In this document: positions 1 through 64,000 of the stretch, piece by piece
Position numbering within the stretch: position 1 is the first letter of the stretch
How the letters are laid out: every line of letters starts with the position of its first letter
Origin: Spongilla lacustris
Taxonomy: Eukaryota; Porifera; Demospongiae; Spongillida; Spongillidae
Direction of reading: 5' to 3'
Length of the DNA stretch: 64,000 nt
Assembly (NCBI GenBank): GCA_949361645.1
Contig: OX442416.1
Location: 10,483,869 to 10,547,868, forward strand
The notes under the pieces: model-generated
Told to the model about the DNA's origin: nothing
Seen by the model: only the letters and a program-made list of their open reading frames with translations
Database searches by the model: none
Position numbers and translations under genes: made by a program

Positions 1-410
1 CAGCCACACCCATCCAGCTGACCTTTTAGTTCCAAATTGGGTCTTGGGCAAGCCAGCAGCTTTTGATCTGTCTGCCATATCTCCGCTTAATCCTACAACT
101 CTTTTGGAAGCGAGTGTGACAACAGGAGTAGCTGCACTGACCACTGAGCTGAGAAAGCACTCCTCCAATGACACCAAATGAAAGGAAATGGATTGGGTCT
201 GTGTACCATTGGTGGTGGAGTCATATGGAGCCTGGGGAAAGGAGGCTTTGGAGTCTATCTCCTAGCTAGCTTCTCGACTAGCCACTTGCTCGTCCAAGGC
301 AACGTCAGTGGTTCTCACCGAACTCTACGGGCGGCTGAACCTTCACCTGGTACGAGCTAATGCAATTGCCATCCTTTCCCGTAGCATCAGTCAAAGTGAT
401 GTATAGGGTA
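1..410 (+). pseudogene. 3' end of a non-LTR retrotransposon (restriction-like endonuclease domain), truncated by window start
   Basis: Reading from base 2 gives a protein stretch that aligns by eye with the C-terminal domain of the retrotransposons at 44.0-48.6 kb and 58.3-60.3 kb: a PADLLVPNW segment, then KPAAFDLS, then an ESYGAWGKEAL block and a final YGRLNLHLVRAN block. PAD followed about 15 residues later by D-x-(K/T/S) fits the R2-type restriction-like endonuclease active site. Here the K/T position is Ser. An in-frame TGA at 179 and frame changes after about 265 show that it is dead. Only the 3' part lies in the window. Family assignment rests on matches to the two longer copies in this window, and the endonuclease identity is inferred. 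Confidence 0.8.
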
Positions 411-555
411 GATATAGTTAGCATTTTGTGTACATTGTGTGTAGTCTAGTTGTGTATCATTATATATGTATTTGTGTATGTCCATTTATCCCTATAGTCA
501 TTATTATGAATGTACAATACATACACATGGGTACAATCTTAAACACAGCCTACAG

Positions 556-705
556 TTAATTCAAAATACATCTGGTGAGGATGGCCCTCACTAGATGGAG
601 GTTGAGTAGTCTGCCGTAGATGTCTCTAAGTACAGTTGACTTGGGCCTGCATGTAAGAGTTGCAAGCTGAGAAGCCAAGGCTTCAACAGCTTCATTCCCC
701 CATGC
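556..705 (-). pseudogene. 3' fragment of the same retrotransposon family, opposite strand
   Basis: The minus strand encodes AWGNEAVEALASQLAT and then RDIYGRLLNLHLVRA, the last ~50 residues of the same retrotransposon protein whose 3' end sits on the plus strand at 1-410. The endonuclease active-site part is missing, so this is a 5'-truncated or decayed copy. The two fragments are tail to tail with about 150 bp between them. Confidence 0.75.
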
Positions 706-1837
706 ATTATTATCATTATTGTTTGATATTCGTGTCACAAGCACAACTGATTAATGCTTTTAAAAGGAATTCTTCAAATCCACTTTCAGCTCAGCAAAGT
801 CAGCAACCTCCTTCCCTCCCCATCCCAATGCTGTTTTTCTGCATGATCCCAATTGATATATAGGCTGAATCAGATGAAAGAGCAAACACAGGCACTTTTC
901 AGTTAGGCGTCTTAACTATATAGCCCTATGGGCCTGACATCAGACAGCACAAGGCTGCATGGCTAGAATTTATTCAGTGCAGTTATAGTGCTAGCAACGT
1001 CATTGGACTCTGCCAGAAGTGCATGAGGGGGTCAACAATGCATGCTCTTTAGAGCTAGATCAGATGGAGGTATAGTGAGAGGAATGGATATAACATCAAG
1101 AATTAAGGTGCCGGCTGAACCCATGCAAAGACCGGAAGGCCCAACAGCAGTGTCTTTGAGAAATGATTTAAGAATGTCAAAATCTTGTCTATGGAATAAA
1201 TTAATAGTTCAGATGTCATGCATCTCAGGAGCCAATGGTAGTGGTTTATATTACAAAACTAATTAAGCTTAATTCCAAGTATTCAGTGTCAGAACCCTAG
1301 CTATACTTGTATATAGAAAGAGAGATAGCTGCATGGATATATACTATGTGATGCAAGCTAACTTCCTCCCGAATGACAGGGTACGTATAGCTATATGGTA
1401 GCTAGCTATAGGAACTACCTTTTAGGCATGCATGTTGCAAAATCCTCTTTAGCCCACAAGTGTAAAGCAGTTAAGGCAACCAACCTATTTCATGATGCTA
1501 TATGATTATCGCAGTACTCGAAATTTAGCTGCTGCGTTTGCATGCACTGGACACGATGATCGTTTGATCGTTTCAGCATCCACCAATTGCAAAGAACGTT
1601 AACGCAAACGGAGTGTATTTTCTTGTTGAAAAAAAAAATGCTGAAATTGTTCGTTTGGCTCCTGTGTATACAACATTGACGCACACCTTATCTACAGAGA
1701 TGATGGATTAATTTTTGTGATTATTAACGCCCCTGATATACATGGATTTTGTAATAATTATTCATGGTTTTGTACATGTCGTGCGTGACGTGCGCAAATA
1801 CCTACAGTCAGCAAAGTTCCATAATACGGTCAACACT
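706..1837. other. Non-coding 5' flank of the SRCR receptor gene
   Basis: No convincing coding sequence. The region is AT-rich with scattered GCTAGC/TATATA stretches. The promoter of the receptor gene is expected at its right end, but I see no clear TATA box within 40 bp of the start codon. GC content and CpG rise from about 1770, with CGTGCGTGACGTGCGC near 1780, a CRE-like TGACG context. Confidence 0.4.
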
Positions 1838-18393
<16,556 letters not shown>

Positions 18394-18739
18394 AAATAGA
18401 TGTCCAAACTTGGGAACCCTTATATTTTGGCTCCGCCCTTTATGTGTAGCCCCCCACACCCCCCGGCTGATAGCAATATTACTTGTTTTTTTGTTTATAT
18501 TAGTCTGTGCATGATTTACATGTCGAAGTTTTTATTATTGCGATATTGAAAATGTTGACTAACTGGTGTCACGTGGTGTCCCAGCATGGGACTGGGCACC
18601 TATTTTGGCATGTATGCATCTATTGTACGTTGTTGCGACAGCTATTATGATCATGACTGTACATTATTCATTTCGCTAAGTGAGAATTACAATGTAGGAG
18701 TATATATTCTTTCTCTCTCAATCAAGCTGGGTCATTGTT
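18394..18739. other. 3' flank of the receptor gene
   Basis: No AATAAA or ATTAAA was found in the first 340 bp after the stop. AT-rich and non-coding. Confidence 0.5.
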
Positions 18740-19825
18740 TTGCATACAATGTCAGGTTTTAGCGGAGACAACACAGAGAGATCAAACACAGCAGATTTGC
18801 CATTAATAGCCCAATTTTTGACTTGCAGGTCCAGAGGTCTCTGGTCATGACCAAGACCACTGCCAGCTTCCAGCTTATAGGGTTGTACAAGGCTTTCTTG
18901 AAGAGTTGATGGAAAGTGTCACGAAGGTGGTTATGGTGTGCAATTACATCACTATCCCTCTTGCAAGTCAGAGCATGGTGAGCCTCAAGGGCTTTGGTTG
19001 GGCAAAGGGCACACACAGAGCCAGGCTCACACAACTGAACACCCCACCACCATTTGATGGCAAACTGAGATTCGGATGGTGTTAAATGCAAGCCTAAGGC
19101 CGGTGATGGGGTTACACACAACCAATAGCTAGCATGTGGGGTGATACGGAAAAAAAAGTCGTGCTTTGTCAGCCAGGGTGCTGCATGGCAAGAGGGATAT
19201 CACGATTGAAGCTGTTTGTCTTCAAGTTTCTGTGGCGAAACGTGTCAATGGGTGTTGATGCATATGGTGTCAATGCATGATTGATAAAAGTACTTCACTG
19301 GAAGAATCAAGTGCATTATGATAGCCTTGACCCAGCAAACGGATCTTATGACAGCAATAAGATTTAGATAGTGTGTGAGAATTTATACAAGTAACTACCT
19401 CTTATACCTAGATGTGGATGAAGTTCAATAATAATCGTACGTGCGATCTTAAGTTAAGTTTTTTTGCTGGGGAGGAGGTATGGTGAATTGGTGTGGTCAG
19501 GGAAGGTGGTGCTAATAGAGCTGATGTATGCAGTACAGCAATGGAGGAAAAGAGATTGGAGGCTCAAACTACCATGGGATAAACTCAGCATGGCTTGTTT
19601 CCAGGCTGGGCAGTCAGGTGACAAATCAATGGCAGTGCACTCTATGTAGCAAGCTCTGACATTATCATCAAATGTGTAGCAAGAATGGATTGAATCAGAT
19701 TTGGAGGTGTGGTGAGTGTGATGTGTGTGAACTTGCAGAATTAATGCAGCACACTGGCAAAGGAGAGTTAGAGCAATCTTGGGATCATCTCATTTCTGCA
19801 GTTGCTGGTGCAATTGTAGCCATAG
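18740..19825 (-). pseudogene. Decayed restriction-endonuclease-type non-LTR retrotransposon
   Basis: Minus-strand segments, in order, match the family copies at 44-48.6 kb and 58.3-60.3 kb: DPKIALTLLCQC (about 19795), PAWKQAMLSLSHG (about 19600), then ITPHASYWLCVTPSPALGLHL, FAIKWWWGVQL, and CALCPTKALEAHHALTCK followed by AHHNHLRDTF (about 19120-18900). The CCHC finger keeps CxxC and HxxxxC. Many frameshifts and stops; it ends just before the endonuclease core. Confidence 0.78.
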
Positions 19826-20000
19826 GAGGGTTCAATGGTGGTAATTTTTCTCTTAGATTGTCATTTGTGTATGGTTCAGGTGCATGGCTGAGGCATCATC
19901 AGCGTACCATACTTGGAGGATATCTCCAGTGAACGCTGTATGAGTGGCAGGATGCCCAGGGCATACATAGGGTCTCCCTGTGTTCCTTGAAAAGATGATG
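19826..20000 (-). pseudogene. Reverse transcriptase fragment of a second family (QGDP and YADD motifs)
   Basis: Minus strand 19989-19930 encodes QGTQGDPMYALGILPLIQ, and 19913-19887 encodes VWYADDASA after a frameshift. QGDP and YADD are reverse transcriptase motifs 4 and 5, and the YADDASA form differs from the WYIDDG form of the other retrotransposons here. A short relic abutting the previous one. Confidence 0.75.
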
Positions 20001-20108
20001 GTATCTTGGACAAACAATTCAGTGGCTGCATGACAGGTGTTAATTAGAATAGTGGCAAAACAGAATTTGGATGTTGCAGATTGCTTATCCTATCATTAAT
20101 ATATATTG

Positions 20109-20402
20109 TTATGTGAGACCCCGCCCCCCCCCCCCCACCAGGGCATTGGGAGGGATTTGACCTTAAACCGCCCCGGCCCCTGGTTGAGGGTTAATAACCG
20201 GTCAAATGTCTTCACTACGTGGTTTGATAACGGGTCAAACGCATGCCTGGACTATGTCAATGTATGGCCCAGTAATGATATTCATGCTGCAAATCCCCAC
20301 CTAATCCCGACTTTGCCCCGGGAGGGGGGGGGGGGGGGGGGTCTCATGTAACAATGACAGGCGCACCGGGAGGGGAGGGGGGGGGGGGGGTCTCATGTAA
20401 CA
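20109..20402. mobile_element. MITE-like element with poly-C/poly-G ends
   Basis: Left end ATGTGAGACCCCGCCCCC, right end the inverse (GGGGGGTCTCATGTAACA). The right terminal ~60 bp (poly-G, TCTCATGTAACAATGACAGG) is duplicated in tandem at 20328-20351 and 20380-20411. No coding. Confidence 0.65.
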
Positions 20403-21340
20403 ATGACAGGTGCATTATTCCAAATTTACATCGGGTCTCAAAAACATACATACACACATCATACATATCATCTAGTGGTGTAAAAAGCAGTGCATGGGGA
20501 AATAAGCAAGGGTCTAATCATAAAGAAATTAGCATACAAACAATGTAGTACCAATAAAACTGCATCTATTTCATTTTTCCTGAGCTTAGTAAGTTTGAAA
20601 GTTGGTTTAATGGCCAGTGCCATAGACCGTAGAGATGCTGCTACGCTTCTGCCAATAATTCACCAACTTACATATATATTTGCACTGGGAACTACTATAA
20701 TTTGGTCGGACCTTTGGGTAGCATACGATAAGCTAGGAACACAACGATACCAGCATCTTACCGTTAACCATATACACAACCTCTTCGATCCTACCACTAT
20801 GTAATGGTGTTCTTCTTAAAAAGAGTAAAAAGAAAGGGGAAGGGAGGGGGTACCCCTCCCTAAGAGTCAAATAACCTAATAATTATTTAAAGACAATAAT
20901 TAAAGTGTGTGTGTGTGGGGGGGTGGGAGGGGTGGGCCAGGGAGTGGGCACTGTGGGGAACTGCATAAGTGCCATAAATCAGACAGGGCAAACCTTCCCA
21001 CACACTGAGCCTTCGATTCTTCCTCATTTAACATAGCCAGGCTAAATCATGCAGTTTCACCCCGGTGAGAGCCATAGCAAGGGCTAGGAATGTGGTACCT
21101 ACTTCAATAATTATTATTATTGGTACTAGTGGTAGCAACATTCCTGTCGTATTGTATCTGTTATTATCAGTGCAATATAAATTAAGCTATGATTTTGTGA
21201 CTTTAGAAGTGCGAAAGTTGTCAATGCTACTGATGTCCTGCACATCGTCTTCACCAGTCGCCACATCCGATATCATTAGTATTCTAACTTTATTACATTT
21301 CTAGTGTTCCAAATGAGCCTGTTTTGTTTAATTTTTGTCA
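20403..21340. other. Non-coding, no recognised element
   Basis: AT-rich sequence with a G-rich patch at 20908-20950. No exon, domain or repeat terminus was recognised. Confidence 0.5.
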
Positions 21341-22880
21341 CTTGAAATTTAAAAGTATTTTATTTTACACTTATGGGTGACTATCCTGTACAAACCTGTT
21401 CTGTCTATGCTGAAATTTCAAAGCAACATGTGGGAGACGATGACGACTGTTCTTGAAATTTCAAAGAATCATAAGGGTGACTATTCTTGAAATTTTACTC
21501 CTCATGTGGGTGAATATATATATATTTTACTGTACTACTATGGAAGAATTATCTTTGTAGATTTCAATACATTAGTAGTAGTCAGATAGGAAAATTTAAT
21601 TATTCTTGAAATTTCAAAGCCCATACAGGTGACTATTTTATCAAAGCCTTTAGTGCCCGTATGGGTAACTTTTTTTGAATTGCAAAGCATTGTACAGTAC
21701 AACTATGGGAAACTATTCATATTGGTGACTTTTCTTGCAATTTGAATGCATTTTAGTCCTCATGTGGGTAAATATTAAAGCAATTTTCAGTATTATGTGA
21801 ATCTATTCTGTATTTGTTTCAAATTTCAATACCTTAGTAGTGGTTGGTGGGAAACTTTCATTATTCTTGTAATTTCAAAGCAATTAAGTCCTCATATAGG
21901 TGAGTATTTTTAGAGCATCATATGGGTGATTATTCTTGAAATTTCTAAGCATTGTAGTCCTAATAGCACTTTACAGTACCATGATGCATGAATAACTTTT
22001 ACGAATCTATTTGTTTGAAATTTCAATACATTAGTATCAGTTGGATGGGAAACTTTCATTATTGTCTTGAAATTAGCATTTTAGTCCCCATGCAAGTAGG
22101 TGACTATTTCAAAACATTTTACGCCCCTATTCTTGAATTGTTTTTTACAAGTCTTTATGCATCTTATGTGAGACTATTCTTGAAATTTCAAAGCATCATA
22201 TGCGAGACTATTCTTGAAATTTCAAAGCATCATATGCAAGACTATTCTTGAAATTTCAAAGCATCATATGCGAGACTATTCTTGAAATTTCAAAGCATCA
22301 TATGCAACACTATTCTTGAAATTTCAAAGCATCGTATGGGTGACGATTTCTTAGCATTTTAGTCTTAATATCAACAGTACTGTGACTGATGAATAACTAG
22401 TACAAATATATCATGTATTTGTTTGGCATTTCACAACATTAGTATAGTGGTCAGATATAGGAAACTTTCATTGTTCTTGAAATTTCAAAGCACTTTAGTT
22501 CCCATACAATTTCAATACATTAGTTGTAGTTGGACATTATTTCAAAGCATTTTAGTCTCCGTAGGGGTAACTACATTTTATTGCACTATTATGGGTGATC
22601 TAACCTGCATGTGCATCATATGGAAGACTATTCTTGAAATTTCTAAGCATTTTAGTCTTTATGTGGGTGAATATCAAAGCATTTAGACTACTATGCTGGA
22701 TGAGTAACCCTGTGCTACTGTATTTGAAAATGCAATACATTTGCTTGAAATTTCAAAGCATTATTAATAGTAGTAGTCGGATGGTCATCATCTCAAAGCA
22801 TTTTAGTCCCCATACGGGTAACTATTCTATACATTTCAAAACATTTAAGTGCCATATCAAAACATTTTAGAACTCTGCTA
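21340..22880. repeat. Diverged AT-rich tandem repeat, ~34-bp unit
   Basis: Core unit GACTATTCTTGAAATTTCAAAGC plus ATCATATGC; five clean 34-bp copies at about 22170-22340 and many decayed ones on both sides (TTCAAAGCATTTTAGTCC variants). It looks like an old satellite with a young centre. Confidence 0.85.
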
Positions 22881-24110
22881 CCTGGATGAAAGGGGAGCAC
22901 TTATGGAGAATACAGCACAGAAAGGTGTTTGGATGTGCATACTTCCTAGACCTACGTACATCAGTCATTACTTTGCCTTCAATACAACACAATGTTTTCC
23001 ATTTTAAATCCTACCTGGCGGAGGCTCAAAAGATGGCACGCTGTAAAGATGTGCTGACTGAATTAGATGTCTTGGAATAACCTGACCAAGATGTGAAGAA
23101 AAAAAATCGCACACGGGCACCTTCCAGTGGTTTTCTGGAAAATCTGGTGGATGGTGAGGGCCTGTGGCAACGTATTTGGTCTTATATCGGCGTGAGAGTA
23201 TAGAACTGTCACGACTCATGCCCATAGCCGATCTTACGGTGAGCCTCGGCCTGACTATATGGTGCTAGAGCCTATGGGACTGGCTACGTATACGTCGGTA
23301 CTATATCTACATGTATAACTAAATTTATCTGACGTCCGACCTCCAGTTCTTTCTGGCAGATCTACTCTGCGAGATTAGCCTATCTCTTTAAAATGTTTAT
23401 TGGTACCAAGCATGCAATCAATAAAGATTTGTGTAATTTGCTAATCGATTCTTCAATAGGTAAGTAGGTAGTATGAGTACCTAACTAAGCCGAGAGCATG
23501 TGCTAAGGGTGCACAAGAAAACAAGGGGACAGCATTCCTCAATGACTTTCTGCTAGGGTCACTACTATCTCATGTGATCAACTGGGAGAGATGGGTGTCA
23601 AGTCCCCAGCTAGAAACCTAAAGTTCTGGTTAATGGATTGATTCCTGTAGATGCAAATAGGTGTCAAATAGGTGTTTGGTGTTTTGGGTGAGGTGATCAC
23701 TAACCAATGAAACTTTATACTAATTTGAAGTTCTTCATGAACATGGCTTTATTGGGTGTTTTTAGATCATCCCTTCCTGCCACACAAATTTTTTGTGACC
23801 ATATATGAGATCAAATTACCTTTACCTAAAAAAACCATATTTAGGCATTAATTGGTTAACATGACTACCGAACCTTTCCCAGCAATGCACAAAGCACATG
23901 TAAAGGTGCAAAAACAAGGCAACAACAATTCTCAATGACTTTCTGCTAGGGTCACTACTACATGTATCTCATATGATCAATAGATCAGGACGTAATGAGG
24001 AACAGCTCGAATTTTTACAAAATATAATGTGGTGAAATATGATTTGAACTGTTTTTGTAGAATTCAAAGTACCACTACATATAAGTAACTGCTATAGTAT
24101 ATTGCAGAGT
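22881..24110. other. Intergenic, with an ~80-bp direct repeat
   Basis: No coding evidence. Segments at about 23512-23590 and 23907-23985 are direct repeats sharing CAATGACTTTCTGCTAGGGT and CACTACT...ATGATCAA. The 320 bp between them may be an insertion or a duplicated unit. Confidence 0.5.
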
Positions 24111-24114
24111 ATGT

Positions 24115-24210
24115 TGTTGGCAGCTATTTTTAGTGGGTATCTTGATGTATAGTAAAGAAGGTCATTGAAGTTATAGACAATGTCAATCAGGCCAATACGG
24201 TTGGTATGGC
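24115..24210 (+). pseudogene. Ankyrin-repeat exon relic
   Basis: Remnant of a 33-codon ankyrin exon: LLAAIFSGYLDV then in-frame stops, ending NVNQANT before GGTTGGTATGGC. The preceding intron sequence matches that of the relic at 51253-51343. Confidence 0.7.
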
Positions 24211-24704
24211 ATCAGTGCTCTGTTGATGGTTTTCATAAATTTACATGCATATGTGCAGAGTACAGGATACGTAATGTATGTATACTGTAATGAGTTGACA
24301 TTTTGACATTGAAAAAAGGATGTACTTGACATTTATGCCATTGTAAACACAAGGATTATAATTGTAGGACTGATATTTCAGCTCATTTTATCCTTATTTA
24401 TCGGCACTATTTACTAGTATATTTTTGCAAGAAGTGCATTCAGTGAAGCTTTTGGAAAGTAAGAGTTGAGCACTTTATTAAATGCAGGATTTGGATTATT
24501 TAATTCTCTGTACTAATAATGTGAACATTATCTAATGCAAACTAATGTAGACAAGCTAAAAAAAGATGAAATAATCACCCTTCACAAATGAGTACACAGG
24601 CATGAATACGTAGCTTTTAGAGTGACAACATTTGATGTACATGTAATTCCTATAAATAGTTATATGGTGACAATTTTGTCTTGACACTGAGTGATTTGGT
24701 TATG

Positions 24705-24800
24705 GACGGAGTCTATTGGAGAGAGCTAGCATTAAAAGACATACTTGATATAGTAAAGAAGCTCATTGAAGCTGGAGCCAATGTCAATCAGGCCAATACA
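24705..24800 (+). pseudogene. Ankyrin-repeat exon without splice sites
   Basis: Encodes DGVYWRELALKDILDIVKKL then IEAGANVNQANT: 32 codons against the usual 33. The acceptor AG seen in its paralogue at 51900 is lost (TTATGG) and the donor GT is changed to TT, so it is unlikely to be spliced. Confidence 0.7.
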
Positions 24801-25079
24801 TTTGGTATGGCATCAGTGCTCAGTTCATGGTTTTCAGAACTGAACCAACATATATACTTTCACTGCATGTGCTATGATTGCATATGTATGTGCACATCCA
24901 TATGGCACAAGAGATTATATACATGTATATGTAGCCAGGTGTTCATGTCAATATACGTACCTGTAAGAAATCATTGTAGAATAATGGTACTAGAAATCCA
25001 ATGCAATGGATGAAATGTCTTGTTCACTGCCATACACAGATATGCAATACATGTACGTATGCATGTAGGAAATAATTGT

Positions 25080-25335
25080 ACAAAGAACAGACCTCACAAG
25101 TGTACAAGGGACTCACCCCACAAGTGTACAAGGGACACACCTCACAAGTGTACAAGGAACGTACACATGTACATGTACCCCACAAGTGTACAAGTGGGTT
25201 GTGTCCCTTGTAGCCAGTGAGGTATGTCCCTTTAAATTTGTGCGGTGTGTCCCTTGTACACTTGTGAGGTATGTCCCTTGTACACTTGTGAGGTATGTCC
25301 CTTGTATACTTGTGGGGTGTGTCCCTTGTCCATTC
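25080..25335. repeat. Inverted arrays of a 24-bp repeat (CACAAGTGTACAAGGGACAC)
   Basis: Copies of CACAAGTGTACAAGGGACAC run on the plus strand from 25092 to 25200, then the same unit runs inverted (GTGTCCCTTGTACACTTGTG) from 25197 to 25332. The two arms can pair as a hairpin. Related arrays lie at 54.99-55.26 kb and 62.93-63.20 kb. Confidence 0.85.
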
Positions 25336-25857
25336 CTTCAATATTGGTGCAGCGTCTGTTGTGCATTCTACATGCACTGCTTCAGAACTTTGCATTCAGT
25401 ACACGAAGTACACTGTACAACACATACTAGGGCCAACTATTACTTTTGCCTGTATTTAGAGGAAGTGGGCTCACACCTCCTCCTGGAAAACACCCTTTTA
25501 AAATGGAAAACTCCAGTTCAGAACTGCTCAAATAATTCATTTATGCCTTCATGGAAGAGTTTTCCATTCATTGCCATATGTACATCTATCATCAGCTGCG
25601 CACTTGCTCATGAAGGTACATGTATATATAAGATGAGCACACATACACAGCTGATAAACAGAACATGTGCTCCACATCACCTGATACATGTATCTATAGC
25701 TGCACATTCACTGCACCTTTTACCATCTTTATTGAACTACATGCTTACATGTACAATACATGTATGTAGGCTATGTCTCCATATTCTGCTGGGAGCATAT
25801 TTTCTGTCTAAATTGTTCTTGTACATATGTATTTCTCCCCTCTTCATTCCTTACCAG

Positions 25858-25983
25858 AACAATGCATCTCCATTGTATATAGCAAGTCAGAACGGACATC
25901 TTGATGTAGTAAAGAAGCTCATTGAAGCTGGAGCCAATGTTAATCAGGCCGATAAGGTTGGTGTGGCATCAGTGCTCAGTTGA
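25858..25983 (+). CDS. Ankyrin-repeat exon (33 codons), possibly terminal
   Basis: Acceptor TTACCAG at 25857, then 33 codons: NASPLYIASQNGHLDVVKKL, IEAGANVNQADK, to 25956. The next bases, GTTGGT, could be a weak donor. Unspliced, translation continues VGVASVLS and stops at 25983. The consensus TPLxxAxxxGHxxVVxxLIxxGAxxN is intact. It belongs either to a separate upstream gene or to a duplicated 3' part; no Death or 2A exon was found upstream. Confidence 0.7.
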   Translation, partial: NNASPLYIASQNGHLDVVKKLIEAGANVNQADKVGVASVLS

Positions 25984-26821
25984 TGGTTTACATGTATTGC
26001 ATACATTGACTAGCTCACTATGTAAATGATGTGCACCTCCATGTGTGCATAGTACAAGACCTGTTTCATCTACTTGTACATGTACATGTACAACATGATA
26101 TTATCATCAAACAGTTGACTTTAGCTATCATTTTTTTTATTTTTTTTACAAATTCACATAAACAGTGAGATGATGAATGTACTGTGTACATGTAGTGCCT
26201 TATTACTTTTGCACAACTGCTAAACTGTTTGATGACAATATCTTGCTTTACAATAAACAGACCTCCTACTAGTGTTATTTTTAATAGTATGCATTTCATG
26301 TGTACCTCAATAAATCTGTTGGGAAAGAAACAACTACCCACACTATCATATTTGTCATCCCTACAATAGTTACAAACAGAATTTATTTTGATTCAACAGA
26401 AACTACATGCTGGCATTTTATCAGCCATAGACATTAAGACATGTATGTGCCCAGAAGACGTTATGAATGACAATTGGATTTGGGCCTTTTACAAAAAGGA
26501 GTATATGATTTACATGCACTTAGATGATGCACATTGTACCTGGGCAGTGGCATGTTTTTCATGCTGAGAGCAGTAACAATATGATGGTGGTTATAACATA
26601 CATGTACCTTACATGTACATGTGTACATCTCTAAAGTCACGAAATGGAAAATGCAGCAAACGTGATCTGTTTCTGCCCAGGGCACTTATCAGCAGCTGCA
26701 AGCTGGTACAGTGTGTGCAACCACTGCCAATCTCATGACAAAACCACTTAACCAGCTGGCAATAAACATGTTATCATTATTTATGCAAGATAAAAATTAT
26801 TTCACTTAGTCACAAGTTGGC

Positions 26822-26881
<60 letters not shown>

Positions 26882-27023
26882 TCTGTGTGCACACATGTGT
26901 GTGCACACGTGTGTGTGTGTTCCGAAATCCATAAATATCAAAGCACTGGACAGTCTGCAATTATCAAACTTCAAATGATGTGTGTGCAGTCATATAGTTT
27001 TCAATTTCACTACTGCACCATCC
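25984..27023. other. Non-coding, with (GT)n at 26825-26882
   Basis: No exon recognised. Positions 26930-27000 resemble 63871-63950 (ATGATGTGTGTGCA context), so the 2.66-kb element that follows sits in a dispersed repeat. Confidence 0.5.
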
Positions 27024-27772
27024 TTAAAGATCGAGTGCGCGTGTAAATACAGCGCAATGCGTCATTCGTTGACGCACGCGCAGCGCCGGAGGATTCTTTG
27101 TTGAGGGTATAAAAGGAGCTTGCCTGGAAAAAGGTTTTTCCCCGTATCACGTGATACACAGCTAGTCCCCTTTGGGTGTGCGACGAGAGAGCCTCAGGGG
27201 GGTCTTCGATAAACTCATAACATTGCATTAGGGACACATAACATTGTAAGGGGTAGGGTTACATGTATATGTCCTCAAAGGATATGGAGGACCGTCGGAT
27301 TACCGTATACCTTCGCAGGCTTGGCTTCGCGTTGGAACTATGTTACTCCGGTATACGTACGCTCCGTAGCAATGATGAATGATCTCGTAGCAGCCCAGGG
27401 CTATGAGCTGTCTTTATGGTAAGTTTAAGCGTACGTACCGCTAGTAAAAAATAAAAATAATAAGTCACGCGACCATTGACAAAGCCACGGCAATAATGTT
27501 TACATAATACCAGTACGTCAAAATGCTGTTCAAAGGTTGTTGTTTGCCACTAAGATGAAGTGCCATATTACATTTCAAGGACATACATGTAGAGACTGAC
27601 ATTACTCATGCCAGGTAATGATAGCACATACCAGTACTCTAGTAGTGCAACTAGGCTACCATAAATGCTTATTAGTAGATGTGGCAATATATCAGAGGAG
27701 AAAATGAATGGTGGTCCTCAACGTGCACCTTGTTTATGTGGACCATGCATAGTGTCGTAGCCACCTGATTTC

Positions 27773-27907
<135 letters not shown>

Positions 27908-28018
27908 TTAACGCACACACACAAACACACCATATACATGTATTAGCAAGATTGGCATATATGTAGTCAGTCTTTTGTAATGTAGCAGTTCTGAAAAGAA
28001 CTGTTTTTTTATTACTGT

Positions 28019-28652
28019 GTACTATGGTCCACAGGGGTGTGGACCATAGTACACAGGGGTGTGGACCATAGTACACAGGGGTGTGGACCATAGTACACAG
28101 GGGTGTGGACCATAGTACACAGGGGTGTGGACCATAGTACACAGGGGCGTGGACCATAGTACACAGGGGTGTGGACCATAGTACACAGGGGTGTGGACCA
28201 TAGTACACAGGGGTGTGGACCATAGTACACAGGGGTGTGGACCATAGTACACAGGGGTGTGGACCATAGTACACAGGTGTGTGGACCATAGTACACAGGG
28301 GTGTGGACCATAGTACACAGGGGTGTGGACCATAGTACACAGGGGTGTGGACCATAGTACACAGGGGTGTGGACCATAGTACACAGGGGTGTGGACCATA
28401 GTACACAGGGGCGTGGACCATAGTACACAGGGGCGTGGACCATAGTACACAGGGGCGTGGACCATAGTACACAGGGGTGTGGACCATAGTACACAGGGGT
28501 GTGGACCATAGTACACAGGGGTGTGGACCATAGTACACAGGGGTGTGGACCATAGTACACAGGGGTGTGGACCATAGTACACAGGGGTGTGGACCATAGT
28601 ACACAGGGGTGTGGACCATAGTACACAGGGGTGTGGACCATAGTACACAGGG
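28019..28652. repeat. 22-bp minisatellite, ~28 copies
   Basis: Unit ACCATAGTACACAGGGGTGT plus GG; copies differ mainly by T/C at the CpG (GGGGTG versus GGGGCG). A shorter block with more variants follows at 28743-28925 after a ~90-bp unique insert. Since 22 is not a multiple of 3, the repeat reads through in several frames and creates false 200-400 residue frames on the minus strand. Confidence 0.97.
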
Positions 28653-28925
28653 CTGGGGTGGAGGAGGGGGATTGGTCGACCCCCATATGCCCTCTCCAAG
28701 GCCTGGGTGGACTTCTCCTCTCCCCTCACCCTCTCCTCCTCCATAGTACACAGGGGTGTGGACCATAGTACACAGGGGTGTGGACCATAGTACACAGGGG
28801 TGTGGACCGTAGTACTCAGGGGTGTGGACCATAGTACACAGGGGTGTGTGTGGCATAAGTACACAGGGGTGTGGATGATAGTACACAGGGGTGTGCATGG
28901 ACCGTAGTATACAGGGGTGTGTGTG

Positions 28926-29220
28926 GCATAAGTAGTAGATAAGGGGAACAGTAGGGGTAGTGATAGGTAAGGGGAGGAGTAGGTGTAGGGAAGAGTAGGA
29001 CTATTACACCAACTCCCCCTACTGTTCCCCTACCTACCACTAGGGGAGGAGTAGGGATAATAGTAGGCTAGGTGAAGAATAGGGGTAGTGGTAGGTAAGG
29101 GGAGGAGTAGGGGTAGTAGTAAGTACTAGTAAGGGGAGGAGTAGGGGTAAGGGGAGAAGTAGGAGTAGGGGTAAGGGGAGAAGTAGGAGTAGTGGTTGTA
29201 AGGGGAGGAGATACTGCTTT
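28926..29220. repeat. GGGGAGGAGTAGG-type purine-rich repeat
   Basis: Irregular repeats of AAGGGGAGGAGTAGGGGTAG with an inverted CT-rich copy at 29003-29040. Confidence 0.85.
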
Positions 29221-29682
29221 GACCATATATACGTACCACAGTTGTCCAGTGGTGTAATGCTGGTACCAGGTGCGTCACAGTAAGTTGCGCGATCAAGTAT
29301 GGCATTCAAGAAGATGGAGCGGACCGTGTGGCAAGAGTAGCCTCTTTTTGGTATCGGTAACAAGCTTCCCTTTCCTTTGCTCTGAGGCAAAAGTGGCTTC
29401 AAGAGTCAGTCTCTGACAGTCTGCCTGACCGTCGCCATTCTCAATCATAAACACGTGTTATTCGATTTTAATAGTCGTGAAAATTAGTTATTGCTGCCAG
29501 GATGTAAGAGTTTACAGCAGTACGTTACGTAGTAAGGGTAATATGAAAGAGTTTGAGAGGTTTATAGACACCCCAAGTTTCACAAGGCTAGACAGACGCC
29601 ATTTTTAGTCCATTAATTTGGCCGCATGGCCGGCTGACCGTTTTCCAGGCAAGCGCTTTTTATACGCGCACTCGATCTTTAA

Positions 29683-30976
29683 TCTGCTGTTGGGGATTAG
29701 CATAGTATGTGTGGTATAATGTATTGTATTGTCACGTGAAGGTACCTACCACCGCCACCCTGACCAAGCCATCGCTACCAGGATTAACCATCGAAATGAA
29801 GTAGCAGCCGAGAATGGGCGAGGACGCCAGGAGAAGGGGACAGAGGTGAAGGCAAGAGCCAGTGTTAGGGCCAGAGCTGGAACCGAGGGTGAGTGCCAGA
29901 GCCGCAGAGTTGCGAATAGAAGGCCAGAACCAGAATAAGGCTGAGAGTGAGCAAGGAAAAGTCCTGCCGCCGGGGAGGTGAGCGTCCTGCCGCCGGGGAG
30001 GTGAGCGTCCTGCCGCCGGGGAGGAAAAGTCCTGCCGCCGGGGAGGAGAGAGTCCTGCCGCCGGGGAAATGAGCGTCCTGCCGCCGGGGAGGAAAAGTCC
30101 TGCCGCCGGGGAGGAGAAAAAGAGCGAGTGCCGCCCTACCAGAGGGAAAGAGCGAGAGCCGCCCTACAAGAGGGAAAGAGCGAGAGCCGCCCTACAAGAG
30201 GGAAAGAGCGAGAGCCACCCTACAAGAGGGAAGGAGCGAGGGAGAATGGAACGCAAGGAGTAGCGTATACTAGTATCAGAGAGTGTATGTGCGGGAAAGC
30301 AGGCGGGCAAAGAAGAGCAGAAGCGATAGAGTGTATGAAATGACGACGGAGAAAGAAAAGAACGAATATTTGACTTCGGGGGAAGGGAGATGTGGTGTAA
30401 TGTATTGTCACGTGCGGTGCGCGTGGGAAAGGGAGATGTGGTATAATGTATTGTATTGTCACGTGCGGTGCCGTGATAACAGTCAAGACCTAATAATCCT
30501 ACAGTATGCATGTGAAATGCAGGATTAAATTCCACATGTTTTACAAGTACCTATAGCACTAGCTGTGCTGATTGACACTTTGAGGCATGCTTAGGTAATA
30601 CCTAACAAAAGGAGGTGATTTGTGCCTGTCAAAAAGGGGAGGAGGTGGCTTGTTCATACCGCCAGTACTGATGCCAATTGTATAAACATACGTGTACATG
30701 AAAATACTCTAATGTATCACAGCTATGATGTTTTATAATTGTGATGTGATGAATCCATGTAAATGGAAGGAAAACTCCAATGCAATATCCTGCATTTTGC
30801 CATGCATACGTGTACAATTTTAGCAGCTTTATGCATGTACATGTAAGAAGTACATACATGTGTGACTTTCTCTGTGTACTATGCTAGTTACAGTGTGTAC
30901 ATGTATGTTGCCCAATTTCAAATGGTTAAATTTGCAGCATTCAAAGTACATGTAGCACTGTATACTCTTTCATCAG
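29683..30976. other. GC/GA-rich repeats between direct copies of a 27-bp flank
   Basis: Two tandem repeats: 23-bp GTCCTGCCGCCGGGGAGG type (29946-30115, about 7 copies) and 28-bp GAGCGAGAGCCGCCCTACAA type (30120-30245, 4-5 copies). They lie between direct copies of GGTATAATGTATTGTATTGT plus CACGTG at 29713-29738 and 30440-30465. An open frame over them (30069-30263) is low complexity and not supported as a gene. From 30480 to 30976 nothing is recognised. Confidence 0.65.
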
Positions 30977-31075
30977 AATGGTCGGAATCCATTGTGGATA
31001 GCTAGTTATTGTGGACATCTTGATGTAGTAAAGAAGCTCATTGAAGCTGGAGCCAATGTCAATCAGGCCGAAAAG
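30977..31075 (+). CDS. Ankyrin-repeat exon (33 codons)
   Basis: Acceptor TTTCATCAG, then NGRNPLWIASYCGHLDVVKK and LIEAGANVNQAEK, phase 0 at both ends, donor GTGGGC. This copy has the best donor of the series. It is the last ankyrin unit before the 2A/Death gene, so the 24-31 kb units may be the 3' part of an upstream paralogue. Confidence 0.72.
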
Positions 31076-32263
31076 GTGGGCACTGGCTGCATCGACATAT
31101 CATACACTGGTTCATGGCCTCCAACTGCAGTAGATCAAGTGTCCATGCTGCATCATGCATGGACACTCCTTTGGCTCCTTCACCGCTGAAGCCCGCACCA
31201 CCACTCATTCAGACCTTGCTAGTGGTACATTGCCAGCAAACCTGTGGGAAGGAAATTGGGCTGGTGAGTACAGCACTCACAAGCATGTGCAGAAGAACCT
31301 GGACCTTCAGACGCTGATGTGCAGACAGTGTGTCACACTGGCTTCCACCAGCTCTCAACCAATCTTCTGAGGGAGAAAGGAGCAGAGTCCATCCATACCA
31401 AGTTTGACTTCTTGCAACGTATACGTACCATTCGGTACATGACCCAGTTAGAAGACTGTCCTTGATTATGATGGAGCACCTGCTTCCTATAGGTCCACAA
31501 AACGTGGCAGCGATCCCTCCCCCTGATACAGTCCGGTGCCGTTAAATTCACGATATTTCAGCAATACGCATCTCTAGCCCCAAAAAAGGCGGCTATAAGC
31601 AGATAATGGAATCAGTTAGAACCTTCTGTTATCTCTAAGATTTAGCTTGAATCAAAACTTTCTACTGGTCGGGAGCGTGGAAAACTTACTTCAAAGTGGA
31701 GAGGTACGTTGTGGGTTACCCGCTTTCACGAGCCATAACTTGCCATAGCGTAAAAACTATAACACGAGAAACGCAGTGTATGTAGAAAGATGATGCTTCT
31801 TTAGTTTCGAGGTTTTAAATGACGCTGGTATAATTCCTGTTTTTGTACAGGAGGCTCACGTTTCTTGGCTCTGGTTGCCTAGGACGTTGCTAAGGGATAC
31901 GTAATCATTTCAGTTATAAACCTACTGTCCACAAAATATATGGCCGCAAATTAACATCGATAAGTAACGATCCGCATAACGTCATAATGATGTAATACAA
32001 ACAAGACAATGTGTCAACAACACGAAAACAAGATTTTTAACATGAGGCAGCCTTAACTACCCTGAGTGTGCTTGGTGTTTTCAGCCTAAAGCTACCCCTC
32101 TCCCTTACGATATCCGTATATAAATTGGCTGCGCGTTATTAAGGATTGCGATATGAAGAGTGCGCATATGGTATAGTCTCTAGTACGACGATAAACCAGA
32201 TAAATGGGAGGGCATTCGATGGTAAAATGAACAAGATACAGCTCTCTCAAAAAACGCCATTTT
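31076..32263. other. Intergenic, no recognised gene
   Basis: An open stretch at 31155-31370 has no recognisable domain and no flanking exon. Otherwise non-coding. Confidence 0.45.
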
Positions 32264-33491
32264 AACTCTTTGGACGTATATTGCAATACGAGTGACGTCG
32301 TTAATTGTCACAGGCCCGTAGGCTGGGGGGGTCGGTGGGTTCGGTCGACCCCCCCCCCCCCCCCCCGCTCGTCAGAACTAGTTCCGCTTGCCATGAAAAT
32401 AATTTATTCATAACTTCTATACATGTATAGCTATAGCCCGCGAGAATGAGATAACAATACATGCAGGCTTAGCAACCGCGGGACATCCATTCTAAACGGG
32501 CACCCACGTCCCGCCCACAACAAACAGCCGCGGCGGAACAGGGGGAGGGTCCGTGAATTAATTACGGATGGGTAGAAGTTCCGCAAACCATCAGAATTGC
32601 GGAACTTTTACCCATGCCTACTGTTACATGTAGTCATTTGAGTTGCATACGAAAAATCGCCCGAAAGTTGCCTCGTGTATGCCAGCCTTTAGACTCGCAA
32701 CTCACAAGCCAGACCTACATGTACTTCATTATTGAACGGGAACACAAACTGGGCTATCCATGTTTCTATGCAATTATGCTATGTTTTGTGGCTGAAAAAT
32801 TGCAAAAGTTGCAAAGCGGTTGGGGCTCCGCCCCAGACCCCGATGGGGGAGCTTACAGCGCTCCCCAATACCCCCTAGCTGGGCGAGAGGGGGCCGCGCC
32901 CCCTCCTGCTCCCACCCCCGCACTTAATCAGTTCCACCTTATTGCTTTCCCCCCCCCCCCCCCCCCGTCTCCCGACCAGCCTACGGGCCTGTGTCAGCTA
33001 TGTTTTTAATTATGGCTACCGTAGCTCATTAGTCGCCGAAAACTCGCTGTTCTTGAAGAATCACACGGTTAGCTTAGTTTAAAGATATTACTATGATAAA
33101 AAGGCGTTTTGTGATGATTGTTTTGATATATTTATATTTGGTATTTGAAAAACAACGGTTGCTAACAGCCAAGCGGGCAGGGATTTGAAGCCGTACGTCG
33201 TGTATACTATAAAACAGACCACGAAAACACGATATTTTTGTCCCTTGGTGTTATTTCTAAGGTCCAGGTTTTTTAAAAAGTTTCGCTCTCCCCTATTTTA
33301 GTACAGCAAGCAGGTGCTTGTTCAAAGCCATTAGTGACGATATAGAGGCGCCATTACACATACGGCTGCAGCTGTTAGTTACCGCTTACCATTCAATTAA
33401 TACGTGTGCACATAAATGTGCATGCACTTGGCGGTGAACGCGGGGTGCAATTATTGCACATAAATGTGCACTTGGCGGTGAAAGAGTTAAT
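32264..33491. mobile_element. TTAA-flanked DNA transposon, copy 1 (non-autonomous, interrupted)
   Basis: Starts TTAACTCTTTGGACG (32264) and ends GGTGAAAGAGTTAA (33491): short inverted repeats with TTAA at both ends, as in piggyBac-like elements. It matches copy 2 at 55506-57417 over about 500 bp, including CAGCTATGTTTTTAATTATG and the GATTTGAAGCCGTACGTCGT segment. A second transposon sits inside at 32312-32993. The small secreted-type reading frame of copy 2 is broken here by stops. Confidence 0.78.
32312..32993. mobile_element. DNA transposon with CAGGCCCGTAGGCTGG ends, nested, 5-bp duplication
   Basis: Perfect inverted termini CAGGCCCGTAGGCTGG / CCAGCCTACGGGCCTG. The host pentamer TGTCA lies on both sides, and copy 2 of the host element (about 55551) shows the uninterrupted site with a single TGTCA, proving insertion and a 5-bp duplication. 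Interior segment 32815-32900 (GGGGCTCCGCCCCAGACC and onward) also occurs, inverted, in the element at 56031-57329. Confidence 0.85.
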
Positions 33492-33739
33492 GAGGCCATG
33501 GCGCATCTAGCCGCAAAGGATTTTTGGGGTTTACGGTATTGCAGAGGGCTACGGCTGTGCGCGCGCTACGTTACATATACAATGAATTAATATCGGTATA
33601 GATAACTTAATTCAATAAATGTTTGAATCAACTTGATTCTTACAAATGCGACCTGGAGGAGGACATTATGTCATCCGTAGGGGTGTACGCTTTTTTATTG
33701 GAATAGTAGCACATTAAAACTAAAGGGGTTGTTGACGAG
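33492..33739. promoter_or_regulatory. Putative 5' region of the 2A/Death gene
   Basis: 248 bp between the TTAA transposon and the first candidate ATG. No clear TATA box. Positions 33680-33745 (GGGGTGTACGCTT, CATTAAAACTA, GGTTGTTGACGAGATGGGAG) are repeated in degraded form at about 35777-35855, with ATAGGAG in place of ATGGGAG. Confidence 0.4.
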
Positions 33740-33937
33740 ATGGGAGTTGACATACCTATGTACAGGGCAAGGATCGGGACGTTTTTTAGCCGTAGAAACG
33801 TTACTCGTGGTGATAAGACCGTCAACTTGAAGCGAAGATGGAGAAGAAAAGAGGATGTCTGCAAAGTATCCGATAGAGGTTGTTACCAGGACCGTGACAA
33901 CGGCGCTGATACTAAAGTGCAATCGAGATCAAATGAG
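33740..33937 (+). CDS. Candidate leader exon of the 2A gene
   Basis: 66 codons from ATG 33740, strongly basic (RRNVTRGDKTVNLKRRWRRK), ending SRSNE at donor GTGCGT. It joins in phase 0 over a 61-bp intron (33938-33998, acceptor CTATGCACAG) to the 2A exon. Alternatively the region is untranslated and translation starts nearer the 2A. Codon evidence is too thin to decide. Confidence 0.45.
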
Positions 33938-36900
33938 GTGCGTGTTCAAATGCACATTTCATCGATTAGTGCATGTATATTATTTTTCCTATGCACAGCA
34001 AACGTATGAACCACATCCACATCTGTATGATGCTCACGTGTACGCGGCTGGACAGTTTCTACCGGTGTTATTGGTGATGTCAATAATGTCTGTAAGGCAG
34101 CTATTGATATTGTCTGGCGACGTCGAAATGAACCCCGGACCTTTAGGTCAGCATGGCGAAGGTATTGCCGCTCATTAAATTGTATCCTACCAACATGCAT
34201 GTTGAGAAACGTGCAATATGAAATCTGACGATGGTGGTGTCTTTCGCTTCAGATCCCACCTGCACGCTTAAAAATGTGCTGAATGCTTTAAAAGATGTGG
34301 TGGAATGGAAGTCACTAGGAGTCCAATTGGATATCAGTGCTCCAAAGATAGATGAGATTGATGTTAATAACAGAGGGCAGGTGGCAGAGTGCAGATATGC
34401 TCTGGTAAAGTTCTGGTTGGAGTCAGATGTATCATGCTCCTGGAAGAAGCTCATTGATGCCCTCAAGGCAATTGGTAACTCAGTATTGGCTGAAGAAATA
34501 AGAACTACCTATTGCCCAATGTGCCAAGGTCAGCCGACTAGAATAACAACATGCCTGCATGAACTATTTGCAGGTTTGCTCATTGGGTCAATAGGGGGAT
34601 GGCAACTCTCCCCTGATTATGATATCACTCTCACCCTAGTGATGAGAGTACAAGTGTGATTACTCTGCACTACCATAGTGGAAACATTTGTTTGAATATA
34701 CATGTACCATAGATTCTAGCTCTATGAATGGTATATTCTATGAATATACCATGTATTGTAGTTGTATACAATCTATGAATATAGAGTATATGTAAAGGTA
34801 GGTCTCTACTATCTATGAATACACCATGTACCAACATATACATATTTCCTTGCTAGGATACTGGAGATGTGTGGTATTTACTTTTGTCCCCTGACCAATA
34901 GGTAAATGAACCCACGCATTTCAATATAATCTTATATATACAGCAAAAAGATAAAATTATCCCCTAGGCCCACACGATACTTTGCGTACCGTAGTTCCCC
35001 AAGAATTAGCAAAATTAAAGCAATTCATTACCATATAGTAATTAGGGGTCCTAAATTTTTTTCACTACTGGAACTTTTATTCCCCCCCAAATAACATTGT
35101 AAATCATGTACAAAACATACTATACCACTAAACGGCATCATTCAATGGAGGGGAGACCGAGCTGAGATGGTTGGAGGCAAATTTCACAAAACGGATGCAG
35201 CATTCCCCGTCTGAATGGCAACTGAAAACTTTTGCATTCATGAGGTATACTAGAGAGCTTTAAATTTGTCATCTGTTTTTGGTACAATTAAAAATCTGAA
35301 TGGTGGCCACGGTGTCCTTGATGATCGTACCAATAATGGCAATATTAAAAATTTTATTTAAATCAAACCTCACAATACACATGTTATAAAAATTCAATAA
35401 CGAGCCGCGAATGAAATTTCTAAGATTTTATAGCCAATGCGAATCACTCGTGTGGTGTGAATGCTGCGCAGGCGTTGAGCCAAATATCTGCCAACACGAA
35501 CTTGTTCCCGCGCTCCTTGTCGGACTGCACTGGAACGCAATTTTATTATAATCACTTGATTGGGTACACTCGCATATTTTAATTATAGGTTACACTAGCG
35601 CTCACGCTCCATATGATGTGCTAGTAACAATGTAATGATGCGACATCCCACAAACTTACCACACATGTTTCTCTTTCATCCATGCTTAAAATTGATATAC
35701 CACTCACTTAAAACAAACGGCTATTGTACACGGTACAAACCCAGCAGGACATAATCAATTTTGTCATGTGCATGTGTAGGGGTGTACGCTTATTTACTAG
35801 ACTAGCCCATTAAAACTATACCCTCATGTGCGGAGGAGGTTGTTGACAGGATAGGAGTCGACGTACAATGTAGCTTGACGTACTTTCCTTTGGACTGGTC
35901 ATGAGTGATAAATACATAAATGCATAAATCCATACTGATGGTTATTAAAAATAATTGGATCAGTACATTGAGCCTTCAAATGGACAAATGGGGCCACCCC
36001 CCCGCCCCCCCCCCCCCCCCCCCGACATTATTCAAGCGCAACTGAAATACATTGAACTCACACCATTTTTCTGTGTGAAAATCGATTTTTATGATCTATA
36101 CCTATTCCGTGCCGTGGATACAACAATCGTTAACCCCGCGGGTTAGAAATCCACATTTTCTTTGTAGTTACAGGCATACATCCTTTAAAGTGAAACAAGG
36201 GCGCTGACAATGTAGCTTTGCAATAACACAATTATAGCTGCATGGCACATGCAACCAATTGTGAGGATATTGCCACATCATGACAACCTTTGATGTGAAT
36301 TTGTAGCTCATGATCTAAATAAGTCTAATTACCTCTATGGCCAAATATGTAGGAATTTTGCAAAGAGACTGGGGGAATACAACAAAGCCCTAATGGTAAG
36401 GCGGCTTGTGGTAATGCCCACAAATATGACCTATATGTCTTCAGCCATTTGACCAGGTATTGAGCTCAGGTTTTAATACATGGTTCCTATACGGGTTTAG
36501 AAATCCTGGTGAGAGATTTTTTTATATATCCATTTCAGTTCCCAACAATTTGCGGGCCAATTAAAAAAAAAAAAGTGCTGTCTTCATCGCATTTACAAGG
36601 TATTTGCACTTTCAATGATAAATGATGTTGAAAGACTGAGTGGCAAGAGAATAATCACAAGGCCATGTGTTTGGTGTGCCAAAGATACTTTGCAATCCTA
36701 ACAAAGGGCAAAGTTGGACTCCATAACATGCACTTAGAATAAAAAAACTATTATCATGATATACATGTATCTAGGTACGTATATGTGTACATGTAGCATT
36801 AGGCTATAAAGATAGGTTCAAGAACCCCACAAAAACGTTGTAAACGTGTACCTCTGCTATCATCTTCTCACTGCACTTTTCTTACCTAGATCTTAGAAAA

Positions 36901-39900
36901 AGGGACGAGCTTTTCAGATATGGGCCTGAACTAGAACTTGAAGTAGCTGTCAAAGTCATTATGTTAAAAAAAAACACACTTACGCATGACAATACATGTA
37001 ATACAGCACCATATATAAATATAATTATATACCATCCAACATGTATAGAGCTTTATCAAAACATTTGCTTCATGACCTGAAACCCCATCTACACTGTACT
37101 GAAACAACAAAAAGGAGCAATGTTTGAACATTTTCTTCTTCTTCTCTTAATTGTTCAGCTGCTGTTAGTAGAACTGCAGCTACTGCATTACATTTTATGG
37201 GGATTCTTTTTCAAGCACTGTTCATTTTATTGCATATATATTTTGCATTTGTATTATACTCTTAATTGATTATTAATTAATTCCAGCAGATAAAGAATCA
37301 CCCCAACAAGTTGTTGAACAGCAACATCCTGTATCATCAAAAGGTGATTTATAGCATCAGACAAAAAGTCACCCTTGCTAGATATAAAAAATGTTATAAA
37401 ATTCCCTTATATTTGAATAGCTATAATGTCCAAATGGCTAAAGCTATCGACATTTTGTTTTCAACACTTCATACTACACCAACTAGAACTTCAAGTATAA
37501 TGTATATGTACATGTAGCTTATATATTTTATAAAGACATAAAACGTTATAAAACCACACTTACACATGACAATACATGTAATACAGCACCATAATATAAA
37601 TATATATATATATACCATCCAACATGTATAGAGCTTTATCAAAACATTTGCTTCATGACCTGAAACCCCATCTACACTGTACTGAAACAACAAAAAGGAG
37701 CAATGTTTGAACATTTTCTTCTTCTTCTCTTAATTGTTCAGCTGCTGTTAGTAGAACTGCAGCTACTGCATTACATTTTATGGGGATTCTTTTTCAAGCA
37801 CTGTTCATTTTATTGCATATATATTTTGCATTTGTATTATACTCTTAATTGATTATTAATTAATTCCAGCAGATAAAGAATCACCCCAACAAGTTGTTGA
37901 ACAGCAACATCCTGTATCATCAAAAGGTGATTTATAGCATCAGACAAAAAGTCACCCTTGCTAGATATAAAAAATGTTATAAAATTCCCTTATATTTGAA
38001 TAGCTATAATGTCCAAATGGCTAAAGCTATCGACATTTTGTTTTCAACACTTCATACTACACCAACTAGAACTTCAAGTATAATGTATATGTACATGTAG
38101 CTTATATATTTTATAAAGACATAAAACGTTATAAAACCACACTTACACATGACAATACATGTAATACAGCACCATAATATAAATATATATATATATACCA
38201 TCCAACATGTATAGAGCTTTATCAAAACATTTGCTTCATGACCTGAAACCCCACTGAACTACTGAAACAACTAAAAGGGGTAATGCTTGAACAGCTTCTA
38301 GATAATTTTGCTTTTTCTCTTGTTCATCGGTTAGTAGAACTGCATCTATACTGTATGCTTTACAAATGATGGGGATTCTTTTTAAAGCTCTGTTCATTGT
38401 AATGAATCGTACATTTGTATCAGACTCTCAAATGATTATTCCAGCAGATAAAGAATTACCCCAACAAGTGGTTGAACAGCAACATCCTGTATCATCAAAT
38501 GGTAACATAGCGTCAGCCATTATACACATTATTTTTAGTAACCAGCTTATGTACAAGTAAATGTAGTCTGCATACTTATTTGTGTACAATTGTATTTATC
38601 TTATATCTTAATTATCCTTCACCATTGCATACACAATAAATGCTGGAAAATCCAGTTCCTTTGTGCATAACTCCCTTTGTTTGTATTTTGACTGTCGGCA
38701 AAAGTATAATTTATACTTGCTTTCTGGAATGCTGTCTTACAATTGACTTTATTTGTATGTTTGCGTGATAAATAGTGTGGTAAATATTAGCCGGAGTACA
38801 CTTTCTTGGTGTCACCATTTCCACAAAAAAATTGTTGAGATTGCTATTGCTGTATGTGCTACACTTTTCAAAGAGCATTAACAAAATGGATCAGATTAAG
38901 TAGCCATTTGTAGTAATAACAAGAATATAATTATGTACACCTCCCTAGAGCACAGCCACTTATTTTACTGCACCTATTGTACCAATGAATCCCCCGTAGC
39001 CCTCCTACTGTACCAATGTATCCACTGATCATGTAACCCTCCTACGTACTGTACCAATGTATCCCCTGATCATGTAGCCCACCTACTGTACCAGTGTATC
39101 CTCTGATCATGTAGCTGACAATGGATATGCTAATCATAAGTTAGAGAGAGAGAGGGCTGCAATCAATATCTGCATGGATAATGCTTAATGATCAGGAACA
39201 ACAGTGGGTGGGTTACATACATTGGTACAGTAGGTGGGCTATATGATCAGGGGATACATTTGTACGGTAGGTGGGCTACATGATCAGGGGATACATTTGT
39301 ATACTAGGTACATTTGTACTACAACTCTGTTTTCTTTAGGCGGGGGTGGGGGCGTCGGCAGGACCCTAGGCCCGCCCAGCTCTGAGTCGTGAATGAAAAT
39401 AAATTCATCCACACTTAAAAATGACAAGTTGTCGTTGGAACCAGGGGGATCTTACCAGAACCCTCCAAGTGACTTACATGTGTGGTTAATTAGTGTTACT
39501 AAATGAATCTCAGATTTTTCACTGTAAAGTAAAATTCGTGTATTGTTTAGCAGCTAAGTCATGCTTAGGTCACAGCCCATATTGCCAATTGATTTGCTGA
39601 GTAGTTAGGAACCAGTTTCAGTCGCTATCCATGCAGGCTTCAGTGCTTTTTTATGATGGTGATGCTGATGTTCGTGTGGGTATTTAAAAATATAAAGTTG
39701 TTTCTGGGCGATATCGTTTTCAAAAGTATGTTTAAATAACGCGGTTCCCCCAGACTCAATTGCTTTCACATTTGTGATTATAGCTATTAGACCTCCCCCC
39801 CCCCTCCCCGCTTCCTGAAATGTTGGATCTGCCCCTGCGCACTTATTCCCTCTGTTTTATTTACCACTTTGTAGTGCATAAGTGAGTTATTGTATTTTAT

Positions 39901-42900
39901 TCTAGGTTTTTATTTATGTGAATGTCCTGTCCTTTTGGGCTATGAACCATTAGCAGTTTTATTATTTTTTTCTACCTGGTTTTGATGCTGTCAATATTCG
40001 ATGTTAATAATAAAACACAATTGTTTGTTAGTTATTATTCATCTGCTTATGATGCAATATTTAATGAAGCATTGCACATGGAAGTTTACTCTTTAAAAAA
40101 ACAATGCAAATCTAAGTGTAGGATGATTGTTTATCCTTTGGTGACCACCAGATTACCCACCCATGCCAACCCCCATTTTCCTTGAATCCAGTGCCACATG
40201 ATTCCTTGTTGTTATTTGTAGTATTGCAAGTTTGTGGCCGGGATGCATATGTATTGACTGCAATGTAAGAATATAAAAATATGTTCCTGGTGATTGTAAT
40301 AAACATATACTCTACTGTTTTATACTTTAAGCAATCAAATTGTATACTCTGAAGTAGTTGCCTAAATGCCAGTTGGGATTGAAAGACATATTTGTGGTGA
40401 ATAAAATTGAACAATATGGAAGCTGATGATTGCAATGGTGATTTAATGTTGTCCAGAAATAAATTCACTTATATTATCTAAACTTTCAGAAAAACGTCAT
40501 ATAATGGATAACTGTGGCTGTGGAAGATGCGATTTAAAAGGACTCATAACTAATGGATGTCATAATCCACGTAATAAACCATTCTTGTACCTTGATGTTG
40601 ATAGTCTTACTAAGAATGAAAAAGACATTTTACTGCTAAAAGTTAAGGCTGATGCAGATGCCATAAATAAAAAATATCGTCAAATGATCCTTAAATTTAA
40701 AACCTGGATGGAGGTCAATGTACCTGTTAAGAATTACAGGGATATCCTGTTTAATATACCGGGTACTATCAAAAATGAAGTGCCTATGCTTCAAGACAGA
40801 TGGAAGGACATCAAAGAAGCTGATCACTCAGAATGTTATGCAATACTCTCCGACTATTTTACATGGTTTAATTCTTCTGTTTTGAAAATAGTACTAGAAG
40901 ATGCTAAAACTGTAACTGAAAAAGATCCAACAGACATTTTATCAATCATACAGTCCTATACAGACGAGGTGCACAAGTACTGCAAACGAAACATCTTTGA
41001 ATGTCCCCCACCTTCACCTATGTCACTCATAAAGGACGCTACTTACTTTTTATTAAAAGTGGTAGAGTATCAGGAACTTGATAAAAAAACATACAAAGCA
41101 GAAGAAATTCAACTGTTTGAAGCACAATTGATGGCATCTTTAAATATTCAAAACTATGCACTAAGGTTGTGCACTGTTACCAGGGGATGTGTTGAGCTGG
41201 TGTATTCTGTACCACTCTGCATATACTCTGTACTATTTCCTTTGAATGAAGAACAGTGGAAACTTCTTATCACACTAGGTGTAACAGAGCTCATGACAAA
41301 GGACTACCACTATAAGCAGGTAAGCAAACATTTTTCTTCAGTACATAAGTTGGGTTTCCAACTCTTTTTGGAGCACAGTATAATTTATAATACACACAAT
41401 GTGTACAATGTATGTGGGTTTCGATATGGTTGTTTTTATTTTCTGTACTGTACAGTCATGCAGTAAATAGTTTCATCTGCCTGTACATGTAGTTATAGAA
41501 ATCTGCGTACATGATACATGTATGTCTCCAAGAGAATCCTTATCCTATCTAAAGGCTTTCTATTGCTGTGCAATGCAGGGAAATAGTTATTGGTGCCTTT
41601 AAATGAAGATTGTGATTCACTTCCGCATCTTATGATGCTACTGTTACAGTCTTCAGAATTGGATAAAGAAGTGTTACATCCAACAGCTGCAGATGAAACT
41701 GCTGCAGGGAGACAACTTCCTATGGATGTGGACATGACTGCTCAAAATAAGGTTAGGTGCTGTTATAGTACAAAAAATTATTTTTAGATGGGCAGAATAG
41801 TGTACAATGCTCAATCTCCCTATGCTCAATTGCATGTCTGTCATATGCATGAGCACCCCCAAAAAATTCCCCTAAGTAATTTACTCACACAACTGCATGC
41901 TTGTATGCGTCCTAGCACACACGCCCCTAAGCACACAACATTCAAAAGATATACAAAGTATCACACATGCAGCATACAATATATATTAGATCCTTTTAAT
42001 TCTACCACATGGAGGTTAATTACCTTATTCATTTCAATCTCAAACAACTTGAAGTAGATTTAATTTAGTGCTTTATTATTCCACAAAGGCAGTGCTTACT
42101 TTAGATTTATTTGATGTATACAGATTGTAGCTCTTTCAAAAATCCAACAAAATGCATTGCAAATTTTTATAGAAACTATAAATGGTAGTTATCATACATT
42201 TGTCTATAGAGTACAGGAAATTATATGCTGTGTGTTCATTCCTTACCTGCAGGACAATACAACTCCATTGTATGTAGCAAGTCGGGAAGATCATCATGCA
42301 GGTGTTGATGTGAATACAGCAAGATCTGATGTAAGCAATGATATTTTTATTTTATGATATCAATGCAATGTCTTCTACACTGCCATACATAGATGTGTAT
42401 ACATGTATATTGATGTGCATTTGATGTGCATGCAGATTGATGCATGTATTATATGAGGTACATGTAATTGTGCTAGTTATATTGTTCATTTTCCCAACTA
42501 GATTAAAAAGGTGAAATATGATTTGTGACAAAAGTTATGTTTTTTATGCTTTATTATAAAGCTTTGCTTCAAAAGGTGACATAGGATTTGTGATATATGT
42601 AAGCCAGGTATTGATGTTAATATACATGCATGTATACATCTGATGTACAAGTAAGTGATCGTATAATGTCTATGAGGCATGATGGAACTAGAAATCAATT
42701 GCAACGGATACACAGATGTACAGTGCATGTACATATACTACATGTAGATGCATGTAGCTACAAATCAAATGAATATGGGTAAAAGTTCAGTAAAACTCGT
42801 TTATCATATTCATTTGAGATGCATGCAAGTGAAGAGGTAAATGTTTGTGGACTATGCTATTTATGTTGTTTTAAATATGTGAAAGTAACACTATATGGGA

Positions 42901-43345
42901 CAGCTCACGACAAAATGGCACACCATAATATAAATTATATAATGTTATAAAAATTGCTTTGCGTTTGAATCATTATAACTTCCGAACGGTTAAGGCTATC
43001 AACGTTCTATTTTCAACACTTCATACCACACCTTTTCTCTTTGGTAAAGTACATTTTGGAGCCTTGCACTTGTTCCGTGTCAGTATTGCAACGTTCGATA
43101 CCCCACCCGGTCAGGGCCGGTGAGAGCCGTAATGAGGCCCGGGGTAACATTCATTAGAGGGCCCCATAGGCCCTGAAATACGAGAGGGGGGTCCCCCTTG
43201 AGATTGGCCAAATACGAGTTTTTATACATCCATAGTACATGTACAATTAAACTGCAAACCACTCTTTAGCCATAATACTATAAAATTTTGGACCGCCGGG
43301 CCCCCTATTATTCCTTGGGGCCCCTTTATTATACCTTGGGGCGCT

Positions 43346-43377
<32 letters not shown>

Positions 43378-46300
43378 ACCCCTCTCACCGGCCCTGCACC
43401 GGGTTTATAACTTGCTGTAGGAATAATCGCTTCAATTTCGGTTTGTATAGGTAGAGAGGTCCTATACCTATCGATTTGTTCTGTTTGTTCAGTTTTATGC
43501 TATCCGTTACGGAGATACATGTACCAGTACAGTTGAACAAACTACGTGCACATTTCCCCGCTTGATTAGCGCCAATGTTATAATCCCCGCCTCCCCATAC
43601 ATCGAGTGGCCCATTGGCGCGAATCGAGCGCGAAAATGTGCACGTAGTTCGTTCAACCAAGGACACTTAATTAAATGTCCTTGGTTCAACTGTATCTCCG
43701 TAACGGATGACGTAAACATTAACAAACAGTCTCTACCTGCAAAACGAAATTGAAGCGAATTCATTACTCCTACAGAAACGTATGGCGGGTTTGAACCCGG
43801 TGGGGTATTGAACGTTGCAAGACTGGCACGGAACCGTTCAGAAGTTATAATGATTCAATCGCGAAGCAATTGTGTAACATTATTATATATACATATAATT
43901 ATAATTATAATCATAATAAATATAATTATACCCCATAATATATGTACAATACAGATAAACAAGCCCATAACGTTACATTACCTACCACCTAGACTAAATA
44001 ATATATCAGTAGCCTGTGTCTGAGATGGCCCTTGAAAGAAGAGCCCTCACATTTGCCCTAACAAGGGTCATGTTCAACCTCTGATATAGGGCTGTGACAG
44101 ATGCAGACTTTGGGCAGTTCTGACGTGTGGCCAAGCCAGAGGCTAGCTGCGATAGTGCCCACTTTGCTTCAGTGCCCCAACACCCATAGGTCTCTACAGC
44201 TATTGGGATGCATACCCAACCCAGTTCTGCACATTTGGAGTCATTGGCCTTATGCTTTCTCTCCTCTGCTGCAAAGGCTGCAGACCCTGCTGTCACACTC
44301 GCTTCAGGTAAATTACTTGAGGTTAGTGGTGATGTGACAGTAAAGTCAAATGCAGCAGGCTTTCCCATCATCCAGTTTGCTGCCAGGACATCAGCTGGTC
44401 GTGTGTAGCGCTCCTCAGATGTAAAGCCATACCCAACCTCCACCTGAGCACTTATGCAGGCTCTCCTACATGACTCTGCAAATACATCCCGGAGCCTGTT
44501 GTGACGAATGACCACATCGCCCCCATGCTTGCATGTTAAAGCATGATGGCCTAAAGGGTCCAAAGAATGAGCTGGACAGTGAGGACATGTGACACCCTGA
44601 GAGCCTGAGATACTAACACCAAGCCACCATTGTATGGCTGCTTGGAACTCAGAAGGCTCCAACTGCAGATTGATACCAGGAGAAGGAGCTGTGGAAAGCC
44701 ATGCAGCAGCATGGGGAGATGAAACTGATAAAAGGCGAGCTCTGTCAGGCAATGATGATTTTGAAAAAGCTGTGCAAACAGGCTGTCTTCCAATTTGTTC
44801 GAAAGCACCTTTTGGCGGCATGGTGTCTCCCTGATAGCTTCCAATGTAACCGTATCCTCATTAGAAACATGTTCATTAAACTTATCGATGGCATTCAACA
44901 GGTGCTGATTGGTCTCAGAGCACATGCCAGCCATGCTTAGAGATGCAATATAACAGGCAGATGAATGTTCTGAAAGCCGACGAAGCCCTAAACCACCTCT
45001 GCTAAGGCTGAGTTGTGCCTGTTTCCAAGCACTGTTTGGGGTGTCTACAGCTGTGGCTAGAGCAAAGCAGTGACGAACATCATTATCAAAGTACTCCAGT
45101 CCTTTGGCAATGAGAGAAGGGGGTGTTGATCTTGCCAAGTGCACAAGCTTACAAAATCCGCTACACTGTCGTAACAGAAGCAGAGCAACTTGGGGGTCCA
45201 CAGAACCAACCTCTTCCAGTTGGGAGAGTAACTTGGAGGCCGTAGCACACTTCTGGGATACAACTTTGGCACAAAAAATTGCATCCCCAATAGGAGCTCC
45301 CAGGATCTCCAAATGAGGTACACTAGATCTCTTCATTTCTGGTGGGAACATGCTGAGATCACTAAGACTGAAGAGTTTACATTTTGCTGCATTAATAAAC
45401 AGACCCAATGGAGGGCCAAGCTCTTGGATGATGGTAAGTGCACGTGAAACTGCATGCTTAGGACCAGCAACCACACCATCATCTTGGTACCATCAAACTG
45501 GAGCATTTTCATCTGATACAATAGCAGACACAATCTTGTGGAGTACTATAGGCAGAAGAACATTGGACTTAAAGGGTCTCCTTGCTGGACACCCACCTCT
45601 GAGCTTATAGTACCCAATGCATGCTGCAATACTGGGTGTTGGCCATAGCACCATGATGCCCATGGGAGCAACTCTGGGAATTGAATGCTGCACTCATACA
45701 AGAGGGCCTGACGAGACACAAGATTGTATGCATTACGCATGTCTATTTTCAGCACTGTCATCTGTCCAGTGATCATCCATGCAAGACCTGAGACCATGGA
45801 TAACCTTTTCTGCTCCTGCTGCACAAGCCACTCCAAACTGGTAGGGGGCAAAGAAGTCACTGGCTTTGGACTTTTCAACTGCACTAACACATTTTCCCAC
45901 CAGGCGACGTAAAGCTTCACCTACTGCAATGGGGCGAATATCAAGTGGCAAATCCTCTTCACTTTTCACCAGCGCAGTGAGACTACCTCCAGCTAAATGT
46001 TTAGAGACAACCACTGGGACTTCACCAGAAGCTAGTAGGTTGATGATATCCCTAAGAGAAGAGCATATGGGAACCTGCAAATGTATCTCCGCTGCATCTA
46101 TGAGATGTTGAATTCAAAGGCCTGAAGGTCCACATGCAGTAGTCTTTGGGAAAGACCGCAGAATGGCCCCTACATTGAAATCCTTTGGAAGAATAGCTGT
46201 CCATGAACTACCAGCAGTGGGTGGAGTTGGAGGAGGGCCCTTGGGATGTTTAGACTGCAGGAGTTCCCAGGTGTCATTATTGTGAGGTGCTAGACCCGAT

Positions 46301-49300
46301 GAAGTTAGGACTTGACAGGCCCTCCCATACAGTCCTTCTCTGGCTAGAGCAACTGAGGTGTGGATCCTTCTGTCAGTATCATTGTGCCTTGAATGAGAAG
46401 GTCTTGAAGTAGTCTGACCAATAGCACGCTGCCAAAGTGTTCTGTATTGACCTTTCAACCACAAACCACAGAGGTACTCAATGGAAATAGGCTTATGGTG
46501 ACGTCCTCTACGTTTTGGGGTAAGAAGCAAACATTTAGGCAACATGAAAAGCTTTAACCATGAGTCCTCAGTGTTCTCTAACAAAGCTGATCTTAGAGCA
46601 GATGATAGGGCTAATGCAAATGCAGGTCTAGCTTTGGTAGGCACACGTCTTAGAGTGTAACCAGGCAGTTGGCATATGTAGGCAACTCATCAATGCTGGC
46701 AGACATTGGCAAATTCATACCTAACGTTTCCACCACTGCATGTGCAGTGCGTGCGCATTTAGTCCGATGGGATAGGCTGTGGGAATTAGCTACCAGCACC
46801 TGGCAGTCAGGGCAAATAAACAGACCGTGTTCCTTCAGCCAGGTGTCAGGCACATTACCTGGAAGCAACCTCTGGGCATGTAATGTTATGTGGTGTCGCC
46901 ACATTGTGGGAGAAACTAGTTCAGGGCAACCCTCTGAAGGTCCACATGCAGTAGTCTTTGGGAAAGACCGCAGAATGGCCCCTACATTGAAATCCTTTGG
47001 AAGAATAGCTGTCCATGAACTACCAGCAGTGGGTGGAGTTGGAGGAGGGCCCTTGGGATGTTTAGACTGCAGGAGTTCCCAGGTGTCATTATTGTGAGCT
47101 GCTAGACCCGATGAAGTTAGGACTTGACAGGCCTTCCCATACAGTCCTTCTCTGGCTAGAGCAACTGAGATGTGGATCCTTCTGTCAGTATCATTGTGCC
47201 TTGAATGAGAAGGTCTTGAAGTAGTCTGACCAATAGCACGCTGCCAAAGTGTTCCGTATTGACCTTTCAACCACAAACCACAGAGGTACTCAATGGAAAT
47301 AGGCTTATGGTGACGTCCTCTACGTTTTGGGGTAAGAAGCAAATATTTAGGCAACATGAATAGCTTTAACCATGAGTCCTCAGTGTTCTCTAACAAAGCT
47401 GATCTTAGAGCAGCAGATAGGGCACATGCAAATGCAGGTCTAGCTTTGGTAGGCACACGTCTTAGAGTGTAACCAGGCAGTTGGCATATGACTTCAAATG
47501 TAGGCAACACAGACGTCACATCAATGCTGGCAGACATTGGCAAATTCATACTTAATGTTTCCACCACTGCATGTGCAGTTCGTGCGCATTTAGTCCGATG
47601 GGATAGGCTGTGGGAATTAGCTACCAGCACCTGGCAGTCAGGGCAAATAAACAGACCGTGTTCCTTCAGCCAGGTGTCAGGCACATTACCTGGAAGCAAC
47701 CTCTGGGCATGTAATGTCATGTGCATGGTGTCGCCACATTGTGGGAGCAACTAGTTCAGGGCAACCCTCTACAGCACATTGTTTCCTGTTCGAGGTGTAA
47801 GAAAGGGAAGGAGAGGGACAGAATGATGAGGAAAGCGTGGAGGTGGCTGTGTAAGAATAATGTGCCTGTGCAGAAGAAGGCAGGATATATCCTCGGGAGG
47901 GAAGCTCAGGTGGAGGTTGAATGGGGCCTTCCGATGTCGATTGGGAGCACGAATGGTTAGAAGATGGAGAGGACCCCTGTTCCGGTGATATACTAATAGG
48001 TGCAGGGGCTATTGCTAGCAGATGGGTTTGAGCATGCAAATGCTGGATAAATACAGATGGCGGAAGGTCCGTGGATACTATTGGAGGATCAAACAGCGCT
48101 GGCACTGCCGAAGAGGAAGGTGTGAATGAAGTGCTAGGAGAGGGCTGGGGTGATGATGGTGTCCCATGCAAAACCGACGATCGGGATGGCTCAGGAGATG
48201 ACGTATTAAAACGTTCATAAAGGTGGCTCGGAGGGCTGTAGCGAACTACCAACTAACGAACCGCTATTATTGTTATTTGAAAACAAGGACTCACAGCTGT
48301 TGCCATTGGACTTGGATGAATGGCGGCTGTCATTCAAGCAGGACGTGCAACGGGTCCGCTTAATGGTAACAAGGACTAATTTGCAACCCACGCAAGCGGT
48401 GAAACCTGCTTCGTGAAGTAAGTCCGCCGAGATTCCAGGGTCGTTTTTCGAAAAGTGTCCCTGCAGGTGTTTTTTAAAAGCATCCTTCGTCCCTAAAGAA
48501 GAGGAGCAACCAGGTATTAAGAGACATTCAGACCTACCTGCAGAAGCGCTCTGACGATTGTGTTCCAGAGGCTGTGAATCCGATTGTGGGATAGAACTAT
48601 GCGGGAGGCCTCTTGAAACGCGCTTACCACGCGCCATGCAATATTCTTATTTTTATATATATAATATATTTTAATGATATTCATATATAGCCAGAGCCAT
48701 TCTCCGAAGAGTGTAGAACCGTAGTGTCTCTGTGTTTGATTATGTAACAGTGGATTATTTCGTTGTTGTCAGTGTTGTTTAAAAGTTTTTAATGTCTATT
48801 GTCCTGAATGTCCACCCGGGGGTACAATTGGACACCCGGGTGGACAGCAAAAAATGTTTTTGCCGTTCGGTCACGGAATGGACCTGGCTGCATTTAACGG
48901 TACTGACTTACAGAACAAGTCTTTTCAGGATTGGGCCGAGATAAGTAAGGCTTAAGTCCTTTCGGTACTCGTAAAACGACCCGTGCTAGCGGACCTATCC
49001 ATTACGCTCTGACCGATCCGCATGCGAGGAGCGTAATGGATAGGCCCGCTAGTACGGCTCGTTCTACATGTACCAAAAGGATTTAAGCTTTGCTTATCCT
49101 CGGCCCAATCCTTAAAAGACTTATACTATAAGCCAGTATCGTTAAATGCCACTAGGTCCCTTCCATGACCGAACAACAAAAACTTTTTTGCTGTCCACCC
49201 GGGTATACAATGGTGGACATTCAGGACAATAGACATTAACGGTACTGGCTTACGGAACAAGTCTTTTCAGGATCGGGCCGAGATAAGTAAGTCTTAAATC

Positions 49301-52300
49301 CTTTCGGTACTCGTAAAACGACCCGTGCTAGCGGACCTATCCATTACGCTCCGACCGATCCGCATGCACGGAGCGTAATGGATAGGTCCGCTAGCACGGG
49401 TCGTTTTACGAGTACCGAAAAGTTTTAAGCCTTACTTATCTCGGCCCAATCCTGAAAAGACTTATTCTGTAAGCCAGTACCGTCAAATGCAGCCGTGTCC
49501 CTTCCGTGACCGAACGGCAAAAACTTTTTTTGCTGTCCACCCGGGTGTCCAATTGTACCCCCGGGTGGACATTCAGGACAATAGACATTAATAATAATAA
49601 TTATTATTATATATATATAAACGATGTGCCATACTGTATACAGGGTGTTTCACAATCAAGGAAAACGGTTTATAAATTAACCACAAGCAGTTAATTAACT
49701 GGTAGTTATTGTTATAAGACATGCTGGTGAAATAATATTAATAATGTAGTTCCTAAACATAACGTAGTGAATGTTATACAAGTAATCTCAAACTAAAAAT
49801 AATCTTTAATGGTTAATTAATATTGATAAATGTTTTAAGTTCTATAATTTGAATTAAATATTATATGTTAATAAATGTAGGGTGGGTGTTTAGTTTTTAG
49901 CTGCAAATTATATTTCATTAACTACTTCCATTTCGAAGTTATTCAAAATTGAAATCTTGATTTTTTTAATTTTCATAGTGGCCATTGTATCTTTATTTAG
50001 TGGTTTGAATTTATTAATAAATTCAGCCAAGGTGACATATTAAAATTCAAGGAAATGCTGGACCTTTTGGTATGGTATGCTTTAAATTAGGTGTAAGCGG
50101 GAATTATTAATTCGTTTTCGTTAATTATAATTTTTTTCATTTTATTTAATGATTTATTGAATTAATATTTATATGTTTACACTAAGTCACTCTGTGTATA
50201 TGTGTGGTATATGTTTGATCCATTAGGATGGTCATACTCCATTGTGGACAGCTATTTTTAATGGACATCTTGACGTAGTAAAGAAGCTCATTGAAGCTGG
50301 AGCTATTGTCAATCAGGCCAATAAGGTTGGTATGGCATTAGTGTTTACAATCATTGCATACATGTACATTGACTACATATATGTAAATATTATGTATTGT
50401 CAACAAACAGTTAAGCAGTTGTACCTGTACGTAGACACTTTAGTTCTGATAAGCAACCTGAAATGGAAAATCCAAAAACAATCGAAAAGTTGAAGGAAAA
50501 ATGTCAAGGCATTCCTACAATACATTTAGTTTAGATTACAGAAAATGATATAATCATACTGAACAGAATTAATAACACATACATACATACATGTATATGT
50601 GGATCCCTGTTACATATATTGAACCTACATTGTAATTGAAATGTACAAATTTTTACATGTACAAATGTGCACATGTGCATGTAAATAGTAATGATGAGCA
50701 CATTCAACCATACTGGCACAAGTTGACTTTCAGTTGCAACACCTGTACACACATATGCACTGATCGATGGTACATGTATATACTATTCCTTTAGCTAAAT
50801 TTTAATTTCTAAATGCACATTTGTACGTGTACATGTACATGTACATGTATATCTTCTTCATTCCTTACCAGGACAATACAACTCCATTATATGTAGCAAG
50901 TCAGGAAGGTCATCATGATATAGTGCAGAGCTTGTTGGGAGCAGGTGCTGATGTGAATATAGCATCATCTGATGTAATCTATGATATTTTGTAATTGTGT
51001 ACGTAGTGATGGAACTAGAAATTTAATGCCATGGATGGAATGTCTTGTGCACTGCCATACTTAGATATACAGTACATGCATGTACACTGATGAGCAGCTT
51101 GATGCATTAAAAAAATTAGTAGTAATTGTCTTTGTGTACTTTGCTAGAATTTTCACAACCAGTTCTGAATACAATGTGGGGAAATATGATTTGAAACGTT
51201 TTTGTACCATTCAGAGTACCACATGTAAATGTAACTGGTGTGGTATATTGCAGAGTAAGTTGTTGGTACCTAATTTGAATGGGTATCTTGATGTAATATA
51301 GAAGCTCATTGAAACCAGAGCCAATGTCGATCAGGCCAATAAGGTTGGTGTTCTGTTGATGGTTTTCATAACTGAACATACTATTACTACATGTACATCC
51401 ATACATGTATAAGCAGAGTACATTATTACTTCCATGTATGTATACTTGTGTTTTCCACATTTTGACATTTTAAAAAATCATCAACATCGACATGTAAACA
51501 CAAGAATTATAATTGCAGGACTGCTATTTCATTTTTCTGAGCAGATTTTATACATTTTATGTTTGAACTATTTACTATAATATTTTTGCAAGAAGTACAT
51601 TCCATAAAGCCTTTTGAACGTAAGGGTTGAGCACTTTTCTAAATACAGGAATTAGATTATGTAATCGCTCAGCACTAATAGTGTGGGCATTATCTAATGC
51701 AAACCAATGTAGACAGCATAATCGCATGATTCATTGATGATAGCGTAATAGGGACATTAGAGTGGTGTGCTTAATCTTTATATACATGTACAGTTGTATC
51801 CAACAAAACAGGCATGAATATGTAGCATTTAGGGCCTATAAATAGTTATATGGTGACAAATAGTTTTGTATTAACAATGAGAGATTTGATTATTTTTTAG
51901 GATGGTCGGAGTCCATTGGAGAAAGCTAGTATGAATGGACATCTTGAAGTAGTAAAGAAGCTCATCGAAGCTGGAGCCAATATCAATCAGGCCAATAAGG
52001 TTGGTATGGTATCAGTGCTCAATTGATGGTTTTCATAACTGAACCAACATATATATATACAATAATTATAATATATATATATATATTATATATAATTATA
52101 TATATAAATATATAATATATATATATACTTTCACTACATGCTCTCATCCATGTGTGCAGAGTACAAGAGATTATTTACATGAATATGTAATCAGGCATTC
52201 ATGTCAATAAGTATAATTTTACACATGTAATAGAAATCCAATGTCAAGGATGAAATTTCTTGTGCACTGCAACACACAGATATACAATGCATGTATATAT

Positions 52301-52594
52301 ACATGTATATACTGATGAGCATGCACATGTAAGAAATAATTGTATGTATGTTGTGCTGTTCATTTTTGCAAACAGATTCAAATAGCTAAATACAATTTCA
52401 ACCATTTTGTGGCATTCAAAGTAACACTGTACATGTATATACATGTATGTAACTGATTCATCCACTAGGATGGTAAAAGTCCATTGAGGGGAGCTAGTTT
52501 TAATGGACATCTTGATGTAGTAAAGAAGCTCATTGAAGCTGGAGCCAATGTCAATCAGGCTGATAAGGTTGGTGTGGCATCAGTGTTCAGTTGA
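33740..52594 (+). CDS. 2A-Death-ankyrin protein gene (multi-exon model)
   Basis: Model: 33740-33937, 33999-34146 (2A), 34253-34528 (Death), 37287-37343, 37870-37926, 38445-38501 (linker x3), 40490-41319 (large domain), 41650-41751, then ankyrin exons 42253-42330, 50227-50325, 50872-50973, 51901-51999, 52469-52594. Phases agree throughout (0,1,1,1,1,1,0,0...), 2229 nt, 743 codons with stop. Death domains assemble apoptosis or immune signalling complexes and ankyrin repeats bind partners. The DVEMNPGP motif predicts ribosome skipping upstream of the Death domain. The start is uncertain: ATG 33740 (two-exon leader), or ATG 34077 inside the 2A exon. The last exon is taken as terminal because reading on from it gives VGVASVFS then TGA; a further downstream exon is possible. 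The 7.9-kb intron 42331-50226 is full of transposons. No transcript evidence is available. Confidence 0.68.
33999..34146 (+). CDS. 2A-motif exon: ...LLILSGDVEMNPGP|L
   Basis: Positions 34077-34145 read MSIMSVRQLLILSGDVEM then NPGPL. DxExNPGP is the invariant core of 2A recoding peptides, where the ribosome skips the Gly-Pro bond and releases the upstream chain. The preceding hydrophobic run (FLPVLLVMSIMSVRQLLIL) fits both the 2A helix and a signal-like sequence. Similar N-terminal 2A sequences were reported on NLR immune proteins of sea urchin and described as dual-targeting signals (from memory). The exon ends in phase 1 at GTCAGC (34147), or at GTATTG (34162), which adds five residues in the same phase. 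Confidence 0.82.
34253..34528 (+). CDS. Death-domain exon
   Basis: Acceptor TTTCGCTTCAG, phase 1-1. About 90 residues: TLKNVLNALKDVVEWKSLGV, then QLDISAPKIDEIDVNN, AECRYALVKFWLE and SWKKLIDALKAIGNSVLAEEI. The W-K-x-L-G-xx-L-x-I helix 2-3 signature and the final SWxxLxxALxxxGxxxLAxxI are typical Death domain features. It ends CPMCQ before GTCAGC. In animals these domains pair with other Death domains in receptor or NLR-type complexes. Confidence 0.87.
34529..36969. other. Intron after the Death exon, unique sequence
   Basis: No exon with matching phase and domain was recognised. It contains a decayed duplicate of the gene's 5' flank (35777-35855) and poly-C stretches at 35998-36021. Repeats of CTATGAATATACCATGTA occur at 34725-34830. 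Confidence 0.5.
37287..37343 (+). CDS. Linker exon, copy 1
   Basis: Phase 1-1, 19 codons: ADKESPQQVVEQQHPVSSK. The acceptor is CAGCAG (NAGNAG), so a 3-nt shorter form is possible. Donor GTGATT. A polar Gln-rich linker, no known domain. Confidence 0.65.
37870..37926 (+). CDS. Linker exon, copy 2 (identical to copy 1)
   Basis: Same sequence and splice sites as copy 1, 583 bp downstream. Use of one, two or three copies would all keep the frame. Confidence 0.62.
38445..38501 (+). CDS. Linker exon, copy 3 (diverged)
   Basis: ADKELPQQVVEQQHPVSSN, again CAGCAG acceptor, donor GTAACA. Ser to Leu and final Lys to Asn relative to copies 1-2; the reading frame is preserved, which suggests the exon is coding. 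Confidence 0.65.
38502..40489. other. Intron, ~2 kb
   Basis: Holds imperfect repeats of CCTACTGTACCAATGTATCC...GATCATGTAGCC on one strand (38985-39115) and the inverse (39225-39290), so that 38.98-39.3 kb is an inverted repeat. A poly-C/GGATCTGCCCCTGCG remnant at about 39789-39838 resembles the end of the CAGGGGCGGATC-type transposons. No exon recognised. Confidence 0.55.
40490..41319 (+). CDS. Large exon: conserved-looking Cys-start domain of ~277 residues
   Basis: Acceptor AACTTTCAG, phase 1 in, phase 0 out (donor GTAAGC). Begins EKRHIMDNCGCGRCDLKGL, continues with a helical, charged region (NEKDILLLKVKADADAINKK), DYFTWFNSSVLK, SYTDEVHKYCKRNIFECPPP, and ends with alternating hydrophobic strands (CVELVYSVPLCIYSVLFPL). 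The CGCGRC start suggests metal binding. I recall a similar unnamed region in sponge Death/ankyrin proteins, but I cannot verify it and give no function. The single long intact frame in an AT-rich context argues that it is coding. Confidence 0.78.
41320..41649. other. Intron, 330 bp
   Basis: No distinct feature. Confidence 0.6.
41650..41751 (+). CDS. Acidic linker exon (34 codons)
   Basis: Acceptor TGTTACAG, then SSELDKEVLHPTAADETAAG and RQLPMDVDMTAQNK, phase 0-0, donor GTTAGG. It fits between the large domain and the ankyrin exons. No domain. Confidence 0.55.
42253..42330 (+). CDS. Shortened ankyrin exon (26 codons)
   Basis: DNTTPLYVASREDHHAGVDVNTARSD between acceptor TACCTGCAG and donor GTAAGC, phase 0-0. 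Compared with its paralogue at 50872-50973 it lacks 24 nt (8 codons) of the second helix (DIVQSLLG region), so it cannot form a normal ankyrin unit. Confidence 0.6.
42331..42939. other. Intron portion before the foldback element
   Basis: AT-rich with ACATGTA motifs; no exon recognised. Confidence 0.5.
42940..43882. mobile_element. Foldback element with ~300-bp inverted arms, interrupted
   Basis: Left arm from ATAATGTTATAAAAATTGC and right arm ending GTAACATTAT are inverted copies: CATTATAACTTCCGAACGGT, CAGTATTGCAACGTTCGATA, TCAATTTCGGTTTG and TATCCGTTACGGAGATAC each recur inverted. The centre is near 43600. The left arm keeps ~80 bp that the right has lost. A second transposon sits at 43112-43396. 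Confidence 0.8.
43112..43396. mobile_element. 285-bp transposon with CAGGGCCGGTGAGAG ends, nested
   Basis: Left CAGGGCCGGTGAGAG and right CTCTCACCGGCCCTG are perfect inverse termini. Flanks CACCCGGT and CACCGGGT look like an 8-bp duplication with one change (hAT-like). The interior is poly-C rich and non-coding. Confidence 0.78.
44006..44821 (-). pseudogene. Retrotransposon C-terminal region: CCHC finger and endonuclease
   Basis: 271-residue open stretch. Landmarks: WLSTAPSPGINLQLEPSEFQ, AIQWWLGVSI, CPHCPAHSLDPLGHHALTCK (CX2CX9HX4C), RHNRLRD, RPADVLAANW, PAAFDFTVTSPL, then a C-terminal WGTEAKWALSQLA and VRANVRALLSR block. The frame is open here but disconnected from the RT upstream by a frameshift near 44.8 kb. 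Confidence 0.85.
44822..46080 (-). pseudogene. Retrotransposon reverse transcriptase region (frameshifted)
   Basis: Three overlapping frames give the RT: ALVKSEEDLPLDIRPIAVGE (46.0 kb), KIDMRNAYNLVSRQALLYEC (45.7 kb), GVQQGDPLSPMFF (45.55 kb), then V-stop-WYQDDGVVAG (about 45480), and thumb segments ILGAPIGDAIFCAKVV, LARSTPPSLIAKGLEYFDND and AWKQAQLSLSRGGLG. The catalytic box is YQDD where the other copy has YIDD. Frameshifts lie near 45.75, 45.55 and 44.8 kb. Confidence 0.85.
46122..47760 (-). pseudogene. Retrotransposon finger/basic region, duplicated in tandem (~0.82 kb units)
   Basis: 46122-46933 and 46934-47760 are near-identical. Each encodes CPELVxPTMWRHH, CPDCQVLVANSHSLSHRTKC (a Cys/Cys/His/Cys finger), RRGRHHKPISIEYLCGLWLK and ASSWTAILPKD-type segments ending TTACGPS. 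The junction keeps the frame (CGPSEGCPELV), so the first copy flows into the second. The 3' unit carries a 14-bp deletion near 46.68 kb. Confidence 0.88.
47761..48637 (-). pseudogene. Retrotransposon N-terminal region: zinc fingers and Ser/Pro linker
   Basis: Starts MARGKRVSRGLPHSSIPQ at 48637. Contains CLLIPGCSSSLGTKDAFKKH (C2H2-like finger), CVGCKLVLVTIKRTRCTSC (CxxC...CxxC), then after a frameshift at about 48235 a Ser/Pro-rich stretch and QCAVEGCPEL. N-terminal fingers in RLE elements bind the DNA target (family knowledge). Confidence 0.78.
48661..48790. other. Probable 5' UTR of the retrotransposon
   Basis: Between the start codon at 48637 (minus strand) and the double palindrome. No coding; the retrotransposon's 5' end is likely inside. 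Confidence 0.4.
48791..49589. mobile_element. Double-palindrome (foldback) element
   Basis: Begins AATGTCTATTGTCCTGAATG at 48791; the inverse (CATTCAGGACAATAGACATT) occurs both at 49218-49237 and at 49570-49589. Each half folds into a hairpin with loop sequence GACCGATCCGCATGC and arms containing AACGACCCGTGCTAGCGGAC and CCATTACGCT. The second half (49236-49589) is nearly perfect, the first more decayed. No coding capacity. Flanks are AT/TAAT-rich. Confidence 0.9.
49590..50226. other. AT-rich intron remainder
   Basis: Very AT-rich, TTAATTAATATTGATAAA type sequence, ending in the acceptor TCCATTAG of the next ankyrin exon. Confidence 0.6.
50227..50325 (+). CDS. Ankyrin-repeat exon (33 codons)
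   Basis: DGHTPLWTAIFNGHLDVVKK and LIEAGAIVNQANK: full ankyrin consensus, phase 0-0, acceptor TTAG, donor GTTGGT. First standard ankyrin unit after the transposon-filled intron. Confidence 0.78.
50872..50973 (+). CDS. Ankyrin-repeat exon (34 codons)
   Basis: DNTTPLYVASQEGHHDIVQS and LLGAGADVNIASSD, acceptor TTACCAG, donor GTAATC, phase 0-0. Intact counterpart of the shortened exon at 42253-42330. Confidence 0.76.
51253..51343 (+). pseudogene. Ankyrin-repeat exon relic
   Basis: NGYLDVI, then TAG, then KLIETRANVDQANK. The stop means it must be skipped. Paralogous to the relic at 24115-24210, including the intron before it. Confidence 0.72.
51901..51999 (+). CDS. Ankyrin-repeat exon (33 codons)
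   Basis: DGRSPLEKASMNGHLEVVKK and LIEAGANINQANK, acceptor TATTTTTTAG, donor GTTGGT, phase 0-0. Unspliced it would end VGMVSVLN then TGA. Confidence 0.78.
52469..52594 (+). CDS. Ankyrin-repeat exon, proposed 3'-terminal
   Basis: DGKSPLRGASFNGHLDVVKK and LIEAGANVNQADK (to 52567), then VGVASVFS and TGA at 52592. No further ankyrin exon was found downstream to 64 kb, so read-through to this stop is the simplest end of the gene. GTTGGT at 52568 could still act as a weak donor. Confidence 0.68.
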   Translation, partial: DGKSPLRGASFNGHLDVVKKLIEAGANVNQADKVGVASVFS

Positions 52595-52679
52595 TGGTTT
52601 ACATGTATTGCATACAATGACTAGCACACTACATGTATGTCTATTGTACTGTCTTGTGGTGCAACACCTCATTTGAAAT

Positions 52680-53260
52680 ACGTTGTATAGAAGGATCAAT
52701 ACCTACATCCAAACATACCTTTTCCATCAGTTGGGTAGTAATATTTCATACGTAGTTCATTGTGTTGAACAAACATAAAGCCACCTCAGGGGCAGCTTAG
52801 TACATATTGAATGGTGAAATGTTGGCACAGGTACACAAGGATGGAAAGTCAGGAGGGTAACCTTACCGTAATCAAGGGCATCTATGAAAGCACCTTTGTG
52901 GAAGGCAAAGCCATGTTCTACTATTAGTCATGAGGACAACCAACTTGAGGCCCACTCCTGGTGATGCTTCAATAAGTCACTGCATATCATTGGGACTATT
53001 GGGACAAAGGAATTTTTGTTTTTTGTTATTGTGTACAAGCTATTTCGCCAAGATTTGGTGAGCTCTGGTATCACACTTACAAGTATGGGATTGTAGCAGT
53101 AAGATCTACTAATAGACATTACTGTTAGGAGAATGCCTAAACCACCATGGTGAATAGGCAATGACAGAAAGTCCCTCAAGTGGTTACTGAAAACATATGG
53201 AATTATTAGGGCAAAGTAAGGCGTATTGGCAGGTAGATTGTTCAAAATGGGAGGTGTTCA
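52680..53260 (-). pseudogene. Relic of the YADDASA-type retrotransposon
   Basis: Minus strand: RDFLSLPIHHGGLGI (about 53170), then EHGFAFHKGAFIDALDYG (about 52900) and, after frame changes, YVLSCPEVALCLFNT (about 52780). HxxLSC...RHNE-type spacing and the LPxxHGGLGI block belong to the same family as the 19826-20000 fragment (judged from memory of that family). Confidence 0.6.
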
Positions 53261-53589
53261 ATATCAATATAGATCTTGCTAGGATGCCCATTTATTAATA
53301 AGACCATGAGTGAGGCTTGCATATGCTGTATGGGGTATTATCATTTCAGCAGATAATTTCTAAAGGTAATATGTTTCTTGTTCTATTGTGTTGTTATTAT
53401 TTTCCAAATGAAGCACACATTTACATTACAGCATAATAATAGCTCAGGTAGCTGGCCATGCCTGAGCAATCTTTCACATTAAGGTCTTAGTCTCCTGCTT
53501 GTCCATACATGTCTTCACACCCTTACATATACAAATGTACACACCCCACGCCAGTGCATACCACCAGGATGTGTGTCCCTTGTACACTG

Positions 53590-54245
53590 GTGGCTTTTCT
53601 GAGGCAACTTGAAGGTAGAAGTACACATGGCGATGATGTTTCTTAAACGGATCGCAACAATACCTGCTTACATTCTTCGCCATGACAACACTCCTGGACA
53701 CCAAGAAAAAAAAACACAGGTGTGCAAAATAGTAAAAACAATCTGCTGAGTCATTGTGGTTGATTAAACCACAAGGGGCATGAGCTTGGATAGCTACAGT
53801 GAAACAGTTATGTAACCCACTTGGAATGTATGTAAACAAAACTTAATTTTGATGAGAAAAAGATGGCATTCTCGATAAAACCTTGCACGGTTCTCAAGGG
53901 TTATCAATACACAGACTTTTTTATTTCAGTAAAAGATTTACATTGATAGGTCCTTGAAATATCTTTTGTGTTTGAAGTCTAACCCTTTAACCACCACCAA
54001 ACATGCGTATCAAAACTAATAGTGGACAAAATGGCCTTCAATTTGATGCCAACAATATCTAAATGTATGTCAACCACATAATGAATACATGTAGGCGTGA
54101 GCACCCTGGTCCAAACCCTTAAGGTCCACAGCTGCACATATTTGTGCTGCCTGCTTCTCACAACATGCCCAATTGACTGATTGGCAGAGAATAGGGGCCC
54201 AGGGTGACAACCCTCCTCCCCCTCATCCTTGACATGCTGACTCAG
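53590..54245. repeat. Dispersed repeat R, copy 1
   Basis: Shares GAGGCAAC...GTAGAAGTAC, GATGTTTCTTAAA, CCATGACAACACTC, GGTTATGTAACCCACTTG and a CTAATAGTGGAC...GCCAACAATA stretch with 55340-57700 and 61115-61985. No coding. Function unknown, probably an old transposon. Confidence 0.8.
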
Positions 54246-54714
54246 GGAAGCTCCTGTCAGTGACACAGGTAACCAGCTGGGAATCCCTGTGACCAAGCCA
54301 TGCATGTCATGTTTTGTCATGTGGGGGGAGACTTGGGGAGACAGGCACCACATGGTGAGTACAAATTAAATTATTCTTGGTGATGGCATCCGTCACACAT
54401 CATCCTTCTTCTGTTGCAGCAAACTGTCTTGCTGCATGAGACAACGCATCTGCAATCTTGTTGTGATTCCCAGCTCTGTAAACAACCGCGTATTGTTGGT
54501 AACGGTACAAATGGACCACGCTTGGGTCCCCGAATTAGAAGGTCAAGCCCTGTAGGAAGTACATGTACATGTACATGTATGGGATTAGCTGGAAGTCATT
54601 GGCTGTAAAAGTTGGAGAATGATCTTTTTTTTTTTTTAAAACGAATTAGAAATTTGGCTACATGTACATGTACAGGAATATGCATTTCATCCATTTAGGA
54701 TGGTTGGAGTGCAA
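54246..54714. other. Unassigned, non-coding
   Basis: No recognised feature apart from a TACATG run at 54560-54578. Confidence 0.5.
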
Positions 54715-54975
54715 CATATATACACCCCAGTGCACACCCTTACATGTACACACTCCACACCAGTGCACACCCTTACATGTACACACCCCACACCAGTGCA
54801 CACCCTTTACATGTACATACCCCACACCAGTGCACACCCTTACATGTACACACTCCACACCAGTGCACACCCTTACATGTACATGTACACACCCCACACC
54901 AGTGCACACCCTTACATGTACACACACCACACCAGTTCACACCTTACATGTACACACTTTTACGTGTACACACCC
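54715..54975. repeat. Minisatellite: CACACCAGTGCACACCCTTA + CATGTACACACCC
   Basis: About eight copies with a unit of ~33 bp. It lies head to head with the 24-bp array that follows. Confidence 0.9.
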
Positions 54976-54989
54976 CCACCAGACTTGTG

Positions 54990-55255
54990 AGTTGTGCACT
55001 AGTGGGGTGTATCCGTTGTACAGTAATGAGTGTGTCCCTTGCACACTTGTGGGGTGTGTCCCTTGTACACTTGTGGGGGTGTGTCCCTTGTACACTTGTA
55101 AGGTGTGTCCCTTGTACACTTGTGGGGTGTGTCCCTTGTACACTTGTGGGATGTGTCCCTTGTACACTTGTAAGGTGTGTCCCTTGTGCACTAGTGGGGT
55201 GTGTCCCTTGTACACTTGTAAGGTGTGTCCCTTGTACACTGGTGAGGTATGTCCC
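54990..55255. repeat. 24-bp minisatellite: GTGTGTCCCTTGTACACTTG type
   Basis: About ten copies of TACACTTGTGGGGTGTGTCCCTTG. Same unit as 25197-25332 and 63010-63195. Confidence 0.92.
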
Positions 55256-55339
55256 AAAAACAGAACTTTCAGATCTGCATGTGCAAAGTGAAGGCTTTGT
55301 TTTGCGTGAACTGTAAAAGCACCTCAAAAGCAATGTTCT

Positions 55340-55505
55340 CAACATGTGCTGTGCCTATTACTAGTAACTCAACGCCTGAAACAAGTTAAGTCTACACTTT
55401 CCACAGGCAGTCTGAATGTTTTGTTGTGAGCTTTTATGAGGCAACCTAAAAGGTAGAAGTACTGTACACGTGGCAGTGATGTTTCTTAAAAACGAATCAC
55501 AATGG
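55340..55505. repeat. Dispersed repeat R, copy 2, left part
   Basis: ACTCAACGCC...GGCAGTCTGAATGTTTTG...GATGTTTCTTAAAAACG; it resumes at 57418 after a 1.9-kb insertion. Confidence 0.8.
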
Positions 55506-55659
55506 ATCACTCTTTGGACGTCAATTCTGCAATACGGATGACTTCGTTAACTGTCAGCTATGTTTTTAATTATGGCTACCGTAGCTTATTACTGAGCAGT
55601 CGCCGAAAATTCGCCGTTCTTGAAGAACCACACGGTTAGCTTACTTTAAAGATATTACT

Positions 55660-55950
55660 ATGATAAAAAAGTGTTTTGCGATGTTTGTTTTGATATTTGG
55701 TGTTTGCAAAACAATGGTTGCTCAGCCAAGTGGGCAGGGATTTGAAGCCGTACGTCGTGTATACTATGAAACAGACGACGAAAACACGATGTTTTTGTCC
55801 CTTGGTGTTATTTCTAAGGTCCAGGTTTTTAAAAAAGCTTTTCAATCCCCTATTGTAGGAGAACAAGCGGGTGCTTATTCAAAGCCGCTAGTGACGCCAT
55901 TACACGTACAGCTAGCTGCAGCTGCTAGTTACCGCTTACCTTTCAATTAA
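55660..55950 (+). CDS. Small secreted-type protein encoded in the TTAA transposon
   Basis: 96 residues. Starts MIKKCFAMFVLIFGVCKTMV, a plausible signal peptide with cleavage near MVAQ, then GFEAVRRVYYETDDENTMFL, SLGVISKVQVF and a Gly/Ala-rich end, RLPFN. Copy 1 at 33091 aligns with the same sequence but carries stops and amino-acid changes (E to K, D to H), so selection on the protein is not shown. Not recognised. It may be a captured host fragment or chance frame. Confidence 0.4.
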   Translation: MIKKCFAMFVLIFGVCKTMVAQPSGQGFEAVRRVYYETDDENTMFLSLGVISKVQVFKKAFQSPIVGEQAGAYSKPLVTPLHVQLAAAASYRLPFN

Positions 55951-56030
55951 AAACCAACACTCCAGTCGTAGTTCTATGGCCCGAGCGCTTTTTGGTGCAC
56001 ATAGTGCGTAACCATGCGACACAGTGAGTC

Positions 56031-57329
56031 CAGGGGCGGATCTAGGATTTGGGAGCGAGGGGGGGAAAGTTGTAGCGGTAAGGGACACGCCCACCACAGC
56101 AAGGGGGTATGGGGGAGCGCTGTAAGCTCCCCCATCGGGGTCTGGGGTGAAGCCCTAACCGCTTTGCAACTTTCGCACTTTTTAAGTCACAAAACAATAT
56201 AGCATCATTGCGTAGTAACACAAGAATTACTGGCTTCTGCTATTTTAACCGGTCCTATCTACATATGCTGCATTGCATGTAATTATACTATACTGCATAT
56301 AAACGCCGTACTATATCACCGATACAGTATATAGGATAAATGCTTTACATTGTAATTTGTATGCATTAATGCATTAATGCGAGTGATGCTAGGCGTTCTT
56401 CTCCCATTCTATTTCTCAACGACGTTTTGAGCCTCCGAAGAACAGAAAAAATCGTTCCGCTTCTGAACTTGTAACTGGAAATATACATGTACACCCAATA
56501 CTTCAAAGAACTTGAATGTTTGGGAAAATGTCGGGGTCTGCATGTGTGTAGCAATTAACTAAGGTTTCAGGTGGACTAGATGTTTCCATTTTTCTCCTTC
56601 AATAAAGAACCCAGTGATCCTGTTCTGAGGGCAGGGAGGAATATGATGGAAGATCATTTTCGTAAATTGCAAACAGTTTATAATCCAGTGCACATTTGAC
56701 TAAGCTATCTGGGGGCAGCAAGGACAGTATTGCTGTATATATAGGAATATCACGAGAGTTCGACAACTATAAAAATAATGCAATGACAAGAATTCGATGT
56801 GGGCTACACGTTATATTAACTTACATGTACCTATAGTCTGCTTGTGTATACACCTTGGAAATTCCACTTTCGAAACTCTATTAGTATACTATAAGCATGC
56901 AGATTAATACTTCATCACTGCATGTATTTATACTCACCGTTAAAACAGAGAGAAGTTGCTAGGATGACTGAAAAGTAATCCGACAACAGCAAAGCACACT
57001 GAACTGAGACGTATAAAATAATGCCTCAGTTTACACAGAAGTATAGAGCTTTTGAGAAAGGGTCTTTGTCTGGCGCTAAAATATGACGTCGATAACAAAA
57101 GGGATAATAAAGCCTTTATCAAAGGATATAGAACCGGCTAGCGCCTAACGGATACCACGATCCATTGCATAAGTAATCAACACATACGCGAATTGATTTT
57201 GTAATGGAGTCTATACGATGTATAATGAATGAATATTGTTATGGACGGTCTAGCGGGGGGGGGGGGGGGGGGGGGGGGGGAATTCTGTAGTCCCCCCCCC
57301 CCCCCCTGCCCCCCCCGGATCCGCCTCTG
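56031..57329. mobile_element. DNA transposon with CAGGGGCGGATC ends, nested
   Basis: Left CAGGGGCGGATCTAGG, right inverse of CAGAGGCGGATCC. Flanks GAGTC and CAGTC fit a 5-bp duplication with one change. Interior segment 56096-56170 is an inverted match to the 32312-32993 element; poly-G/poly-C runs at 57256-57310. No transposase recognised. Confidence 0.8.
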
Positions 57330-57417
57330 CAGTCAGATTGGTTTTCTAATACGTGTGCACATAAATGTGCACTTGACGGTGAACGCGGGGTGCAATTACT
57401 TGGTGGTCAAAGAGTTA

Positions 57418-57700
57418 AACGAATCACAATGGTACGAGCTTATATTCGTCACCATGACAACACTCTTGGAAGCCAAGAAAAAATGAACCACTTCTGTGCA
57501 AATTAGTAAACACAATCTGTTAAAACATGGGGCTGGAGCTTGGATAGCTGTGATGAAACGGTTATGTACCCCACTTGAATAGTATGTAAATGATCTGAAG
57601 ATGGCATTCTCAGATGAAACCCTGCATGGTTCACAGGGAAGTCTAAAGATACCTCTATATTACAAAATGTGCTTTTTTTTCTAATTTTGTAACTTGACAT
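57418..57700. repeat. Dispersed repeat R, copy 2, right part
   Basis: CACCATGACAACACTCTTGG, GGAGCTTGGATAGCTGTGAT and GGTTATGTACCCCACTTG match copies 1 and 3. Confidence 0.82.
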
Positions 57701-58250
57701 ACATGTAATTTTAATACTGTGATGTATCTCAGCTATGATGTTTAATAATTGAGATGTGATGTAACTGTGTAAATGGAAGGAAAACTAGGATTCAATGTCT
57801 TGCATGGTGCCATGCACACGTGTAAATTTTAAATGTGTATGTTAATGAGCAGCTTGATGCATTTACATGTCAAAAGTACATACATGTGTGACTGTCTGGT
57901 TTACATGTATTGTGTACATTGACTAGCTCACTATGTAAATAATGTGCACCTCTATGTGTGCATAGTACAAGACATGCATGATACTGTCATCAAAATTTTT
58001 AGCAGTTGTACATGTGTACTGACATGCATTTTGATAAGCAACCAGAATAAGGATTTGGTTCCTTACTATGAAGGCTGGTCTTACATACCTATTAGGGAAA
58101 TACATAAATAAGTAGAACAGTTGAAACACAAAAGATATATATATATATACAATAAGTTAATTAATTTGATCAATAGAAGGCTGTGAGTTTGCGTGTAATA
58201 CCTTATACTGATGGAGTGGTATGAACATGCATGGTGGTACTACTACCCAG
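57701..58250. other. Non-coding flank of the retrotransposon
   Basis: Mostly unassigned. The last 70 bp (CAATACCTTATAC-type, GAAGTGGTATGAACRTGCAT) match 61935-61985 in repeat R copy 3, so the retrotransposon inserted into repeat R. 57735-57760 resembles 30715-30750. Confidence 0.55.
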
Positions 58251-60268
58251 AACGCATTTAATCTTGTCTCTCGCCAAGCCATCCTAGATGAGTGTTTGGC
58301 CAACTTTCCTGAGCTTCTGCCTTGGGTAGTGTGGTGCTACTCCCAACACCCTACACTGTGGCATCCATTGGGGGTGCTTCACTCTGCCTCTGGGGTCCAG
58401 CAGGGAGACCCTTTGGGCCCTTTGCTGTTCTCCATAGTTCTGCAATCTATTCTCAAATCTTTTGCTGAGGATGCACTATGCAATTCCTTAGATTTTAACT
58501 GTTGGTACATAGATGATGGTGTTCTTGCAGGGGACACTGCTGCCTTAGTTAAGGCAGTACATCTATTAGATACCTATGGTTCTACTAAGGGTCTGCTACT
58601 GAATCCATCCAAATGCCAGCTGTATGGACCATGTGATCCAACACGTTTTCATTGTTCCATTCCCCATCAGTCGGCACTCAACTTTGACATCCTGGGTGCC
58701 CCCATTGGCGACGACAACTTTTGTGCCTCTTTCATTGAGAAACGACGGTTGTCAGCTTGCGAACTTTTGTCACTGCTTCCAAAGCTTTGTGACCCTCAGC
58801 TGTCTTTAGGTATTCTGAGGCAGTGTGCCAGTTTTTGTAAATTGGCTCACCTGGCCCGGTGCACTCCACCTACTTCTGCCGTGCTGGAATTGCTTGCTAA
58901 TTTTGACAATGACGTGCTCCATTGCCTTGAGCAGTGTACTGAACTACAGCTTACACCAATGGCAAGTCGGCAAGCACAGCTCAGTTTTCGTCATGGAGGT
59001 TTTGGCCTTCACTCCCTATTTTCCCATGCTACAGCTGCCTTCATCGCATCGGCCAGTATTTCTCTCTCAGGAGCTTTTCCACCCACCACCGAATTCACAC
59101 ATTTACAGACTGCTATTGCAATGTTTAATCAGCAGGTCACCGAAGGAGAAGCTTTGACAATGGTTTCAGTCCTCCTTTCACCACCCAGGCAGCATTTACT
59201 ATCAGAGAAAGTCGAGAAGCTTGCATTGAGTAGCCTCTTGCACAATGCTACAACAGCAACTAAAGCCCGACTGTTAGCAGAGTCAGTCCCACAGGCTCAT
59301 GCATGGTTAAGAACAGTGCCATCCCCAGGCCTTGGACTAGCACTTGAACCTGACGAAACCCACATTCTTCTGAAATGGTGGTTGGGCCTTCCCCTCTGTA
59401 ACTTGGAAGAAACATGCCCCTATTGTTCTAGCCAGCTTGACCCCCTGGGACACCATTCTTTAACTTGTCGCTATGCCGGGGATGTGGTGACACGACACAA
59501 CTGTATACGTGATTGTATTGCTGACTTTTGCCGTCGTGCCCACCTTTCTCCTCTTTTGGAGCAAGGTTGTGGTATTGGTCCAGCCAAAGACAGATCACGC
59601 CCAGCTGACATTTTGATACCAAACTGGTCACTGTCTCGATCTGCAGCATTTGACATCAAGGTCAAGGGCGGACGCAGGGGGGGGGGGTCCGGGGGGTCCG
59701 GACCCCCCCCCCCCCCCCCCCCCCTCGAACTTGTATATGAATATAATTTATGTATAATTAGCGTGCTACACGTGTTACACGTAGCGTACATACAATCCCC
59801 CTGTATGTACTAGTAGAATGTGTGGAAAAATAGGAATGCACACCACAAAAATTTTCGCGCGCGCGGAGCGCGCGCCCCTCCTCTCATCAATTATTCATGT
59901 CGGACCCCCCCCTCTCCAAAATCCTGCATCCGCCCCTGAAGGTTATACACCCCCTCAATAATTCATTGATTTCAGATGCTGGTCAGACCTCAGGTGCCTC
60001 AGCTGCAGTGGGTGAACAAGAGAAATTAGAAAACAATGCTTTGGGTTGTCTGGAAAGAGGTTGGATATGTGTCCCTCTCGTAGTGGAGGCATATGGCGGC
60101 TGGGGAATCACTGCAAAAGAAACATTCTCAAGAATTGCTAGGCGTTTGGCCATCCACTCCCACTCATCCAATACTGAAATGCTAAATGCAATATATTGTC
60201 GCCTCGGCACTGTTCTGATGAGGCAAAATGCCCGAGCCCTCCTGGCTCGATCGGCATCATTTTCGTGA
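58251..60268 (+). mobile_element. 5'-truncated RLE-type non-LTR retrotransposon (best-preserved copy)
   Basis: Open from 58251 to 59662, then interrupted by a 276-bp transposon, then continuing 59944-60268. Begins mid-RT at NAFNLVSRQAILDEC. Motifs: GVQQGDPLGPLLF, CWYIDDGVLAG (catalytic YIDD), LGAPIGDDNFC, RQAQLSFRHGGFGLHS, CPYCSSQLDPLGHHSLTCR (CX2CX9HX4C), RHNCIRD, RPADILIPNW, AAFDIKV. PAD...D-I-K is the full PD-(D/E)xK-like endonuclease signature. Apart from the 5' loss and the insertion, no stop interrupts the frame, so it is young. The reading frame on both sides of the insertion is in register when the duplication is counted once. Confidence 0.9.
59663..59938. mobile_element. 276-bp transposon inserted in the retrotransposon, 5-bp duplication
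   Basis: Left CAAGGGCGGACGCAGG, right inverse of CAGGGGCGGATGCAGG. The pentamer AAGGT is duplicated exactly (59658-59662 and 59939-59943). Contains poly-G/poly-C near the left end and a GC palindrome (CGCGCGCGGAGCGCGCG). Same terminal family as 56031-57329. Confidence 0.9.
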
Positions 60269-60303
60269 CTTGTTATTGTGTAATATTTTCCGTAAACATT
60301 TCA

Positions 60304-60917
60304 ATTACAACTGCAACACCGAAAATACTTTTAATGCCAAATTTTAATCACTAGAAGGAAAATATGGTTCAGGCGAGGCTTAGTGTCAAACTTAGTGCAG
60401 CGGTGAACCATTTTTACATACGTGCCACACCCCCATCTCTACGTGACGTCACGCGGAATAAACACGGAAGACTTGGAGAGTTCAGGAAGCGAATCAGAAG
60501 ATAACTTTGATGAGGGATCTGAACTTAATGAATTGGTACCGAATCAGACGACGATGGAGCGGGAATATAATCGTTGTTGTTTTCATTAAACTATGCTATA
60601 CCCGAACTTGGCAATGTCAGCCTTTCTTTTATGAAGCGTCTTTTCTACCTAAACACTGACAAATACACATTTCTTTTACGTGGAATCGTGCCTAGCTTAG
60701 CCGTCCATTTATTTAATAAGCAATAAATGTTTGACGTCACGTAGAAATTGAGGTGTGGCACGTATGTAAATGGTTCACCGCTGCACTAAGTTTGACACTA
60801 AGCTTCGCCTGAACCATCGCCATAAAGGTATTGCGAAAAGACCGTTTGGTTGGACACCATTTTCCTACTAGTGATTAAAATTTGGCATTAAAAGTATTTT
60901 CGGTGTGGAGTTGTGAT
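60304..60917. mobile_element. Foldback element with ~130-190-bp inverted arms
   Basis: Arms start (A)CAACT...CACCGAAAATAC and include TTTTAATGCCAAATTTTAAT, TGGTTCAGGCGARGCTTAGT and CAGCGGTGAACCATTT, each present inverted in the right arm (60728-60905). The left arm lacks ~45 bp kept by the right (GGTGTCCAACCAAACGGTC). The ~260-bp centre is unique. Confidence 0.87.
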
Positions 60918-61114
60918 ACGTTTTACCTCCGGGACCTATCAGGCCTCGGATACAGCCAGCAGAATGAATCTATAACATCAAAATCGTACTGTATGTATGT
61001 AAGGGATGGGGCAATAAGTTACTCGAATTTGGCAAGAAACGGATGTATGGTTGTGGAAATACAACGTTTTCAAAAACACCTTAAAAGTACTTCATCATTA
61101 AAAACGGTACCGAG
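60918..61114. other. Unassigned, non-coding
   Basis: Nothing recognised. Confidence 0.5.
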
Positions 61115-61985
61115 TTCATATGTGCCACATCTTTAGTAACTCAACGCCTTAATTAAACAAGTCTCCACTTTGCACAGGCAGATCTGAATGTTTTGTTATA
61201 AGTATTTATGAGGCAACTCGGAGCTAGAAGTACTGTACACGTGGCAGAGATGTTTCTTAAATGAATCCCATCAATACCTGCTTACATTCATCACCATGAC
61301 AACACTCTTGGAAGCCAAGAAAAAAAAACGCTTGTGTGGAAATTAGTTAACACTATGATTAATTAAACCACTTGGGGCTTGAGCTTGAATAGCTGTGATG
61401 ATATGGTTATGTAACCCACTTGAATTGTATGTAAACAAATCCGATAAAGATTGTGTTCGCAGATAAAGTATTGCATGGTTCTCGGGTTATCAATACACAC
61501 ACGTTTTATTTCAGAAAAAGATTTCAATTGATAGGTCCTTGAATTGAGCACTTTTTTGTGTTTCAAGTCTAAAGATACCTCTTTATTACAAAATGTGGTT
61601 ATTTTTAAAATATTAACCCTTTAACAACCACCAAACAGGGGCATCAAAACTAATAGTGGACCTGATGGCTTTCAATTTGATGCCAACAATACCTACATGC
61701 ATGTTAGCCACAATATAAGTGGCTAAGTACATGTAGGTGTGAGCACACTGGTCCCAAGTTCCCATAATACACATGTCTGTGCCCTCTTCTCACAACGTGT
61801 CCAATTAACTGATTGGAAGAGAATAGGGGGCCAGGGCAAGAACCCTCCCCCTGCACCCCTGACCTGCTGTGTTGGGATGTATTGTTGGGTGGTGAGTGAT
61901 GTTCTGTGTGCTGTTATGTTGTACTGGGCTGTGGGTTTGGGTGCAATACCTTATACGGATGAAGTGGTATGAACGTGCATGGGGG
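61115..61985. repeat. Dispersed repeat R, copy 3 (longest)
   Basis: Uninterrupted copy: ACTCAACGCC, GGCAGATCTGAATGTTTTG, GATGTTTCTTAAATGAATC, CCATGACAACACTCTTGG, GGTTATGTAACCCACTTG, CTAATAGTGGACCTGATGGC, then CAATTAACTGATTGGAAGAG. It serves as the empty-site reference for copy 2. Confidence 0.82.
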
Positions 61986-62929
61986 ATGGGGTGTTGTTTA
62001 TGTGGGAGTGGCGTCACATATACTTCCATGGTGGTGGTTCATAGTGCACATGTGCGACTTTATTACAATTAAAAAACATGTAAATTAAAATACAACACAG
62101 ACATGATGACAACAAAGTTAGACAAACTTACTGCACAGGGCTACGCCCAATATATGCCCAAATACATACGTACTTACCAACAGCTGCTATCTCTGCAAAG
62201 GCCTGAAGAGAGATGTAGCTGGCTGGGTCATGGTTCAGGTGGCCATGGAGCGGACGCCATTTTTGGATCTGAATTCGCTCTAGTGCAGGTGGTGTGTACA
62301 ACGGAAGCTACACCAATATTGGAAGAATGGGAGTATGCATGGCGGAGCATATGGCATTGGGAGTACCAATCACAAAAGCCATGTTGACATGTCACCAAAA
62401 ATAGAACCTTTGTCCCCAACACAATCTATATTGAGCATGCATGCATGGTGAACATTTTTTTAAGTTATACAAAGCTGGAGACCTACTTGATGCTTTCACT
62501 GAAGCCTTCTTAGTCTCAGCATGCTTTGAGTCACCTACATGTGTCTATATGTTATCTCTTGTGTATTAAATACTCTGCAGTCAGCACCCGAAAATACACT
62601 GTGCTGGTGGTGAGAGCAGGTGGCAGCATATTATACATACTGGTACTATGCCTTACCCAATGCTCCCGTTGCACTGATCTTTCACAAAACTGTGTAAAAA
62701 TCGTTTGGCTTTCTCTTATGAGAATCCCAATGGTACCAGAAAGTCTGTGGCCACTTAGACCTTCGTCTTGAAGTGATTTAAATCATGTCGCTAGTAGTTT
62801 TACTTTGCCTATGGTGGTCGGCAACAAATGAATGCTGTTTATTACAATTATTCATTGCCTGTAATGAAGCACTTAATAGAAGAAGTGAATGTGTACATGT
62901 ATGTTGTACAGTTCAGTATGATTTTCCAC
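61986..62929. other. Unassigned; open stretch 62103-62387
   Basis: A 94-residue open frame at 62103-62387 contains VVCTTEATPILEEWEYAW, which resembles the reverse-strand reading of 25324-25365 (CTTDAAPILKEW), so it lies in a dispersed repeat rather than a proven gene. Confidence 0.4.
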
Positions 62930-63200
62930 ATGTGTGCAAGGGACACACCCCACAAGTGTACAATGGACACACCCCACAGTGCACACCCTTACATATACAC
63001 ACTTCACACTAGGGAATGTGCCCCTTGTACACTTGTGGGGTGTGTTCCTTTTACACCTGTGGGGTGTGTCTTTTTCACACTTGTGGAGTGTGTCTTTTTC
63101 ACACTAGTGAGGTGTTAACTTCTATCCAAGTGGGGTGTGTCCCTCATACAGTTTTGACATGTGTCCCTTATACACTTGTGAGGTGTGTCCCTTCTAGTAT
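62930..63200. repeat. Inverted 24-bp arrays, third site
   Basis: CAAGGGACACACCCCACAAG on the plus strand (62937-62975) faces GTACACTTGTGGGGTGTGTC copies (63024-63200), with CAGTGCACACCCTTACATAT between. Same two companion units as at 54.7-55.25 kb. Confidence 0.87.
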
Positions 63201-64000
63201 AGTATCAATTTCATACTGCACTACATTGTGATATTACAGTGCACACCCTTACATATACACACCCCTACTACATACCATATCCCCTACCATCATATACCTC
63301 ACCTCCATACCATAATCACTTTTCACCCTCAGAATCATACTCATACAACATACATGTACCAGTAAACACTCCCACAATTTAGTACACACCCTACTTCAAA
63401 CACCAGTGCGCGCACCGTTTTTGGTGCATTACCATCAAGCAAATTGTAGCATGGGGAAATACAAACTGTATATACAGTGTACTCTCAGTCCATATGGGCA
63501 TGGGCACGCCCAGCTTTTCTGGAAGGGGGCGGGGCAGGATAGGGCAACGGGGCGCCTTTTGACAGTCGAGAATACGTTGTCCCCTTTTGGCCATTTCAAC
63601 CAGCAGGATTGGGAGGGAGGGAGTGCTGTCAGCAATGGCCCCCCTGTCCCCCCCCCCCTCCACCCTGGTGATGCCTGTGATGGGTGTACAGCTTTTGGGA
63701 AATACAATACAACTGTTGAAACACAAAATATCCACATTGTCAATTTTTCTACTCCTAAAATAGATTTTTGTAAATTAATTTGGCATTGTGTGTAGCATTT
63801 AGTGTGTATGGTTGGGTGTATATGTATATGTATGGTGTGTGTGTGTGGGTGTGTGTGATAGTGCATGTTCGATAGCCCATAAATCTTGGACTTTCTGCAA
63901 TTATAAATCAAACTTCATATGATGTGTGTGCATTAGTATAGTATCAGTTTTAAATGATCGGGAGAGGGGAGGGGTATCACCCATTCTGCCCTTACATTAG
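63201..64000. other. Unassigned end of window
   Basis: Contains a second CAGTGCACACCCTTACATAT copy (63238-63258), a GC-rich patch at 63500-63560, and 63871-63950 resembling 26930-27000. No gene recognised. Confidence 0.5.

Follow-up and report, generated by a model that had tools for sequence, protein, structure and literature searches.

Organisation of the locus

The window, by which we mean the whole 64,000-nucleotide stretch of DNA analysed, appears to correspond to ~10.48-10.55 Mb of chromosome 2 of Spongilla lacustris. Direct reading of its forward strand predicts a leader exon 1 at 33740..33937, opening with the ATG at 33740 and comprising 66 codons (MGVDIPMYRARIGTFFSRRN...SNE), with a phase 0 donor (AATGAG/GTGCGTG). 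An intron of 61 bp separates it from the predicted exon 2 (33999..34161, forward strand), which encodes the remainder of the leader, a hydrophobic stretch, a 2A motif and the residues PLGQHGE, and whose phase 1 donor lies after 34161. The hydrophobic stretch FLPVLLVMSIMSVRQLLIL (34056..34112, forward strand; residues 86-104 of the predicted leader) reaches a best 19-residue Kyte-Doolittle mean of 2.09, the means in three 2A copies ranging from 2.09 to 2.26. The core of 2A, or StopGo, sequences is DxExNPGP; here GAC GTC GAA ATG AAC CCC GGA CCT encodes DVEMNPGP at 34119..34142 (forward strand), in frame after FLPVLLVMSIMSVRQLLILSG and inside a 115-codon open stretch in the list of open reading frames of the window, the skip being predicted between Gly and Pro. 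A second intron, of 91 bp, leads to a Death-domain exon of type B (34253..34528, forward strand; acceptor AG at 34251-34252, donor after 34528), which is recognised both by its relatives in the genome and by Pfam (PF00531, E 4.6e-7, 30.3 bits for a cut-off of 22.6). Splicing of 34161 to 34253 (donor GGCGAAG/GTATTG, acceptor gcttcag/ATCCC) would join G to AT and restore an Asp codon. The predicted product consists of a 113-residue leader ending in NPG, a length that depends on the ATG at 33740, followed by PLGQHGED and the Death domain. Reading and Pfam therefore confirm the original prediction of DVEMNPGP in an exon with a phase 1 donor ahead of a Death exon. Position 33740, the start of the range that it gave, is the ATG of a separate leader exon, which is joined to the 2A exon in phase 0.

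Further downstream, an exon at 40501..41319 (forward strand) encodes an unnamed domain of ~270 aa, here called DomX, which has 46 matches in the genome and no Pfam family above the cut-off. This exon probably belongs to the 2A gene of the window, in which no exons were identified between 34528 and 40501. Within 30 kb downstream of the window 2A there is no NACHT, and DomX is found there instead. The ankyrin part that had been attributed to the gene is not supported by Pfam, which detects no such repeat in the downstream exon considered as a candidate; the next exon that recurs is that of DomX. An ankyrin repeat is present upstream of the 2A gene (25627-25980, forward strand, Pfam Ank E 2.9e-8), where it probably sits in another gene, and a run of SRCR-like exons was seen by eye in the list of reading frames at 2019-16319 on the same strand. 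Between the Death and DomX exons, positions 36970-38503 are occupied by tandem units of ~583 bp.

Several features would be in keeping with a decayed or partial window copy in an otherwise real family: the stretch without identified exons ahead of DomX, a comparatively divergent leader (70% identical to the leader exon of locus L026 used as a query), and the duplication of the 5' flank of the 2A gene, whose segment 33031-33339 recurs 22.6 kb away at 55598-55896 with ~90% identity. The genome search with the L026 leader exon matched no leader exon at this second copy of the flank. We nevertheless consider decay of the window copy unlikely, given that the leader, 2A, Death and DomX exons are all open with usable splice sites and that the two nearest copies of the DomX exon share 77-80% identity with it.

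Genome-wide census and pairing with Death-type exons

Over the 248,560,934 bases of the genome searched, the pattern (D/G/N/S)(V/I/M)ExNPGP gave 56 matches, against none for the reversed pattern used as a control and ~2 expected by chance according to a hand estimate with uniform base composition. One match, the C17 motif copy, has no L-rich context and is probably unrelated to the family. A similarity search with a 2A-region query returned 47 rows, 46 of which (window included) have an intact motif, the 47th being a second piece of the window; the query itself contained the motif, so decayed copies could be overlooked by this search. Stop codons occur within the matched stretch in 5 of the 47 rows. 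The original prediction held that few host genes carry a 2A, which fits the literature, but about 55 motif copies are present in S. lacustris alone.

The position of the motifs was compared with a set of 182 Death-type exons, made up of all 88 type-B matches and the 94 stronger of the 130 type-A matches. A Death-type exon lies downstream on the same strand within 1, 2 and 6 kb of 34, 41 and 48 of the 56 motifs, respectively, and within 6 kb none of the 56 has one upstream or on the opposite strand. In the shift control at 6 kb (100 shifts, in 20-kb steps to 1 Mb), the mean was 0.71 and the maximum 4 of 56. Of the eight motifs with no Death exon within 6 kb, three lie at C2 20.8-21.2 Mb and another two at C1 6.2 Mb; in L019, L020 and L039, the three of these that were read with a body, the 2A is followed by an exon that looks GTPase-like by eye (Walker A, DSGGQPEF). 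This remains a by-eye label since no Pfam family was above the cut-off in L019, the single copy scanned, and a GTPase/Roc name was rejected for the L019 exon (best Roc E 0.06). For one further motif copy the Death exon is 12.9 kb away. At L018 (C1:29232776), a leader and a 2A are present, and no Death, NACHT or other receptor exon was recognised downstream; the C17 copy is the eighth of these motifs.

Splice sites, codons and upstream hexapeptides were counted in 31 of the 56 copies, some of them near-identical (L009-L038 and the window, with L039-L044 excluded). A phase 1 GT follows the core in all 31 loci, and a phase 1 join from this donor to a Death acceptor was found in 22, of which 21 restore Asp and one Glu. 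The nine other loci include L018-L021, with no nearby Death exon, L032, with stops in the exon, L014 and L033, where the Death exon is past the searched or fetched stretch, and L024 and L028, whose tag/ACCC acceptor is visible by eye and was missed by the regular expression. Death exons of three types are met behind the 2A exon with the same phase, namely type A, type B as in the window and a further type at L011 and L029, which may reflect a leader-2A module moved by exon shuffling. This module is not universal, since no 2A (among 52 copies) lies within 8 kb upstream of 22 of 53 type-A and 21 of 43 type-B Death matches, counts that cover 53 of the 130 type-A rows and a biased choice of 43 of the 88 type-B rows (the top 40 and three weaker ones near a 2A). 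Broken Death exons with stops were seen at C3:10144761 and C2:11174387.

Leader and receptor bodies

The leader exon preceding the 2A exon often begins with MG(V/I)D..YRARIG, and the start reads MGID.(E/D)(S/T)YRARIG in L022, L024 and L027. The L026 leader exon has 26 matches in the genome; 25 are located 125-286 bp upstream of a 2A and the 26th (L043) precedes a run of N. N-myristoylation of MGVD was considered and dropped, its pattern not fitting the window copy.

For the receptor bodies, 78 of 80 NACHT matches and 41 of 46 DomX matches were assigned by distance, before the next 2A. NACHT was found within 30 kb downstream of 24 of the 56 motifs (shift mean 1.42, maximum 6, 98 shifts) and DomX within 35 kb downstream of 12 of the 56, the window gene included (shift mean 0.12, maximum 2, 98 shifts), with the reservation that, at distances of up to 30 kb for NACHT and 32 kb for DomX, some may belong to a neighbouring gene.

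Homologues in Ephydatia muelleri and origin of the 2A exon

With the joined L013 model as a query, ten proteins were retrieved, four named Ephydatia muelleri and six bearing eukprot 'Em' names. NPGP is present in nine of these ten E. muelleri proteins, and eight of the nine have the MGVD leader; P0003 begins just before the 2A, and P0004 is without it. The gene model of P0001 (795 aa) reads MGVDLATYRARIGTF...LLLLLSGDVETNPGPLGQHTEDPTFTFKN, then Death and NACHT. Pfam finds Death and NACHT in P0001, P0003 and P0008, with LRR in addition in P0003. At the level of gene models, leader, 2A, Death and NACHT thus appear to be joined in E. muelleri as predicted. The 2A region alone, compared with public proteins, gave five proteins out of 15 candidates, all five from E. 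muelleri. NPGP occurs in 9 of the 121 proteins listed, again all E. muelleri, one contributing search having 120 of its 357 matches listed; many of the remaining proteins of these 357 matches are short reading frames around the NACHT part and are uninformative on the 2A. Two E. muelleri models, P0007 and P0068, run by eye from NLR-type into reverse-transcriptase-like sequence, which would be either an annotation artefact or a fusion.

It could be argued that the 2A exon derives from a transposable element or a virus and lies near a Death exon by chance, as 2A is known mainly from viruses and non-LTR retrotransposons in the relevant parts of PMC12846837 and PMC11512398. Reverse-transcriptase fragments were indeed seen by eye in the window at about 44-48 kb and 58-60 kb, as frames at 44006-48646 on the reverse strand, part of which (46122-47233) is duplicated, and at 58212-60268 on the forward strand. 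However, the reverse-transcriptase-like frames listed for the window contain no NPGP, so that a reverse-transcriptase-linked 2A frame is not what is found here, the 2A exon precedes a same-strand Death-type exon in 48 of 56 cases with a conserved splice phase, and the E. muelleri models join the 2A to receptor parts. When viral contigs were scanned once with the 2A exon of L013, no relative was confirmed. A transposon or viral origin is therefore largely refuted, and we regard it as extremely improbable. The original prediction had named a 2A exon within a transposon transcript as its own refutation; this was tested and is not the case. That a host gene family has a 2A exon before its Death exon is supported by the pairing, by the 22 phase joins in 31 loci and by the E. 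muelleri models. In animal or protist genomes, the 2A of non-LTR retrotransposons is found near an N-terminus; the sponge gene differs from these elements in having no reverse transcriptase and in having Death, NACHT or DomX downstream.

Conservation of the core motif

The seven fixed residues of the core are invariant in the 31 loci, and the third base of each codon is variable in at least one copy. The x residue of the core (p15) is M, L, V, E, Q or K, and the upstream hexapeptide is L-rich and ends in (S/A)G in all 31 loci, reading LLILSG in the window. Both the StopGo core (D/G/C/N)(V/I)ExNPGP and a suitable upstream context are thus present. The protein sequence of the core, leader and exon 2 is under selection, with pN/pS values of 0.175 for the eight core codons (31 loci), 0.43 for the leader (17 of the 31 loci; ten, L029-L038, contain little upstream sequence) and 0.35-0.43 for exon 2.

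This constraint bears on the alternative that the 2A is a relic or inefficient, with the product being mainly a one-piece protein with a hydrophobic membrane anchor, or with the 2A exon bypassed by other starts or splicing. The NIEMNPGP or NVEMNPGP found in some E. muelleri copies (P0002, P0005 and P0006) would agree with such a relic, as would the alternative phase 1 donor after 34146 in exon 2 of the window. Yet N at the first core position falls within the extended functional motif in the relevant part of PMC12846837, use of the donor at 34146 retains NPGP, and the core has stayed invariant despite codon change and has a low pN/pS. A relic or inefficient 2A is, in our estimation, decidedly unlikely.

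Discussion

We consider it likely that the window includes the 5' portion of a receptor gene of the host, one of about 55 with a 2A in the N-terminal region, mostly before a Death domain, and that the product of this gene is made as a skipped polyprotein. Transcription in S. lacustris, skipping and membrane routing are what we infer, and the Death, NACHT and LRR architecture suggests an immune function for the sponge 2A receptors. We propose that translation would begin at the ATG at 33740, that the nascent LLILSGDVEMNPG would work within the ribosome exit tunnel, and that the Gly-Pro bond would be skipped, with release of the 113-residue leader, whose hydrophobic C-terminal part may make it tail-anchor-like. 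The ribosome would then resume with Pro-Leu-Gly-Gln-His-Gly-Glu-Asp and translate the Death domain and the remainder of the receptor, which would be left cytosolic. In an unskipped minority, the membrane-type segment would stay fused to the receptor and direct it to membranes, so that the efficiency of the skip would split the receptor between two sites. Because of the long leader ahead of the sponge 2A, the membrane segment of the fused form would be internal. A secretory routing of the fused product like that in sea urchin, as originally suggested, is less certain, since the hydrophobic stretch comes after ~85 leader residues and is not N-terminal.

A broader hypothesis can be put forward more tentatively, as a possibility to which we give slightly less than even weight. 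Freshwater sponges may produce much of their repertoire of intracellular receptors in the form of StopGo polyproteins, a single leader-2A exon pair having been shuffled before at least three Death types and several bodies (NACHT, DomX and GTPase-like). Each mRNA would give a tail-anchored leader of ~110 residues and a Pro-initiated cytosolic receptor, failure of the skip would give a membrane-bound receptor, and the likeness to sea urchin would reflect repeated recruitment or inheritance from early animals. The occurrence of the urchin pairing in a very distant phylum, on about 55 motif copies of one genome, would imply either that StopGo was recruited repeatedly to the immune receptors of animals or that it has been retained since early in their history, and it makes this question of recruitment versus retention testable. 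That the leader is conserved hints at a separate function for the released piece, and the many sponge 2A copies constitute natural variants for the study of skip efficiency.

StopGo is described in the relevant part of PMC12846837 as widespread among RNA viruses but seldom found in cellular genes. Among the viral L-rich contexts ending in (A/S/C)G, with D at p12 and S at p15, all four representatives assayed, motif 6 included, supported StopGo according to the same part of that paper. The sponge sequences resemble viral motifs 2 and 6, as presented there, in the L-rich hexapeptide ending in (A/S/C)G before D at p12 and in the DVExNPGP core. The viral sequences lie in polyproteins and usually have Ser at p15, whereas those of the sponge lie in host genes and have M, L, V, E, Q or K, a difference which may count against the proposed skipped polyprotein.

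In demosponges, E. muelleri being among the genomes used, expanded Death-NACHT-LRR genes have been reported (PMC12909245, relevant part), an expansion to which the 2A family bears a likeness; the main text of that report has no occurrence of 2A-like, NPGP, signal peptide or ribosom-. In the open-licence literature, we found no report of sponge genes with a 2A; the term '2A-like' occurs in a paper on sponges from 2018 (PMC5890393). The sea-urchin NLRs are the single cellular immune 2A case that we found in that literature. As given in the relevant part of PMC4981915 (2016), about 35% of the sea-urchin NLR paralogues, 85 of 241, carry a 2A, SpNLR2A6 skips at ~80% in vitro, and a non-skipping mutant sends the fused reporter to the Golgi. 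By analogy with the urchin, the sponge gene would give mostly a separate, Pro-starting cytosolic receptor.

Common to the sponge and urchin genes are a 2A near the N-terminus in many paralogues of a Death-NACHT receptor family and an L-rich stretch ahead of the 2A that could act as a membrane-targeting signal. A Death-NACHT body after the 2A is seen at the level of the sponge family and not in the window gene. In the sea-urchin NLRs, the 2A forms the first 26 residues, whereas that of the window follows a conserved leader of ~110 residues and is not within the first ~26. A possible short form, MATQLIS(V/L)LLLMAGDIEENPGP before a Death exon, was observed at L041 (C10:8724616) and L042 (C5:265160), and is nearer to the 26-residue urchin form than is the window gene. 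The sponge family further differs from that of the urchin in its phylum, Porifera, in the several Death types involved and in the presence of the 2A also before non-NACHT receptors, the window gene included. The closest precedent is that of the sea-urchin NLR 2As described in 2016, to which the present work adds the sponges, several receptor architectures and, upstream of the 2A, a leader that is conserved.
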